Both the position numbers and the translations under genes were made by a program. Below, one piece after another: positions 1 through 64,000 of a stretch of DNA of 64,000 nucleotides; position 1 is the stretch's first letter, and each line of letters opens with the position of its first letter. This DNA is from an uncultured Oscillospiraceae bacterium (GTDB taxonomy: Bacteria; Bacillota; Clostridia; Oscillospirales; Oscillospiraceae): NCBI GenBank assembly GCA_951801655.1, contig CATONV010000003.1:1-64000 (forward strand). The letters run 5' to 3'. Under the pieces are notes generated by a model. That model worked only from the letters and a program-made list of their open reading frames with translations, was not told the origin of the DNA and made no database searches.

Positions 1-382
1 TGGCCACCAGCAGCTCCCCGGAAGCGGCGGAACAGGAGTTGAACACATGGACGTTAACCTCCGGGTTCTCCTCCTCCAGCAGCAGCCGGGCCTGCTCGGC
101 ACTGTTGTGGGAGCCGCTGAGCAGGGCGGTCAGGGTAACCACATATACGTCGTCCGCCCCCCGGTAGGCGTCCAGATAGGCCTGGGGAGAGGGGCAGGAG
201 GTGGTGGGGGCGTCCTGGCTCTGGTGCATGGCCCACAGCAGATCGGCCTGGTCAAAAGTCTCGTCGTCCACAAAGGTGCTGCCGTTGGCCTGGATGGTCA
301 GGGGTACCTTCACAAAGACGGGGTCCTTCAGCATGGCGGGGGTCAGGTCGCAGCAGCTATCCACTACAATTTTGAAACTCAT
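1..382 (-). CDS. DegV family protein (truncated by window edge)
   Basis: Reverse-strand reading from CAT at 380-382 gives MSFKIVVDSCCDLTPAMLKDPVFVKVPLTIQ..., a DegV N-terminus; 3' end is outside the window. Confidence 0.85.
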   Translation of the reverse strand, partial: MSFKIVVDSCCDLTPAMLKDPVFVKVPLTIQANGSTFVDDETFDQADLLWAMHQSQDAPTTSCPSPQAYLDAYRGADDVYVVTLTALLSGSHNSAEQARLLLEEENPEVNVHVFNSCSAASGELLVA

Positions 383-517
383 ATGCTTCATCTCCAGACA
401 TGGTCTTTTAAATTGGATTATGCCAATTAGTTTACCATACCTTTTGAAAGATGTAAAGAGGAAATATCAATCCCCCGGCGGACCAGCCGGATTTATCCCT
501 TCCGGCAGTCACAATCG

Positions 518-1081
518 TTACATTGGCTTCAGATTTTGATTGAGCCGGTCCACCATCCAGGCGATGCGCTTCTCCCGGCCAGTCTCCGTCTTCGCGTCAA
601 AATACGCCCGCGTGTAGGTTTTCTTCACAGACAGGGACATAGCCTGAAAATTTGCAAAGGCCGGCTCATAGTCTTTCAGCAGCGCGGACAGGCAGGCAAT
701 TTGTTCCTCTGTGATAACAGCCAGAGGGTTCGGCGCGTTCCACTGGCCGTTTCTTTTGGCCTCCTCCACTTTTTTTCGGCCAAAATCGGTCATAAGGCCC
801 CTCTCCTCCAGGCTTTTGACCAGTGCCTTATTTTTCTCTGACCACTTGCTCTTCTCCCTGCGCTGGGCAAAATATTTTTTATAGGCGCTGTCATCAATCC
901 TCTCCATCTGTCCGTCAATCCAGCCAAAGCAGAGGGCCTCCTCCAGCGCCTCTCCCGCTTTAATCGTCTTCGGTCCGCCCGGCTTGCCAAACAGCAGCCA
1001 AGCGCCCTCTCTCGACAGACAGTTATCATTCAGCCAGGCCCGAAACTGCGCCCTGTCTACAAATACCATCACATCGCCCAT
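518..1081 (-). CDS. YdeI/OmpD-associated family protein
   Basis: 187 aa; AWLNDNCLSREGAWLLFGKPG...EALCFGWIDGQMERID motif. Confidence 0.75.
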   Translation of the reverse strand: MGDVMVFVDRAQFRAWLNDNCLSREGAWLLFGKPGGPKTIKAGEALEEALCFGWIDGQMERIDDSAYKKYFAQRREKSKWSEKNKALVKSLEERGLMTDFGRKKVEEAKRNGQWNAPNPLAVITEEQIACLSALLKDYEPAFANFQAMSLSVKKTYTRAYFDAKTETGREKRIAWMVDRLNQNLKPM

Positions 1082-1822
1082 TTACTCCTCCTCCAGCTCT
1101 TTCAGCAGCTTCCGGTCCTCTTTGGAGGACAGGTCCAGCTTTTCGTAGAGGTCGGGGCGCCGCTGCCTGGTGCGGAGGATGGACTGCTTTCTCCGCCACT
1201 GGTCCACCTTGGCATGGTTGCCCGACAGGAGGACGGGGGGCACCGCCCGGTCGTGCCACACTTCGGGGCGGGAGTACTGGGGGGCCTCCAGCATGCCGTT
1301 CCAGTGGCTCTCTTTCTCGTAGCAGGAGGGGTCGGACAGCACCCCGGGCACCAGGCGGCACACCGCGTCGGCCACCGCCATAGCGGGAATTTCCCCCCCG
1401 GTCATCACAAAATCCCCCAGGGAAATCTCCTCATCCACGCACTCCTCGATAAACCTCTCGTCGATGCCCTCGTAGTGGCCGCAGACCAGAATCAGCCGCC
1501 GGTAGTCGTCCTTCAGCCGCCGGGCATCCCTCTGGGTAAAGGTCTTGCCCGCCGGGGACATGTAGATGGTGTGAACCCTCTCCCCCGCCTCCCGGCAGAT
1601 GTTCTCCCAGCAGCGGTAGAGAGGGTCGGCCTGCATCACCGCCCCCCGGCCCCCGCCGTAGGGGTAGTCGTCCACCTGCTTCTGCTTGTTTACGGTGTAG
1701 TCCCGAATCTGGTGGCACTCCACCCGGATGTAGCCCCTCTCCTGGCCCCGGCCCAAAACCGACTCACAGAGCATATCTCCCACCACATCGGGAAATAATG
1801 TCATAATATCAATACGGTACAT
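1082..1822 (-). CDS. trmD: tRNA (guanine-N1)-methyltransferase TrmD
   Basis: MYRIDIMTLFPDVV..., GHYEGIDERFIEECVDEEISLGDFVMTGGE. Confidence 0.97.
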   Translation of the reverse strand: MYRIDIMTLFPDVVGDMLCESVLGRGQERGYIRVECHQIRDYTVNKQKQVDDYPYGGGRGAVMQADPLYRCWENICREAGERVHTIYMSPAGKTFTQRDARRLKDDYRRLILVCGHYEGIDERFIEECVDEEISLGDFVMTGGEIPAMAVADAVCRLVPGVLSDPSCYEKESHWNGMLEAPQYSRPEVWHDRAVPPVLLSGNHAKVDQWRRKQSILRTRQRRPDLYEKLDLSSKEDRKLLKELEEE

Positions 1823-2079
1823 CCCATGTCCCGCCTCTCTTAAATGGTAGTGCGGGACGATCTCGGCCCGCCGCCTTACAATAGTCGGACTTTTTTGTCA
1901 CGGCGCACCGGATTGCCGCGCCCTACCCATTATACGGAAGCGGCTGTTCTTTTTCAATGCCTTTTCAGGGGACAGGAAAAAAATTTTTCCCGTTGTGGAA
2001 AAATTCTATCGCATTTTTGGGAAAAATATGTTAAACTATGGGGCGACAAAATTCCTGCACGAAAGCGAGGTTTTTCTCT

Positions 2080-3432
2080 ATGTACTGTACCCGCAAGGTC
2101 ACCGAGGACCTGATCTGGATCGGCTCCAACGACCGCCAGCACCCTGTCTTCGAGGCGGCCCACCCCGTCCCCCGGGGAATGTCCTACAACTCCTACCTGC
2201 TGCTGGACGAGAAGACCGTCCTCTTTGACACGGTGGATCGCTCCGTCCAGACACAATTTTTGGAAAATTTGGAGTACACTCTGGATGGTCGCCCCCTGGA
2301 CTATATCTTTGTCCACCACATGGAGCCCGACCACGCCGCCACCCTGGGCGACCTGATTCTCCGCCACCCGGAGGCCAAAATCGTCTGCAACGGAAAGGCC
2401 ATCAACATGATCCGCCAGTTCCACGCCGCCGACCCCTCTGGGGCCATTCTGGTGAACGAGGGGGACACCCTGTCCACAGGCCGGCACAATTTCACCTTCG
2501 TGGCCGCCCCCATGGTCCACTGGCCCGAGGTGGTGGTGAGCTACGACTCCACCGACAAGATTCTCTTCTCCGCTGACGGCTTCGGCTCCTTCGGGGCGCT
2601 GAACGGCGTTCTCTTCGCCGACGAGATCGACTGGGAGAGAGACTGGCTGGACGAGGCCCGGCGGTACTACACCAACATCGTGGGCAAGTACGGCTCTCAG
2701 GTAATGGCCCTGCTGAAAAAAGCCTCCGCCCTGGACATCCGGATGATCTGCCCCCTCCACGGCCCCGTGTGGCGCAAGGACTTTTCTCAGATCATCGACC
2801 GCTACGTGAAGTGGGCCTCCTATGAGCCCGAGGTCCAGGGGGTTGTAATTCCCTTCGCCTCCATCTACGGCCACACCGAGACCGCCGCCAACATTCTGGC
2901 CTGCCGCCTGGCCGAGCTGGGCGTGCCCGTTGAGATGCACGACGTGTCCGTCACCCACTACTCCCATGTGCTGTCCGACTGCTTCAAGTACAGCCACATC
3001 GTCTTCGCTGCCCCCACCTTTAATAACGGCATTTTCGACCCCATGGAGCATCTGCTGCGGGACCTTCAGCACCACAACCTGCAAAACCGGAAGGTCGCCC
3101 TCATCCAGAACGGCTCCTGGGCCCCCGCCAGCGGCAAGCTGATGGCGGAAATTTTGGGCGGTATGAAAAACATGGAGATACTTGAGGCCCCTGTCACCCT
3201 CAAGTCCGCCCTGGTCCCCGGCCAGGAGGGGGAGATCACAGCCCTGGCCCAGACTCTGGCCGCGTCCGTCAAAGGCGAAGAGTCTTCTCCCGAGGCGGAG
3301 GCTGTCCAGGAGAAGCCCCGCGGCTTTGTATGCAAGATCTGCGGCTTCATCTACGAGAGCGACACCCTCCCCGACGACTACGTCTGCCCCATTTGCCGCC
3401 GGCCCGCCTCCGACTTTGAACCGGTGCAGTAA
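2080..3432 (+). CDS. Flavodiiron protein with C-terminal rubredoxin domain
   Basis: HHMEPDHAATL di-iron motif, flavodoxin-like domain, C-terminal CKICGFIYE...CPICRRPASDFEPV rubredoxin. Start chosen at MYCTRKV after a GCGAGG RBS. Confidence 0.93.
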   Translation: MYCTRKVTEDLIWIGSNDRQHPVFEAAHPVPRGMSYNSYLLLDEKTVLFDTVDRSVQTQFLENLEYTLDGRPLDYIFVHHMEPDHAATLGDLILRHPEAKIVCNGKAINMIRQFHAADPSGAILVNEGDTLSTGRHNFTFVAAPMVHWPEVVVSYDSTDKILFSADGFGSFGALNGVLFADEIDWERDWLDEARRYYTNIVGKYGSQVMALLKKASALDIRMICPLHGPVWRKDFSQIIDRYVKWASYEPEVQGVVIPFASIYGHTETAANILACRLAELGVPVEMHDVSVTHYSHVLSDCFKYSHIVFAAPTFNNGIFDPMEHLLRDLQHHNLQNRKVALIQNGSWAPASGKLMAEILGGMKNMEILEAPVTLKSALVPGQEGEITALAQTLAASVKGEESSPEAEAVQEKPRGFVCKICGFIYESDTLPDDYVCPICRRPASDFEPVQ

Positions 3433-3440
3433 AATCACAA

Positions 3441-3475
3441 ACCGCCGTCCCCTACGGGACGGCGGTCTTTTATTT
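3441..3475 (+). terminator. Intrinsic terminator of flavodiiron gene
   Basis: ACCGCCGTCCC-CTAC-GGGACGGCGGT followed by CTTTTATTTT. Confidence 0.9.
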
Positions 3476-3559
3476 TGCCGACTTTAATTTTCTTACCAAC
3501 TGTTCTACCAGCAGCTTGTCCTCTCTGCTCAAAACTGCCCAGTCATCAAAAAATTTCCG

Positions 3560-3787
3560 TTACTCCTCTGACAGTTCCACAAAATCTCCTTCCGCAAAAA
3601 ACTGCGCCATTGTGATGCCAAAGCCCTTGCAAATCGTCTCTAACGTCGGGATGGACGGCGTGGTGCTCCGTTTAAACAAATTTGTGATCGTAGACTGCGG
3701 CAGGCCAGCTTCCTTTGCCAATCTGTAGGCTGTCCAGTTCCTCTCCTTCATCAGCTGAAGAATACGCGCCTGGGTATCCAAGTACAT
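3560..3787 (-). CDS. XRE-family helix-turn-helix regulator
   Basis: MYLDTQARILQLMKERNWTAYRLAKEAGLPQSTITNLFKRSTTPSIPTLETICKGFGI; HTH_3 pattern; RBS AAGGG upstream. Confidence 0.88.
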   Translation of the reverse strand: MYLDTQARILQLMKERNWTAYRLAKEAGLPQSTITNLFKRSTTPSIPTLETICKGFGITMAQFFAEGDFVELSEE

Positions 3788-3903
3788 CACCATCCCTTAG
3801 AGATTATAGTATTACTCATTTGAATGGTGATAAACTTTTATTTCGAGTTTTTTCTGCTTCTCAATTGAGATATAATATCATTCAATGAAAGGAGGTAATT
3901 GCC

Positions 3904-3978
3904 ATGAAAAAAGAAGATAGAGAAGGTCTCTCCATAATACTTAGCCGGTTGTTTATGACACATACACAATTACATTAA
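3904..3978 (+). CDS. Putative 24-aa peptide MKKEDREGLSIILSRLFMTHTQLH
   Basis: Strong RBS AAAGGAGG, TATAAT box at 3871-3876, immediate downstream terminator; divergent from XRE gene. Confidence 0.55.
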   Translation: MKKEDREGLSIILSRLFMTHTQLH

Positions 3979-3980
3979 GA

Positions 3981-4017
3981 AAGCCGCTGTGGTACGTTCC
4001 ACAGCGGCTTCCATTTT
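3981..4017 (+). terminator. Intrinsic terminator
   Basis: AAGCCGCTGTGG-TACGTT-CCACAGCGGCTT, perfect 12-bp stem, then CCATTTT. Confidence 0.85.
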
Positions 4018-4025
4018 CTTATTCG

Positions 4026-5270
4026 TTATCTTCCTGGCAGTTGGGGGGCCATAGTGCGGGTGTGGCGAATTTCCTCCCACACGGTAGTCTTTTTCCAGCA
4101 GCTGAATGCGGTAATGGGCAGCCAGGTGAGGAGAAACAGCCAGTAGGTACACAGCCCCTTCCACAGCCGGAGGTCCCACTTCCCCTCCAAGGTGAGGACG
4201 ATCCCGGCGGCAATGGTAGCCGTGAGGGCAGCCCAGGCGATGTTGCCGCAGGCCCCCGCCAGCCCAAGAAGCAGGGACTGGAGAAGGGTCCTCCCGCCCA
4301 GGGCAGAGGTGAGGGCGGTACACAGCAGGCCCGCCAGAGCGGCCAGCTGGTAGGCGGGTAGCAGGAGGGTGGTCTCAAAGTCGAACAAAGTCAGCCGGGG
4401 CCGGCTGGCCTGTGCCTCGTTCAGGGCGGGCAGGAACCGCTGGGCCACCTGGAGAGTACCACTGGTCCAGCGGCGGCGCTGGGTAAAGGACTGCTCCCAG
4501 GTGAGGGGCTGTTCGTCATAGGTAACTGCCTTGGGTACGTAGGCCACCCTCTCCCCTGCCAGCACGGCCTGGGCGGTGAGCTCCAGGTCCTCGCTGATGG
4601 TCTCGGTGCGCCAGCCGCCCAGCTTGTCCAGCAGCTGCTGGGTCACCATAAAGCCGGTGCCGCCGATCATGGCGGACACGCCCAGCCCCGCCTTGCCCCC
4701 GTTGTGGAAGCGGTTCATCATCCAGTAGTAGATGGAGGAGCAGCCGGAGGCGGCGGTGTCGTAGGGGTTTTTGCTGTCCCGGTAGCCCTGAGCCGCCCGG
4801 ACCCCGGCCAACCGGGCGTTGTTCATCTCCGCCAGGAACCGGGAGTCCACCACGTTGTCCGCGTCGAAAACCAGCCAGGCGTCATACCGTCGGCCCCAGA
4901 GTCGATTGTAGGCAAACCGGAGGACCTCCCCCTTGCTCTTCACCGGCACGGTACACTCCAGCACCTTGGCCCCAAAGCTTTGGGCCGCCAGAGAGGTATT
5001 ATCCGTACAGTTATTTGGGATCACCCAGATATCATACAGCTCTGAGGGATAGTCCTGGGTGAGCAGGCTGTTGATCAGGGGGCCGATTACCAGCTCCTCG
5101 TTCCGGGCGGCGATTAAAACGGCAAATTTCGTCCGGGCCGGATGAAAACCGTAGTCCACCGGCTTTTTTGCGCAGGCCAGTCCGGAGACAAAATACCACA
5201 GCCCCCATAATGTCATCAATACTCCCATTGTGCCCGTCAGGGCCAGTGCAGCAGGAAACAACCAATCCAT
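4026..5270 (-). CDS. Membrane glycosyltransferase family 2
   Basis: VLIAARNEELVIGPLINSLLTQDYP, FDADNVVD, QRRRW motif, TM segments. Confidence 0.92.
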   Translation of the reverse strand: MDWLFPAALALTGTMGVLMTLWGLWYFVSGLACAKKPVDYGFHPARTKFAVLIAARNEELVIGPLINSLLTQDYPSELYDIWVIPNNCTDNTSLAAQSFGAKVLECTVPVKSKGEVLRFAYNRLWGRRYDAWLVFDADNVVDSRFLAEMNNARLAGVRAAQGYRDSKNPYDTAASGCSSIYYWMMNRFHNGGKAGLGVSAMIGGTGFMVTQQLLDKLGGWRTETISEDLELTAQAVLAGERVAYVPKAVTYDEQPLTWEQSFTQRRRWTSGTLQVAQRFLPALNEAQASRPRLTLFDFETTLLLPAYQLAALAGLLCTALTSALGGRTLLQSLLLGLAGACGNIAWAALTATIAAGIVLTLEGKWDLRLWKGLCTYWLFLLTWLPITAFSCWKKTTVWEEIRHTRTMAPQLPGR

Positions 5271-5465
5271 ATCCCGCTCCTCCTCTCGTTTTTACCCCTC
5301 AATTTTCTCCGCCCTGCAAAAAGACGCAAACACCGGAAAGAATTGAGAGTCGTTTATGTCCACAAGAATAGCAGACGTTCCTTAAGGACAACGGGGGAGG
5401 AAGTTTAAGATTTCATAAAGGTTTCTTTAACCCGCCTGTTCGACAGAAATTAACATTTTCTTCAT

Positions 5466-5494
5466 TTGACAAAAACGAAGAAATCAGCTATACT
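5466..5494 (+). promoter_or_regulatory. Sigma-A type promoter for Opu operon leader
   Basis: TTGACA (5466-5471), 17-nt spacer, TATACT (5489-5494). Confidence 0.8.
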
Positions 5495-5552
5495 ATATTT
5501 AGTTATTATTCCAGGTTCTTCCATTCAGGTACACAGCCATACAGGTTTTTGT

Positions 5553-5584
5553 GGGCCGGTTGCAAACTCGGCCCTTCTTTTTTT
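5553..5584 (+). terminator. Intrinsic terminator inside the leader upstream of the Opu ATPase
   Basis: GGGCCGGTT-GCAA-ACTCGGCCC followed by TTCTTTTTTT; about 130 nt upstream of the start codon. Confidence 0.75.
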
Positions 5585-5715
5585 ACCTGACTGGAGACGG
5601 CCGGAGCAATTCGCAAAAATGCCGATACCCCCCCTATAAAAAGAAGGTTTCTCATGATTACATAGAATTGCTCTGATAAACCGGCGCCCCAAGCGCCCCG
5701 GAAAAGGAGGTCACA

Positions 5716-6828
5716 TTGCTTCGATTCGATCACGTCAGTCTCACCTACGGAACCCAGAAGATTCTAAACGACATCTCATTTGAGATCCAGGAGGGGCAGT
5801 TCGCCGTTTTCATCGGCCCCTCCGGATGCGGCAAGACCACCACCCTAAAGATGATTAACCGCCTCATCCAGCCCGACAGCGGACACATCTACCTAGGCGA
5901 CCAGGACATTGCCTCCATCGACCGCTATGAGCTGCGGCGGCACACCGGCTATGTCATCCAGCAAATCGGCCTGTTTCCCAACATGACGGTGGCCCAGAAT
6001 ATCTGCGTGGTGCCCAAGCTGCTGAAATGGCCCAAGGACAAGTGCGACCAGATCGTCCACGATCTGCTGGACATGGTGGAACTGCCCTACGACCAGTACG
6101 CCCATAAGTACCCCGGGGAGATGTCAGGAGGCCAGCAGCAGCGCATCGGCATCCTGCGGGCCCTGGCCGCCTCTCCCCCGGTGGTACTGATGGATGAGCC
6201 CTTCAGCGCCCTGGACCCCATGACCCGCCGCTCCCTCCAGCTGGAGGTAAAAAACCTTCAGCAGAAGCTGAACAAGACCATTGTCTTCGTCACCCACGAC
6301 ATGGAGGAGGCGCTGGACCTGGCCGACGTCATCGTCTTTATGAACCAGGGGGAGATCGTCCAGATCGCGCCCCCGGAGGAGATGCTGGAGAACCCCGCCA
6401 CCGACCAGATTCGGGAGTTTTTGGGCAAGCACCAGTCCGGCCCCGACCCCGCCGGGCTGACGGTGGACCAGTTCATGCGCACCGGCATTATCACCGTGAA
6501 GGAAAACCGGGGCGTCAACGAGTGCGTCAGCCGGATGCAGCACCACAACGTGGACACCCTCCTCGTAGTAGACGAGCAGCGTCGGTATCAGGGCACTGTT
6601 TCCATCGCAGATATCCGCCTTACCGGACACGTGGTAAAGACCATCGGGCCGCTGGTGCGGTGTACCACCCCCACCGTCCATGTGGGGGACAACGCCAGGG
6701 AGTGCTTTGAGCAGCTGATCTCCAGCGGCTTCCCCTACCTGGTGGTGCTGCAGGAGAACGAGACGGTGGCGGGCATCGTCACCAAAACCAGCATGGCCTC
6801 CGCCATGGCGGAACAGCTGTGGGGGTGA
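5716..6828 (+). CDS. opuCA: Glycine betaine/carnitine/choline ABC transporter ATP-binding protein with CBS domains (OpuCA-like)
   Basis: Walker [10 protein letters not shown], signature SGGQQQR, C-terminal CBS pair; TTG start after AAAGGAGG. Confidence 0.9.
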   Translation: MLRFDHVSLTYGTQKILNDISFEIQEGQFAVFIGPSGCGKTTTLKMINRLIQPDSGHIYLGDQDIASIDRYELRRHTGYVIQQIGLFPNMTVAQNICVVPKLLKWPKDKCDQIVHDLLDMVELPYDQYAHKYPGEMSGGQQQRIGILRALAASPPVVLMDEPFSALDPMTRRSLQLEVKNLQQKLNKTIVFVTHDMEEALDLADVIVFMNQGEIVQIAPPEEMLENPATDQIREFLGKHQSGPDPAGLTVDQFMRTGIITVKENRGVNECVSRMQHHNVDTLLVVDEQRRYQGTVSIADIRLTGHVVKTIGPLVRCTTPTVHVGDNARECFEQLISSGFPYLVVLQENETVAGIVTKTSMASAMAEQLWG

Positions 6829-6832
6829 TGGA

Positions 6833-7465
6833 ATGAACGAGCTGCTGCTGTCCATCCTCCAGGCCACCGCCCGCCACACCGGCTACACCCTGGTTTGCGT
6901 GGCCATCGGCTTTGTGCTGGGCCTCTCTTTGGGCATCGGACTGTCCCGCCTGCCCACGCTGTCCAAATTTCTCATTCCCCTGCTGTCTATTTTAAATACC
7001 GTGCCCGGTATTGTCTTCATTGGCATATTGGTAATTATGATTGGTATGACCCCCGCCACCGTCATCATCGCCCTGTCCATCTACGCCATGTTTCCGGTAC
7101 TGAAAAACACCGTCACCGGGCTGAACGGAGTGGACCAGCAGTATAAAGAGGCCGCCCGGGGCTGCGGCATGAACCACTTCCAGCGGCTTTATCAGGTAGA
7201 ACTGCCCTTGGCTATGCCCACTATCATCGGTGGGTTGCGGCTGTCTACGGTGTACACCGTCAGCTGGGCGGTGCTGGCCGCCATGATCGGTCAGGGCGGG
7301 CTGGGCGACTTTGTCTACAAGGGGGTCAGCTCCAACAACAACGCCCTCATTCTCCAGGGGGCCGTTCCCGCCGCCATTCTGGCCTTGGTACTAGGCGCTA
7401 TGGTGGACGCCCTCCAGAAGCGGGTGGTTCCTCGGGGCCTGCGGAAAGGCGGGGCCGGGAAATGA
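6833..7465 (+). CDS. Osmoprotectant ABC transporter permease (OpuCB-like)
   Basis: ARGCGMNHFQRLYQVELPLAMPTIIGGLR, EAA loop of the OpuC family. Confidence 0.9.
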   Translation: MNELLLSILQATARHTGYTLVCVAIGFVLGLSLGIGLSRLPTLSKFLIPLLSILNTVPGIVFIGILVIMIGMTPATVIIALSIYAMFPVLKNTVTGLNGVDQQYKEAARGCGMNHFQRLYQVELPLAMPTIIGGLRLSTVYTVSWAVLAAMIGQGGLGDFVYKGVSSNNNALILQGAVPAAILALVLGAMVDALQKRVVPRGLRKGGAGK

Positions 7466-8994
7466 GTCTTGCCATGATTTGGGACCACCTGTCCCTGGTG
7501 CTGTCCGCCCTCATCCTGGCCGTTGCTGCCGGCGTACCTCTGGGCCTGCTGGCCTACCTCTTCCCCAAGGCGGGGAAAGCCCTGCTGTGGATAGTGGATC
7601 TCATCCAGACCATCCCTGCCCTGGCTCTGCTGGGGGTTATCATGGTGGTGGCCGGACCGGGCTCCCCCACCGCTATGATCGGACTGGCCCTCTACTCCCT
7701 GCTGCCCATCGCCCGGAACTGCTCTCTGGGCCTGTCTCAGGTGCCCGCACACCTGAAAGAGGCCGCCGCCGGTATGGGCATGAGTCCCGTCTACCGCCTG
7801 TTCCATGTGGACATCCCTCTGGCCACCCCCATGCTGGTGACAGGCATTCGCATCGCCGCCGTCAACGCCATTGGCACCGCCGTCTTTGCCTCTTTCGTTG
7901 GGGGCGGCGGACTGGGCGGACTGTTCTACACTGCCATCCGCCAACGGAACATGGGCCAAATCCTCCTGGGCACCCTGGTGCTGATGGCTATGGCCCTGGT
8001 GCTGGACGTGGGGCTGGGCTATGTGGAACGGCGGCTGTCCGGCATCCACCGGAACACTCTCCCCGTCCCGGTGAAGGCGGCGGGCGGCATCGTTCTAGCC
8101 TTGGCCAGCGTGGCCCTGGTGGTGTCCATGGTCCTGCCCAGCCAGACTGCGGGACAGCTTGTCCTCTACGACGGGGACTACTCCGAGGTGAAGCTGATGC
8201 ACGCCATGGCTGAACTGCTGGTGGAGGACAAAACCGATTTGGACGTGGTCATTCTGGACCAGATGACCCAGGTGAACAACCACAACGAGCTGAAGGGCGA
8301 AAACCCCAGCTGCGACCTGATGTTCAGCTACGACGGCACGGTTCTCACCACCTTCCTGGGGCTGGACACCAGCGACATTCCCGATGGAATGACCCTCTAC
8401 GACTTTGTCAACGACACTGTTCGGGAGAGGGAAGGCCTGCGGCTGCTGGGCAAGGTGGGGCTGAACAACACCTACTCCATCGGCGTCACCCGGTCCGTTA
8501 TCGACCGGTACGGCGCGGAAACAATCTCCGATCTGGTCCCCGTGGCCGGGGAGCTGAACTTTGGCGCGGAGCACGAGTTCTACACTGAGGAGGGCAGCAT
8601 GAAGTACCAGCCCTTTGTGGACTTCTACGGCCTGAACTTCAAGTCCGCCAAGCCGGTGGACGTGGTGCTCAAGTACAACGCCGTGGAGGGCGGGGCCTTC
8701 GACGTGATGGTGGTTTACGCCACCGACGGCCTGAACAAGCGGGCCGGCCTCACCATTCTGGAGGACGACCTGGGCTTCTTCCCTGAGTATTTTGGGGCCT
8801 TCCTGGTGCGGGAGGACTTGTTCGACCGCTTCTACGACGCCGCCCCCAACCTGGAGCAGGTGCTGGAGCTGCTTACCGGCCAGGTGAGCAGCGAGGACAT
8901 GGTGGAGCTGACCTACGCCGTGGACGTAGACGGTCGGCCTGTGGTTGAAGTGGCCCGGGAATTCCTGATCTCCAAGGGCCTGCTGAGAGCATAG
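7462..8994 (+). CDS. Osmoprotectant ABC transporter permease fused to substrate-binding domain
   Basis: N-terminal permease with EAAAGMGMSPVYRLFHVDIPLATPML, C-terminal OpuAC-like SBP domain in the same ORF. Confidence 0.88.
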   Translation: MSLAMIWDHLSLVLSALILAVAAGVPLGLLAYLFPKAGKALLWIVDLIQTIPALALLGVIMVVAGPGSPTAMIGLALYSLLPIARNCSLGLSQVPAHLKEAAAGMGMSPVYRLFHVDIPLATPMLVTGIRIAAVNAIGTAVFASFVGGGGLGGLFYTAIRQRNMGQILLGTLVLMAMALVLDVGLGYVERRLSGIHRNTLPVPVKAAGGIVLALASVALVVSMVLPSQTAGQLVLYDGDYSEVKLMHAMAELLVEDKTDLDVVILDQMTQVNNHNELKGENPSCDLMFSYDGTVLTTFLGLDTSDIPDGMTLYDFVNDTVREREGLRLLGKVGLNNTYSIGVTRSVIDRYGAETISDLVPVAGELNFGAEHEFYTEEGSMKYQPFVDFYGLNFKSAKPVDVVLKYNAVEGGAFDVMVVYATDGLNKRAGLTILEDDLGFFPEYFGAFLVREDLFDRFYDAAPNLEQVLELLTGQVSSEDMVELTYAVDVDGRPVVEVAREFLISKGLLRA

Positions 8995-9029
8995 GACAGC
9001 CCCTCCCCCGCATACCTTAAACTAAACAG

Positions 9030-9052
9030 ATTCCCGCCTAACCGGCGGGAAT
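9030..9052. other. Hairpin downstream of Opu operon
   Basis: ATTCCCGCC-TAACC-GGCGGGAAT; no clear U-tract. Confidence 0.5.
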
Positions 9053-9077
9053 TCATATAACAATCGGGGGAATAGGT

Positions 9078-9311
9078 ATGGAAACACGCATTGCCGAGCT
9101 GCGGTATAAAGAGGTCATCAGCGTGGAGGACGGCGCCCGCTACGGCTATGTGGGCGACATGGAGGTGGACCTGGAGTCCGGCCAGGTCCAGGCCCTGGTG
9201 GTCCCCGGAAAGCGCCGCTTCTTCGGCCTCTTCGGTCGGGAGGAGGATAAGATTATCCCCTGGAACGCCGTGAAACGCTTCGGAGAGGACATTATTTTGG
9301 TTGAGAAGTAG
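9078..9311 (+). CDS. YlmC/YmxH family sporulation protein (PRC-barrel)
   Basis: METRIAELRYKEVISVEDGARYGYVGDMEVDLESGQVQALVVPG. Confidence 0.93.
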   Translation: METRIAELRYKEVISVEDGARYGYVGDMEVDLESGQVQALVVPGKRRFFGLFGREEDKIIPWNAVKRFGEDIILVEK

Positions 9312-9340
9312 AAAAAGCCGCCCGGTTCGGGCGGCTTTTT
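9312..9340. terminator. Bidirectional terminator
   Basis: AAAAAGCCGCCCG-GTT-CGGGCGGCTTTTT between convergent genes. Confidence 0.9.
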
Positions 9341-12300
9341 CACAGTTCAATCGCCGTATCGGTGGCAAAAAACCACAGCACCTGCCGGTTGACGGGCTTG
9401 CCCAGGATGGCGGACAGGGCCAGGCAGTAGGCCTCCAGTTGGGGACGGTACTCCTCGGCGCGGTGTCTCTCGCCGCCGGGGGACACCCGGTCGCTTTTGA
9501 AGTCCACCACGGTGATGGAGCCGTCCTCCCCTTCGAACCAGGCATCGATGACGCCCTGGAGGAGGATTTCCTCCCCCTTGCCGTCGGGAAAGTAGTTCAG
9601 AGCGGAGTCCAGAACAGAGAATTTAAACTCCCTGCGACACCTCTCCCCCGCCGCAGCCATGGCCCGGCCCAGGGGACTGGTCAAAAAGGCGGACAGCCGC
9701 GCCGGATCCACCGCCTCCCGCTGGAGTCGGGTGAGAAAACCCGCCTTCTCCATACGCTCCAGCTCCATCCCCACCGCCTTCAGGCTGCTGTCCCCGTCCA
9801 GGGGCAGGTACTGCATGGCCAGGTGAAGGGCGGTGCCCCGCTGGGCGGAGGTGAGGCCCTTCTCCTCTGTGATAAAGTTCGGCCTGGTGATAGGCTTGCC
9901 CCGGCGGGCGGGCGGGACAGCGTCCTCCGCCGCCTCTCGGTCCAGGGCCCGGCCCTTGATCTGGGTGGCTGTCAGCTTGGAGGGCAGATTGGCCGCTGCC
10001 AGATGGGGATAGGTCCAGGCCAGTCGGGCACTCAGGTCCTCTCCGGTCTCCTCCTCCTGGGGCAGATCAGTGTAATGGTCTTCCGCCTTACGTTCCTCTC
10101 CCAGCGCGGTTCCGTCCACCCAGCGGATGTCCCAGGCTGGGCCGGCAGGGACTGTTCCCTCTTCGGGCAGGCCGGCCAGGGCCCGGAGGGCATCCCCCTC
10201 GGGCCGAGTGAGGGCGTGGAGCAGCACCCAGGCCCCCACGCTCTGCTGCCCCTCCAGCGCCATGGGCGAAACGGGCAGGCTCCCCCCCAGCCGTTCCAGG
10301 GCTTTTGCCCCCTCGGGCAGAGCCATGGTAAGAATCAGCTTTTCTTTGGCCCGGGTCATGGCCACGTAGAGCAGCCGCATCTCCTCCGCCAGCATCTCCC
10401 TCTCCACCCTGCGGGATACCGCCCGCCGGGCCAAAGTAGGGTACTCCACCATTCTCTCCAGATCCAGACAATAGGGACCTACTCCCAGCTCCGGGTGGAA
10501 CAGTACCGGGCGCATTGTGTCGTCCCGGTTCATTCGCCGGTTCAGATTGCACACCAGCACCACCGGGCTCTCCAGCCCCTTGGAGCGATGGACAGACAGG
10601 ACAGACACCCCCTCCCCCTCACGCCCGTTTCCGGCAGTGGTCCCCAACCGGGAACCGGTACTTCTCAGCCTCTCCAGCCGCAGCAGGAACTGGAACAGAG
10701 TGCGGCACCCGACGTCCTCCAGCCGGCCGGCCAGAGCGTAGAGGGACAGCAGGTTACTTTGGCGCTCTCCTCCATTCGGCATGGCGCCAAAGACCCCCAG
10801 CAAGTTGGTTTTTTCAAAAATGTGCCACATAAGCTGTCGGCAGGTGCGGTCCCCCGCTCCAAAGCGCAGCTCCTCCAGCCGTTCCAGAAAGCCCCGGCAC
10901 TCTTCATCCCCTGTCTCAGCGGCGTGGACCAGGGCGCTGTAAAAATCTCCCTTGCTGTCCGCCCGAAGCAGGGCCAGCTTGTCCCCGGAGAACCCGTACA
11001 CCGGGGAGCGCAGGGCGGCGATGAGGGGCACGTCCTGCCGGGGATTGTCCACAATCTGAAGGATGGCCAGGGTCACGTTGACCTCCGTGGTCTCAAATAA
11101 GTTGTCGCCTCCCTCGGCAGTCCAGGGGACGCCCTCCTCGGTGAGGGCCCGGAGGTAATGGTGGAGAGTCGCTTTGGGACTGCGCAGTAAAATCATCACG
11201 TCAGACGGGCGCAGGGGACGAAGACCGTCCCCCTCTTTGATAAGCAGAGGCTTGTCCAGCAGCTCCCGGACCCGCCGTGCGGCAAAGCGCGCCTCCAGCA
11301 GATCTTTGCTGTCCTTTTCTCCCTCCCGGTCCCCCAGAAATGACAGGTCCAGGACATCCAGCTCCAGGGCGTAGAGGTCGGGACCCACAGAACTTTCCTC
11401 CAAAAACGACTTTCCCGGCACCAGCTTCTGACTGTCGTCGTAGTCCATCTCGCCAAATTCAGTTGACATAATATTTCGAAACAGGTCATTGCACCCCTCC
11501 AGCACCTGCGGGCGGGAGCGAAAATTTCGGGCCAGCACCCGCCGCCTGGGCTGGCCGTCCACCGCCTCCTCTCCGTCGGGGAAGCGGCTGTACTTGCTTA
11601 AAAAGATGGAAGGGTCGGCCAGGCGGAACCGATAGATGGACTGCTTCACATCCCCCACCTGGACCAGCTTTCTCCCCCCGTCGGAGATAGCGTCAAAAAT
11701 GGCGTTCTGCACCCGGTTGGTGTCCTGATACTCGTCCACCAGCACCTCGTCGTATCGGCTGCCCACATATTTGGCCAGGGCGGTGGGCTCCCCCGCCCCG
11801 TCGGTGAGCAGCTTGACCGCGCAGTGCTCCAGGTCGGAGAAGTCCAAAAGCCCACGCCGGGCCTTTTCCCGGGAAAAGGCGGACTGAAAGTCCAACACCA
11901 GGTCCATCAGCGCCTCCACTACCGGGGCGGCCAGCGCCAACTCCTCCAGTTGGGCGGCGGTGTCACCGGACAGGAGGGGTTCCGTCCCCTTGTCCAGCAC
12001 CCCCTTGCACCGCTTTCGGATCGCCTTCACCCTCTCTCTGAGCAAAAGCGCCTCTTCCTCCCGGAAGGGACTCAGAATCAGGCTCCGCTTCTTCTTTCGC
12101 CCGGCTTCCGGAAAGGGGATGGGCAGCCTTGCGCGGGCCCCGTCCCAGGTTTTTTCCCGCAAAAAGTTCTCCAGTCCCTCCAGGGTGGCAGAAATCGCGG
12201 GGGCATAGTTGACCTCCAGCAGCTCATCCACCCCGCACAGCTCCAGGGCCTGAAGCAGCCGTTCCCGGCAGGCCTCCGCCTGCCGCCTGGCGGCCTTCAG

Positions 12301-12948
12301 TAGGGCGACGCCCCAGGGGGTCTCCGACATATCGGACACCCCTTCCAGCCGCCACACCCTCTTCTGTTCCTCCAGCCAGCGGGTAGGGTCCGGGTGACTC
12401 TGCACCTTGGAAAAGACGTCCGTGGTAATCTGGGCCAGCTTGCTGTCGTCCCGACCGGCAGACAGAGAGTCCACCAGCCGGGCAAAGGGGCTGTCCTGCG
12501 TCAGGCCCTCATACTTTCTGTCCAGCACCTCCTCCAGCACCTGGGCCATGAGAACCTTCTCCTCCCCCTCGTCGCACAGACGAAAGTCCGGATCCAGATC
12601 CAGCAGGTGGCCGTTCTCTCGGAGCAGGGCGGCACAGAACGAGTGGATGGTGGAAATCTGCGTCTGGTAGATCAGGGTGGTCTGACGGCGCAGGTGACGG
12701 TCGTTGGGGGCGCCCGCCAGTCGGTCAGACAGCTCCTGGGCGATCCGCCCCCGCAGCTCCGCCGCAGCAGCCTTGGTGTAGGTAATAACCAGGAAGCGGT
12801 CAATGTCGATTCCCTCCTTGGTCACTCGGTCCAGCAGCCTCTCCACCAGCACCCGGGTTTTCCCCGACCCGGCCGCCGCCGATACCAGCAGCTCTCCGCC
12901 CCGGTCGTCTACAATTTTCTTCTGTTCGTCTGTTAAAGGGAAGGGCAT
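9340..12948 (-). CDS. addA: ATP-dependent helicase/nuclease subunit A
   Basis: UvrD-like helicase motifs (VSAAAGSGKTRVLVERL, VDEYQDTNRVQ) and C-terminal RecB nuclease VVDFKSDR. Confidence 0.96.
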   Translation of the reverse strand: MPFPLTDEQKKIVDDRGGELLVSAAAGSGKTRVLVERLLDRVTKEGIDIDRFLVITYTKAAAAELRGRIAQELSDRLAGAPNDRHLRRQTTLIYQTQISTIHSFCAALLRENGHLLDLDPDFRLCDEGEEKVLMAQVLEEVLDRKYEGLTQDSPFARLVDSLSAGRDDSKLAQITTDVFSKVQSHPDPTRWLEEQKRVWRLEGVSDMSETPWGVALLKAARRQAEACRERLLQALELCGVDELLEVNYAPAISATLEGLENFLREKTWDGARARLPIPFPEAGRKKKRSLILSPFREEEALLLRERVKAIRKRCKGVLDKGTEPLLSGDTAAQLEELALAAPVVEALMDLVLDFQSAFSREKARRGLLDFSDLEHCAVKLLTDGAGEPTALAKYVGSRYDEVLVDEYQDTNRVQNAIFDAISDGGRKLVQVGDVKQSIYRFRLADPSIFLSKYSRFPDGEEAVDGQPRRRVLARNFRSRPQVLEGCNDLFRNIMSTEFGEMDYDDSQKLVPGKSFLEESSVGPDLYALELDVLDLSFLGDREGEKDSKDLLEARFAARRVRELLDKPLLIKEGDGLRPLRPSDVMILLRSPKATLHHYLRALTEEGVPWTAEGGDNLFETTEVNVTLAILQIVDNPRQDVPLIAALRSPVYGFSGDKLALLRADSKGDFYSALVHAAETGDEECRGFLERLEELRFGAGDRTCRQLMWHIFEKTNLLGVFGAMPNGGERQSNLLSLYALAGRLEDVGCRTLFQFLLRLERLRSTGSRLGTTAGNGREGEGVSVLSVHRSKGLESPVVLVCNLNRRMNRDDTMRPVLFHPELGVGPYCLDLERMVEYPTLARRAVSRRVEREMLAEEMRLLYVAMTRAKEKLILTMALPEGAKALERLGGSLPVSPMALEGQQSVGAWVLLHALTRPEGDALRALAGLPEEGTVPAGPAWDIRWVDGTALGEERKAEDHYTDLPQEEETGEDLSARLAWTYPHLAAANLPSKLTATQIKGRALDREAAEDAVPPARRGKPITRPNFITEEKGLTSAQRGTALHLAMQYLPLDGDSSLKAVGMELERMEKAGFLTRLQREAVDPARLSAFLTSPLGRAMAAAGERCRREFKFSVLDSALNYFPDGKGEEILLQGVIDAWFEGEDGSITVVDFKSDRVSPGGERHRAEEYRPQLEAYCLALSAILGKPVNRQVLWFFATDTAIEL

Positions 12949-12961
12949 AGGTCGGTCTCCT

Positions 12962-13804
12962 TTACTCCGTCAGCACACTCAGATACTTTTCAATGCGGAT
13001 GCCGTTGTTCCTCTCAGCCACGTCCTGTTCCAGGAAAATCAGCCGCTCCAGCAGTTCCACCGCCTTTTGGACCGCCTGGGGCAGAGACTTGCCCCCCAGC
13101 AGCTGGCCGGTGAGCAGGGAGGTAAAAATGTCCCCGGTACCGGGGAAATGGGCCTTGATGAAGCGATAGGGAACAGTAAAACACGTCCCCGCCTGTCCGT
13201 CGTAACCCCACACCACATGCTGGCCCGACTCCTTCTCCCGGCCGCTGGTGACAACCGCCGATTTCGGCCCCAGCTCCAGTAATCCGTCCAGCACCCGGCG
13301 GGCCTGCTCCGCCGTCAGCAGTTCCTCTCCTTCATAAAGCCCGGTGAGGAACTCCCCCTCTGTCAGGTTGGGGACAATCACATCCGCCGCCCTCACAAAG
13401 CGCCGCATGTTTTTCACTGTCTCCTTTGTGGAGCCATTGTACAGCTTGCCGCCGTCCCCCATGATGGGGTCGGTCACTACCAGCAGGCCGTCCTTCCGTT
13501 GGCTGTCGATAAAATCCCGGAGCAGGTCCACCTGATCTGCCGAAGCCAGAAAGCCGGTGGTGATGCAGTCAAACTGGAACCCCAGCTCCCGCCATACCTG
13601 GATGGTCTGGCGCATGTAGTGCGTGGTGTCCAGAACGGAGAATCTTCCGTAGTCAAAGTTATTGGAGACCAGAGCGGTGGGGAGGTTATAAATACTGTGG
13701 CCCATGTTGGACAAAATGGGCAGTATCCCCGCCAGGCCCATCTTTCCGTAACCGGGCATGTCGCCGATTATGAGAATGTTTTTGCTGTTTTCCAAACGAT
13801 TCAA
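12962..13804 (-). CDS. Pyridoxamine/pyridoxal kinase family protein
   Basis: VSNNFDYGRFSVLDTT..., DPIMGDGGKLY, HFPGTGDIFTSLLTG ribokinase/PdxY motifs. Confidence 0.87.
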   Translation of the reverse strand: MNRLENSKNILIIGDMPGYGKMGLAGILPILSNMGHSIYNLPTALVSNNFDYGRFSVLDTTHYMRQTIQVWRELGFQFDCITTGFLASADQVDLLRDFIDSQRKDGLLVVTDPIMGDGGKLYNGSTKETVKNMRRFVRAADVIVPNLTEGEFLTGLYEGEELLTAEQARRVLDGLLELGPKSAVVTSGREKESGQHVVWGYDGQAGTCFTVPYRFIKAHFPGTGDIFTSLLTGQLLGGKSLPQAVQKAVELLERLIFLEQDVAERNNGIRIEKYLSVLTE

Positions 13805-16800
13805 CCCTCTTCCTCAATCTGTGTCCAAAACTCCTGGGCGCTCACGTTGGCCAGCCAGCGTTTGCAGTCGCCGCCCCGGCCGGGCTCGAAGTGACAGGCG
13901 GCGGCATAATCGCAAAAGCGGCAGGCGTTTTTCTCCGGTCCCCGCCAGAAGGGATCGGCGGCAATGCTGCCCCCGGCCAGCTCCTGGCAGATATCCTCCA
14001 GCACCCGCTGGACATGCCGCCCCAGCTTGCCCAGCTGCTCGGCGGAGGCCAGGGCCTCTCCGGAAATCTGCCCGGTGGACTTACTCACCCGCAGGGGCAG
14101 AAAACGGTAGCCGCCTTCTCTCCGGATCTCCATGGCGTCCAGCACCTGCTGATCGTTTACCACAAGGCCGCTGCGCACCAGCTCCTTGTCCACCCGCTTT
14201 CTCAGCTCCTCGTCGCTCATGGCCCGACTGCCCCGGATGACCGCCTCCCGGGCGGGCAGATAGAGAACGCCCGCCCCCTCCACGGGAAGGCCGTAGAGGT
14301 CCTGCCCCTTCTCCTCCAGGGTGAACAGGTAGAGAAGCATTTGAAGGCCCAGACCGTTCCACACCTCGGTCAGGTCAAAGCTCTTTCGTCCTGTCTTGTA
14401 GTCCACCACCCGCAGGTTAAGCCGACCGCTGTCGTCCACCCAGCCGTCCACCCGATCCACAAAACCGGTGATGCTGATCGTAACGCCGCGATAGGTGAGC
14501 TCAACCGCGGGCAGGTCGGGCTCCCCACCATCCCTTCCCTTGCCAAAACCCAGTTCGAAGGAGATGGGCCTGAATTTGGAAGCGAGTAACTCCTCCGCCA
14601 CGTTATCCACCACCGCCTGCACCGAGCGGAGGAGGCGGCGGAATAAGTACTGAAACCGGGGTGTCTGTCCCTCCAGCCCCCCCAGCTCCTCCGCCACATA
14701 GCGATCCACTGCCTGTTTGGTCAGTCGGCGCAGCTTTCGCTGCTTCTCCTCCATATCTGGCATGGCCGTTTGAGAAAACATCTCGTCCTGCAAAACATTC
14801 TCCAGCACATAGTGGACAAAGGTCCCGTACTCAGGCGCTGTAAAGCCAGCGGGTTTGCGCGGCTCCGCCTCCAGCCCGTAGCGCATGAAATAGGAGAAGT
14901 GGCAGGACCTGTACTTGTCCATCCGGGAGGCCGACATGGGTACCCGCCGTCCGTACAGCCGATCCACCGCCTGGCGGGACAGCCGTCCTCTCTCCCAAAC
15001 AGCGGCCCGGTCCAGCCGGGCCACCTGTTCCTCCAGGCCGGGCAGATGCTCCAGGGCCTGCCGGGCCAATTGATTCCGTCCCGCCTGTTCCAGAGCGGGC
15101 AGCGGAGCCTCCAGCCGGAAGGTGCCTCTCAGCTCTCCCTCCTGCACCGGCCGCAAATCGCGAAACAGCAGCCGAAGCCGGCCCACCAGAAAGCTGGGCC
15201 GCCTCTCCTCTCCATCGAAGCCCTGAGAGGGCCAGGTGACCACCAGCTTTTGACTGGGCCGGGCACAGATCTGATAGATGGTGGTCATCTCCCGGTAAAG
15301 CAGGTCACGCTGGGACTGGGCCAACTCCAGGCCGTAGGCGGACAGCAGGGCCCGATCGTCGTCAGACAGCAGGCCCGGGGCCGTCCCCACCTGGGGCAGG
15401 GACGCGTCGTCCGCCCCCAGAAGGAAGAGAATCTTTACCCGGTGCCCGGTCTGACGGGTGGTCTCCCCCGCCGTCACCCGGTCCAGAGAGACAGGGATGG
15501 TGCCCACATCGTATTGGGACAGCACCAGCCGGAACAGCACAGCGAACTCCTCCAGCTCCATGGGGGCGTCGCCCAGCAGGCTGGCGCACTGCTCCAGTCC
15601 GCCGCACAGAATGTCCCACAGCTGCCGGTATTCCTCTGCCAAAGCGGGTTCTCCCCGCCGAAACAGGATATCTACCCTCTCCTCCAGCCGCTCCGGAAGG
15701 CCAATTTCCGCCAAGAACGTATAAAGTGCCGCGGCCTGTCCCTTTCCCGTCCGGTCGGGATTTTTTCGAAGGGTCTCCAAGGGCGAGGCCGCCCGGCAGC
15801 GGGCGCCCTCCACCAAGGCAAGCAGATCCCGATCCTCCTGCCGCCATTTCTGCCCATAGCCCTTGGGGTGCCAGGACCATTCCTTTTTCTGTGTCCAACG
15901 GCTGCCCTTTATGTCCCATTTCAGAACATAGTTCTCCAACAGGTCGATCTCCTCCTGGGACAGATCGGTCAAACCGGTCTTCAGATAGCGGAAGATATCG
16001 TCATAGCGGTAGCCACCTGCGGTGGTGTCCAGGGCGGCGGTGACCAGCGCCAGAACCGGTTTCTCCAAGATGTCCGCCATGGCGGAGGAGAAAACCGGCA
16101 CTCCATACCGACCGAACACCGACTCCACCAAATCCCGGTAGGCCCCATAGTTCCGGGCAGCCACACCAATATCCCGGAAACGATAACCCTCCTCCCGGAC
16201 CAGCTGCAAAATGCGGGCGGCAGTCCACTCCACCTCGCTCCGGGGGGAGGCGGCCTGAAACAGCTCCACCGCCCCCGCGCAGTCCGCCGGGACACTCTCC
16301 CCAAAGAGCGTCTTCTCCAAATGGATCAGAGGTTCCAACTTGTCCGCCGTCTGGGCGACAAGGTGTTCCACTTCACAGGGAATCCCCGCCTCCTGGGCAA
16401 ATCGCACAAGGGTCTTGGCGGTACGCCGGGCGGGTGAAAATATCTCCTCCCCCTCCAGGCCGTCGCAGGTGAGGGTGACGGTCATATCGTGTCCCTGAAC
16501 CATGAGCAGACGCAGCAGCTCCCCCTGCTGAGGGGTAAAATCGGTAAAGCCGTCCAGCCAGAAATCCACCCCCGCCCCCCAGCGGCAGGCGCGCAGCTTG
16601 TCTGCCGCCCGGGTCAGCCTGTCCCGGGGGTCCAGGGCGGTCCGGGCGGCGAGGGCGTCATATTCCCCGAAAATAAGCCCCAGATCCCGAAGCTTGTCCC
16701 CTTCGGGCCCCGGGGCCTCCTCTCCCGCCTGAATGAGTGTTCCGGGGGGGACCCGGCAGCTCTTCAGCTCGTCTGCCGTGGCCAGCAGCGAGGTAAGAAA

Positions 16801-17139
16801 GGCCGGACGGCGGGAGGGCCGGCTGTACACCGTCAGCCCGGAGGCCACCCCCTGGACCGCCCGATACATGAGCAGCAGCCGCCCGCCGGGCTCCAGCTCC
16901 TCCTCTCCCAGACCGCCGGCCTTTTGAAAAATACGGTTGGCCAGCCGGCTGAAGGACAACACCTCAGCGTACAGATTGGTCCGGGGTCCGCCTGCGGCGC
17001 ACAGCGCCCGTTCCGTCTCGTGGGACTGCTGCTCCGGCACCAGCAGCACCTGGTGTCTCTCCTCCCCCGCCCGGCACAAACGGGACAGCACCGCAGCGGT
17101 TTTTCCCGCGCCGGCCCGGCCCAATAACAACTTGAACAT
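13801..17139 (-). CDS. addB: ATP-dependent helicase/nuclease subunit B
   Basis: N-terminal LLGRAGAGKTAAVL, C-terminal nuclease VVDYKTGRKSF and Cys cluster CRFCDYAAACHFEPGRGGDC. Confidence 0.95.
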   Translation of the reverse strand: MFKLLLGRAGAGKTAAVLSRLCRAGEERHQVLLVPEQQSHETERALCAAGGPRTNLYAEVLSFSRLANRIFQKAGGLGEEELEPGGRLLLMYRAVQGVASGLTVYSRPSRRPAFLTSLLATADELKSCRVPPGTLIQAGEEAPGPEGDKLRDLGLIFGEYDALAARTALDPRDRLTRAADKLRACRWGAGVDFWLDGFTDFTPQQGELLRLLMVQGHDMTVTLTCDGLEGEEIFSPARRTAKTLVRFAQEAGIPCEVEHLVAQTADKLEPLIHLEKTLFGESVPADCAGAVELFQAASPRSEVEWTAARILQLVREEGYRFRDIGVAARNYGAYRDLVESVFGRYGVPVFSSAMADILEKPVLALVTAALDTTAGGYRYDDIFRYLKTGLTDLSQEEIDLLENYVLKWDIKGSRWTQKKEWSWHPKGYGQKWRQEDRDLLALVEGARCRAASPLETLRKNPDRTGKGQAAALYTFLAEIGLPERLEERVDILFRRGEPALAEEYRQLWDILCGGLEQCASLLGDAPMELEEFAVLFRLVLSQYDVGTIPVSLDRVTAGETTRQTGHRVKILFLLGADDASLPQVGTAPGLLSDDDRALLSAYGLELAQSQRDLLYREMTTIYQICARPSQKLVVTWPSQGFDGEERRPSFLVGRLRLLFRDLRPVQEGELRGTFRLEAPLPALEQAGRNQLARQALEHLPGLEEQVARLDRAAVWERGRLSRQAVDRLYGRRVPMSASRMDKYRSCHFSYFMRYGLEAEPRKPAGFTAPEYGTFVHYVLENVLQDEMFSQTAMPDMEEKQRKLRRLTKQAVDRYVAEELGGLEGQTPRFQYLFRRLLRSVQAVVDNVAEELLASKFRPISFELGFGKGRDGGEPDLPAVELTYRGVTISITGFVDRVDGWVDDSGRLNLRVVDYKTGRKSFDLTEVWNGLGLQMLLYLFTLEEKGQDLYGLPVEGAGVLYLPAREAVIRGSRAMSDEELRKRVDKELVRSGLVVNDQQVLDAMEIRREGGYRFLPLRVSKSTGQISGEALASAEQLGKLGRHVQRVLEDICQELAGGSIAADPFWRGPEKNACRFCDYAAACHFEPGRGGDCKRWLANVSAQEFWTQIEEEG

Positions 17140-17165
17140 GCAGGGTGTCTCCTTTCTCTACAGTC

Positions 17166-17195
17166 AAAGGCTTCCCGCAGGGGCGGGAAGCCTTT
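17166..17195 (-). terminator. Intrinsic terminator
   Basis: AAAGGCTTCCCGC-AGGG-GCGGGAAGCCTTT downstream of the AI-2E gene. Confidence 0.75.
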
Positions 17196-17199
17196 TGGT

Positions 17200-18474
17200 T
17201 TATCGGGACAGAGGTCCTGTTTTGCCCATGTAGTCCTCTGTTTCCTGGGGCAAGCCCCGGGAACGCAGACCGTAGCCCACCAGTCGGCTCACCACACTGT
17301 AAATCATGGCAAAGACGGGTACCCCCAGCACCATCCCGGCAAAGCCGAACAGCCCGCCGAAAAGCAAAATGGAGAACAGCACCCAGAAAGAGGCCAGGCC
17401 GGTGGAATCCCCCAGAATTTTGGGCCCCAGGATGTTTCCGTCGAACTGCTGAAGGGCCAGAATAAAGATGGCGAAGTAGACCGCCTGGAGAGGGTTGGCC
17501 AGAAAGATCAGCAGCCCGCATGGGATGGCCCCGATGAAGGGCCCAAAGAAAGGGATAATATTGGTCACCCCCACAATCACGGCAATCAGGGCCGGGTAGG
17601 GAAATTTAAAAATGTTGCAGCACACCAGACAGATGACGCCGATGATCAGAGAGTCCAGCAGCTTGCCATTGATAAAGCCGCTCATAATTTTATAGGCATT
17701 TCTGGTCTCCGACACAATCAGGTCCGCAATATCGGTGCGGAACATGCTGTACACAATTTTCTTGCTCTGGGCGGCGAAGATATCCTTTCGGGCCAGCAAA
17801 TAGACCGAAACGATGATGGCAATCAGCAGATCCTTCACCAGCACCAGAAAACCTACCAGCATTCCCGAGACCCCCGCCATCACTCCGGTGAGGTTGGGCA
17901 GAACGGTGGTGCGCACCCACTGGAAGGTGGTGGAAACCGACTCCAGATTGGGCAGGATGTCGGCGTTCAGCCACTGCTCCAGAGAGGTGGCAGCGGAGTT
18001 GTAAATGGACATAACAGAGGCCTGAATATCCGGATTATCCTCAAAAAACCGCTGAAGCCAGACCTGGACTACCTCAATGTAATCCGGAATGGACTGCACC
18101 AGCCCCACGACGCTGTCATACACCTGGGGGATGACCATAGCCAGCAGCAGGTAAAACAGAAAGAAGGCCAGCAGCAAACTGAACACAATTGCCACAAAGT
18201 TAAGAAAGCTGTGATCCCTGGGGGCCTTGACCCGCTGATCCGGGGTAATGGCAATGAGGAACCGGAGGATATTGCGGTGAATGGGCAGCAGCAAAAAGGC
18301 AATCACCGCCCCCATAAAAATCGGGCGCAGAATACTCCCCAGGCTGTTAAAAAAAACGGTGACCTTCTCCAAATGGAACAGCAGGAAAAACAGACAAAGC
18401 GACGCCGCGATCACCGCAAAGGCGGTCAGCCCGGCGGACAAATAGGGGTGTCTGTCATTGCGCTTCACGGTCAT
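17200..18474 (-). CDS. AI-2E (PerM/YtvI) family transporter
   Basis: 424 aa polytopic; FVFPYPALIAVIVGVTNIIPFFGPFIGAIPC-type motif (FKFPYPALIAVIVGVTNIIPFFGPFIGAIPC). Confidence 0.92.
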   Translation of the reverse strand: MTVKRNDRHPYLSAGLTAFAVIAASLCLFFLLFHLEKVTVFFNSLGSILRPIFMGAVIAFLLLPIHRNILRFLIAITPDQRVKAPRDHSFLNFVAIVFSLLLAFFLFYLLLAMVIPQVYDSVVGLVQSIPDYIEVVQVWLQRFFEDNPDIQASVMSIYNSAATSLEQWLNADILPNLESVSTTFQWVRTTVLPNLTGVMAGVSGMLVGFLVLVKDLLIAIIVSVYLLARKDIFAAQSKKIVYSMFRTDIADLIVSETRNAYKIMSGFINGKLLDSLIIGVICLVCCNIFKFPYPALIAVIVGVTNIIPFFGPFIGAIPCGLLIFLANPLQAVYFAIFILALQQFDGNILGPKILGDSTGLASFWVLFSILLFGGLFGFAGMVLGVPVFAMIYSVVSRLVGYGLRSRGLPQETEDYMGKTGPLSR

Positions 18475-18487
18475 ACACCGCCTTTCC

Positions 18488-19924
18488 TCATACCTTCAGC
18501 TCCGTATTCCCCCGGTCCAGGGCGCTGGCGTATTGTTTTAGGACCGGGTCAATCTGAGAGGTTAAAAATTCCTCCACCTGTTCGGGGCAGCGGCCGATGT
18601 AGGCCGCAGGGTCCAGATGGGCGGACAGCTCCTCACGGGTCATGCTGAACGCCGGGTCGGCAGCCATCAGGTCGATCAGATTATTGGGCAGACCCAGCTC
18701 CTTTACATTTCTGCCCGCCTCCTGAGACAGCACCCGGATGCGCTCATGGAGCCGCTGCCGGTCCCCTCCCCGCTTCACCGCGTCCATCATGATATTCTCG
18801 CTGGCCATGAAGGGGAGCTCCTCCAGCACATGTTTTTCAATCACCTTGGGGTGGACCACCAGCCGGTCGGCCACATTGGCCCAGATGTTCAAAATGGCGT
18901 CCACAGCCAAAAAAGCCTCTGGAACAGACAGGCGTTTGTTGGCCGAGTCATCCAGGGTGCGCTCAAACCACTGAGTGGCGGCGGTCACCGCCGGGTTTCC
19001 CACGTCCACGATGACATACCGGGCCAGAGAACAGATGCGCTCACACCGCATGGGATTGCGTTTGTAGGGCATGGCCGAGGACCCGATCTGATTCTTTTCA
19101 AAAGGTTCCTCCACCTCTTTCAGGTGGCACAGCAGCCGCAGGTCGGTGGCAAATTTGCTTGCGGATTGGGCCACCCCGGCCAGAGAGGACACCACGTTGT
19201 AGTCCAGCTTTCTGGAATAGGTCTGTCCACTCACAGGGACAACAGATGTAAAGCCCATCTCCTTTGCAATCTTTTCCTCCAGCAGCTTCACCTTCTCGTG
19301 GTCCCCTTCAAAGAGCTCCAAAAAGGAGGCCTGCGTACCGGTGGTTCCCTTGGACCCCAGCAGAGTCAGCGTGGAAATGCGGTGCTCCACCTCCTCCAGG
19401 TCCATAAGCAGCTCGTTCATCCACAGGGTAGCCCGCTTGCCCACGGTGACCAGCTGAGCGGCCTGGAAATGAGTATAGCCAAGGGTTGGCAAGTCTTTAT
19501 ACTTGTCAGCAAAATCCCGCAGACGGGCCAGCACTCCAACAAGCTTGTCCCGGATCAGCTCCAGCCCCTCCCGCATCAGGATGATGTCGGTATTGTCCCC
19601 TACGTAGCAGCTGGTGGCCCCCAGGTGGATGATGGGCATAGCCTTGGGGCACAGCTCGCCGTAGGTGTGGACGTGGGCCATTACGTCGTGGCGCAGTTTT
19701 TTCTCCCACTGGGCGGCCTTCTCATAGTCGATGTCCTCCACATGCGCCTCCAGCTCCTCCACCTGCTCCCGGGTGACGGGCAGGCCCAGCTCCATCTCCG
19801 CCCGGGCCAGGGCCACCCACAGGCGGCGCCAGGTAGAAAACTTCTTGTCCGGGGAGAAGATAAACTGCATCTCGTCGCTGGCATAACGTGAGGAAAGGGG
19901 ACTCTCATAGCGGTTGGCAGGCAT
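18488..19924 (-). CDS. purB: Adenylosuccinate lyase
   Basis: GSSAMPYKRNPMRCERICSLAR fumarase/lyase signature; HLGATSCYVGDNTD. Confidence 0.97.
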   Translation of the reverse strand: MPANRYESPLSSRYASDEMQFIFSPDKKFSTWRRLWVALARAEMELGLPVTREQVEELEAHVEDIDYEKAAQWEKKLRHDVMAHVHTYGELCPKAMPIIHLGATSCYVGDNTDIILMREGLELIRDKLVGVLARLRDFADKYKDLPTLGYTHFQAAQLVTVGKRATLWMNELLMDLEEVEHRISTLTLLGSKGTTGTQASFLELFEGDHEKVKLLEEKIAKEMGFTSVVPVSGQTYSRKLDYNVVSSLAGVAQSASKFATDLRLLCHLKEVEEPFEKNQIGSSAMPYKRNPMRCERICSLARYVIVDVGNPAVTAATQWFERTLDDSANKRLSVPEAFLAVDAILNIWANVADRLVVHPKVIEKHVLEELPFMASENIMMDAVKRGGDRQRLHERIRVLSQEAGRNVKELGLPNNLIDLMAADPAFSMTREELSAHLDPAAYIGRCPEQVEEFLTSQIDPVLKQYASALDRGNTELKV

Positions 19925-20139
19925 AATATCGACCTCTTCTTCTGATTTGCCGCGGGGCTCGGAACCGCCCCTTCCGGTTTTGTGAGATCATTATACCGCA
20001 TTTCCTCCCCCATTGCCAGCCCTGGAAAAAAATTTCACAAAACTTTAAGGAAAAAACGAGAGTCGTCAAAGAAGAACAGAGGCAACCATCGCAAACGGCA
20101 GGTTTTCTATAGCAATCTGAGAATTGCTGACAGCATTCT

Positions 20140-20215
20140 GTAGGGGCGGGTATCACCCGCCCGCAATCACGACATACACTGCATCATCGTGCGGGCGGAT
20201 GGTATCCGCCCCTAC
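20140..20215. repeat. REPIN-like element (two inverted GTAG-footed REP hairpins)
   Basis: GTAG-GGGCGGGT-ATC-ACCCGCCC ... GGGCGGAT-GGT-ATCCGCCC-CTAC. Confidence 0.85.
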
Positions 20216-20265
20216 AGGTATTGCAATTTTTGAAGATTGCTGCGTGTTTCCCCGAGGCAGGGCCC

Positions 20266-20294
20266 TTGACATTTCCTTCGGTTCATGCTATGCT
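20266..20294 (+). promoter_or_regulatory. Sigma-A promoter of ABC-F leader
   Basis: TTGACA (20266-20271), 17-nt spacer, TATGCT (20289-20294). Confidence 0.85.
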
Positions 20295-20325
20295 GTCTCC
20301 AATCAAACAGATTGGAGGCGGGAAG

Positions 20326-20346
20326 ATGCGCAAAACCACTTGCTGA
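20326..20346 (+). CDS. Leader peptide uORF MRKTTC
   Basis: GGAGG at 20314-20318 with 7-nt spacing to ATG; stop TGA at 20344-20346; within the ABC-F 5' leader. Confidence 0.65.
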   Translation: MRKTTC

Positions 20347-20351
20347 TTCCG

Positions 20352-20512
20352 TGACAGGAATTGATGCGGGCTGTGAGAACAGCCCGGTTCTGTCATGGGT
20401 CCGCAGGAGGAAACGCGCAGTCTTCCCCTTTCGGCTCATATTGGGCATATCATGCCCCTGCCGCCGCAAGAGGGAGTCCCTCCTGCGGTTTTTTCGCGCA
20501 TGACAGGAGGGA
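20352..20512 (+). promoter_or_regulatory. Attenuator region (anti-terminator/terminator/SD-sequestering alternatives)
   Basis: CCGCAGGAGG (20401-20410) is perfectly complementary to CCTCCTGCGG (20479-20488); terminator 20464-20488 plus TTTTTT; TCCCTCCT (20477-20484) is perfectly complementary to AGGAGGGA (20505-20512, the SD). Confidence 0.75.
20464..20494 (+). terminator. Intrinsic terminator within ABC-F leader
   Basis: CCGCAAGAGGG-AGT-CCCTCCTGCGG (one mismatch) followed by TTTTTT. Confidence 0.8.
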
Positions 20513-20517
20513 ACGAT

Positions 20518-21996
20518 ATGTCGCAAATCACCATACAAAATCTGCATTTCACCTACGATGGAGACCACACCCCGGTATTTGACGGGCTGAATCTCCAGCT
20601 GGACACCAATTGGAAGCTGGGCCTGGTGGGCCGAAACGGTCGGGGTAAAACCACTCTGCTCCGACTGCTTGCCGGAGAACTGGAGGGCCGCGGGACGGTC
20701 TTCCTCCGCCAGCCCTGTCTGCGCTGGCCCAGGCCGGTGGCCGACACAGACCGGCGGGCGCTGGACATCCTGCTGGAGGGTGCGCCGCCGGAGGAGGCGT
20801 GGCGTCTGAGCTGGGAGCTGTCCAAGCTGAGGCTGGGAGAGGAGGTGCTGGACCGGCCCTTCGCCACTCTCAGCGGCGGGGAACAGACCCGCGCTTTGCT
20901 GGCCACCCTCTTTTTGGACGAGGGGGCCTACCCCATGCTCGACGAACCCACCAATCATCTGGACGGCCCCGGCCGGGATCTGGTGTCCAGCTATCTCCGG
21001 GGATTGGACCGGGGCTTTCTGCTGGTGTCCCATGACCGGGCCTTTCTGGACGGCTGCGTGGACCACATCCTGGCCCTGAACCCCACCGGCCCGGAGCTGG
21101 TACGGGGCACCTTCTCCAGCTGGTTTCGGGATAAGGAGGACCGGGACCGCGGGGAGGCCGCCCGGAACGAGAAGCTGAAGGGGGAGATACGCCGGCTGGA
21201 GCAGGCGGCAAAGCGGGTCGACCGCTGGTCGGACAGAGTAGAGAGGAGCAAATACCACAGTGAGAACTCCGGATTAAAGGTAGATCGGGGATTTATCGGC
21301 CACAAATCGGCCAAAATGATGCAGCGGGCAAAAAATATCGAGGACCGGCAGCACAGGGCTATCCAGGAGAAAACGGGGCTTCTCAAAGACATCGAGAGGG
21401 CAGACAGCCTGAAACTGACCCCCCTGATCTACCACAGTGGCCGCCTGCTGGAGGGCCGTGACCTGGCCGTCTCCTATCCCGGCGTCCACGGAAGACCGGT
21501 TAGCCTCACCCTGCGCCAGGGGGACCGCCTCTGCCTCAGCGGCGGCAACGGCTCGGGCAAGACCAGCCTGCTGCGGCTCATTCTGGGGGAGGAAGTCCCC
21601 CACACAGGGACGCTGTTCCGGGCCTCCGGTCTTCAGATTTCCTTCGTCTCCCAAAAGGCAGACCACCTGCGGGGAGGCCTGGTCGCCTGGGCGGAAACTC
21701 AGGGCGTCGATCTGACTCAATTCCTTACCGTTCTGCGCAAGCTGGATTTCTCTCGAGAGCTGTTCCAGCGGGACATGTCTGAGTACAGCGCGGGGCAGCA
21801 GAAGAAGGTCCTCCTGGCAGCCAGTCTGTGCCACAGCGCACACCTGTATGTGTGGGACGAACCGCTGAACTATATCGACCTGTTCTCCCGGATGCAGCTG
21901 GAGGAGCTGCTCCTCCAGTACCGGCCCACCCTCCTCTTTGTGGAACACGACCAGGTCTTTCGGGAGAAAATTGCCACTCAGGTGGTGCAGATATAA
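20518..21996 (+). CDS. Lsa-family ABC-F ribosomal protection protein
   Basis: Tandem ABC domains; NWKLGLVGRNGRGKTTLLRLL, LSGGEQTRALLATLFLDE, YVWDEPLNYIDLFSRMQLEELLLQYRPTLLFVEHDQVF resemble Lsa/Sal/Vga type. Confidence 0.9.
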   Translation: MSQITIQNLHFTYDGDHTPVFDGLNLQLDTNWKLGLVGRNGRGKTTLLRLLAGELEGRGTVFLRQPCLRWPRPVADTDRRALDILLEGAPPEEAWRLSWELSKLRLGEEVLDRPFATLSGGEQTRALLATLFLDEGAYPMLDEPTNHLDGPGRDLVSSYLRGLDRGFLLVSHDRAFLDGCVDHILALNPTGPELVRGTFSSWFRDKEDRDRGEAARNEKLKGEIRRLEQAAKRVDRWSDRVERSKYHSENSGLKVDRGFIGHKSAKMMQRAKNIEDRQHRAIQEKTGLLKDIERADSLKLTPLIYHSGRLLEGRDLAVSYPGVHGRPVSLTLRQGDRLCLSGGNGSGKTSLLRLILGEEVPHTGTLFRASGLQISFVSQKADHLRGGLVAWAETQGVDLTQFLTVLRKLDFSRELFQRDMSEYSAGQQKKVLLAASLCHSAHLYVWDEPLNYIDLFSRMQLEELLLQYRPTLLFVEHDQVFREKIATQVVQI

Positions 21997-22000
21997 GGCA

Positions 22001-22027
22001 AGAGAGAGGGCCAGCGGCCCTCTCTCT
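22001..22027. terminator. Bidirectional hairpin between convergent genes
   Basis: AGAGAGAGGGCC-AGC-GGCCCTCTCTCT. Confidence 0.7.
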
Positions 22028-22030
22028 AAT

Positions 22031-23152
22031 TCAGGTAACGGGCATACCGTTGACCTCCACTCCCTCGCCAGCGGGAATCAGGAGGTACTTTTTTCCGTCG
22101 ATGATCCGGGTTTCCACCAGGTAGCTCTGCTCCGGGGACAGAGAAACGGTGACGTCTCCCGCCTTGACCTCAAATCGCCTGCAGTCGATGAGATTGGCGG
22201 GGCTGAGGGCCGCGCCCTCGCCAAACTGCTGGCCGCAGCTCTCGCAGAAGGCGGCCACCTTCTCCTCCTCCACCCCACAGCTCTGAAGGATATTTCCCAC
22301 CTCCCGGGCGGTCACGGCCAGGGGCTCCGGATCGCCTTTGTGCTGCTCGATGCGGTCTGTCAGCTGCTCGTGGACAGCCTGGACCACCTCCAGGCTGCAT
22401 GCCTCCTCCAAAGCCTGGGTAAGGGCGGCTTGAAAGGCCTCCCGTTGCTCCCCCGCCGACATGGGCGGCTCGGTGTGGAAAACAGCGTCCAAAAACTCCT
22501 GATGCAGCTCGTCGGCCTTCCGGGAGTAGGAAAGGGCGTTGTAAATGTTGGCCGCCCGGTCGTCAAATGCGGGAAACAGAAAGCCCAGCTCAGGCGGAGC
22601 CACCAGCTGGCGGGGCAGCGTATTGTGAAACTCATTCTCGCCGGGGAAATAGCTCAGCTCCGCTTTGCCGTCCTTCACCGGGCAGACACAGCACACGACA
22701 TAGGAGAACACCTGTTCGGAGGCATCCGCCTGCACCTCGCCGTCCCCGCCCCGGTGAGGTACGTCATAGGCGTCGTGGGCCAGCAGGATCAGATAGTTGC
22801 TGCCCTCCATGTCCAGAGAGTCGATCACCTTTTGATAAAAGTTCTCGCGGATTTCCCCGTCCTTCAGTTCGGAGTCCCGCAGGGCCATGAGCAGCCGGTG
22901 CTCATCGCTGTCCATCACCTGCCGGGTGGAAAACACAATGTCGATCAGGTTCTTCCCCAGCGTTCCGGACAGAGTTTTTTTCAACAATCCCAGATACTTT
23001 TCCGCCTCCTCCTGGGGCATTCTTCCCAAAGACTCATCCAGGTAGGAGACAATCTCTTTATTGCAGTTGACATAACATCCATAGATGCGGCTGATGGCGC
23101 TCTTGTCCGCCCGAAACCGGCGGCGCAGCTCACTGATTTCCTTTTGATTCAT
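22031..23152 (-). CDS. DUF4317 domain-containing protein
   Basis: MNQKEISELRRRFRADKSAISRIYGCYVN...YLDESLGRMPQEEAEKYL, characteristic of the family. Confidence 0.9.
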   Translation of the reverse strand: MNQKEISELRRRFRADKSAISRIYGCYVNCNKEIVSYLDESLGRMPQEEAEKYLGLLKKTLSGTLGKNLIDIVFSTRQVMDSDEHRLLMALRDSELKDGEIRENFYQKVIDSLDMEGSNYLILLAHDAYDVPHRGGDGEVQADASEQVFSYVVCCVCPVKDGKAELSYFPGENEFHNTLPRQLVAPPELGFLFPAFDDRAANIYNALSYSRKADELHQEFLDAVFHTEPPMSAGEQREAFQAALTQALEEACSLEVVQAVHEQLTDRIEQHKGDPEPLAVTAREVGNILQSCGVEEEKVAAFCESCGQQFGEGAALSPANLIDCRRFEVKAGDVTVSLSPEQSYLVETRIIDGKKYLLIPAGEGVEVNGMPVT

Positions 23153-23263
23153 ATGTACCTCGCTTTTGTAAATTTCATTTCCCCCGGTTGAAGCCGGGGG
23201 ATTTTTAACCTATTCTGAAAACATCCTCCAGACCTCTCCCGAAGGCCCTTCTCTCTCAGTGGT

Positions 23264-23476
23264 CTAACGGTTGACCTCCCGCTTGTCCGTGCGGCCCATA
23301 AGCCAGTCGATGGAGACCTGATAAAACTCAGCAATCGCCATCAGGTTGTCAGCCCGAGGTAATACCCCTCGCTCCAAGTCCTGATAGCCTCGGTAGGATA
23401 GTCCCACTTCACCGGCGGCTTGAACCTGAGTCAAATTTTTTTCTTTACGCAACAAGCGTAATCTATCAGATAACAT
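23264..23476 (-). CDS. XRE-family helix-turn-helix regulator
   Basis: MLSDRLRLLRKEKNLTQVQAAGEVGLSYRGYQDLERGVLPRADNLMAIAEFYQVSIDWLMG; start set at 23476 after GGAG. Confidence 0.9.
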   Translation of the reverse strand: MLSDRLRLLRKEKNLTQVQAAGEVGLSYRGYQDLERGVLPRADNLMAIAEFYQVSIDWLMGRTDKREVNR

Positions 23477-23487
23477 AAAAATTCTCC

Positions 23488-23516
23488 TCGACATACGAAT
23501 AACTACGTGCTATGAT
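23488..23516 (+). promoter_or_regulatory. Promoter of small divergent gene
   Basis: TCGACA, 17-nt spacer, TATGAT; overlaps the 5' region of the XRE gene. Confidence 0.6.
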
Positions 23517-23553
23517 AACAGACAGAAAACTGTGCATTAGGAGGAAGCATAAT

Positions 23554-23736
23554 ATGGAAATTGAAATCCCCACGGTCATAGAAGAACTCTATCTGGGCCT
23601 CTACCCAGGTCCCGACCCGAAATTCTGGCCGGACTATCTGAAAGACGACCCCGTCCGAGCCCACGGACTGCTCAGCTTTTACCGCGGACTTCGTCTAGGC
23701 TTCCAGATGGCCAGCCTCTGCCTGGGCGGGATGTAG
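23554..23736 (+). CDS. Small uncharacterised protein (60 aa)
   Basis: MEIEIPTVIEELYLGLYPGPDPKFWPDYLKDDPVRAHGLLSFYRGLRLGFQMASLCLGGM; RBS AGGAGG; stop codon lies in the following REP. Confidence 0.6.
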   Translation: MEIEIPTVIEELYLGLYPGPDPKFWPDYLKDDPVRAHGLLSFYRGLRLGFQMASLCLGGM

Positions 23737-23800
23737 GGGCGGCCTGTGGCCGCCCGTTTCAGGATGCATTAACTGCCGGGCGGCCACAGGCTGCCCCTAC
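23733..23800. repeat. REPIN-like element
   Basis: GTAG-GGGCGGCC-TGT-GGCCGCCC ... GGGCGGCC-ACA-GGCTGCCC-CTAC. Confidence 0.85.
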
Positions 23801-23815
23801 AAGGCGTTTTCTTCT

Positions 23816-24796
23816 CTACCGCTTGTCCTTCTTCTGATTCCGCCGGTCCTCGTCCACCTCGTAGGCCTTGATAATTTTCTGCACCAGGGCGTGACGGACC
23901 ACGTCGGACTCGTTCAGGCGGAGGATGGCGATATCCTCCACCCCCTTCAGCACCCGCATGGCCTCCCGCAGTCCGGACACCTTGTCCGCAGGCAGGTCGA
24001 TCTGGGTGATATCGCCGGTGATCACAATTTTGGACCCGAAGCCCAGGCGGGTGAGGAACATTTTCATCTGTTCCCGGCTGGTGTTCTGGGCCTCGTCCAG
24101 AATGATGAAGGAGTCGTCCAGCGTACGGCCCCGCATGTAGGCCAGAGGGGCCACCTCGATGTTGCCCCTCTCCAGGTACTTCTGGTAGGTCTCCGGACCC
24201 AGCATCTCAAACAGCGCGTCGTACAGCGGCCGCAGGTAGGGGTCCACCTTACTCTGCAAATCGCCAGGAAGGAAGCCCAGCCTCTCCCCCGCCTCCACCG
24301 CCGGGCGGGTGAGGATGATGCGGTTGATCTCCTTGGAGCGGAAGGCGGCCACGGCGGCGGCCACCGCCAGATAGGTCTTGCCTGTGCCGGCGGGCCCCAC
24401 CCCCACGGTGACCACATTGTTCCTGATGGCCTCCACATACTTCTTCTGTCCCAGGGTCTTGGCTTTGATGGGCTTGCCCTTGGCGGTGACGCAGATCACG
24501 TCTCCGGCCAGCTGGACGATTTGACTCTCCCGGCCCTCCCGCACCAGCTGGGTAATATAGCGCACATTCTGCTCGTTGATGGCCTCCCCCTTGGAGGCCA
24601 GAGTCATCAGATTCTCAATGGCCTTGACGGCGTACATGACCCCCTCCGGGTCCTCCCCCGCCACCTTGAGCATGGAGTCCCGGCTCACCACCGTGACCCC
24701 CATCTCATGCTCGATGATTCGGATATTTTCGTCGAAGGAACCAAACACATTGATGGTCTCCTCCAGACGCTCTAAGCTGATGGTCTGTTCTGTCAT
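23816..24796 (-). CDS. PhoH family protein
   Basis: VGPAGTGKTYLAVAAAV, ILDEAQNTSREQMKMFLTRLGFGSKIVITGDITQIDLP. Confidence 0.96.
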   Translation of the reverse strand: MTEQTISLERLEETINVFGSFDENIRIIEHEMGVTVVSRDSMLKVAGEDPEGVMYAVKAIENLMTLASKGEAINEQNVRYITQLVREGRESQIVQLAGDVICVTAKGKPIKAKTLGQKKYVEAIRNNVVTVGVGPAGTGKTYLAVAAAVAAFRSKEINRIILTRPAVEAGERLGFLPGDLQSKVDPYLRPLYDALFEMLGPETYQKYLERGNIEVAPLAYMRGRTLDDSFIILDEAQNTSREQMKMFLTRLGFGSKIVITGDITQIDLPADKVSGLREAMRVLKGVEDIAILRLNESDVVRHALVQKIIKAYEVDEDRRNQKKDKR

Positions 24797-24833
24797 GGAT
24801 CAATGATCTCTCCTTGGTATGGTTAAATCTTCT

Positions 24834-24903
24834 GTAGGGCACGGCGACCCCGGCGCGCCGTTTCCTTGCCCTTCTCTCAAAGCGGCGGGCCGGGCCGCTC
24901 TAC
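24834..24903. repeat. Diverged REPIN-like element
   Basis: GTAG at 24834 and CTAC at 24900-24903 enclose GC-rich hairpins; 70 bp. Confidence 0.55.
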
Positions 24904-26114
24904 GGATTCTCCGCCTCCACCCCCGGCCTCTCCTGGCCGATCTCCTCCAGGCACTGGGCGGTGAGGGTGACCTCCAGCCGATCCCCGTTCACCCGGGCGG
25001 CAAACTGGGTGGACTCCACCTCCCCGTCCTCGCCGATGAGGTCCCGGAGCCGCCTCAAAAGCTGCTCCTCCAGCAGAGTCTGGGCGGCATCCCGGTCCAC
25101 CTCCACCGCCCGGGGCTGATACTCCCGAAATGTCTCCCGGCTGACGGACAAAGGCAAATTTTCTCCCCGGGGGAGGGTCGCCTGACACACTGTAGTTATT
25201 TTATCATACATTGGCCAGGAAATGCTAGTGTTTCCAAAAATTTTGATGCGCCGCCCTAAAATATTCAGGGACCAGGCGCTTTTTTCCGTCCCCGTGTAGT
25301 CCTTCACCGTGGCCTCCAGCGGGATGGCGGCGGTGAGGAAACGCCATGTCCGGGCCCAAACCCGGCCTCGGGCGTGGGTTTGGTAATATCGGTTGGGCAG
25401 TTCGCTGTACAGAGGCGGCTCCATGGTCACAGTGCCGGAGATGAGAACATCTCCCCGCGCCACCACATCTCCCTCCTCCACCAGCGCGTCCCCCTTTTCT
25501 GTCTCCATGTGGGTGATCACTCCGTCCGCCTGGGCCACAATATCAAAAAATCCCGACTCATCCACCCTCTCCGGAGACTTCACCGCCTCCCGCACAATGA
25601 CCTCCAGCCGGGTGCCGTGGAGATTGACCGCCGCCCAGGACAGATCGTCCAGCTGGACCATCAGCTCCTGGGCCAGCTGTTTGCGGTTCAGGCCGGGGCC
25701 ATATACTCCCGGCCGTACCCCCAGCTGCCTCAGCTGGCTGAGGATCACTGCGGCGGGAACCTCCTGATTACCCGTCACTTGAATAACCAGGACAAACCGG
25801 GACAAAAAACTCACGGCGCACAGCGCAAAGATCAGCCCCGCCAGAAAGGCGTACCGGGTTCGGAACCGGCCCAGAAATTGGGGCAGGCCCAGGCTGGCTT
25901 CCCTCTCCACCGTACATCCAGCCCGCCGGGCCAGCTCCTCCAGCCGCCGCAGGGTATACCGCCGGGTTGTGAGACGGACTGTGTTTTCGTCCGGCCACTC
26001 CATGGCCCAGAACTCGATCCCCTCCTGGGCACAGAGGTTGATCAGCCTCTCGGGAAAGGGGCCCGTCAGCCTGAGTACCACCATCCCACGGAGAAAATTC
26101 ATCAGCTGCCGCAT
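24900..26114 (-). CDS. yqfD: Sporulation protein YqfD
   Basis: 404 aa with FLRGMVVLRLTGPFPERLINLCAQEGIEFW; followed by phoH as in the yqfC-yqfD-phoH order. Confidence 0.93.
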   Translation of the reverse strand: MRQLMNFLRGMVVLRLTGPFPERLINLCAQEGIEFWAMEWPDENTVRLTTRRYTLRRLEELARRAGCTVEREASLGLPQFLGRFRTRYAFLAGLIFALCAVSFLSRFVLVIQVTGNQEVPAAVILSQLRQLGVRPGVYGPGLNRKQLAQELMVQLDDLSWAAVNLHGTRLEVIVREAVKSPERVDESGFFDIVAQADGVITHMETEKGDALVEEGDVVARGDVLISGTVTMEPPLYSELPNRYYQTHARGRVWARTWRFLTAAIPLEATVKDYTGTEKSAWSLNILGRRIKIFGNTSISWPMYDKITTVCQATLPRGENLPLSVSRETFREYQPRAVEVDRDAAQTLLEEQLLRRLRDLIGEDGEVESTQFAARVNGDRLEVTLTAQCLEEIGQERPGVEAENP

Positions 26115-26174
26115 AGGCGTCTCTCCTTTTTACTGCAGACACGGTGGACCGTGCCCCAATCTACCTGCTGCCCC

Positions 26175-26459
26175 TCACTCCAGCGTGATCTGAGAAATTC
26201 TTCCTGTGATCAGCAGCTCAATCCCTGTCATGGCCCGCAGCTCCAGCTCACGGCCGGCAATCTTGATGAGGAATACCCCTCCACTGACGTGAATCTCCTC
26301 CCGGCCATAGGCCAGGATGCCTTTGTGGTTCTCCACCCGCAGCTCGCCGTCCCCCACCAGCTCCAGGCGCGGCAGACCCGCCAGAGCGTCGGCGGGCAGG
26401 TCGAAGGTCTCCGCCGCCCGTTCCAAAAATCCAAACCGCCGGGGCTTCATAAAAATCAC
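26175..26459 (-). CDS. yqfC: YabP/YqfC family sporulation protein
   Basis: LPRLELVGDGELRVENHKGILAYGREEIHV; upstream of yqfD. Confidence 0.93.
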   Translation of the reverse strand: MIFMKPRRFGFLERAAETFDLPADALAGLPRLELVGDGELRVENHKGILAYGREEIHVSGGVFLIKIAGRELELRAMTGIELLITGRISQITLE

Positions 26460-26514
26460 CTCTCCCCTATCTATATGAGGGGGAGAGGTGAAACTTGTCT
26501 CTTAAAATGTTTGC

Positions 26515-26883
26515 TCAATCCGCTGTTATCCGCGCCTCCACAACTCGGTTGTTTTCCAGGGAAATGTATAAATATTCCGGAAACATGGCCCGGGGCCGGC
26601 CTGCGGCGTAGACCAGCACGGTTTTCGCCGCATCGCCGCCATCCTCACGTACCCGCATTTCGTCATCGTCCGTTCCCAGCAGGGCCTCCACCTCCCCGCG
26701 GGTCATGCCCTCCAGGCCGTTGTACTGCTCCATCAGACTCTCCACCAGCTTTCCCCGGCGGGAAATATCGGTATCCGCCCAGCGCTCCGGGGTAAAGTGC
26801 CGGTCATAATGCCGCCAGGCCAGAAGCAGGAGCGCGGCAATCAAAAAAATTCCCAGCCGCTTGTGCGCCAAAATCCATTTCAT
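26515..26883 (-). CDS. Hypothetical protein with N-terminal TM segment
   Basis: 122 aa ORF; MKWILAHKRLGIFLIAALLLLAW. Confidence 0.7.
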   Translation of the reverse strand: MKWILAHKRLGIFLIAALLLLAWRHYDRHFTPERWADTDISRRGKLVESLMEQYNGLEGMTRGEVEALLGTDDDEMRVREDGGDAAKTVLVYAAGRPRAMFPEYLYISLENNRVVEARITAD

Positions 26884-27098
26884 TTTGATTCCTCCTCCGG
26901 CACAAACTCCAAAATGTCCCCCGGCTGGCAGTCCAGCGCCTTGCAGATGGCCTCCAAAGTGGAAAAGCGCACCGCCCGGGCCTTGTTGTTCTTCAAAATG
27001 GACAGATTTGCCATTGTTATGTCAACCTTCTGCGCCAGTTCTCCCAGGGACATCTTTCGCCTGGCCATCATCACGTCCAGATTCACCACAATCGCCAT
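26880..27098 (-). CDS. Cro/CI-type helix-turn-helix regulator (YozG-like)
   Basis: MAIVVNLDVMMARRKMSLGELAQKVDITMANLSILKNNKARAVRFSTLEAICKALDCQPGDILEF. Confidence 0.92.
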   Translation of the reverse strand: MAIVVNLDVMMARRKMSLGELAQKVDITMANLSILKNNKARAVRFSTLEAICKALDCQPGDILEFVPEEESK

Positions 27099-27109
27099 AG
27101 CCGCCCCCC

Positions 27110-27679
27110 CTAAATGGTCAGGTCCTGGTCCTCTTTCAGCTCCGCTGCCTGACGGAACAGGGCGGACATCACCTGAAAGAGAAGACCGGCCATAAGGAAC
27201 CCCAGGATGAACAGGGTGTTGTAGGTGAACAGCGGGGCGGCGCTGTGGTCGTGCCCCAGCCACCAGAAAAGCCGCGCCAGCGCCATGCCGGAGATCACCC
27301 AGCAGCACACCGCCGCCCGGCTCAGCGCCCGGGCGTTTTTTATCTGGAAGGGATTGCCCTCCAAAATGGTGTCCAGCACCTTCTTGGCCTGCCAGAGAAT
27401 CATAGCGGTACAGCCGCCGCACAGCCAGAAAAACAGGCTCCATGCCGTAAGAAGCGAAGGTTCCAGGAAAATCCCATAAAGGGCTCCGACGAAAATCACT
27501 GCCACCCAAAACAGACCGTCACCGCTCTCATGACTGACCCATTCCCATACCGATTCATGGTCATGCCAAAAGGCCACCGCTCCAGGCACCAGAGGCAGAC
27601 AGAACAAATTAAGCGTGAACACAACGGCGACCATTCCCCGCAAAATCCTCGCCAGCCTCTGAACAGCCGTCTTTTCCAC
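27110..27679 (-). CDS. DUF2975 family membrane protein
   Basis: 189 aa, four TM segments, GNPFQIKNARALSRAAVCCWVIS; paired with YozG-like HTH. Confidence 0.85.
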   Translation of the reverse strand: MEKTAVQRLARILRGMVAVVFTLNLFCLPLVPGAVAFWHDHESVWEWVSHESGDGLFWVAVIFVGALYGIFLEPSLLTAWSLFFWLCGGCTAMILWQAKKVLDTILEGNPFQIKNARALSRAAVCCWVISGMALARLFWWLGHDHSAAPLFTYNTLFILGFLMAGLLFQVMSALFRQAAELKEDQDLTI

Positions 27680-27766
27680 GGAAAATTCCCCCTTTCGGTT
27701 TACTCCATCCTAGCACAGCGAAAACTGATTTTCAATATATTTTTATTGTTTTTCGATAAATTTTTA

Positions 27767-27960
27767 GAGAAAGAAAGGGCCCCTTTTGAAAGGGGCTCCC
27801 GGCGAAGCCGGGTGGGGATTGTATTTTGGCGAAGCCAAAATGTGCGAAGCAATCAAGATATTGCAAATCCGGGTTTACTTCGTATATTTTGCTTCGCAAA
27901 ACACAATCCTCCGTCATCGCCTCCGGCGATGCCACCTCCTTTCCAAAGGAGGCTTTTTCG
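27767..27960. mobile_element. MITE-like composite palindromic element
   Basis: Left arm (27767-27827) and inverted right arm (27897-27960) share a hairpin-hairpin-GGATTGT-TTTTG layout; two further hairpins in the centre. Confidence 0.65.
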
Positions 27961-27968
27961 CGCTCCTG

Positions 27969-28616
27969 TCAGACTCCGTTCTTCGCAAAGTGGTCGCACC
28001 AGGGCCGCAGGGTACACGTCTGACACTGGGGTCTTCGGGCGACGCACACCGCCCGGCCGTGGAGGACCATACGGTGGCAGAAGTCGTTGGACTCCTCCGG
28101 GGGCAGGACGGCCCGAAGCTGCGTCTCCACCTTGGCCGGGTCCTTGGTGCCGTCAGTGAGGCCCAGCAGGCCGGTGATGCGGATGCAGTGGGTGTCAGCC
28201 ACCACCACGCCGGGGGTGTGGTACACGTCCCCCAGAATCAGATTCGCGGTCTTTCTCCCCACGCCGGGCAGCTTCAGCAGCTCCTCCATGGTACCGGGGA
28301 CCTTGCCGCCGTAGTCCCGCAGCAGCATCTGGGAGGCCAGCACAATGTCCTTGGCCTTGGCCCGGAAGAAGCCGGTGGAATGGATGTACTCTTCCACTTC
28401 AGAAACATCGGCCTCCGCCAGGGACTCCAGGGTTGGAAACCGCTTGTACAGGGCGGGGGTCACCTTGTTCACCCTCTCGTCGGTACACTGGGCGGCCAGA
28501 CGGACGGAAAACAGCAGCTCGTAGTCTTTTTTATACTCCAGGGAGCAGATGCCGCCGGGATAGAGGACCTTCAGCTCCTCCACAATAGCGCGGATTTCCT
28601 CTGGGGTTTTGTTCAT
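27969..28616 (-). CDS. nth: Endonuclease III
   Basis: HhH LPGVGRKTANLILGD, VVADTHCIRITGLLGL, FeS cluster C-x6-C-x2-C-x5-C. Confidence 0.96.
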   Translation of the reverse strand: MNKTPEEIRAIVEELKVLYPGGICSLEYKKDYELLFSVRLAAQCTDERVNKVTPALYKRFPTLESLAEADVSEVEEYIHSTGFFRAKAKDIVLASQMLLRDYGGKVPGTMEELLKLPGVGRKTANLILGDVYHTPGVVVADTHCIRITGLLGLTDGTKDPAKVETQLRAVLPPEESNDFCHRMVLHGRAVCVARRPQCQTCTLRPWCDHFAKNGV

Positions 28617-28645
28617 AATGTGTCACCTCTCATCTACATTTGGGC

Positions 28646-28668
28646 GGGCGGCCGCAGGCCGCCCCTAC
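28646..28668 (-). repeat. Solo GTAG-footed REP
   Basis: Reverse strand: GTAG-GGGCGGCC-TGC-GGCCGCCC. Confidence 0.75.
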
Positions 28669-28767
28669 AATATATCATATCCCGGGCAAAATTTCGACTC
28701 TTTCGAACAAAATACCCTTGTCTTTTTTCTCCGTCCCCGATATGATGGAGGGGCGAGGTGACATGTT

Positions 28768-29598
28768 ATGAAAAGTCTGTTCCGATGCCCCCTGTGCCAA
28801 GCCCCTCTGGAGAGGGAAGAGACACGCTGGCTCTGCCCCAACCGGCACAGCTTTGACCGGGCCGCCGCCGGGTATGTCCACCTGCTCCCCGCCAATCAGA
28901 AGCACTCCAAAGACCCCGGCGACGACAAAGCCATGGTGGCCGCCCGGTCCGCTTTTTTGGAAAAGGACTACTATGCTCCTCTGCGGGACAATCTGTGTAA
29001 AGTAATTCTACAGTACGCAGAAAACTTGCCCGCCCCCGTCATCCTGGACAGCGGCTGCGGAGAGGGCTACTACACCGCCGGGCTGTACCGGGCGCTGTCC
29101 GAGGCGGACCGCCCCCCTAAAATCGCGGGGGTGGACCTGTCCAAAGCCGCTCTGCGCCGGGCAGCGAAACGGGCGCCCAAGGCGGAATTTGCCGTGGCTT
29201 CGGTGTACCATCTGCCCGTCCTGGATCAGTCAGTAGACGTACTGGTCAACATTTTTTCTCCTTTGGCAACCGAGGAGTTCGCCCGGGTGCTGCGCCCCGG
29301 GGGACTGTTCTGCTACGCAGTCCCCTCCGCCCGGCACCTGTGGGAGATGAAGCAAGTCCTGTATGTCCACCCCTATGAGAACCCGGTAAAGCGGGAGGGT
29401 TACACCGGCTTTATCTGGCGGGATGTAAAGGAGATACGCTATACGGTCAATCTAGAGGGGACCGGCGACATCATGGCCCTGTTCGGCATGACTCCCTACG
29501 CCTGGAAGACTCCGAAAGAAGGCGTCGTCCGGCTGAAGACTTTGGACCGGCTTGACTGCCAAATCGGATTTGACCTACACCTGTATGAACGGGTGTAA
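28768..29598 (+). CDS. RlmA-family 23S rRNA (guanine-N1)-methyltransferase
   Basis: Zn-binding CPLCQAPLEREETRWLCPNRHSFDRAAAGYVHLLP, SAM motif ILDSGCGEGYYT. Confidence 0.9.
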   Translation: MKSLFRCPLCQAPLEREETRWLCPNRHSFDRAAAGYVHLLPANQKHSKDPGDDKAMVAARSAFLEKDYYAPLRDNLCKVILQYAENLPAPVILDSGCGEGYYTAGLYRALSEADRPPKIAGVDLSKAALRRAAKRAPKAEFAVASVYHLPVLDQSVDVLVNIFSPLATEEFARVLRPGGLFCYAVPSARHLWEMKQVLYVHPYENPVKREGYTGFIWRDVKEIRYTVNLEGTGDIMALFGMTPYAWKTPKEGVVRLKTLDRLDCQIGFDLHLYERV

Positions 29599-29624
29599 AA
29601 AGAGCCGCCAAAGGCGGCTCTTTT
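29597..29624. terminator. Bidirectional terminator
   Basis: AAAAGAGCCGCC-AAA-GGCGGCTCTTTT. Confidence 0.9.
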
Positions 29625-29627
29625 ATC

Positions 29628-31112
29628 TTACAGCTTTTCCAGCCCCAGCTTGAGGCGGCGGAGGGTCTCCTCCTTGCCCAAAATTTTACAAATTTCAATG
29701 GCGCCGCCGGGCGTCACCGCCTGACCGGCGGCAGCGATACGCACCGGCCACATGACGGTGGCGTTCTTCACCTGGAGGCCCTCAGCCAACCCGGTGAGAA
29801 CGTCATGGATATTCCCCTCGTTCCAGGTGTGTACAGCGTCCAGCACCACAATGGCGGAGGACAGCATCTCCTTTGCCACCTCGGGGGTACACTTGGACTT
29901 CTTGTTGGCAAACAGCTCCGCGCTGTACTCGGGCAGCTCCTGGAAGAAGGCCACCTTCTCCGGGATCTCGGTGAGCCTTTCGCACCGGGCCTGGAGCAGG
30001 GCGGCAATCTCCTCCGCCGACAGGCTTTCACCCTTTACAGTCTCTCGGATATAGGGCTTTGCCACCCGGGCGAAATCCTCCGGGGACATGGCCCGCAGGT
30101 ATAGGGCGTTGAAGTGGGTCAGCTTCTCAATATCGAAGATGGCCGGGGACTTGGACATGCCCGCCAGGTCGAAGGCCTTTGCCAGCTCGTCCAAGGAGAA
30201 GACCTCTTTCTCGGCAATGTCTCCCCGGGGGGACCAGCCCAGCAGGGCCACGTAGTTGAGGATGGCGTCGGTGAGGAAGCCCTGGTCCTTCAGGTCCTCG
30301 TAGGAGGGGTCGCCGTGGCGCTTGGACATCTTGTTCTGGGCGTCCCGCATGACGGGAGAACAGTGGACATAGGTGGGGATATCCCAGCCGAAGCCCTCAT
30401 ACAGCAGGTTATACTTGGGAGCAGAGGACAGGTACTCGCTGCCCCGGACCACGTGGGTAATGCCCATGAGGTGGTCGTCGATGACATTGGCAAAGTTGTA
30501 GGTGGGCATACCGTCCCGCTTGATGAGGACCTGATCGTCCAGCGTTTTGTTCTCCACGGTGATGTCGCCGAAGATGGCGTCGTGGAAGGTGGTAGTCCCC
30601 TCCGCCGGAATGCGCTGACGGATGACGTAAGGCTCCCCGGCGTCTACCCGGGCCTGGGCCTCCTCCGGGGACAGGGACCGGCAGAGGTCTTCCGCCCGGT
30701 CAAATTCGCCGGTGTCCTCGGCGCTGTCCGCTTTCTCGCAAAAACAGTAGTAGGCGTGTCCCTTTTCGACGAGCAGCCGGGCGTACTTTCCATAGGTATC
30801 CCGCCTCTCCGACTGGATGTAGGGGGCCACAGGGCCGCCCACGTCGGGCCCCTCGTCGTGGTCCAACTTACACTCGGCCAGCGTCTTGTAGATCACATCG
30901 GTGGCGCCCTCCACCAGGCGGCCCTGGTCGGTGTCCTCAATGCGCAGGATGAAGGTGCCCCCGGCGTTCCGGGCAATGAGCCAGGTGTATAGCGCCGTGC
31001 GCAGGTTGCCCACGTGCATGTATCCCGTGGGCGAGGGCGCAAACCGGGTGCGCACCTTTCCCTTGGGGATTTTTTTCTCCATCTCTTCAAAATACTTCAT
31101 GTCCAATGCCAT
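29628..31112 (-). CDS. gltX: Glutamyl-tRNA synthetase
   Basis: RTRFAPSPTGYMHVGNLRTALY, KMSKRHGD; start set at MALDMKYFEEMEKK. Confidence 0.96.
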   Translation of the reverse strand: MALDMKYFEEMEKKIPKGKVRTRFAPSPTGYMHVGNLRTALYTWLIARNAGGTFILRIEDTDQGRLVEGATDVIYKTLAECKLDHDEGPDVGGPVAPYIQSERRDTYGKYARLLVEKGHAYYCFCEKADSAEDTGEFDRAEDLCRSLSPEEAQARVDAGEPYVIRQRIPAEGTTTFHDAIFGDITVENKTLDDQVLIKRDGMPTYNFANVIDDHLMGITHVVRGSEYLSSAPKYNLLYEGFGWDIPTYVHCSPVMRDAQNKMSKRHGDPSYEDLKDQGFLTDAILNYVALLGWSPRGDIAEKEVFSLDELAKAFDLAGMSKSPAIFDIEKLTHFNALYLRAMSPEDFARVAKPYIRETVKGESLSAEEIAALLQARCERLTEIPEKVAFFQELPEYSAELFANKKSKCTPEVAKEMLSSAIVVLDAVHTWNEGNIHDVLTGLAEGLQVKNATVMWPVRIAAAGQAVTPGGAIEICKILGKEETLRRLKLGLEKL

Positions 31113-31299
31113 GATATTCTCTCCTCCCGTAGACAGGTTTTCTCTATTATAGGCAATTCTCCGCTGTTTTGCAAGTGAAATCTCACCCAAAGATAAAGGA
31201 GTCGGACCTGTTTGCTGTTGAAGACCTTCTCCAGAAATACAGCTTGCCTATTCAGCCGATCTCTGATATAATCAGCCCACAAAAAAGGGAGGTACTACC

Positions 31300-31845
31300 A
31301 TGGCCGAAACTCAATTCTATTGTGTCATAGCTGTTTTCCTCTTTCTGGGCATTCCTGTCCTGTTTTTTTCCTTGGTACGGGGGGCTGAAGCAGAAAAAAG
31401 ACGACTGTTACGGTCCCTTCTTCTGTTGGGCGGAATGATTCTTCTCCGTTTTGGCGGCAACTATTCTCTCTCCAAGCTGGACATGGGCTGGCGCTGCACC
31501 CCCCGGTACGTCATGAGTTTCCTGATCTGGGTCCTGCTTGTTGTGACCATCGCCCGCTGCTTGCAAACGCTTGCCTCTCTCCCGGAAAAGCGTACTTCCC
31601 CAATCTGGCTGGGCAGCTTTCTCTCCCTACTTACGTCCGCAGTCTTTATCACCCTTCTCATGATTAGCCTGTACTCCGACCGCCTGAACGAATCTGTTGT
31701 CTCCATTGACGGACAGGCTGTCATCCGGGAGAGCAAGCTAAACGGCGGCGCTGTGCGGCGGTTTTATCTCCCCGTCAACTGCCTGGTCCACGGCCAGGAG
31801 CTGGAATATAATTGGGAGACCAATCAGGTCACCCTTCCAGCCTAA
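31300..31845 (+). CDS. Hypothetical membrane protein
   Basis: 181 aa with multiple TM segments; RBS GGGAGG. Confidence 0.7.
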   Translation: MAETQFYCVIAVFLFLGIPVLFFSLVRGAEAEKRRLLRSLLLLGGMILLRFGGNYSLSKLDMGWRCTPRYVMSFLIWVLLVVTIARCLQTLASLPEKRTSPIWLGSFLSLLTSAVFITLLMISLYSDRLNESVVSIDGQAVIRESKLNGGAVRRFYLPVNCLVHGQELEYNWETNQVTLPA

Positions 31846-31859
31846 CATCGACCAGCAAA

Positions 31860-31895
31860 AGAGGCAGGCCCGCTTGGGCCTGCCTCTCGGTTTTA
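31860..31895. terminator. Bidirectional terminator
   Basis: GAGGCAGGCCC-GCTT-GGGCCTGCCTC, then CGGTTTT. Confidence 0.85.
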
Positions 31896-33410
31896 TCTGG
31901 TGCTGGGGATGAGGAGCATCCGTCCTGTGGGGAGGCAGTCCTCCTCCAGTTCGTTGGCCTGGAGAATCTGTTCCATCGTGGTGCCGTGGGCCTTGGCGAT
32001 ATCCCACAGCTCCTCTCCGGGGGATGGCATACGCAGCACCACCGAGGGACGCTGGCCCTCCCCGGCGTTCCGGGCCTCTCCCAGCTGAGCGGAGGTCACC
32101 GTGGGCACCTCTGCCGTCTCGGTGGCCAGACAGTGGAACTCCACAGTAAAACGCACCTCCACTCCGCCGGCGGCGGGGGCGGCAAAGACCTCCCCGGGGC
32201 AGACACAGGTGCAGGAGCACCGGGCTCCCTCCGGGCACTCCAGGCGGCAGGTCACCGGCAGAGACCGGCGCACACACTGGACCAGCTCATTCTCGTCCAG
32301 ATAAAGTACCGTAACGCAGCCTTCAGTGGTGAGAACCAGCTCCTTTCCTTCCCGGTTCCGACGCACCTGGCCCAGAGTCAGCCGGGCGTCCACCACAGAG
32401 CGGACCAGCTCCCCCGTCTCCAGCAGCTCCCGGACAGCCTGGGGCCGTACCGACTGCTCGGTGAGGCGGCACAGACGCTGATTCTCACGTTCCACCTCCA
32501 TCAGGCTGCTGGTACTGTACAGATCCTGAAGCAGCGTCACCGGTCGGCGGCAATATACCTGGGCCTGGGCCAGCAGTTCCAGATTCACATCCATCTCCCG
32601 GCCGTCGCCGGGCAGCTGGTCGCACTGGAGGGAGGCCACTTCCACCTCCACCTGGCACTCCCCCTCTTCCCCGGCGCCCGCCACCTCGATGATCTGGGAA
32701 AAGGGCAGGGACTCATGGCTGGCGGACAGCCCGCCTCCCGCCTCCTGAAGGAGAAGGTAGAGCTCCACCATCCCTTTGAAAATAAGCTTGGACCCGATGA
32801 GCTTGCTCTCGGTACACACCGGCTGGGCCCGGACGGCCAGCAGCATGGGAGACTCCCCCGTCCCCTGAAGGCGCACCTGATCCGAAAAGGTAAAGGGCTT
32901 CTCCTGCACAGCGCACAGCTGGTAGTTCTCCCCCCGGAACTGCCGCTGGCACAGCCCCTCCTCGCCGGAATCTTTCACACCGATACAGACGGGTCTCTCC
33001 ACAGGCTGGCAGGCAGTGATATCCACAGCCAGGTCCACCCGCAGCAGCACCTTGCGGGGGTTGAGGGCCCTGGCTTCGGCGCCACGCAGCCGCGGACTGG
33101 CCAGCACCGTCCCCCTCTCGGTGAGACCGGGGGCCTCCGCCTGACAGGTGAAGGGCAGGCCCACCTCCATCCTCCTGAGACCGCCGCCACCCTCGGGCTG
33201 GTATAAAATAGAGGCCCGAACCATCCCGGTCACCTGTGCCGCCCCCTCCCGGGCCTGCTTGCCGCTGACGGTGGCCTGACCACATACGTCCACAATGCGC
33301 AGAATGTCCGGGCATGCGTCGGGTACGATGCTCTCCAGAGTCTCCTCCTGGCACAAAGTCACCTCCGCTGCCGTCTCGTAGTTGATAATGGTATCCCGTT
33401 CAAATTCCAT
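31893..33410 (-). CDS. DUF3794/SPOCS domain protein with C-terminal LysM
   Basis: 505 aa; repeated SPOCS-type segments; C-terminal SPGEELWDIAKAHGTTMEQILQANELEEDCLPTGRMLLIP. Confidence 0.9.
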   Translation of the reverse strand: MEFERDTIINYETAAEVTLCQEETLESIVPDACPDILRIVDVCGQATVSGKQAREGAAQVTGMVRASILYQPEGGGGLRRMEVGLPFTCQAEAPGLTERGTVLASPRLRGAEARALNPRKVLLRVDLAVDITACQPVERPVCIGVKDSGEEGLCQRQFRGENYQLCAVQEKPFTFSDQVRLQGTGESPMLLAVRAQPVCTESKLIGSKLIFKGMVELYLLLQEAGGGLSASHESLPFSQIIEVAGAGEEGECQVEVEVASLQCDQLPGDGREMDVNLELLAQAQVYCRRPVTLLQDLYSTSSLMEVERENQRLCRLTEQSVRPQAVRELLETGELVRSVVDARLTLGQVRRNREGKELVLTTEGCVTVLYLDENELVQCVRRSLPVTCRLECPEGARCSCTCVCPGEVFAAPAAGGVEVRFTVEFHCLATETAEVPTVTSAQLGEARNAGEGQRPSVVLRMPSPGEELWDIAKAHGTTMEQILQANELEEDCLPTGRMLLIPSTR

Positions 33411-33485
33411 GGTGTCCTCTCCCTTGTCATAGTATCAGCCTGGCTTTGTTGACACTATATGCCCGGGAGCTCCTATGTATGACGC

Positions 33486-33557
33486 CTATTTCACCTTGAA
33501 AATCCTGCGCAGCAGCCCCCGCAGGCACCGGGGGGAACGTACCACCACGATACCCAT
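33486..33557 (-). CDS. spoVM: Stage V sporulation protein M (SpoVM-like), 23 aa
   Basis: MGIVVVRSPRCLRGLLRRIFKVK after RBS GGAGGGGAGG; matches SpoVM pattern (V-V-x-x-P-x-x-L-x-G-[IL]-[LV]-R-x-[IM]-F). Confidence 0.75.
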   Translation of the reverse strand: MGIVVVRSPRCLRGLLRRIFKVK

Positions 33558-33727
33558 GAAAACGCCTCCCCTCCCTGTTGGATTTGCCGTTGACGGCTGT
33601 TTTATCCTATGCGGGAAGAAGTCAGGTGTGACAGATTCCCGTTGCAAAATTTGTCAGACGCACTAAAGATAACAGGCAAGGGGGATTTCAGCGCGGCCGA
33701 ATCGACGGCCAATTCGTCAGCGGTGAG

Positions 33728-34660
33728 TCAGTTCGTCTCTTCGAAATCGGTATCCTCCCCGGGCTGGGGCAGGATTTCGATATGCTTGCTGCCGTTTTCG
33801 TCCTCGTTCTCCCGGGTGGTGTAGGCGGCGCCGGCGTCCGGGCTCACTGTGGTAAACCACTCCCGGTCAAAACCGCTGTTCAATATGAACTGCTCCACTG
33901 CGGCGGGGTCGGCCTGGCTCTTGCCCAGGGGCAGGGTGAACAGGGCGTGGGGCCCCTCAATTTCCTCCACAAAGGAGATGGTTCCGTCCTCCGCCATGGT
34001 GAAGGTTTCCTGGCTGGGCACTGTGCCCTGGTAGAAGGCCAGATACACCGTGTGGTCCGCGAACATTTCAACGTTCTGGGTGTCCAGCAGGTAGTAGAGC
34101 ACCCCGTCCTGCTCCAGGAGGGAGACGCCGGCGTCCAGGGTCCAGTTATTCACCGACCAGGGGGTGAATCCAGCCACCAGAGGCGTGAAGGTGTAGTCTA
34201 CAATGGAAAAATCATCCGTGTCCAGCGGCGTTCCGTCCAGGCTTTCCAGGATCATCACCGCGTAGGTGCGGGCCTGATCGGCCTGGTCAGTCCAGCCGGA
34301 CAGATTCTCTCCCGAGACCAGTCCCGCCAGGGTGACGCAGAAGTTTTCCGTCTGCACCGACTGATTCAGCCGGACGGCATCCTCGCTCTCAAAAGCCTGG
34401 GCCAGCGCAGGGTATCCATACATGTCCGCTACCTGGGCAGGGCTGAGCCAGTGGGACGCAGCGTAGGCGGAAACGGTAAACAGGGCCACCGCCGCAGCAA
34501 CGGCAGCCGCTTTGATCAAGCCTTTCTTTTTCATAGCAATACACTCCTTTTCAATTTCGGCGATTTGGGCGGTTTGACACACCAGCTCCTCCGTCCGTTC
34601 CTGGAAATCGGCGGAAAAGGGAATGGCGTCCACAGCCCTGCGGTAGTCGTTCCAATTCAT
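33728..34660 (-). CDS. DUF4179-like anti-sigma factor, single TM
   Basis: 310 aa; cytosolic N-term MNWNDYRRAVDAIPF, TM at ~45-65, overlaps upstream sigma gene. Confidence 0.75.
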   Translation of the reverse strand: MNWNDYRRAVDAIPFSADFQERTEELVCQTAQIAEIEKECIAMKKKGLIKAAAVAAAVALFTVSAYAASHWLSPAQVADMYGYPALAQAFESEDAVRLNQSVQTENFCVTLAGLVSGENLSGWTDQADQARTYAVMILESLDGTPLDTDDFSIVDYTFTPLVAGFTPWSVNNWTLDAGVSLLEQDGVLYYLLDTQNVEMFADHTVYLAFYQGTVPSQETFTMAEDGTISFVEEIEGPHALFTLPLGKSQADPAAVEQFILNSGFDREWFTTVSPDAGAAYTTRENEDENGSKHIEILPQPGEDTDFEETN

Positions 34661-35145
34661 TTGATCTCCTCCTTCAGCATTTCCCGCAGCCGTTCCCGGC
34701 CCCGGGCCAGCCGGGTGCCCACTGTGGCTGAGGGCAAACCCAGCAGTTTTCCAATTTCCCGGATGGAATACCCCTCGTAGTAATGCAGATGGATTACGGC
34801 GCCATACTTCTCCGGCAGCGCCTGCACCGCCTGAAGCAGGTCCGTCCCCGGCTCAGGGGCAGCCGTCTGGGCCGCCTCCTCCAGAGGGAGATTCCGCCTT
34901 TCCGCCTGACGGCGGATATCACTGGCGCGATGAAGGGTGGTTCGAATCAGCCACGCTTTCTCATGTCCGGCGTCCCGGAATGAGACGGGAGCAGCCAGCA
35001 GCCGCAAAAACACCTCCTGTACCGCGTCCTCTGCATCGCTGACGGAGGGCAGGCGGGTACTGGCCAGGCGCAGCAGCATATCGCTGTACTCCCGTACAAG
35101 ACGGCATATGGTCTCCTCGGTACCGACAGGGGCCATGCTTCTCAA
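34657..35145 (-). CDS. ECF-type RNA polymerase sigma factor
   Basis: SDAEDAVQEVFLRLL region 2, YYEGYSIREIGKLLGLPSATVGTRLARGRERL region 4. Confidence 0.92.
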   Translation of the reverse strand: MRSMAPVGTEETICRLVREYSDMLLRLASTRLPSVSDAEDAVQEVFLRLLAAPVSFRDAGHEKAWLIRTTLHRASDIRRQAERRNLPLEEAAQTAAPEPGTDLLQAVQALPEKYGAVIHLHYYEGYSIREIGKLLGLPSATVGTRLARGRERLREMLKEEIK

Positions 35146-35197
35146 CTCCCTTCACCCTTAACACGGGACACAAGGGGTAAATTTTTCACTTCCTGTA

Positions 35198-35246
35198 AAA
35201 AAAATCGACCTGCCGCGGGTACCCTTCTCCCACGACAGGCCGGTTT
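35198..35246 (-). terminator. Intrinsic terminator of coaD operon
   Basis: Reverse strand GGCCTGTCGTGGG ... CCCGCGGCAGGTC (G-U tolerant) followed by GATTTTTTTT. Confidence 0.75.
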
Positions 35247-35253
35247 TATGTGG

Positions 35254-35781
35254 TTATCCTCTGTCCGCGTCAAACACGGGCCGCCCCCCCTGGGGCTGGC
35301 TTCCGGGGTTGTTGTTGATGGTCGCCGCAGCGGCGGCCCTAAACCGGGAGCGGGACTGCTTGATCTCGTCAAAGGCCTCGGCCACCGCCTCTTCGGTGCG
35401 GCGCAGGGCGTCCTCGCAGTACTCGTTGGCCGACCGCTTCAGGGCCCGGCTACGCTCCTCCGCCTGGCGGATCATATCGTTGGCCCGCTGCTTGGCCTGG
35501 AGGGCCAAGGCGTCGGAGGCCAGCATCTGTTTGGCCCTCTCCTCAGCGGAGCGGACGATAGACTCCGCCTTCCGTTTGGCGTCCGCCTCCATTTCAGCCC
35601 GGCGAGCCATCATCTTTCGGGCCTCGGTCAGCTCCATGGGGAACTGACTGCGGATGTCGTCGATGAGGTCCAGGGCCCGATCCCTCTCGATAATACACTT
35701 ATCGCTGGACAGCGGGGCGTTTTTTGCCTCGTCAATCATTTCGAACAGCATATCCAACAGTTCTTCCACACCGCTTGCCAT
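35254..35781 (-). CDS. Coiled-coil protein (DivIVA/ATPase-stalk-like)
   Basis: 175 aa Ala/Arg/Glu-rich coiled coil directly downstream of coaD. Confidence 0.65.
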   Translation of the reverse strand: MASGVEELLDMLFEMIDEAKNAPLSSDKCIIERDRALDLIDDIRSQFPMELTEARKMMARRAEMEADAKRKAESIVRSAEERAKQMLASDALALQAKQRANDMIRQAEERSRALKRSANEYCEDALRRTEEAVAEAFDEIKQSRSRFRAAAAATINNNPGSQPQGGRPVFDADRG

Positions 35782-35785
35782 TTGG

Positions 35786-36283
35786 TCAGCCTCCCTTTTC
35801 TTCCATCTCTCTCATGCGCCGATTCACATCGTCCACAATCTCCCGGGGGACAAGGCCGGTCAGGTCCGCCCCGTACCGTGCCATCTCCTTGACGATGGTG
35901 GAACTGAGATAGGTATACTTTTCACTGGACGCCAGAAACATGGTCTCCAGTTTGGGGTTCAGGTGCCGGTTGATCACCGCCATCTGAACCTCCTGCTCAA
36001 AATCGGACACAGCCCTCAGTCCCTTGACCACCACCTTGGCCCGCCGCCGCTTGGCGTAGGCGGCCAACAGCTCGTTGGAGGAGTCCACCTCCACATTGGG
36101 GAACCGGGCGGTAGATTTTCTCAGCAGCTCCACCCTCTCCTCCGGGGTAAACATCCCGGTCTTTTTGGAGTTTACCATAACGCACACAACAAGGCTGTCG
36201 AAACAGGCGGCCGCCCGCTTGATAATGTTCAAATGTCCCAGAGTCACCGGGTCAAAGCTGCCCGGATAGATGGCTGTGCTCAT
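35786..36283 (-). CDS. coaD: Phosphopantetheine adenylyltransferase
   Basis: AIYPGSFDPVTLGHLNII; FLASSEKYTYLSSTIVKEMARYG. Confidence 0.97.
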   Translation of the reverse strand: MSTAIYPGSFDPVTLGHLNIIKRAAACFDSLVVCVMVNSKKTGMFTPEERVELLRKSTARFPNVEVDSSNELLAAYAKRRRAKVVVKGLRAVSDFEQEVQMAVINRHLNPKLETMFLASSEKYTYLSSTIVKEMARYGADLTGLVPREIVDDVNRRMREMEEKGG

Positions 36284-36837
36284 CGGTTCACACTCCCGGC
36301 CCGGCGGCAGACGGTCAGCTTGATCTGTCCATACCGGTACTCCCGCCCCATCTCATAGGGTGGCGTCATAGCGGGAGCAGACCAGTCCGTCCCACTTTCG
36401 CACACTATTATACCATGTTCCCGCAAAATGTCAAACCTTGTCAGCTGTTCAAGGGATTTTTCCAATAAACCGCTGTTATATGGCGGATCCAGAAAGATCA
36501 CGTCAAACTTTTCCCGGCAGGCGCAGAGAAAAGACAGCGCCTCCTCCTGGGCCACCCGGGCGCGGTCTTCAAAGCGGCACAGCCTGATGTTCTCCTTCAC
36601 CAGCGCGGTCGCTTCCCGGCGCATGTCCACAAAGGTGCAGTGCTCCGCCCCCCGGGACAGCGCCTCCAGCCCCAGCTGGCCGGTGCCGGCAAACAGGTCC
36701 AGCACCCGCCGTCCCTCCAGCTCAAACTGGATGATATTGAACAGCGACTCCTTCACCTTGTCGGTGGTAGGCCGGGTGTCCAACCCCTGAGGTTCCTTCA
36801 ATTTTCTGCCCCGGGCCTCGCCTGAAATAATGCGCAT
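36280..36837 (-). CDS. rsmD: 16S rRNA (guanine966-N2)-methyltransferase
   Basis: MRIISGEARGRKL...RPTTDKVKESLFNI, FLDPPYNSG. Confidence 0.96.
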   Translation of the reverse strand: MRIISGEARGRKLKEPQGLDTRPTTDKVKESLFNIIQFELEGRRVLDLFAGTGQLGLEALSRGAEHCTFVDMRREATALVKENIRLCRFEDRARVAQEEALSFLCACREKFDVIFLDPPYNSGLLEKSLEQLTRFDILREHGIIVCESGTDWSAPAMTPPYEMGREYRYGQIKLTVCRRAGSVNR

Positions 36838-36849
36838 ACAAAACGCTCC

Positions 36850-38670
36850 TTATTTTTCTGATTGAAAATAATCATACACCGCCTGGGCGGTATTTTTCGG
36901 GACAGCCTCCTGGAGCTGTTCCAAAGAGGCAGCTTTGATGGCCTTGACCGTCTTAAAGTGTTTCAGCAGCTGCTGGCGGCGCTTCTCACCTACCCCGGGT
37001 ATTTTGTCCAGAACAGAGGTTTTTACGTGCCCCGCCTGCAGCTGGCGGTGATACTCGATGGCAAAGCGGTGGGTCTCCTCCTGAATTTGCCCGATGAGGG
37101 CGAAAACCGCCGGAATAGACTGGATACCAATTTCCCGGCCGTCTGGGTGGACCAGGGCACGGGTGCGGTGACGGTCGTCCTTCACCATGCCGAAGGCGGG
37201 AATGGACAGATTCAGCGTCTCCAGCACCCGGGCGGCCACCTTCACATGCTCGTGGCCGCCGTCGATGAGGAGAAGGTCGGGCTTGTCCGAAAATTTCTCG
37301 TCTCCGTCCAGCAGGCGGCGAAACCGGCGGGTGAGAACCTGTTCCATGGAGGCGTAGTCGTCGGGGCCCTCCATGTCCTTCAATTTAAACCGGCGGTAGT
37401 CCCGCTTGAGGGGTTTTCCGTCCACGTAGACCACCATGGAGGCCACGATGTCGCTGGCGCCCTGGTTGGAGATGTCATAGGATTCCATCCGCCGGGGCGG
37501 GCTTTCCAGGCTGAGCATCTTCCCCAACGCCTCCAGCAGCTTGCTGCGCCTCTCCTCGTGAGTGGTGGCCCTCTCCACCTCCTCCCGGGCGTTCTGGTTG
37601 GCCATTTTGATCAGGTCCATCTTGGCCCCCCGCTGGGGAGTGATCAGCTCCACCCGGTATCCCACCTGCTCGGACAGCATCCGGGTCAGGGGCGCCTGGT
37701 CGGGCGGCTCACAGGGGATTAAAATCTGCCTGGGCAGGCGGTTTCTGCCCACGTAGTACTCCCGCATCAGGGAGGACAGCACCGCCCCCTCTTCCTCCTC
37801 CATGGGGGTCTCCAGCAGGTCGAAATCCTTGGCAGCCAGCTCGCCGTCCACAAAGTGGAGAACCACAAAGCAGCTCTTGGCCGTCCCCCGGAAGAAGCCG
37901 GCCACGTCGGTGTCCGCCAGGGAGGCGGCGATCACCTTCTGCCGTTTGCCCAGCAGCTCAATAGCCCGCAGCCGGTCCCGGAGCTGGGCGGCTCTCTCAA
38001 AGCGCAGCTCCTCCGCCGCCCTCTCCATCTCCGCTGTCAGGTCCCGCTGGACGTCTTTGAACCGGCCCTCCAGCAGGGACACCGCCTGGGCAACGGCCTG
38101 ATCGTGCTGCTCCTTCAGCTCATCCCCCCGGCAGTAGCCGTCGCACTTGCCCATGTGGAAGTTGAGGCAGGGTCTCTCCTTTCCAATATCTCTGGGGAAC
38201 TTCTTATTGCAGGAGGGCAGCCGCAGCGCGGTGCGCAGTGCATCGATAATCCCCTGGGTACTGTGGCGGCTGGCGTAGGGACCAAAATACCGGGCGCCGT
38301 CCTCCGCAGCCTTGGATGCCAGGGAAAACCTGGGGTAGGCCTCCCTGGACAGCCGGACATAGGGATAGCCCTTGCTGTCCTTCAGCAGGATATTATACCG
38401 GGGCTGGTGCCGCTTGATGAGAGAGCACTCCAGCACCAGGGCCTCAAACTCGCTGTCGGCGATGATTACGTCAAAGTGATCGATCTGGGACACCATGGCC
38501 CTCGTCTTCTCCGTGTGGGAGGCAGAATCCTGAAAGTACTGGCTCACCCGGTTTTTCAGCGCCTTGGCCTTGCCCACGTAGATGACGGTGCTCTGGGCGT
38601 CCTGCATAATGTAGACCCCTGGCTTCAGCGGCAGACTGTGGGCCTTTTCTTTCAGTTCTTCAAAGGTCAT
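36850..38670 (-). CDS. uvrC: Excinuclease ABC subunit C
   Basis: PGVYIMQDAQSTVIYVGKAKALKNRVSQYF; ESYDISNQG; C-terminal HhH. Confidence 0.97.
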   Translation of the reverse strand: MTFEELKEKAHSLPLKPGVYIMQDAQSTVIYVGKAKALKNRVSQYFQDSASHTEKTRAMVSQIDHFDVIIADSEFEALVLECSLIKRHQPRYNILLKDSKGYPYVRLSREAYPRFSLASKAAEDGARYFGPYASRHSTQGIIDALRTALRLPSCNKKFPRDIGKERPCLNFHMGKCDGYCRGDELKEQHDQAVAQAVSLLEGRFKDVQRDLTAEMERAAEELRFERAAQLRDRLRAIELLGKRQKVIAASLADTDVAGFFRGTAKSCFVVLHFVDGELAAKDFDLLETPMEEEEGAVLSSLMREYYVGRNRLPRQILIPCEPPDQAPLTRMLSEQVGYRVELITPQRGAKMDLIKMANQNAREEVERATTHEERRSKLLEALGKMLSLESPPRRMESYDISNQGASDIVASMVVYVDGKPLKRDYRRFKLKDMEGPDDYASMEQVLTRRFRRLLDGDEKFSDKPDLLLIDGGHEHVKVAARVLETLNLSIPAFGMVKDDRHRTRALVHPDGREIGIQSIPAVFALIGQIQEETHRFAIEYHRQLQAGHVKTSVLDKIPGVGEKRRQQLLKHFKTVKAIKAASLEQLQEAVPKNTAQAVYDYFQSEK

Positions 38671-38781
38671 AGAGTCTCTCCCCTTAATTTCTATGGGACC
38701 CGCCCTCTAGGGCGGGTCATGTTCCGGATCCGTGGACGGCCCGCCCGGCGCAAGGCCCTGCCAGCCATTCAGGGGGATATC

Positions 38782-38807
38782 AAAAAGGCGCCGCGTTGCG
38801 GCGCCTT
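38782..38807 (-). terminator. Terminator of HPr gene
   Basis: AAGGCGCCGC-GTT-GCGGCGCCTT; T-tract on the minus strand. Confidence 0.85.
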
Positions 38808-38822
38808 CCATGATTGGGATGT

Positions 38823-39086
38823 TTACTCGGAGAAATCGGAAGAGATCATCTTGTACAGAGCCTCGACCGCTTCCTTCTCATCGGGACCATCAGCGATCAG
38901 CTTGATAGGAGTGCCCTTCACGATGCCAAGAGACAGAACGCCCAGCAGACTCTTCGCGTTGACCTTGCGCTCCTCCTTCTCCACCCAGATGGAGCTCTTG
39001 AACTCGTTGGCCTTCTGGATGAAAAATGTAGCGGGTCTGGCGTGGAGACCGACCTGGTTGTTTACGACGGCTTCCTGACTATACAT
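38823..39086 (-). CDS. HPr family phosphocarrier protein
   Basis: VGLHARPATFFIQKANEF; NAKSLLGVLSLGI. Confidence 0.93.
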   Translation of the reverse strand: MYSQEAVVNNQVGLHARPATFFIQKANEFKSSIWVEKEERKVNAKSLLGVLSLGIVKGTPIKLIADGPDEKEAVEALYKMISSDFSE

Positions 39087-39479
39087 ATCGCGTACCTCCG
39101 CCCTATTCATTAGGATGTGTGCTTAGCATAACAGATTTATCCCGGTTTCGTCAATGGACATTTGCACAAATATTACCCTAATTTTCGCCCGCTTTTACGG
39201 GATAAATTTCTATTTTTGTCCCTGTTTTTCTAACTATAGAAAAAAAACTGCCTTTTTTAAAGATTTTCCCTCTTTTTTCCGAACATTTCCACATTTGTCA
39301 CAAATATGAATTTTTTTGAGTGTTTTACTCCTTTTCCGGTATTATCCGGGCAATAAACCATCTTGTCTTCCAAAATTATCCATGTCCTCTTCCTTTTTCC
39401 CATAATCTGTGAGAAAATGAAAGAAATCTGTGACTATTTTCCTTCCCCAATCGTTCTATCAGTGAAAGGAGGTCAGGGA

Positions 39480-39956
39480 ATGAATCAGACATGCAACACC
39501 TGGCAGCTAGAGGAGGCCTATGATGCCTGCGGCGCGGCGGTCTACCGGCTGGCCATGGTCTACCTGGGGCGACACGCCGACGCGGAGGATGTGACCCAGG
39601 AGGTCTTCCTGCGCCTGATCTGCCGCGCCCCCGCCTTCACGGACGGGGACCACCGCCGGCGGTGGCTGCTCCAGGTGACAGCCAACCTGTGCCGGGACCA
39701 TCTCCGGAGCTTTTGGCGAAAGCGGGTGGTGGAACTGGAGGACACTCTCCCCACCGCCGCGCCGGAGGAGAGGGAGGCCCTTGACGCGGTGATCCGTCTG
39801 CCGGAGCAGTATCGACTGCCCATTCACCTTCACTACTACGAGGGCTATTCGGTGGCGGAGATCGCCCAGATCCTCAAACTGGGCCAGTCGGCGGTAAAAA
39901 TGCGGCTGAAACGGGGCAGAGAGCTGCTGAAAATCGAATTGGAGGGTTCCATATGA
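39480..39956 (+). CDS. ECF-type RNA polymerase sigma factor
   Basis: ADAEDVTQEVFLRLI; YYEGYSVAEIAQILKLGQSAVKMRLKRGRELL; RBS AAAGGAGG. Confidence 0.92.
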   Translation: MNQTCNTWQLEEAYDACGAAVYRLAMVYLGRHADAEDVTQEVFLRLICRAPAFTDGDHRRRWLLQVTANLCRDHLRSFWRKRVVELEDTLPTAAPEEREALDAVIRLPEQYRLPIHLHYYEGYSVAEIAQILKLGQSAVKMRLKRGRELLKIELEGSI

Positions 39957-41383
39957 ACATCAACGACTATCGCCGGGTAATGGACCGGCTTGTCCCCACC
40001 CCGGAGTTGAAGGAGAGTATTATGCAGAAAAGCCCAAAGAACTCTATCTTGGCCCGCCGGGTGGTCAACGGCGTGCTGGCGGCGGCGCTGGCTGTGGCCT
40101 GTCTGTTCACCGCGGCGCTGGCGGCCAGTCCGGAGCTGCGCACGGCGGTGCTGTCCTTCTTCCGCATGGAGGAGAGGGAGCAGGTGCCCAGCAGCAGCAC
40201 TGCACCAGAAAGGCCCGACATCAGCCAGGCAGAGATCGGCCAGCTGGTCAAGGCCCAGTACATCAGGATGGACAGCTACCGGTACGGATTCAGTTGCGGC
40301 CTTCTCCACGACCTGGCCTGGAGCGAGGACCGAAAGGCTCTCCTGGATTACAAATTCTGGGAGGCCAAGGACAACGAGCTGATTCCCGTCCAGGTGGATA
40401 TGCAGACCAGTCAGGTCGACATAACGCATGACGGCATCCACTATCTGGGAGAGTTCTGGTGGTTCATCCGGGACGGCCAGCTGGACTTCTTCACCGGCGA
40501 CAACCGCGCTTGGGACGAGGAGGGGGAGCACGCTTGGGACTGGAATTTCTCCTTTATCCCCGGCCGCACCGACGTACTTTTGCTCCGCCTGTCCACAGGA
40601 ACACAGATGGAGTACAGGGAGTCCCCCTTCCTCTACCACCTGGACACCGGCGACACCGAGGAACTGTTCGTCGGCGTGGACCCCGATGTGCTGACGGAAT
40701 CCGACGGCGCAATTTGGTCCGATAACTTTCAACTGGCCCTAATCACCGGCCATGCCAGCGCCCAGTTCCCCAATGGCCGGGAGTGGCTGTACAACCGGAA
40801 GACACAGACGTTGACCGACGTGCGTACCCTGGGCGGCGTGGGCGCGGACATGGCGGCATTTGCGGATGATAATACCCTGATCCTCTACGACTCCGGCTAC
40901 GACGAGGATGATATACTCCAGGCCATAACTTTCTACGCCTACGATATCCCCTCTGGTCGGGTAACAAAGACGCTGGACAGCACCCCCTACTACCGTGACT
41001 GGGGTGAGCACCCCAGCGGGGTGATGACCTTCGGCAGCCGCTGCGTCCTCATATCGGAGGAGGGCCAAGTCCAGGTGGTGGACCTGAAAACCGGAAACCG
41101 GTCTGTACTGGGCGGCTTTACCTTCCAAAAAGGGGATGACTTCATGATCAATCCCTCTGGAAACAAGCTTCTCTATTTCTCCATGGACTCCAAAACAGAG
41201 GGCCTGGGCATCTCCCAGATCGGCGTGGTCGACCTGGAAAAGGGCATCTTTTTCGCCTTCGACCGGGAGGGCTACGAAAACCTCCATGAGGGCGGCATCG
41301 GCTGGGACGACGACAACACGGTGAGCATCCGCGCCCACACCCTGGACAATGAGACCCATTATCTGCTTGTGTATCAGTTTTGA
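39953..41383 (+). CDS. Membrane-anchored anti-sigma/sensor-like protein
   Basis: 476 aa; MNINDYRRVMDRLVPTPELKESI N-term, single TM, extracellular beta-rich domain; 4-nt overlap with sigma gene. Confidence 0.7.
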   Translation: MNINDYRRVMDRLVPTPELKESIMQKSPKNSILARRVVNGVLAAALAVACLFTAALAASPELRTAVLSFFRMEEREQVPSSSTAPERPDISQAEIGQLVKAQYIRMDSYRYGFSCGLLHDLAWSEDRKALLDYKFWEAKDNELIPVQVDMQTSQVDITHDGIHYLGEFWWFIRDGQLDFFTGDNRAWDEEGEHAWDWNFSFIPGRTDVLLLRLSTGTQMEYRESPFLYHLDTGDTEELFVGVDPDVLTESDGAIWSDNFQLALITGHASAQFPNGREWLYNRKTQTLTDVRTLGGVGADMAAFADDNTLILYDSGYDEDDILQAITFYAYDIPSGRVTKTLDSTPYYRDWGEHPSGVMTFGSRCVLISEEGQVQVVDLKTGNRSVLGGFTFQKGDDFMINPSGNKLLYFSMDSKTEGLGISQIGVVDLEKGIFFAFDREGYENLHEGGIGWDDDNTVSIRAHTLDNETHYLLVYQF

Positions 41384-41384
41384 C

Positions 41385-41414
41385 AGAAAAAGCGGCCTTT
41401 CGGCCGCTTTTTCT
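41385..41414. terminator. Bidirectional terminator
   Basis: AGAAAAAGCGGCC-TTTC-GGCCGCTTTTTCT. Confidence 0.92.
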
Positions 41415-43779
41415 ACTTCAGCTCCGCCACAGTGACGCCGTCCTCCCCCTCGCCGTAACGGCCGGGGCGGAAGGATTTCACATAGCGGCTGCGCTTGAGA
41501 TAGGTCCGCACCGCGTTTCTCACCGCGCCGGTACCCTTGCCGTGGATGATGGTGACCGTCTCCAGCTTGCCCATCATGGCGGTGTCTAAAAACCTCTCCA
41601 GGTTGGCGGTGGCCTCGTCGGTCATCATACCCCGCAGGTCGATCTGAGACGGGACGGCGGCAGTGCGCAGAGTGCGCTCCGCCCGGGCGATGATGCGGCG
41701 GGTCTCCTTCTGGGATTGTGTCTCCCCCTCTACCACCCGGACCTCCTCCTGCTTGGCAGAAATTTTGAGGATACCCGCCTGGAGCTGGAGGGTGCCGTCC
41801 TTGTTCACCGACAGCACGGTGGCCTTTGTCCCCATAGACACCAGCTCCACTGTGTCCCCCTTCACCGCCGGGCGGGTGGGCGGGGGCGGCTCCACCTCCG
41901 GGGCGCCGCCGCCAATGTTCCTCTCCGCCTCGTTGAGCAGGCGGCGGGCCTCCGCCCGGCCGTCGTTCACCTGCTGCCAGTCCAGGTCCTGGCGCTTTTT
42001 CATCTCCTTCAGCTCAGCAATGGCCAGGTCGCTGGCCGCCCTCGCCTCCTCGATGATGGCCCGGGCCTCGGCGTTGGCCTTTTCCACCACCTTGGCCCTC
42101 TCTGCCTCCAGCTTCTCCCGGTATTCCCGGGCCTTCTCCGCCGACTGCTCCATGTCCAGCTTGAGTCTGCGGGCCTCGGCTCTCTCCTTCTCCATCTCCT
42201 GCCGCTGTTGGTCCAGACGGGTGAGTACGTCTTCAAACCGGACATTCTCCGCGTCCAGCCGGGCGGCTGCCTTTTCGATGATATACTCAGGCAGACCCAG
42301 CCGCCGGGAGATGGCAAAGGCGTTGGACTTTCCCGGAATGCCCAGCACCAGCCGGTAGGTGGGGGCCAGGGTCTCCACGTTGAACTCGCAGGAGGCGTTC
42401 TCCACCCCGGGGGTGGTCATGGCGTATACCTTCAGCTCAGCGTAGTGGGTGGTGGCCGCCACCTGGGCCCCAATGCCCCGGGCGGATTCGATGATGGCCG
42501 CCGCCAGGGCGGCCCCCTCCACCGGATCGGTGCCCGCACCCAGCTCGTCGAAAAGAATGAGAGTATCGCTGTCCGCCTCCTCCAGGATTCCCACAATGTT
42601 GGTCATGTGAGAGGAGAAGGTGGACAGGGACTGGGCGATGGACTGCTCGTCGCCGATGTCGGCCAGCACCCGGGAGAAAATCCGGACGGTGGAGTCGTCC
42701 CTGGCCGGGATGTGCAGGCCGCACTGGGCCATGAGGGTGATGAGGCCCAAGGTCTTTAACGTGACCGTTTTGCCGCCGGTGTTGGGGCCGGTGATGACCA
42801 GGGTGTCGAAGTGTTCCCCCAGCTCCAGGTCGTTGGCGACGGCCTTTTTCTGGTCCAGCAGGGGGTGCCGCGCCCCCCGCAGGTGCAAATACTTGTCAGA
42901 TAATTTTGGCTCGGTACACTCCAGCTTGCAGGACAGCTTGGCCCGGGCAAAGATGGCGTCCAGCCAGATGAGCATCTGGTAGTCCTCGGAGATGTCCTCC
43001 TTGTGGGCGGCGCACTGGGCGGACAGCTCGGCCAGGATGCGCTCAATCTCCTTCTTCTCCTTGGCCAGCAGCTCCCGCAGCTCGTTGTTGGCCTTCACCA
43101 CCCCCATGGGCTCGATGAAGAAGGTGGAGCCCGAGGAGGACACGTCGTGGACCAGGCCGGGGATGGCGTTTTTGTGCTCCGACTTCACGGGCACCACATA
43201 GCGGTCGGAGCGGATGGTGATGATACTCTCCTGCAAATACTTGGACTGGTTGGAGGAGATCAGCTTCTGGAGGATGTCCCGGACTTTGGACTCGGTGGCC
43301 CGCATGTGTCGGCGGATGGAGGCCAGCTCCGGGCTGGCGGAGTCGGCCAGCTCGTCCTCCCCCACGATGGAATTGGTAATGGTGTCCTCCAAAAAACGGT
43401 TGGTGGTCAGGGCCCGGAACAGGTGGGATATGGGGGTTTTCTCCTCCCCCGCCCCGTAGTCAGAGGCAGTGCGGGCCGCCCGGAGGACAGCGGCAATCTC
43501 CAGCAGCTCCCTTGTGTTTAGGCTGCCCCCCATGTCTGCCCGCTGGAGACTGGCGGCCACCGGGCGTATACCCGCAAAGCCGGGCGTTCCTCGAAGGACC
43601 AGCAGCTTCACCGCCGCGGTGGTCTCCGCCTGGGCCCGGCGCACGTCGTCAATGTCGTCCATGGGCCGCAGTTCCAGCGCCTTCTCCCGGCCCTCGTCGG
43701 TAACGGCGCACCCGGACAGCAGCTCCAGAACCCGGAGAAGCTCCAGGGTGGCCATAGATTTTTCAAATAAGTCGCTCAT
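41413..43779 (-). CDS. mutS2: Endonuclease MutS2
   Basis: ITGPNTGGKTVTLKTLGLITLMAQ; C-terminal Smr domain IDLRGMMTDEA...IHGKGTGAVR. Confidence 0.97.
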   Translation of the reverse strand: MSDLFEKSMATLELLRVLELLSGCAVTDEGREKALELRPMDDIDDVRRAQAETTAAVKLLVLRGTPGFAGIRPVAASLQRADMGGSLNTRELLEIAAVLRAARTASDYGAGEEKTPISHLFRALTTNRFLEDTITNSIVGEDELADSASPELASIRRHMRATESKVRDILQKLISSNQSKYLQESIITIRSDRYVVPVKSEHKNAIPGLVHDVSSSGSTFFIEPMGVVKANNELRELLAKEKKEIERILAELSAQCAAHKEDISEDYQMLIWLDAIFARAKLSCKLECTEPKLSDKYLHLRGARHPLLDQKKAVANDLELGEHFDTLVITGPNTGGKTVTLKTLGLITLMAQCGLHIPARDDSTVRIFSRVLADIGDEQSIAQSLSTFSSHMTNIVGILEEADSDTLILFDELGAGTDPVEGAALAAAIIESARGIGAQVAATTHYAELKVYAMTTPGVENASCEFNVETLAPTYRLVLGIPGKSNAFAISRRLGLPEYIIEKAAARLDAENVRFEDVLTRLDQQRQEMEKERAEARRLKLDMEQSAEKAREYREKLEAERAKVVEKANAEARAIIEEARAASDLAIAELKEMKKRQDLDWQQVNDGRAEARRLLNEAERNIGGGAPEVEPPPPTRPAVKGDTVELVSMGTKATVLSVNKDGTLQLQAGILKISAKQEEVRVVEGETQSQKETRRIIARAERTLRTAAVPSQIDLRGMMTDEATANLERFLDTAMMGKLETVTIIHGKGTGAVRNAVRTYLKRSRYVKSFRPGRYGEGEDGVTVAELK

Positions 43780-43789
43780 AGGCTTTCTC

Positions 43790-44251
43790 CTAGCTTAAAA
43801 GTTTCGTCAGATCCTCTATGGAGACATCCATCCTGGCGGACACCTCCTCCATCGTCATACCGGTGAACAAAAAACGCTCAATTACCATCGTCATATTCTC
43901 GCCCACCTCAATGAGATGACTGTCCGGATCATAAAACCGGACTACCCGCTGTCCCCAACTGTGTTCGATGACCTCTCCCAGGTACTCGATACCGGGGTAC
44001 TGCTCCAGCTTCTCCAGGAAGCCGTCAAAGTCCCGTGTCTCAAAGGCCAGCTCCATGTTGTGGGACCGCTTCATCACCGTTTCCTTGGGAGCTCCGATCA
44101 GCCAGTCAAACTCCTGCTGGAGGGACAGGCCGCAGGTAAAGGAGATGTTGATTCCATAGTCCTGATACAGCTCCAGGCCAAACAGGTCTTGATAAAATTT
44201 CCTGGAAGCGTTCACATCCGACACAGATATGACGGTACCGGTAAATTTCAT
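43790..44251 (-). CDS. VOC/glyoxalase family protein
   Basis: MKFTGTVISVSDVNASRKFYQDLFGLEL...VRFYDPDSHLIEVGE. Confidence 0.88.
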   Translation of the reverse strand: MKFTGTVISVSDVNASRKFYQDLFGLELYQDYGINISFTCGLSLQQEFDWLIGAPKETVMKRSHNMELAFETRDFDGFLEKLEQYPGIEYLGEVIEHSWGQRVVRFYDPDSHLIEVGENMTMVIERFLFTGMTMEEVSARMDVSIEDLTKLLS

Positions 44252-44715
44252 AGCGGCTCCTTTCCATCTTCCTCCGCCTGCCACTCCTCTTTCAGCGGCC
44301 GGAACCGATCCGGCACCTGCTCCAGGTCCATGGTGTCGTGAACGGCGCAGGTGCCCGCCGCCTGGGCGGTCTGGTAATACCAACGCTTGTAGTCCAGCAT
44401 GAGAAGGGTGTCCTCCAGCTGCTTTTGCTGGTCCAGCACCGACTGGCGCTGCTTTTCCAGCAGGTCCAGCCGCTGGCCGATGGTGGCATCCCCCTGGCGG
44501 GACCAGTCCATAAAGGACTTGATCTCCTTCAGCGGCATGCCCGCTTTTTTCAGACAGCCCAGCATCCGCAGCCACTCCAGGTCCTCGTCCTTGAACATGC
44601 GGATTCCTCCGCTGGACCTCTCCACAAAGGGGAGCAGACCCTCCTTGTCGTAGTACCGCAGGGTGGACGGGGCCACATTCAGCTTTTGGGCCATCTCTCC
44701 AATGGTGTAAAACAT
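44248..44715 (-). CDS. MerR family transcriptional regulator
   Basis: MFYTIGEMAQKLNVAPSTLRYYDKEGLLPFVERSSGGIRMF. Confidence 0.95.
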   Translation of the reverse strand: MFYTIGEMAQKLNVAPSTLRYYDKEGLLPFVERSSGGIRMFKDEDLEWLRMLGCLKKAGMPLKEIKSFMDWSRQGDATIGQRLDLLEKQRQSVLDQQKQLEDTLLMLDYKRWYYQTAQAAGTCAVHDTMDLEQVPDRFRPLKEEWQAEEDGKEPL

Positions 44716-44738
44716 GTCGATCTCTCCCCAAAAAGGTC

Positions 44739-44769
44739 TTGACTTAAACTTCACTTTAAGTTGTATAAT
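44739..44769 (+). promoter_or_regulatory. MerR-type promoter, 19-bp spacer with operator dyad
   Basis: TTGACT-N19-TATAAT with perfect dyad ACTTAAA-CTTCAC-TTTAAGT (44742-44761). Confidence 0.88.
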
Positions 44770-44834
44770 GGTTTCATACTTAAGCGCCATTATAGCGCAC
44801 CCTGCCCTATTCGTCAACGGAAAGGAAGATTTTT

Positions 44835-45965
44835 ATGATTTATAAGCAGTTTCAAGACCTGAATCTGTCCGCCCTGGGCTTCGGCTGTATGCGCCTGCCC
44901 ACCATTGACGGCGACGACGCCAAGCCAGACGAGGCGCAGGCCGCCCGGCTTATCACCCGGGCCATGGAGGGGGGCGTCAACTACTTCGACACCGCCTGGG
45001 GCTACCACGCAGGCAACTCCGAGACCGTCATGGGCCGCATTTTAAAGGAGTATCCCCGGGGCAGCTTCTGTCTGGCCGACAAATTCCCCGGCTACGACCT
45101 GTCCAACATGGACAAGGTGGACGAAATTTTTGACAAGCAGCTGGAAAAGTGCCAAGTGGACTACTTCGACTTCTACCTCTTCCACAACATCTGTGAGATG
45201 AACATTGACGCCTACTTAGACCCCAAGCACCACATCTACGAGTCTCTCATGGCCCGAAAGAAGGCGGGGCAGATTCGCTGCCTAGGCTTCTCGGCCCACG
45301 GCAATCTGGATACGATGAAGCGTTTCCTGGACGCCTACGGCAAGGATATGGAGTTCTGCCAGATTCAGCTCAACTGGCTGGACTGGGATTTCCAAAACGC
45401 CAAGGCAAAGGTGGAACTGCTCAAGAAGTGGAACATTCCCGTCTGGGTCATGGAGCCCCTTCGGGGCGGCAAGCTGGCCAACCTGTCCGACGAGTACGCC
45501 GCCAAACTGCGCGAGCTGCGCCCTGACGAGGGCGTACCCGCCTGGGCCTTCCGCTTTGTCCAGTCCATCCCATCCGTGACGGTGACCCTGTCGGGTATGT
45601 CAACCATGGAGCAGGTGGAGGACAACCTGAAGACCTTCCAGCAGGAAAAACCTCTGTCTGAGGCGGAGATGAAAACTCTGCTGGCCATTGCCGACAGCAT
45701 GACCGCCAGCACCAGCGTCCCCTGCACCGCCTGCCGCTACTGCACTACCCACTGTCCCCAGGGGCTGGACATCCCTGTGCTGCTGGAGCTGTACAATGAG
45801 CACACCTTCACCGGCGGCGGCTTCATTGCCCCCACGCGTGTCGCCCAGCTGCCCGAGGACAAGCGTCCCTCCTCCTGTGTGGGCTGCCGCAGCTGTGAGG
45901 CGGTATGCCCCCAGCAGATCAAAATTTCCGAGTCTCTGGCCGACTTCGCCGCCAAGCTGGGATGA
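44835..45965 (+). CDS. Aldo/keto reductase with C-terminal 4Fe-4S binding domain
   Basis: GFGCMRLPTI...; C-terminal CTACRYCTTHCPQ and CVGCRSCEAVCPQ. Confidence 0.94.
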   Translation: MIYKQFQDLNLSALGFGCMRLPTIDGDDAKPDEAQAARLITRAMEGGVNYFDTAWGYHAGNSETVMGRILKEYPRGSFCLADKFPGYDLSNMDKVDEIFDKQLEKCQVDYFDFYLFHNICEMNIDAYLDPKHHIYESLMARKKAGQIRCLGFSAHGNLDTMKRFLDAYGKDMEFCQIQLNWLDWDFQNAKAKVELLKKWNIPVWVMEPLRGGKLANLSDEYAAKLRELRPDEGVPAWAFRFVQSIPSVTVTLSGMSTMEQVEDNLKTFQQEKPLSEAEMKTLLAIADSMTASTSVPCTACRYCTTHCPQGLDIPVLLELYNEHTFTGGGFIAPTRVAQLPEDKRPSSCVGCRSCEAVCPQQIKISESLADFAAKLG

Positions 45966-45970
45966 ACATC

Positions 45971-45996
45971 ACAAGGCCCCCGGATGGGGGCCTTGT
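45971..45996. terminator. Bidirectional terminator
   Basis: ACAAGGCCCCC-GGAT-GGGGGCCTTGT. Confidence 0.85.
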
Positions 45997-46002
45997 GTCG
46001 TC

Positions 46003-47133
46003 TTAAAAGGTGAGCAGAAAATCATCAATAAACCGCAACGCTGTACCGGCGCATGCGCTGTGGGGACCAAAGTGGTCCAGACGTAGAAAGACACTATCGC
46101 TATTAAACAGGGTCTTTTCCCCCAGCTCCCAGCAGATTTCCGGCAGAAGCCCCTCCAAATAGCGGGACAGCGAGCCCCCCAAAATAATATCGCAGTCGAA
46201 ACAGGTGCGCAGATTGACCAGCGTATCGGCTAGATGGGTCCGATACTCCTCCCACACCTCGGCAACTGCCTCATCCCCGGCCTGCAGCCGGGTGAAAAAT
46301 TCCTCCAGGGTAATGCCCAGGTCATCGCTGAGCCGGGACGTGGAACAGTAGGCCTCCACGCACCCCCGTCGACCGCAGTGACACAGCCTGCCGTTGGGGA
46401 TCAGACGCATGTGGCCAAATTCACCGCCCCGCCCGTGGTCCCCCATATACTGCTTGTCCCCCTGAATGATGGCGCCCCCCACTCCCCGGTCCAGAGAGAG
46501 GTAGACCACGTTGGTCGCCTCGCTGTCCGCCCATCGCTCGGCGTAGCCGCTGGCATTGGGAGAATTTTCTATAAAAGTGGGGTAGCGGGAGAAGTGACAG
46601 TAGATCTCCTCCAGAGGAATGTCCCACAGCTCCAGCGTGGGAGACATCACCAGCCGGCCCGCCGCCTGGTCGATGATGCCCGGTATGGTAATGCCTACTC
46701 CCAGCAGCCGGTCTCTGGCCAGCCCGCAGCTGTCCATAAACTCCTCCAGACACTGGGCAATCATATGGTAATACTCCTCCGTGTGGGCAAAGGGGACACT
46801 CGCTTCCTGAAATCCCATCTCTCCCGCCCGCAGATCAATGGCCAGCATCTGTACACTGTCGTCCCGGATAAATACCCCTACCGCCGTTCTGGACTGGGGT
46901 TCCAGGGCATAGGTCCGGGGCTTGCGACCTCCGGTGGACTCCTGAGTCCCGGAACAGGACACCAGCCCTTCTTCCAGCAGTTCAGCCAGGTTTCCGGTCA
47001 CCGTGGGCAGACTGAGGGACAGCGCCCCGGCAATCTCCTGCTTGGTTACCGGCTCGACGCTGTCATATATGTACTGGAGGACACGCCGGCGATTGGTCTG
47101 CCGTAAAACTGTAGTATTCACAGTCTGTTCCAT
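46003..47133 (-). CDS. ROK family transcriptional regulator
   Basis: wHTH N-term plus GVGITIPGIID, GRGGEFGHMRLIPNGRLCHCGRRGCVEAY. Confidence 0.93.
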   Translation of the reverse strand: MEQTVNTTVLRQTNRRRVLQYIYDSVEPVTKQEIAGALSLSLPTVTGNLAELLEEGLVSCSGTQESTGGRKPRTYALEPQSRTAVGVFIRDDSVQMLAIDLRAGEMGFQEASVPFAHTEEYYHMIAQCLEEFMDSCGLARDRLLGVGITIPGIIDQAAGRLVMSPTLELWDIPLEEIYCHFSRYPTFIENSPNASGYAERWADSEATNVVYLSLDRGVGGAIIQGDKQYMGDHGRGGEFGHMRLIPNGRLCHCGRRGCVEAYCSTSRLSDDLGITLEEFFTRLQAGDEAVAEVWEEYRTHLADTLVNLRTCFDCDIILGGSLSRYLEGLLPEICWELGEKTLFNSDSVFLRLDHFGPHSACAGTALRFIDDFLLTF

Positions 47134-47282
47134 TATAGTCAGCCCTCTTTTACAAAAGTCTTTTCATTTTCAGATTAGCACATCTCCTCATCAATTTCAA
47201 GGGAAATTTATCCGCCGGCGGCAATTCGGTCAACCTGCATAGGTCGGTGGAATGTTTTTTATTTTGGGCCGCTGTCTCCTCC

Positions 47283-47315
47283 AAAAAACATCGGCGCGGA
47301 GTCACCTCCGCGCCG
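47283..47315 (-). terminator. Terminator of rpoN
   Basis: CGGCGCGGAG-TCAC-CTCCGCGCCG; T6 on the minus strand. Confidence 0.8.
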
Positions 47316-47322
47316 GCGTCAT

Positions 47323-48669
47323 CTATACTTTTCTTCCCGAGGCGCCGGGAATCCCCATCTCCTCCCGGTATTTGGCCACTGTCCGCCTTGAGACGGCACA
47401 GCCCTCTCTGGCCATGGCCTCAGAAAGCTGCTGGTCAGACAGGGGCTTTTTCTTGTCCTCCCTGTCCATCAGCCGCAGCAGCAGCTTTCGGGCCGCCGTC
47501 CCGCTGATGTCCTCCCCCGCCCCTGCGGAGCGTGTGAAAAACCAGCTCAGGGGATAGAGTCCCTGGGGACACTGCAGGTACTTCTCCCGCACCGCCCGGC
47601 TCACGGTGGACTCATGGAGGTCCAGCTCCCGGGCCACCTCCCCCATCCGCAGGGGGAGCAGGGCCTCCGGCCCGGAGCGGAAAAACCCACTCTGCCGATC
47701 CACAATCACCTGCGCGCAGCGCAGCAGAGTACTCCCCCGCTGCTTCTCCGCCCAGAGGACATTTTCCGCCTGGCGCAGCTTGCCGGTCAGATACTCCCGC
47801 ACCTCCCGGTCCTCCGTCTCCCCCAGCAGCTTCTGGTAGTAGCGGCTCACCCGGAAGGGCGGCCTCTCTCCCCGGGCAGACCGCACGGTCAGCTGACCGT
47901 CCTTTTCGTCCACCACCAGATCAGGCTGGATATAGAATACCTGCTCCGTCCGCTGGAACACCGCGCCAGGTCGGGGCTCCAGCTCCCGGATGGTCCGCCT
48001 GGCCTCTTCTACCTGGGCCGGAGTAATCTCCAGCTTGGCGGCAATGGCCCGGTCGTGGCGTTTGGCCAGGGCCTCCAGGTGGTCGCGGACGATGGCCAAG
48101 GCAGGCCCCGACACTCCAACGCGCTCCAGCTGAAGGGCCAGACACTCTGACAGTCCTACTGCCCCCACTCCCGCCGGCTCCAGGGTTTTCAGAACGGCCA
48201 GGGCCTTCTCCAGTCCCGGCAGCGGAATGGCTCCCTGGCAGGACAGCTCCCCCAATGAGGTACGCAGGTAACCGTCGTCATCCAGGCAGTAGATAAGATA
48301 GCGTACCAGGCGCTCCGTGCCCTCCTCCAGTCTCAGCCGGTCCAGCTGGCGGCACAAAAAGCTGACCAAAGTCTCCTCCAGTCCTCCGCCAGTGCCGATG
48401 CGGGCCAGGGGGTCCAGCTCCTCGTCGCTGAAATGCTGGTAAAACCAGTTCTGGCGGTCGTTGTCCTCCAGCCAACGCAGGCGGCCCAGCAGATCGTCCT
48501 GCCCCTGCGCCTGAGGGGCCAAAGAGGATTCCTCCAGCTCCACCATAGGGTTCTCCTGGGCCAGCTCTCGGACATAGGTCTCCAACTCCAGAGTGCTCAG
48601 CCGTAACAGCTCCACACTGTACAGCTGCCGCTGACTCAATTTTTGTGTCTGTGTCTGCTGCAGTTCCAT
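47323..48669 (-). CDS. rpoN: RNA polymerase sigma-54 factor
   Basis: N-terminal Q-rich activator region; C-terminal AVSRRTVAKYREEMGIPGASGRK (RpoN box variant); LHESTVSRAVREKYLQCPQGLYPLSWFF. Confidence 0.94.
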   Translation of the reverse strand: MELQQTQTQKLSQRQLYSVELLRLSTLELETYVRELAQENPMVELEESSLAPQAQGQDDLLGRLRWLEDNDRQNWFYQHFSDEELDPLARIGTGGGLEETLVSFLCRQLDRLRLEEGTERLVRYLIYCLDDDGYLRTSLGELSCQGAIPLPGLEKALAVLKTLEPAGVGAVGLSECLALQLERVGVSGPALAIVRDHLEALAKRHDRAIAAKLEITPAQVEEARRTIRELEPRPGAVFQRTEQVFYIQPDLVVDEKDGQLTVRSARGERPPFRVSRYYQKLLGETEDREVREYLTGKLRQAENVLWAEKQRGSTLLRCAQVIVDRQSGFFRSGPEALLPLRMGEVARELDLHESTVSRAVREKYLQCPQGLYPLSWFFTRSAGAGEDISGTAARKLLLRLMDREDKKKPLSDQQLSEAMAREGCAVSRRTVAKYREEMGIPGASGRKV

Positions 48670-48953
48670 GGAAATGTCCCCCCTCTATTTCTCTATGCCG
48701 CAAAAATCCCGGACAGTGGGCCGCCCCCAGAGAGAGGCCTGTCTGTTCTGAATCATAGCGCCTGCTATAGTTTAGGGCCCCAGCAGAAAAATGTCAAGAA
48801 AAAGGATTGACACCGTCTAAAAAAATGGTTTACAATTGTATCCCTCACAGGAAAAAGAAAAGTTTGTCGGATTTTCGTCTTCTCAACCACCGGAAGCTAT
48901 GCTATACTGGTATAAATCTATTTTTCCTGAAATATTGGAAAGGAGGCCATATT

Positions 48954-49535
48954 ATGCAAAATTTCACCAAAAAAGCAATCAAAGAGACCTTTGTTACCCT
49001 GCTGGATCAGAGGCCCCTGAACCGGATCACCGTCAAGGACATTGTGGAGACCTGCGGCATCAACCGCAACTCCTTTTACTACCACTTTGAGGATCTGCCC
49101 GCCCTGGTGGACGAGATCATCGCCGATCAGGTGGAGGAACTGGTCTCCCGCCACCCCACCATAGACACCCTGGAAAGCTGCTTTGACGCGGCGCTGGAGT
49201 TTGTTCTGAAAAACCGGCGGGCCATTCTCCACATCTACAACTCTCTCAGCCGCGACACCTTTGAACGGCGGCTGATGGAGGTCTGCCAATATGTGGTCGC
49301 CACCTACGTGGAGGCCGACTTTGCCGGCCGTCCGGTGGACGAGGCCGACAAGGCTCTTCTCATCCGCTACCACAAGTGCGAGTGCTTCGGCAACATCATC
49401 GACTGGCTGAACAGCGGCATGGAGGACGATATCTCCGCCTATTTTCACCGCATTTACCAGCTGAAACGGGGCTGGGAGGGCGCCGTCCTCCGGGGCGACG
49501 CCTCCGGTCAGGGGATGGCCGCAGTCCAGAACTGA
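48954..49535 (+). CDS. TetR/AcrR family regulator
   Basis: ITVKDIVETCGINRNSFYYHFEDLPALVDEI; RBS AAAGGAGG. Confidence 0.92.
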   Translation: MQNFTKKAIKETFVTLLDQRPLNRITVKDIVETCGINRNSFYYHFEDLPALVDEIIADQVEELVSRHPTIDTLESCFDAALEFVLKNRRAILHIYNSLSRDTFERRLMEVCQYVVATYVEADFAGRPVDEADKALLIRYHKCECFGNIIDWLNSGMEDDISAYFHRIYQLKRGWEGAVLRGDASGQGMAAVQN

Positions 49536-51862
49536 TTGTTGTAAATGTCGGTAAAACGGTAGCTGGCCCTGACGGTCCCCTCCAGGGGGACGTTGGAGAT
49601 GGTCAGCCCCTCCCCGTCAACCGTGATCGGCTCTCCCAGGAGGTAGCTGTCCAGATAGTGGAAGTCCTCCAGCGGCCCCGCATTTTCGCCGTAGCCGTAG
49701 TAGTCGCACACAAACTCCAGTACGTCGCCCTCCCGAAGGGCGGCGTCACTTTTTGCCACAGTCTCAGTCTCGCCGTCGGGGTACACCGCCCGGACGCCGG
49801 CCACATAGCCGTAAGGCTGGTCGTTGTCAAAGGTGATCAGCAGCTCAGACCGCTGGCCGTTGTGGAGAACCGGCACATAGCCGGTGATGGTGTAGTGTTC
49901 GCCGTCGTCCACGGTTCCGGTGTGGTAGTAGGCCACGGGCTGGCCGTTGATGGCAAGCCAGGTGCCATCATACACCCCAAGCAGATCGCCATTGTCGTTG
50001 AAGTCAAAGACGTTGTCCAGGCCAAGGTCAATGTACCCTCCGCCATCGTCAACAAATACGTTCAGGTCCAGATCCTGCACCAGGGACCACTGCTCCTCGC
50101 TGAGACGCAGGACCGGGGTGCCGTCCTCCTGCTGCTCAGACCACCACAGCTCCTCCCCTCTCAGGTGGTGGTCCGAAATATACTGGGCCGTCTGCTCCAG
50201 GTCCAGAGAGCGGTCACCGAACAGGCCGTCCCTCATGGCCATCTGCAAAAAGCCGGAAATGTCTTCCAGGCCAACGCCGTCGCCCAGTATCCCCTCCAGC
50301 GCACTCATAGAGTTCGCTCCGCCGCTGCTCTGCTGCCCGGCGGTCTTTATGTCGGAGAACTGCTGGATGCAGCGGATGTAATCGCTGTCCATCCCCACCG
50401 CCTGGTAGGACTTCACCGCGTTGTTCACCGCAGAGCTGTTGTTGCGGTAGGGGAAATAGATGGATATCCCGTAGGCGTTGGTCATGTTGGAGGAGGTGCG
50501 GTTGTACTTCACCGCGCCCAGCAGGGCGTCGGCCAGGGCGTTGGACTCCTTGCTGCCCAGATTTTTGGCCAGGTGAACCAGATCCACGTGGTCGATCTTG
50601 CTGGACCGGGCGAACTCCCGGGTCCCGCTCCGGGCGTTGGACACGGCCTGGTACTCCTTGGCCGCAATCAGCCTGCTCACCGACTTGGAGAAGCCGGTCA
50701 GGTTCTGGGGCAGGGTGGCCTCCAGCTCGGCCAAATCGATGACCGACAGAGTGGTGAGCTGGCCCTGGCACTTCTGGGCGCAGACATCCACAAAATCGTC
50801 GGCAATATTTTTGCCGATCTCCAGCGTAGACATGGAGGGGTTCTTCCCAAACTTGGTAAGCCAGTTTGTGTAGTACCAGCCCACGCCGGGCTCGGTCTCC
50901 TCCGAGGCGATGAGGTAGTCAGCGTGTTTGGTGAGCATCAGGGCGTTCTCCGCCGTAGCCATCAGGCAGGCGTCAAAGCCGATGAAGTCAAAGGTCACTC
51001 CGGCGCTGGTAAGCGCCTGGTCGATCCCCGCCAGGCCCATGGAACCGCTCCGGGCAAACTTTTCGTCGTAGCCATAGCCGCTGATGGAGCCGCCGCCGTG
51101 GTCCCACAGAATCAGCTCATACCGGCTGGCCGGGAACTTTTTGGCGCAGTACTGGATGAAGTCGGCCAAAACCTTCGGGTCAGTCATGGGAACCTCTCCC
51201 AGGTTCTTTTCCAGACAGATCATGCCGCCGTTTTTGATCTGCCAGATCTGGTTGACGGAGCTGCTCACCTGGTTGTTCTTCCAGCCCTTGCAGCCGCCGG
51301 TGTAGACAATCAGGTTGATTTGCTCTCCCAGGTCGGCCCCCAGCATCTCCTGCAAATCAGAGGTGCCCATGCCCGCCCGGGACTCCAGGTCGGTGCCGCA
51401 CATATAGACCATAATGGTGGCTGTGTCTTTGCCGTTCCCCAGCAGCTGAAGCCGCTTGGCCCGGGCTTCAGAGGCCACCGAGGTGTCCAGCCTGCCGGTG
51501 TTGGCCTCGCCCTGCCAGCCGCTGGAGACGCTGCCGCCCCCCAGTCCGCTCATCAGCGCGCCGACGTTCAACCCGCCCGCGCCGCCTTGAGTTTGCCCCA
51601 TCTGTCCGGACTGTCCCCCCAGCAGGGCCATCAGTCCGCCTCCGCCGCCGCCCAGCAGCAGCACCGCCAACAAAATGATCAGCTTAAAGCCTCCTACCGA
51701 ACGCTGCCCGGAAGAGCGGGTTCCGGAACTCTGCTCCTCTTCCCCTCTCTGATTTCTGGGGACGCCCACCGGGCCAGTGCCCAGCCCATCTCCCCGCTTG
51801 TTTACCGTTTTTGCCGGGCCGGAAACATGTTTCTCCCGGCTTCTGGGTCTCTGTCTATCCAT
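49508..51862 (-). CDS. Clostripain family (C11) cysteine peptidase
   Basis: LILWDHGGGSISGYG and FDFIGFDACLMATAENA catalytic motifs; N-terminal TM anchor. Confidence 0.9.
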   Translation of the reverse strand: MDRQRPRSREKHVSGPAKTVNKRGDGLGTGPVGVPRNQRGEEEQSSGTRSSGQRSVGGFKLIILLAVLLLGGGGGGLMALLGGQSGQMGQTQGGAGGLNVGALMSGLGGGSVSSGWQGEANTGRLDTSVASEARAKRLQLLGNGKDTATIMVYMCGTDLESRAGMGTSDLQEMLGADLGEQINLIVYTGGCKGWKNNQVSSSVNQIWQIKNGGMICLEKNLGEVPMTDPKVLADFIQYCAKKFPASRYELILWDHGGGSISGYGYDEKFARSGSMGLAGIDQALTSAGVTFDFIGFDACLMATAENALMLTKHADYLIASEETEPGVGWYYTNWLTKFGKNPSMSTLEIGKNIADDFVDVCAQKCQGQLTTLSVIDLAELEATLPQNLTGFSKSVSRLIAAKEYQAVSNARSGTREFARSSKIDHVDLVHLAKNLGSKESNALADALLGAVKYNRTSSNMTNAYGISIYFPYRNNSSAVNNAVKSYQAVGMDSDYIRCIQQFSDIKTAGQQSSGGANSMSALEGILGDGVGLEDISGFLQMAMRDGLFGDRSLDLEQTAQYISDHHLRGEELWWSEQQEDGTPVLRLSEEQWSLVQDLDLNVFVDDGGGYIDLGLDNVFDFNDNGDLLGVYDGTWLAINGQPVAYYHTGTVDDGEHYTITGYVPVLHNGQRSELLITFDNDQPYGYVAGVRAVYPDGETETVAKSDAALREGDVLEFVCDYYGYGENAGPLEDFHYLDSYLLGEPITVDGEGLTISNVPLEGTVRASYRFTDIYNNQFWTAAIP

Positions 51863-52036
51863 ATACGGTTCACTTCCTTTTGGAATCAAAAATTTCAAGT
51901 TATTATACCTGGAAATGGGAAAAAAAGCAATCTGTATCAAGTACAAAAAACATGACTGTCTCTCCCAAGGTTCCGGTTTTCATGAGTCGGGCGGCTGACA
52001 GCCTCTCCTGCAACTCTATCACATAATTGTAATCAC

Positions 52037-52064
52037 AAAAAAGCTCCCCGCAAAGGGAGCTTTT
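52037..52064. terminator. Intrinsic terminator
   Basis: AAAAGCTCCC-CGCAAA-GGGAGCTTTT. Confidence 0.8.
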
Positions 52065-52066
52065 CT

Positions 52067-52894
52067 TCAAATCGACACCCGCAGCGGGCAGTCCGACAGG
52101 GACACTCTCTCGGCCAGGCGGTTCAGACCGTGGTCCCGCAAGTAGTCCTGAAAAATGGCCGCAGACTGGGTAGAGTCAGGCCCGATAATGAGCTCGGTGA
52201 CCAGGTCCTCCAGACCAATGCCGATTTTCTCACACATTCCGTTTAAATCCAGAGGGTAGTACTTCTTAATTCTCTCCTTGGACACATGGTAGCAGGGCCG
52301 GATATTCAGCCCCTCCTTGCCGAAGGGGGACACCACCAGACGCATCTCGTACTCCGACCGGAAAGAGGGGTGCTTGAAGGACACTGAGCAGGCCCAGGCC
52401 TCGCACATGGCCAGGCGGACCTCTTCCCCCGACAGGTCCGCACCCTCTCTGGCCAGGCGGCAGAACACCTCCACCATGGGATGGCCTGCCATATCATTCT
52501 TATAGAACACCATTTGCAGCGACAGGGCCCCGGAAGCCATTTTTTCCAAATACTCCCGGCGAAAGGCGATACACACCCCCCGTCCCCGGTTTCCATACCT
52601 CTCCCACTGGGCCGCATCGTCCCGGTGAAAGGAAAAGCAAGCGGCAAAGGCGGAGTACTCCTTTTTCATCTCCTCCCGAAACAGGGTCCGGATCTCTCCG
52701 GCCCGGTCCGCGCTGCCCTCCTCCTCCAGCCGCTTTACCACAGCGTCACACAGCCGGTCCATAAAGTGGCGCATCTCTGCCGAGTCGTTCATGCGCAGAA
52801 CATTATTCACCCGCAGCTGAGCCTGGCGCAGAATGCCGTCCACGGCCTGAAAGTCGGTATAGTGATATAGGATATCCCCGCCGTACCGGTCCAT
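52067..52894 (-). CDS. DUF2971 domain-containing protein
   Basis: ILYHYTDFQAVDGILRQAQLRVNNVLRMNDSAEMRHF...CFSFHRDDAAQWERYGNRGRGVCIAF. Confidence 0.85.
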   Translation of the reverse strand: MDRYGGDILYHYTDFQAVDGILRQAQLRVNNVLRMNDSAEMRHFMDRLCDAVVKRLEEEGSADRAGEIRTLFREEMKKEYSAFAACFSFHRDDAAQWERYGNRGRGVCIAFRREYLEKMASGALSLQMVFYKNDMAGHPMVEVFCRLAREGADLSGEEVRLAMCEAWACSVSFKHPSFRSEYEMRLVVSPFGKEGLNIRPCYHVSKERIKKYYPLDLNGMCEKIGIGLEDLVTELIIGPDSTQSAAIFQDYLRDHGLNRLAERVSLSDCPLRVSI

Positions 52895-52914
52895 GGCCGG
52901 CCTCCTTTCTTCCG

Positions 52915-53327
52915 CTACCGCCCAATGCCCATGTTCTTCACCCGCAGCCGGTTCAGCGCCCGGGCCAGGGTGGCCTGGGCCAGCTGGTGCTCCTGACGGC
53001 TCCGCTGCTGGAGCAGCGCCTCCCGGGCCTCCTCGATCTCACGCTGGGCCCTGGCCTCGTCAATCTCCTCCGGACGCTCGGCGGAGTCCACCAGCACCAG
53101 CACGTCGTTGTGTTCCACCTTCACCATTCCCGGAGAGATGGCGGCCAGCCGGGGCTTCTCTCCCGGTACCTGGTAGCGCAGGGTCCCCGGCTTGACAGCG
53201 GCGATCATGGGGCTGTGGTGGGCCAGTATGCCTCTCTCCCCGTCGCTGGTGGGGATGATCAGGCTGACGCAGGGACCCTCGTAGAAGGTCTTGTCGGCGG
53301 CCAGGATGTGTACCTGAAAGGTCTCCA

Positions 53328-53328
<1 letters not shown>
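52915..53328 (-). CDS. atpC: F-ATPase epsilon subunit
   Basis: VHILAADKTFYEGPCVSLIIPTSDGERGILAHHSPMIAAVKPG. Confidence 0.95.
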
Positions 53329-55630
<2,302 letters not shown>

Positions 55631-55638
<8 letters not shown>

Positions 55639-57391
55639 CGCGCTTTCCGGCCGTCCGCCAGTCCTCCAGGAACTCCCGAGCCAGATGGAGAATCTCCTCC
55701 CGGTCCTCCTCCTGAAGCTGTCCCGTCATATCGATCCGCCGGCACAGGTCCTGGGCCTGCTCCTCCATAAAGGCCAGCAGGTCATCTTCAAAGCGGTCAA
55801 TGCTGTCCAGCTCCAGCTCCTGCATCACGTGGCCCAGGGCGCTCACCAGCAAAATGACCTGCTGGTGCTGGGACAAAGGCCGGTACTGAGGCTGACGCAG
55901 CAGGCGCATCAGTCCCTGACCATAGACCAGCTGGCGCTTTGTGGCCTCGTCCAAATCGCTGGAGAACTGGGTAAATACCTCCATCTCCCGGTACTGGGCC
56001 AACTCCAGCCGGATGGCCCCGGCGGCCTTTTTCATGGCCTTGGTCTGGGCGTCGCCGCCCACGCGGGAGACAGACAGGCCCACGTTGACGGCGGGCCGCT
56101 GACCGGCGAAAAACAAGTCCCCCTCCAGGAAGATCTGCCCGTCGGTGATGGAAATAATGTTGGTAGGGATATAGGCGGATACGTCTCCCGCCTGGGTCTC
56201 GGCAATGGGCAGCGCGGTCATGCTGCCCCCTCCCAGCTCGTCGCTGAGGTGAGCGGCCCTCTCCAGCAGCCGGGAGTGGAGATAAAATACGTCGCCGGGG
56301 TACGCCTCCCGGCCCGGAGACCGCCCCATAAGCAGAGACAGGGCCCGATAGGCCACGGCGTGCTTGGACAGGTCGTCGTAGATGATCAGCACATCCCGGC
56401 CCTGATACATAAAGTGCTCTCCCAAGGCGCAGCCGGCGTAGGGGGCGATATACTGAAGGGCCGCCGACGCGCCCGCCGGGGCGCTGATGATGGTGGTGTA
56501 CTCCATCGCGCCCCGCTTGGACAGGTTCTCCGCCAGCTGGGCGATGGAGCTGGTCTTTTGGCCGATGGCCACATAAATACACACCACGTCCTTCCCCTTT
56601 TGGTTCAGGATGGTGTCCAGAGCAATGGCGGTCTTGCCGGTCTGCCGGTCGCCGATAATCAGCTCACGCTGGCCCCGACCGATGGGAAACATGGAGTCGA
56701 TGGCCAGCAGACCGGTCTCCATGGGGGCGTTGACGGGCTGCCGGTCCAGAATGCCGGGGGCCGGGGCCTCGATAGGCCGGCGGCCCTCCACCTCGATGCG
56801 GCCCTTGCCGTCCATCGGGGCACCCAGAGAGTCCACCACGCGGCCCAGAAAACCCTCGCCCACCGGCATGCCTGCGGTCTTTTTGGTACGGCGGACAATG
56901 CTCCCCGCGCTGATCTCCTCGGCGTCACCGAAAATAACGCAGCTCACCTCGCCCCGGCGCAGGTCCTGCACCATACCTCTGATGCCGCCGGTAAACAGGA
57001 GTATCTCGCCGTATTGGGCGTGCTCCAGACCGTTCACCGTGGCGATCTCGCTGTCCACCGTCAGCACGGTGCCAATCTCCTCGGGCACTACGGCCAAAGT
57101 CCAGTCGTCCACAGCCTGGCGCATCAGAGGGACCAGTTCCTCCTGCCCCGGCTGAATCTGGCGCAGGTAGTCCTGGAACTGACGGATTCTGCCCTCCAGA
57201 CTCCAGTCATAGACGTCGGAGCCCACCTGAAGGCGGAACCCGGACTTCAGGGAGCCGTCCTGCTCCCAGTGTACGGGTACCTTGCGCCTGTATTTTTTTG
57301 AGAGGAACTCACCAAAGCGGCGCAGCTGCTCCTGGCTGGGCTCCTTGGCGCTGCGCAGCTCCGCGGCCAGGCGGCTTCTGTCACTCCTCAT
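55631..57391 (-). CDS. atpA: F-ATPase alpha subunit with N-terminal delta/OSCP C-terminal-domain-like extension
   Basis: 586 aa; GDRQTGKTAIALDTILNQ Walker A; residues ~8-75 read as OSCP C-terminal domain. Confidence 0.93.
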
Positions 57392-57872
57392 ACTCTTCTC
57401 CCTCCTCCGCCAGGTCTAAGAACTGGTCGAAGGGATCGGCGTGGAAGGCCAGCTTCTTCGTAGCCTGGGCGGCCAGCTTGCGCAACTCCCGCTGGGAGTC
57501 CCGCAGAACCCTCTCCCTGCTGTGCTCCGCCTCCGCCTGGGCGTGAACCACAATCTGCCGCGCCTGCTCCTTGGCCTGGGCCAGCTGGTCCTCGGTGGAC
57601 TGCTGGATGGCCTGCTGGGCCTTTGCCCTCTCCTGACGGATCTCCTCGTCGGCCTCCTCCAGCTTGGCCTGGCACTCCGCCTTAATCTTCTCCGCCTCCG
57701 CAAGTCTGGCAGCCGCCTCCTCATCCAGGCTGCGGTAGTGCTCTTCCCGCTTGACCATAAAGGCCTTTACCGGCTTGAACAGCAGAAAATACAGCCCGCC
57801 GGTTAAAATGGCCAGATTCATCCAGTGCAGCAGAATCTGCTGCAGATCAATATTCAACGGCATTGCGTCCAC
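57381..57872 (-). CDS. atpF: F-ATPase b subunit
   Basis: N-terminal TM then long charged coiled coil; 163 aa. Confidence 0.94.
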   Translation of the reverse strand: MDAMPLNIDLQQILLHWMNLAILTGGLYFLLFKPVKAFMVKREEHYRSLDEEAAARLAEAEKIKAECQAKLEEADEEIRQERAKAQQAIQQSTEDQLAQAKEQARQIVVHAQAEAEHSRERVLRDSQRELRKLAAQATKKLAFHADPFDQFLDLAEEGEEYEE

Positions 57873-57877
57873 CTGCC

Positions 57878-58246
57878 TTACAATACGAAGATAATCAATA
57901 TGACCACCAGCAGGGCGTAGATGATGGCCGTCTCAATAAAGACCAGGCCCAGCATCATCATAGTCCTGATTTTACCCTCCGCCTCAGGCTGACGGGAAAT
58001 ACTCTCCGCCGATTTGGCGGTGGCCATGCCCATGCCGATACCGCCGCCGGCGGCAGCCAGACCAATGGCCAGGGCCACAGCCACAGCCTTCAGCCCGACG
58101 GTGTTGTCCGCCTGACTCTGCGCGGCCGCCGCCGCAGCCGGCTCATCCCCTGCGGGCGCCTCCGCGGCCAGAACGGACACAGCCATAGACAGCATCAGGA
58201 TCAGAACTCCGCCCAAAACCAGAATCTTTTTTAACATCTGTTTCAT
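57878..58246 (-). CDS. atpE: F-ATPase c subunit with N-terminal extension
   Basis: GIGMGMATAKSAESISRQPEAEGKIRTMMMLGLVFIETAIIYAL. Confidence 0.95.
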   Translation of the reverse strand: MKQMLKKILVLGGVLILMLSMAVSVLAAEAPAGDEPAAAAAAQSQADNTVGLKAVAVALAIGLAAAGGGIGMGMATAKSAESISRQPEAEGKIRTMMMLGLVFIETAIIYALLVVILIIFVL

Positions 58247-58259
58247 GGTAAAAACCCCC

Positions 58260-59093
58260 TCAATTTATTTCAGCGTTTACTTTTTTCTTTTTGCCCTTTG
58301 GGGCACTCTGTTCAGACACTTCGCCATAGTACATGGACACCAGCATGGTGAGCACGTAGGTCTGAATCAGGGCATGGAGCAGCGTAAAGAGAACGCCCAC
58401 CAATACGGGAAGGACATAGCTCAAATTGACATAGTAGTACACCAGCTCTGTCACCAGCAGGCCGCTGAGCAGCGCGCCGAACAGACGAAAGCTCATGGAA
58501 ATAGGCAGGGAAAACTCCTTCAGTGTCTTCCCCACGCCCTTTACGCCGTTGCCGGCGATGCCGCCGGAGAGAATCACCAGATAGGACAAGGTCCCCAGGG
58601 CGATGGCGGCGTTGACATCGGACAATGGGGCAGGCAGGGTGATCGGGTGGCCGTGGACCGTGACGGCCTGAACGCCCAGCAGCTCAAACAGGGTGCCCAC
58701 AAAGATGTAGGCGCCGGCGGCAAAGATGTAGGCCCCCAGAAAGCCGCAGCGGTGAGGACTTCCGCCCCGGGCCATGCCGTCAAACAGCCCCACCGCCTCC
58801 TCCAGAACCATCTGGAGTCTGCCCGGTCTGTATCGGAACCGGGGGATGGCGAACAGGCGGATGCAGGCCGCCGCAAGCAGCAAAAAGGCCGTCACCAGGA
58901 GGGCCGAGATCATGCCGGGATTTACCTCTCGAAGGCCAAACAGGCCGACCTGATTGACCTCATGCAAAACCGCGTCCCGCATGGTCTCCTGCACGCTCTC
59001 GGTCCGTCCGGACGAACCCGCCAGCAGCGCCCCGGCCAGCAAAACCAGAACCGCCCCGACCCACACAACCAGCGCTTTTTTGTGTTGCTTCAT
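58260..59093 (-). CDS. atpB: F-ATPase a subunit
   Basis: MSFRLFGALLSGLLVTELVYYYV contains the essential Arg region; start at MKQHKKALVV after AAGGGATG. Confidence 0.95.
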   Translation of the reverse strand: MKQHKKALVVWVGAVLVLLAGALLAGSSGRTESVQETMRDAVLHEVNQVGLFGLREVNPGMISALLVTAFLLLAAACIRLFAIPRFRYRPGRLQMVLEEAVGLFDGMARGGSPHRCGFLGAYIFAAGAYIFVGTLFELLGVQAVTVHGHPITLPAPLSDVNAAIALGTLSYLVILSGGIAGNGVKGVGKTLKEFSLPISMSFRLFGALLSGLLVTELVYYYVNLSYVLPVLVGVLFTLLHALIQTYVLTMLVSMYYGEVSEQSAPKGKKKKVNAEIN

Positions 59094-59292
59094 AACATCC
59101 CTTCTCTTAAACAACTCTTTTGCGTCTCTCAGACGCCTTGATTCCTTCCACATTATAACAACATCGGCGGTAAAGTCAAGGCCGCCGGACCCATGCTGAA
59201 CAAGAAAAAATTCTTTTATACACTTTCTTAACAAGCCGTCCGCCGCGCCCCTGGCGCCGAAATTGAAATTCTGTAAAAATCATACAGGCGTC

Positions 59293-59320
59293 TTGACATT
59301 TTTGACAAATGGACTATAAT
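59293..59320 (+). promoter_or_regulatory. Promoter of SBP gene
   Basis: TTGACA, 16-nt spacer, TATAAT. Confidence 0.75.
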
Positions 59321-59373
59321 ATAAAGGCAGCAATCCATTGCAAATGTCCAATTTCAGAAAAGGAGTCCTAGAT

Positions 59374-60660
59374 ATGAAAAAGATCCTTGCACTTGCGCTG
59401 GCCATGTCCATGGCCCTGTCCCTGACCGCCTGCGGCGGCGGAGGGGATAAATCCCAGACCCCGCCGCCCCCGTCCGGCGGCAGCAGCAGCGGCGCTCCCG
59501 CCCAGTCTGCGCCCGCAGTGGTGGAGCCCGACTATGACTACACCATCCGCATCTATTCCAACTCCAACTCCACCGAGCGCACCACCTGGCTGATCAACGA
59601 GGCCAAAGAGGCCGGCTTCAACATCTCCATTGACGACAACTCCGTCATCTCCGGCGACACCGCCGCCATCCAGGCCGCCAACGAGAACAAGGACGGCGAT
59701 TTGATCTTCGGTCTGAACGAGACCCGCTGGAGTCAGCTGGTGGACGGCACCTATGAGAACCTGAAGATTCTGGACTGGACTCCCTCCTGGTCCGGCGACG
59801 TGGGCGAATACGTCTACCCCGGCAAGGCCTACGGTCTGGTCATCCAGAATGTGCTGATGCTCTACCGCAACGACGAGCTGGGCACCAACGGCGCTGAGCT
59901 GCACTTCGACCACTGGGCCGACATTGTGGACTGCGGCTACCAGTGGTACCGCCAGAACAAGGTGGGCGGCACTACCAACGCCAACATCAACTCCGCCATG
60001 CTCTACGCCTTTGTGGACCCCGCCTCCCCCGCCGGCGGCATTTCCGTGGACGGCTGGAAGACCCTGTGGAAGTACTGCGCCGAGGGCAAGAGCGGCGGCG
60101 ACGACTACAAGTACGGCTTTGATCCCCTGAACAAGGGCGACGTGCAGGTGTCCACCTTCTACTCCTCCTCCCTCTACGGCAAGATCGACGCCGCGGGCGA
60201 GAGCTCTGAGAAGCCTCTGAAGGGTACCATGGAGCCTGAAAACTGGTCCCTGGTAGACATCAAGGACGGCACCTACTACATCGCCGAGTACATCGGCATC
60301 CTGGACAAGGCCGGCCGCACCCCCGAGCAGACCGCCGCTGTTGAGGAATTTGCCGAGTGGTTCGGCTCCGCTGAGACCCAGGCCGCCTGGGGCGAGGAGT
60401 TCGACTCTTATCCATGCAACACTGAGGCCGCCAGCATTCTCTACCCCGATGGCATCCCCCCCATCTACGAGCTGAAGAACTTCGCCCTGTCCAAGGTGGA
60501 CGGCGATACTACCTACGCCGAGTATGTGGCCTCTCACTCCAGCGACTGGACCAACATCATGACCAACCTGGGCTTCTACTGGGCCGACACCAACAATCCC
60601 GCCCCCGAACCTGACTGGGATAACCTGGACTGGGCTACCCTGACCCAGGCCGCCGGCTAA
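59374..60660 (+). CDS. ABC transporter substrate-binding lipoprotein (iron/phosphonate type)
   Basis: Lipobox LSLTACGGGG; located upstream of FbpC-like ATPase and FbpB-like permease. Confidence 0.85.
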   Translation: MKKILALALAMSMALSLTACGGGGDKSQTPPPPSGGSSSGAPAQSAPAVVEPDYDYTIRIYSNSNSTERTTWLINEAKEAGFNISIDDNSVISGDTAAIQAANENKDGDLIFGLNETRWSQLVDGTYENLKILDWTPSWSGDVGEYVYPGKAYGLVIQNVLMLYRNDELGTNGAELHFDHWADIVDCGYQWYRQNKVGGTTNANINSAMLYAFVDPASPAGGISVDGWKTLWKYCAEGKSGGDDYKYGFDPLNKGDVQVSTFYSSSLYGKIDAAGESSEKPLKGTMEPENWSLVDIKDGTYYIAEYIGILDKAGRTPEQTAAVEEFAEWFGSAETQAAWGEEFDSYPCNTEAASILYPDGIPPIYELKNFALSKVDGDTTYAEYVASHSSDWTNIMTNLGFYWADTNNPAPEPDWDNLDWATLTQAAG

Positions 60661-60679
60661 ATTCAATCGTGTTACCTGT

Positions 60680-60703
60680 GGCGAGCCGGGGGACCGGCTC
60701 GCC
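60680..60703 (+). other. Intercistronic stem-loop after SBP gene
   Basis: GGCGAGCC-N8-GGCTCGCC. Confidence 0.6.
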
Positions 60704-60723
60704 CTCTGTTTACCGGGGAACCC

Positions 60724-60793
60724 TGGCGGATATGATCCGCCCGCACGAAGTACAGTGGCTGCCATAAAATGGGCGGATGATGTCCGTCCCTGC
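60724..60793. repeat. Decayed REPIN-like element
   Basis: GGCGGAT-ATG-ATCCGCCC ... GGGCGGAT-GAT-GTCCGTCC-CTGC; feet diverged from GTAG. Confidence 0.6.
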
Positions 60794-60850
60794 AAGGCGC
60801 GCTGCCCGCAAAACCAAATGCTAATTATTGATAGAGAGGGAGCTTTGCCT

Positions 60851-61867
60851 ATGATCCGGCTCAACGACATCGTCGTCAAATTCGGCGACTTCACCGCCCT
60901 GCATGACATTAACGTCCACGTAAAGGAGGGGGAGTTCTTTACCTTCCTTGGGCCCTCCGGGTGCGGAAAAACCACCACCCTGCGCACCATCACCGGCTTT
61001 ATTGAGCCCGTGTCTGGTACGGTGGTGGTCAAGGACCGGGATATTACCCATGTCCCCATTGAGGAGAGGAACATTGGCATTGTCTTCCAGTCCTACGCCC
61101 TGTTCCCCACCATGACGGTGTATGACAACATCGCCTTCGGTCTGAAGCTGAAGAAATTAAAAAAGGCGGAGATCGCCCAGAAGGTGAATGAGATCGCCAA
61201 AAAGGTGGATCTGAGCGACGAGCAGCTGAAAAAGGCGGTCAGCCAATTGTCCGGCGGCCAGCAGCAGCGGGTGGCCATCGCCCGGGCCCTGGTCACCGAG
61301 CCGGCCATCATCTGCATGGACGAACCACTGTCCAACTTGGACGCCAAGCTGAGGGTTCAGCTGCGTAATGAGCTCAAGCAGATGCAGAAGGACTTTGGCA
61401 TCACCACCATCTACGTCACCCACGACCAGGAGGAGGCCCTCACCCTCTCCGACCACATCGCCGTGTTCAATAAGGGGGTCATCGAGCAGATCGGCACCCC
61501 CAACGAGGTGTACAACCACTCAGCCACCGAATTTGTCTGCAATTTCATCGGCGACATCAACTTCCTCCAGTCCGAGGCGGTATCGGCCCTGAACAGGGCC
61601 GGCGGCCGGGTGGACCCGGCCGCCCGCAACTACATCCGCCTGGAGCGCATCCACGTCAACGTGGAGTCCAAGCCGGGCAATGTGGTGCTGGATGGGGTAG
61701 TGGAGAATCGGGAGTACTACGGGCTGTACATCAAGTACTACATCCGCGCCGCCGGCCAGATCATCAAGGTCATTGAGAAAAACGACGGTGTGAACATCTA
61801 CGAGGCGGGCCAAACCGTACAGGTGGTCATGGACCCCAAGGACGTGATGGCCTACCCCGGCGGCTGA
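60851..61867 (+). CDS. ABC transporter ATP-binding protein (FbpC/PotA-like)
   Basis: [31 protein letters not shown]-terminal TOBE-like region. Confidence 0.93.
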
Positions 61868-61881
61868 AGGGAGGCGGAACC

Positions 61882-63786
61882 ATGACCAAAAACCGCCCCG
61901 TCCAAATGGGCCCGGCCCTGCTGACAAAGCTGTTTGGCATCGCCTTCTTCGCCTACCTGTTTCTGGGCTTTATGCTGCTGCCCTGTCTCAACACCCTGGC
62001 CAGCATCTTCACCACCCAAAACGCCTCGGGAGAAACCGACCCTCTGGCCGTCATTCGCTTTTTCTTCGCCGGAAATATGGGCTCCTTTGTGTGGAACTCC
62101 CTGAAGCTGGCGGTCTGCCTGGTGGTTACGGTGAATGTGGTGGGGGTGTCCATCGTGCTTCTCACCGAGTACTTTGACATCAAGGGGGCCAAAATCCTCC
62201 GCCTGGGCTACATGACCACTCTGATCTACTCCGGCGTGGCCCTGGTGACCGGATACCTGTTCCTCTACGACAGCAACGGCATTATCACCACCCTGCTGGT
62301 AAACGCCTTCCCCGGGATGAATCCCAACTGGTTCTCCGGCTTCAACGCGGTGCTGTTCACCATGACCTTCGCCTGCACCAGCAACCACGCTCTGTTTCTG
62401 CGCAACGCCATCCGAGGCATCGACTACAACACAGTGGAGGCCGCCCGGAACATGGGGGCCCGGCCTTTCAAGGTGCTGTGGAAGGTGGTTTTCCCCACTC
62501 TGGTGCCCACCATGTTCTCCCTGACGGTGATGACGTTCATCACCGGCCTGTGCGCCATGTCCGCCCCCACCCTGCTGGGCTACGACTCCATCAACCCGGA
62601 GATCGTCCGGCTGGCCGGCTCTTCCACCGCAGACGAGGCTTTCCCCCAGGCCCGGGCTGCCCTGCTGTCCATCATCCTGGCCATGTTCACCATCGTTTTG
62701 CTGACGGTACTCTCCTCCTACGAGAGAAAGGGCCACTATCTCTCCGTCTCCAAGACCAAGGCAAAGCTGCAAAAGCAGAAAATTGATAACCCGGTGTGGA
62801 ATCTTCTGGCCCATCTCTACGCCTACATCCTGTTTGTCATCTACATGATCCCCGTGGTAATGATCGTGATTTTCTCCTTCCAGACCTACGGGGCCATCCG
62901 GATGAAGAAGCTGGACCTGACCAACTGGACCCTGATCAACTTTTTTGGCTCCCAGGATTACCAATACCTCACCAATCGGGGCACCTATAAAACCCGAAAG
63001 GGCTCCATCTCCGGTCTCTTCGCCAACGAGGCCACCCTGGGAGGAATCAAACTCAGCTTTGTGCTGTCCGCCATCGCCGCTGCCCTGGCCTGCGTCATTG
63101 TGGTGGTGGCCTGTAACTACATCTTCAAAAACCGGAAGAAAAAGTCGGGCACCGTGCTGGAGTACTGTCTTCTCTTCCCCTGGCTGCTGCCCACCATCCT
63201 CATCTGTTACTCCTACCGGGTGTACTTCAACAGCGAGGACGTGTGGTACGTGGGCGGGACCAACCTGTACTACGCCGACCATGTGCGGCTGCTGATCGTT
63301 CTAGCCTACACAGTAGTCAAGCTGCCTTTCTCCCTGCGTATGATTAAAGCCGCCTTCTACGCCATCGACGAGGAACTGGAGGACGCCGCCCGAAATCTGG
63401 GCTCCAGTCCCCTGGTCACCTTCCTGAAGGTGAAGCTGCCCATCATCCTGCCCTCGGTATTGGCGGTGTTCGCCCTGAACTTTAACGCTCTGTTCACCGA
63501 GTATGACATGTCCGCCACCTTTGCCAGCTCCTACGGCACCACCTACGCCATGGTCATCCAGTCCATGTGCCGGGAGGAAGGGCTGTACGGCTACAACGTC
63601 AACGCCTCGGGCCGGCGGTGCGCCTCCACGGTGTTCATTATGATTGTATCGGGCGTTATCCTCTACCTGGTTTACGGCGTGGGCGCCCGGGATCTGGGAG
63701 AGAGGCTGGAGATCAAGGACCGGCGGCGCAAGCGGCTGGAAAAGCTGCAACATTTGGGCCGAAAGGCCAAGGAGGCCAACACATGA
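61882..63786 (+). CDS. Two-domain ABC transporter permease (FbpB/AfuB-like)
   Basis: 634 aa; two EAA loops, EAARNMGARPFKVLWKVVFPTLVP and DAARNLGSSPLVTFLKVKLPIILPS. Confidence 0.92.
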   Translation: MTKNRPVQMGPALLTKLFGIAFFAYLFLGFMLLPCLNTLASIFTTQNASGETDPLAVIRFFFAGNMGSFVWNSLKLAVCLVVTVNVVGVSIVLLTEYFDIKGAKILRLGYMTTLIYSGVALVTGYLFLYDSNGIITTLLVNAFPGMNPNWFSGFNAVLFTMTFACTSNHALFLRNAIRGIDYNTVEAARNMGARPFKVLWKVVFPTLVPTMFSLTVMTFITGLCAMSAPTLLGYDSINPEIVRLAGSSTADEAFPQARAALLSIILAMFTIVLLTVLSSYERKGHYLSVSKTKAKLQKQKIDNPVWNLLAHLYAYILFVIYMIPVVMIVIFSFQTYGAIRMKKLDLTNWTLINFFGSQDYQYLTNRGTYKTRKGSISGLFANEATLGGIKLSFVLSAIAAALACVIVVVACNYIFKNRKKKSGTVLEYCLLFPWLLPTILICYSYRVYFNSEDVWYVGGTNLYYADHVRLLIVLAYTVVKLPFSLRMIKAAFYAIDEELEDAARNLGSSPLVTFLKVKLPIILPSVLAVFALNFNALFTEYDMSATFASSYGTTYAMVIQSMCREEGLYGYNVNASGRRCASTVFIMIVSGVILYLVYGVGARDLGERLEIKDRRRKRLEKLQHLGRKAKEANT

Positions 63787-64000
63787 TCCGAAACATCGTA
63801 TTTGACATGGGCAATGTGCTGATCCACTGGCGGCCGGACATCTTTGTAAAGAGGATGGAAATCCCCGAAGAGGACTGTCCCCAGCTGCTCCGGGAGGTCT
63901 TTGGCTCGGTGGAGTGGATTCAGCTGGACCGGGGTGTGATTACCTGGGAGCAGGCCACCGAAAAAATGTGCCGCCGCCTGCCGGAGCGTCTCCATGCCGT
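63783..64000 (+). CDS. HAD family hydrolase (truncated by window edge)
   Basis: MIRNIVFDMGNVLIHWRPDIFVKRM; 4-nt overlap with permease stop. Confidence 0.88.
   Translation, partial: MIRNIVFDMGNVLIHWRPDIFVKRMEIPEEDCPQLLREVFGSVEWIQLDRGVITWEQATEKMCRRLPERLHA

Follow-up and report, generated by a model that had tools for sequence, protein, structure and literature searches.

A predicted ribosome-mediated transcription attenuator upstream of an Lsa-like ABC-F gene, with relatives across Clostridia

Clindamycin-type drugs, pleuromutilins and streptogramin A are the antibiotics against which Lsa-like ABC-F proteins protect the ribosome. Attenuation linked to a short upstream open reading frame (uORF) is a known mode of control for genes of this kind, and lmo0919 belongs to the same mechanism class as vmlR and cplR. 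Experiments have demonstrated such uORF logic in the leaders of vmlR (PMC9226507), cplR (PMC10201436) and are5sc and tiaA (PMC12421871). An earlier note on this DNA had pointed to vmlR and lmo0919 as precedents among ARE ABC-F genes. For a gene lying in the 64,000-nucleotide stretch analysed here (the window), that note had proposed a three-way attenuator in which the 3' arm of a terminator (t3) pairs with its own 5' arm (t5), with an upstream arm (b) or with the Shine-Dalgarno sequence (SD) of the gene, one segment thereby gating both transcription and translation. The question raised by this locus is whether the leader is a switch and, if so, at which of the two levels it operates.

Organization of the leader

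The protein encoded by the gene has ABCF_Lsa_all as its best NCBIfam match of all families (616.6 bits); as this score lies below the curated cut-off of 750, we call it Lsa-like rather than a named Lsa. It scores above the curated cut-off of ribo_prot_ABC_F (418.7 bits, cut-off 380), and among solved structures it is most similar to Lsa(A) (7nhk, E 4e-119). An in-frame start further upstream, at 20395, was rejected, since the frame is not conserved in relatives. The features of the locus, all on the + strand, are as follows (AAT, anti-antiterminator; AT, antiterminator).

20266-20294, +: sigma-70-type promoter (TTGACA at 20266-20271, 17 nt, TATGCT at 20289-20294)
20314-20325, +: SD region of the uORF, identified by sequence (SD, GGAGGCGGG)
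20320-20331, +: AAT arm A, from the SD of the uORF through its start codon
20326-20346, +: uORF ATG CGC AAA ACC ACT TGC TGA, six codons encoding MRKTTC*, the putative sensor
20335-20346, +: AAT arm B, ACCACUUGCUGA, codons 4-7 of the uORF, resembling the terminator 3' arm t3
20348-20399, +: AAT apical hairpin C:c, UCCGUGACAG/CUGUCAUGGG (20348-20357 with 20390-20399)
20367-20386, +: inner stem within C:c, CGGGCTGT-GAGA-ACAGCCCG, enclosed by TGACAG/CTGTCA
20401-20410, +: arm b, CCGCAGGAGG, partner of arm B of the uORF (AAT state) or of t3 (AT state)
20415-20427, +: arm a, GGGAAGAUGCGC, partner of the uORF SD and start
20443-20457, +: small hairpin GGGCAU/AUGCCC between arm a and the terminator, apex of the predicted antiterminator
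20464-20494, +: intrinsic terminator (t5 CCGCAAGAGGGA, 20464-20475; t3 TCCCTCCTGCGG, 20477-20488; T6, 20489-20494)
20499-20506, +: CAUGACAG beside the ABC-F SD, complementary to arm c at 20390-20397 (8 bp)
20505-20512, +: SD of the ABC-F gene, AGGAGGGA, identified by sequence (ATG at 20518)
20518-21996, +: gene for an Lsa-like ABC-F ribosomal protection protein of 492 amino acids (NCBIfam, structure match)

Checked against the sequence, every element that the earlier note had named lies where it was placed, and the promoter, the nested hairpin, the arm CCGCAGGAGG, the terminator and the SD of the gene are all borne out as sequence. So are its pairings: t3 matches t5 at 11 of 12 positions, with one A.C mismatch, and arm b at 10 of 10, a perfect upstream 10-mer match for which about 0.0004 would be expected (3 windows x ~125 positions / 4^10). 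The match of t3 to the SD of the gene is likewise complete (8/8) as sequence, and is less surprising because any arm containing CCUCC is complementary to an SD. What had been missed was the identity of the uORF, its pairing with downstream arms, and the pairing of 20390-20397 with 20499-20506.

Transcription probably starts near 20301, judged from the sequence, and the predicted fold of the 275-nt region is much more stable than those of its shuffled versions (z -8.7, 0/200). When the RNA is folded from this probable start, arm A (20320-20331) pairs with arm a (20415-20427), and arm B (20336-20343, within codons 4-6) pairs with arm b (20403-20410), so that the uORF, arms A/B and a/b and the C:c hairpin form one long AAT hairpin. 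It is this AAT half that ties the uORF to the switch.

The surroundings of the leader also hold some features of their own. At the 5' end, a small hairpin (UCCAAUC/GAUUGGA, 20298-20316) overlaps the SD of the uORF, with its UCC/GGA pairing apparently kept through changes in close relatives, and might tune initiation on the uORF. Just upstream of the promoter, at 20139-20216, lies a palindromic repeat, TGTAGGGGCGGG...CCGCCCCTACA; the 11-mer CCGCCCCTACA occurs four times in the window (0.07 expected), also at 23732-23742 and 28659-28669, and GNCCGCCCCTACA is found in 17 copies in the genome against 4 for the reversed control. This dispersed REP- or MITE-like element is also present near the orthologues in L026 and L034. 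Directly after the ABC-F stop codon, a hairpin at 21998-22030 (GAGAGAGGGCC..GGCCCTCTCTC) is probably the 3' terminator of the gene, shared with a convergent gene at 22031-23152 on the - strand.

Conservation and covariation of the competing helices

The gene is carried by 40 of 64 genomes of the same genus. The comparison within the genus covered the 39 orthologues with an intact upstream region, 36 leaders of which were aligned; the leader is conserved among them, but this conservation does not extend to the DNA further upstream, which is unrelated. Covariation in this alignment was judged against a tree-aware null, in which the changes of each column are re-placed on the tree. By this measure the C:c hairpin (97% of cells paired, changes on both sides in 6 of 10 pairs, p 0.0005), its inner stem (p 0.003) and the terminator (93% of cells paired, changes on both sides in 6 of 12 pairs, p 0.0025) are clearly maintained; the small hairpin at 20443-20457 has a p of 0.02, with 80.6% of cells paired. 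The pairings B:b (99.5% of cells paired, few changes, p 0.23), b:t3 (93.6% of cells paired, p 0.10) and A:a (p 0.10) fall short of significance within the genus, since the segments involved show little variation or are out of register in the alignment. An all-against-all screen in the style of R-scape was underpowered at 35 leaders, the top pair reaching E 1.6.

The comparison was also extended beyond the genus. The family-level search found the gene in 107 of 401 genomes and, together with the genome collection, yielded 138 leaders. An automatic rule (a short ORF with an SD, 140-345 nt upstream of the gene) identified a uORF in 115 of them, about 17% having none by these criteria; a terminator was found in 106 of the 115, with a median of -22 kcal/mol. 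Of these 106, 82 have a promoter-like site no more than 95 nt ahead of the uORF, the number expected from shuffles being 8.9. We then took one leader per genus from 37 genera and exchanged segments between genera in 200 trials. Own partners paired more strongly than swapped ones for B:b (-13.0 versus -10.5 kcal/mol), A:a (-17.3 versus -14.6 kcal/mol) and b:t3 (-15.8 versus -14.1 kcal/mol), the own value being reached in 0 of 200 swaps in each case. The covariation in orthologous leaders that the earlier note had proposed to look for is thus present for the terminator within the genus and for b:t3 across the 37 genera, and absent for the third pairing, t3 with the SD.

Individual leaders illustrate the same compensation: L031 has the A:a variant GGGACG/CGUCCC and, by eye, the uORF of L131 ends UCC CGC (Cys to Arg) opposite b = GCGGGAG, while L147 carries UUUUCUUGC opposite GCAAGAAAG. 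The best sites for B and for t3 coincide in 86 of the 106 leaders, whereas shuffled B gives 47 and at most 53. B and t3 therefore compete for arm b, which links the uORF to termination. We also considered whether arm a and t5 make up the other half of the antiterminator, a pairing that appears in the stalled fold of the window's leader and is 91% paired in one genus helix; it was rejected, as the t5 partner is no better family-wide than that of shuffled t5.

Predicted response to a ribosome at the start of the uORF

In equilibrium folding of the window's leader, a ribosome-sized block on the uORF start lowers the probability of the terminator from 0.90 to 0.00, and t3 then pairs upstream with a probability of 0.86; in the minimum-free-energy fold of this stalled state, the small hairpin at 20443-20457 caps the antiterminator. 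The effect depends closely on position: in a scan with a 31-nt block, effective placements start only 25 to 10 nt before the AUG. From a start 5 nt before the AUG onwards, the block leaves the terminator probability at 0.89-0.90, and this holds up to the placements that overlap the terminator. Such a pattern, although predicted, fits drugs that halt ribosomes at the start codon, as toeprinting revealed for lincosamides, streptogramin A and pleuromutilins on are5sc and tiaA (PMC12421871).

Across the 106 leaders, the block on the uORF start lowers the probability of the terminator by more than 0.2 in 41, and an equal block elsewhere does so in none. For the other 65, equilibrium folding predicts no loss of this size, a likely reason being the high stability and local nature of the t5:t3 hairpin; the competition in time between b:t3 and the local t5:t3 is a kinetic question outside the scope of an equilibrium calculation.

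Possible links to translation

Two readings would add a translational layer to the leader. The first, which we consider possible but unlikely, is that arm c (20390-20397) pairs with CAUGACAG (20499-20506) and so locks the antiterminator or tunes access to the SD. This perfect 8-bp helix occurs in the predicted stalled fold of the full-length, antiterminated RNA, extending the antiterminator as far as the first bases of the SD, and it has compensatory variants in L018, L028/L030/L031 and L032-34. Its tree-aware p of 0.003 in the genus leans partly on a local re-alignment by hand of the three rows L032-L034, without which there are 5 compensatory cells against 0.9 in shuffles. The helix is absent or weak in L010, L116 and L144, and GACAGGAGG might be retained for other reasons. 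Moreover, because it partly covers the SD, it would hinder rather than help translation.

The second, the t3:SD gate of the earlier note, is improbable. Beyond the 8-bp complement in the window, what speaks for it is that t3:SD beats shuffled t3 within the genus (-12.0 versus -9.4) and that vmlR and cplR are known to be controlled at the translational level as well (PMC9226507, PMC10201436). However, an arm with CCUCC matches an SD easily, and the pairing did not covary in the genus (80.6% of cells paired against a shuffled mean of 81.2%, tree-aware p 0.29) or rise above shuffled in the 74 leaders from outside it (-6.97 versus -7.26). The predicted accessibility of the SD is also unchanged, with a mean of 0.315 in the free and 0.300 in the stalled state, and t3:SD was therefore set aside as a translational gate. 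In dual attenuators, the SD of the gene is sequestered when the system is repressed and released when it is induced, a behaviour that was not found here; given neither covariation of t3:SD nor a change in predicted accessibility, the leader has a weaker claim to that class. The transcriptional half of the proposed three-way attenuator, in contrast, is well supported by the conserved elements, the compensatory changes, the association with Lsa-like genes and the predicted switch at an occupied uORF start.

The first codons of the uORF as a putative sensor

A short uORF preceded by an SD and starting ATGCGC is present in 38 of the 39 orthologues of the genus and reads MR[KN]xxC* in nearly all; the remaining one encodes MINFSCK*. 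The peptides of the genus comprise MRKTTC, MRNTTC, MRKTAC, MRKFPC, MRKFSC, MRNTSC, MRNSHR, MRNSLR, MRNTAC, MRNAAC, MRNTLG, MRINSCK, MRTASCK and MINFSCK. Across families, typical uORFs end in Ser/Ala-Cys(-Lys/Arg), as in MRNISC, MSNISC, MINFSCK, MHRFSCR and MISASC. Other uORFs (MRK*, MRN*) stop after three codons, with a CUUCUUGC-like arm B still following, its distance from the AUG almost unchanged, and in L243 and L245 the uORF has only two codons (MK*) with arm B intact past the stop; these two are the natural minimal version of the putative sensor. Since arm B persists beyond the stop, it is kept as RNA, and sensing would have to fall on the first codons. We infer from these sequences that the first one to three codons would act as the sensor, the remainder being conserved as RNA and not as peptide. 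The macrolide arrest motif Arg-x-Lys was also considered and rejected, residues 2 and 3 of the uORF being too variable.

The same variation bears on whether the leader might respond to amino-acid starvation, through pausing at the Arg, Lys, Thr or Cys codons that the uORF does contain. We regard this as highly improbable: the residues vary freely (MIN, MSN, MHR, MFS, MRK*, MK*) with arm B nevertheless retained beyond a stop codon, the gene encodes a ribosome-protection factor and not a biosynthetic enzyme, and a block on the later codons leaves the fold unswitched.

Distribution of the leader family

A covariance model (R1) was built on the AAT alone, with no coding sequence beyond the uORF. 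It finds one site per genus genome, the antisense mirror counting as the same site. In 295 order-level genomes it gave 17 matches, not counting the window. Fifteen of these immediately precede an Lsa-like gene and have a short uORF; the remaining two are the poorest-scoring matches at this level (E 0.003 and 0.008). All six matches in 391 class-level genomes lie upstream of Lsa-like genes, which brings the total for the two levels to 21 of 23, in about a dozen families. An absence of regulation, with a constitutive gene behind a chance G+C-rich hairpin and the terminator of a small upstream RNA, is likewise highly improbable: many hairpins do arise from G+C-rich sequence, but the conservation, the swap tests, the covariation in 37 genera and the fact that in a dozen further families the leader goes specifically with Lsa-like genes all stand against it.

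No Rfam family matched at the gathering score (one chance-level match had E 4), and no description of this leader family was found in the open-licence literature. The kind of mechanism is known; the leader, as a class-wide family, does not seem to have been described before. What sets it apart as new is the consensus of its uORFs, its distribution over the Lsa-like genes of Clostridia, and a terminator that does not sequester the SD.

A leader that looks the same also precedes a plasmid-borne Lsa-family gene, 53% identical, in Paenibacillus urinalis (NZ_CP118102.1; L248:300-612), with an MDRM* uORF, a UUCUUGC arm, GCAAGAAAAUU and a terminator GCGAGAA/UUUUCUUGC. Its sequence hints at a transfer of gene and leader into Bacilli.

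Discussion

The leader is very probably a ribosome-mediated transcription attenuator. It has an ARE-type ABC-F gene downstream, a conserved, SD-led uORF near the transcript start (as judged by sequence), an intrinsic terminator between the two, and a predicted pair of structures, namely a uORF-containing AAT and an antiterminator that excludes both AAT and terminator. Our account starts from what was computed (the elements and their conservation, the covariation seen both inside the genus and from genus to genus, and the switch predicted by folding), and we infer that the uORF is translated, that drugs of a certain spectrum stall ribosomes on it, and that the cell accordingly terminates or reads through. 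Without drug, the uORF would be read without arrest or be folded away, and its SD and start (A) and codons 4-7 (B) would pair with a and b in the long AAT hairpin capped by C:c; with b hidden, the t5:t3 hairpin would form and RNA polymerase would stop at T6. A drug of the pleuromutilin, lincosamide or streptogramin A type would arrest a ribosome early in the uORF, at its first codons, where it would cover A and B and leave b free to take t3 (10 bp), so that no terminator would form and the Lsa-like gene would be transcribed.

The closest precedents share parts of this design. Like the present gene, vmlR of Bacillus subtilis encodes an ARE ABC-F protein and is preceded by a very short uORF in a 5' AAT hairpin, a hairpin between AAT and terminator that forms the apex of the antiterminator, and a terminator just upstream of the gene; it differs in its uORF (MIN), in belonging to ARE2 (VmlR) and not to the Lsa-like proteins, and in a separate SD-sequestering hairpin, SL-4, with mapped NusG pauses (PMC9226507). 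In cplR of Clostridioides difficile, the uORF consensus MR[I/M] is close to the MR[KNHI] found here, and the uORF likewise sits in a 5' hairpin ahead of an intrinsic terminator that attenuates transcription, as predicted for our leader; there, however, the terminator hairpin sequesters the SD of the gene and translational attenuation has been demonstrated (PMC10201436), whereas the SD here lies 17 nt beyond the terminator and a translational switch is unsupported. The lsa(A) gene of Enterococcus belongs to the same protein family (Lsa) but has the uORF consensus MAGN (PMC10201436), as opposed to MRKTTC, and the present leader is not of the lsa(A) type. The plasmid lsa(B) leader of Staphylococcus aureus (L247:300-612) has neither the uORF nor the architecture described here; it contains a longer SD-preceded ORF (MVLELDVTHELL...), whose end lies close to the start of the gene, and lacks a U-run terminator of the present kind. 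The leaders of are5sc and tiaA in Streptomyces coelicolor also combine a short uORF with a terminator and antiterminator, although these are ARE5 genes of Actinomycetota, with the uORFs MLV and MVGDDDISG (PMC12421871).

A broader reading, which is doubtful, would join these strands into one class-wide family of Clostridia, with a 2-7-codon uORF read at its first codons only and the rest a decoy that copies t3. The helix between 20390-20397 and 20499-20506 would then tie the antiterminator to the ribosome-binding site of the gene, as a second, translational control undescribed for other ABC-F leaders.

If the attenuator is inducible, gut commensals would carry a silent, drug-triggered resistance that is invisible to standard gene annotation, and one inducible leader architecture would span the Oscillospirales and further families of Clostridia. 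The comparative set also makes a question left by cplR and vmlR testable, namely which parts of a uORF consensus reflect peptide sensing and which reflect RNA structure. For this family the sequence data say that codons 1-3 would do the sensing and that the rest would serve as RNA.
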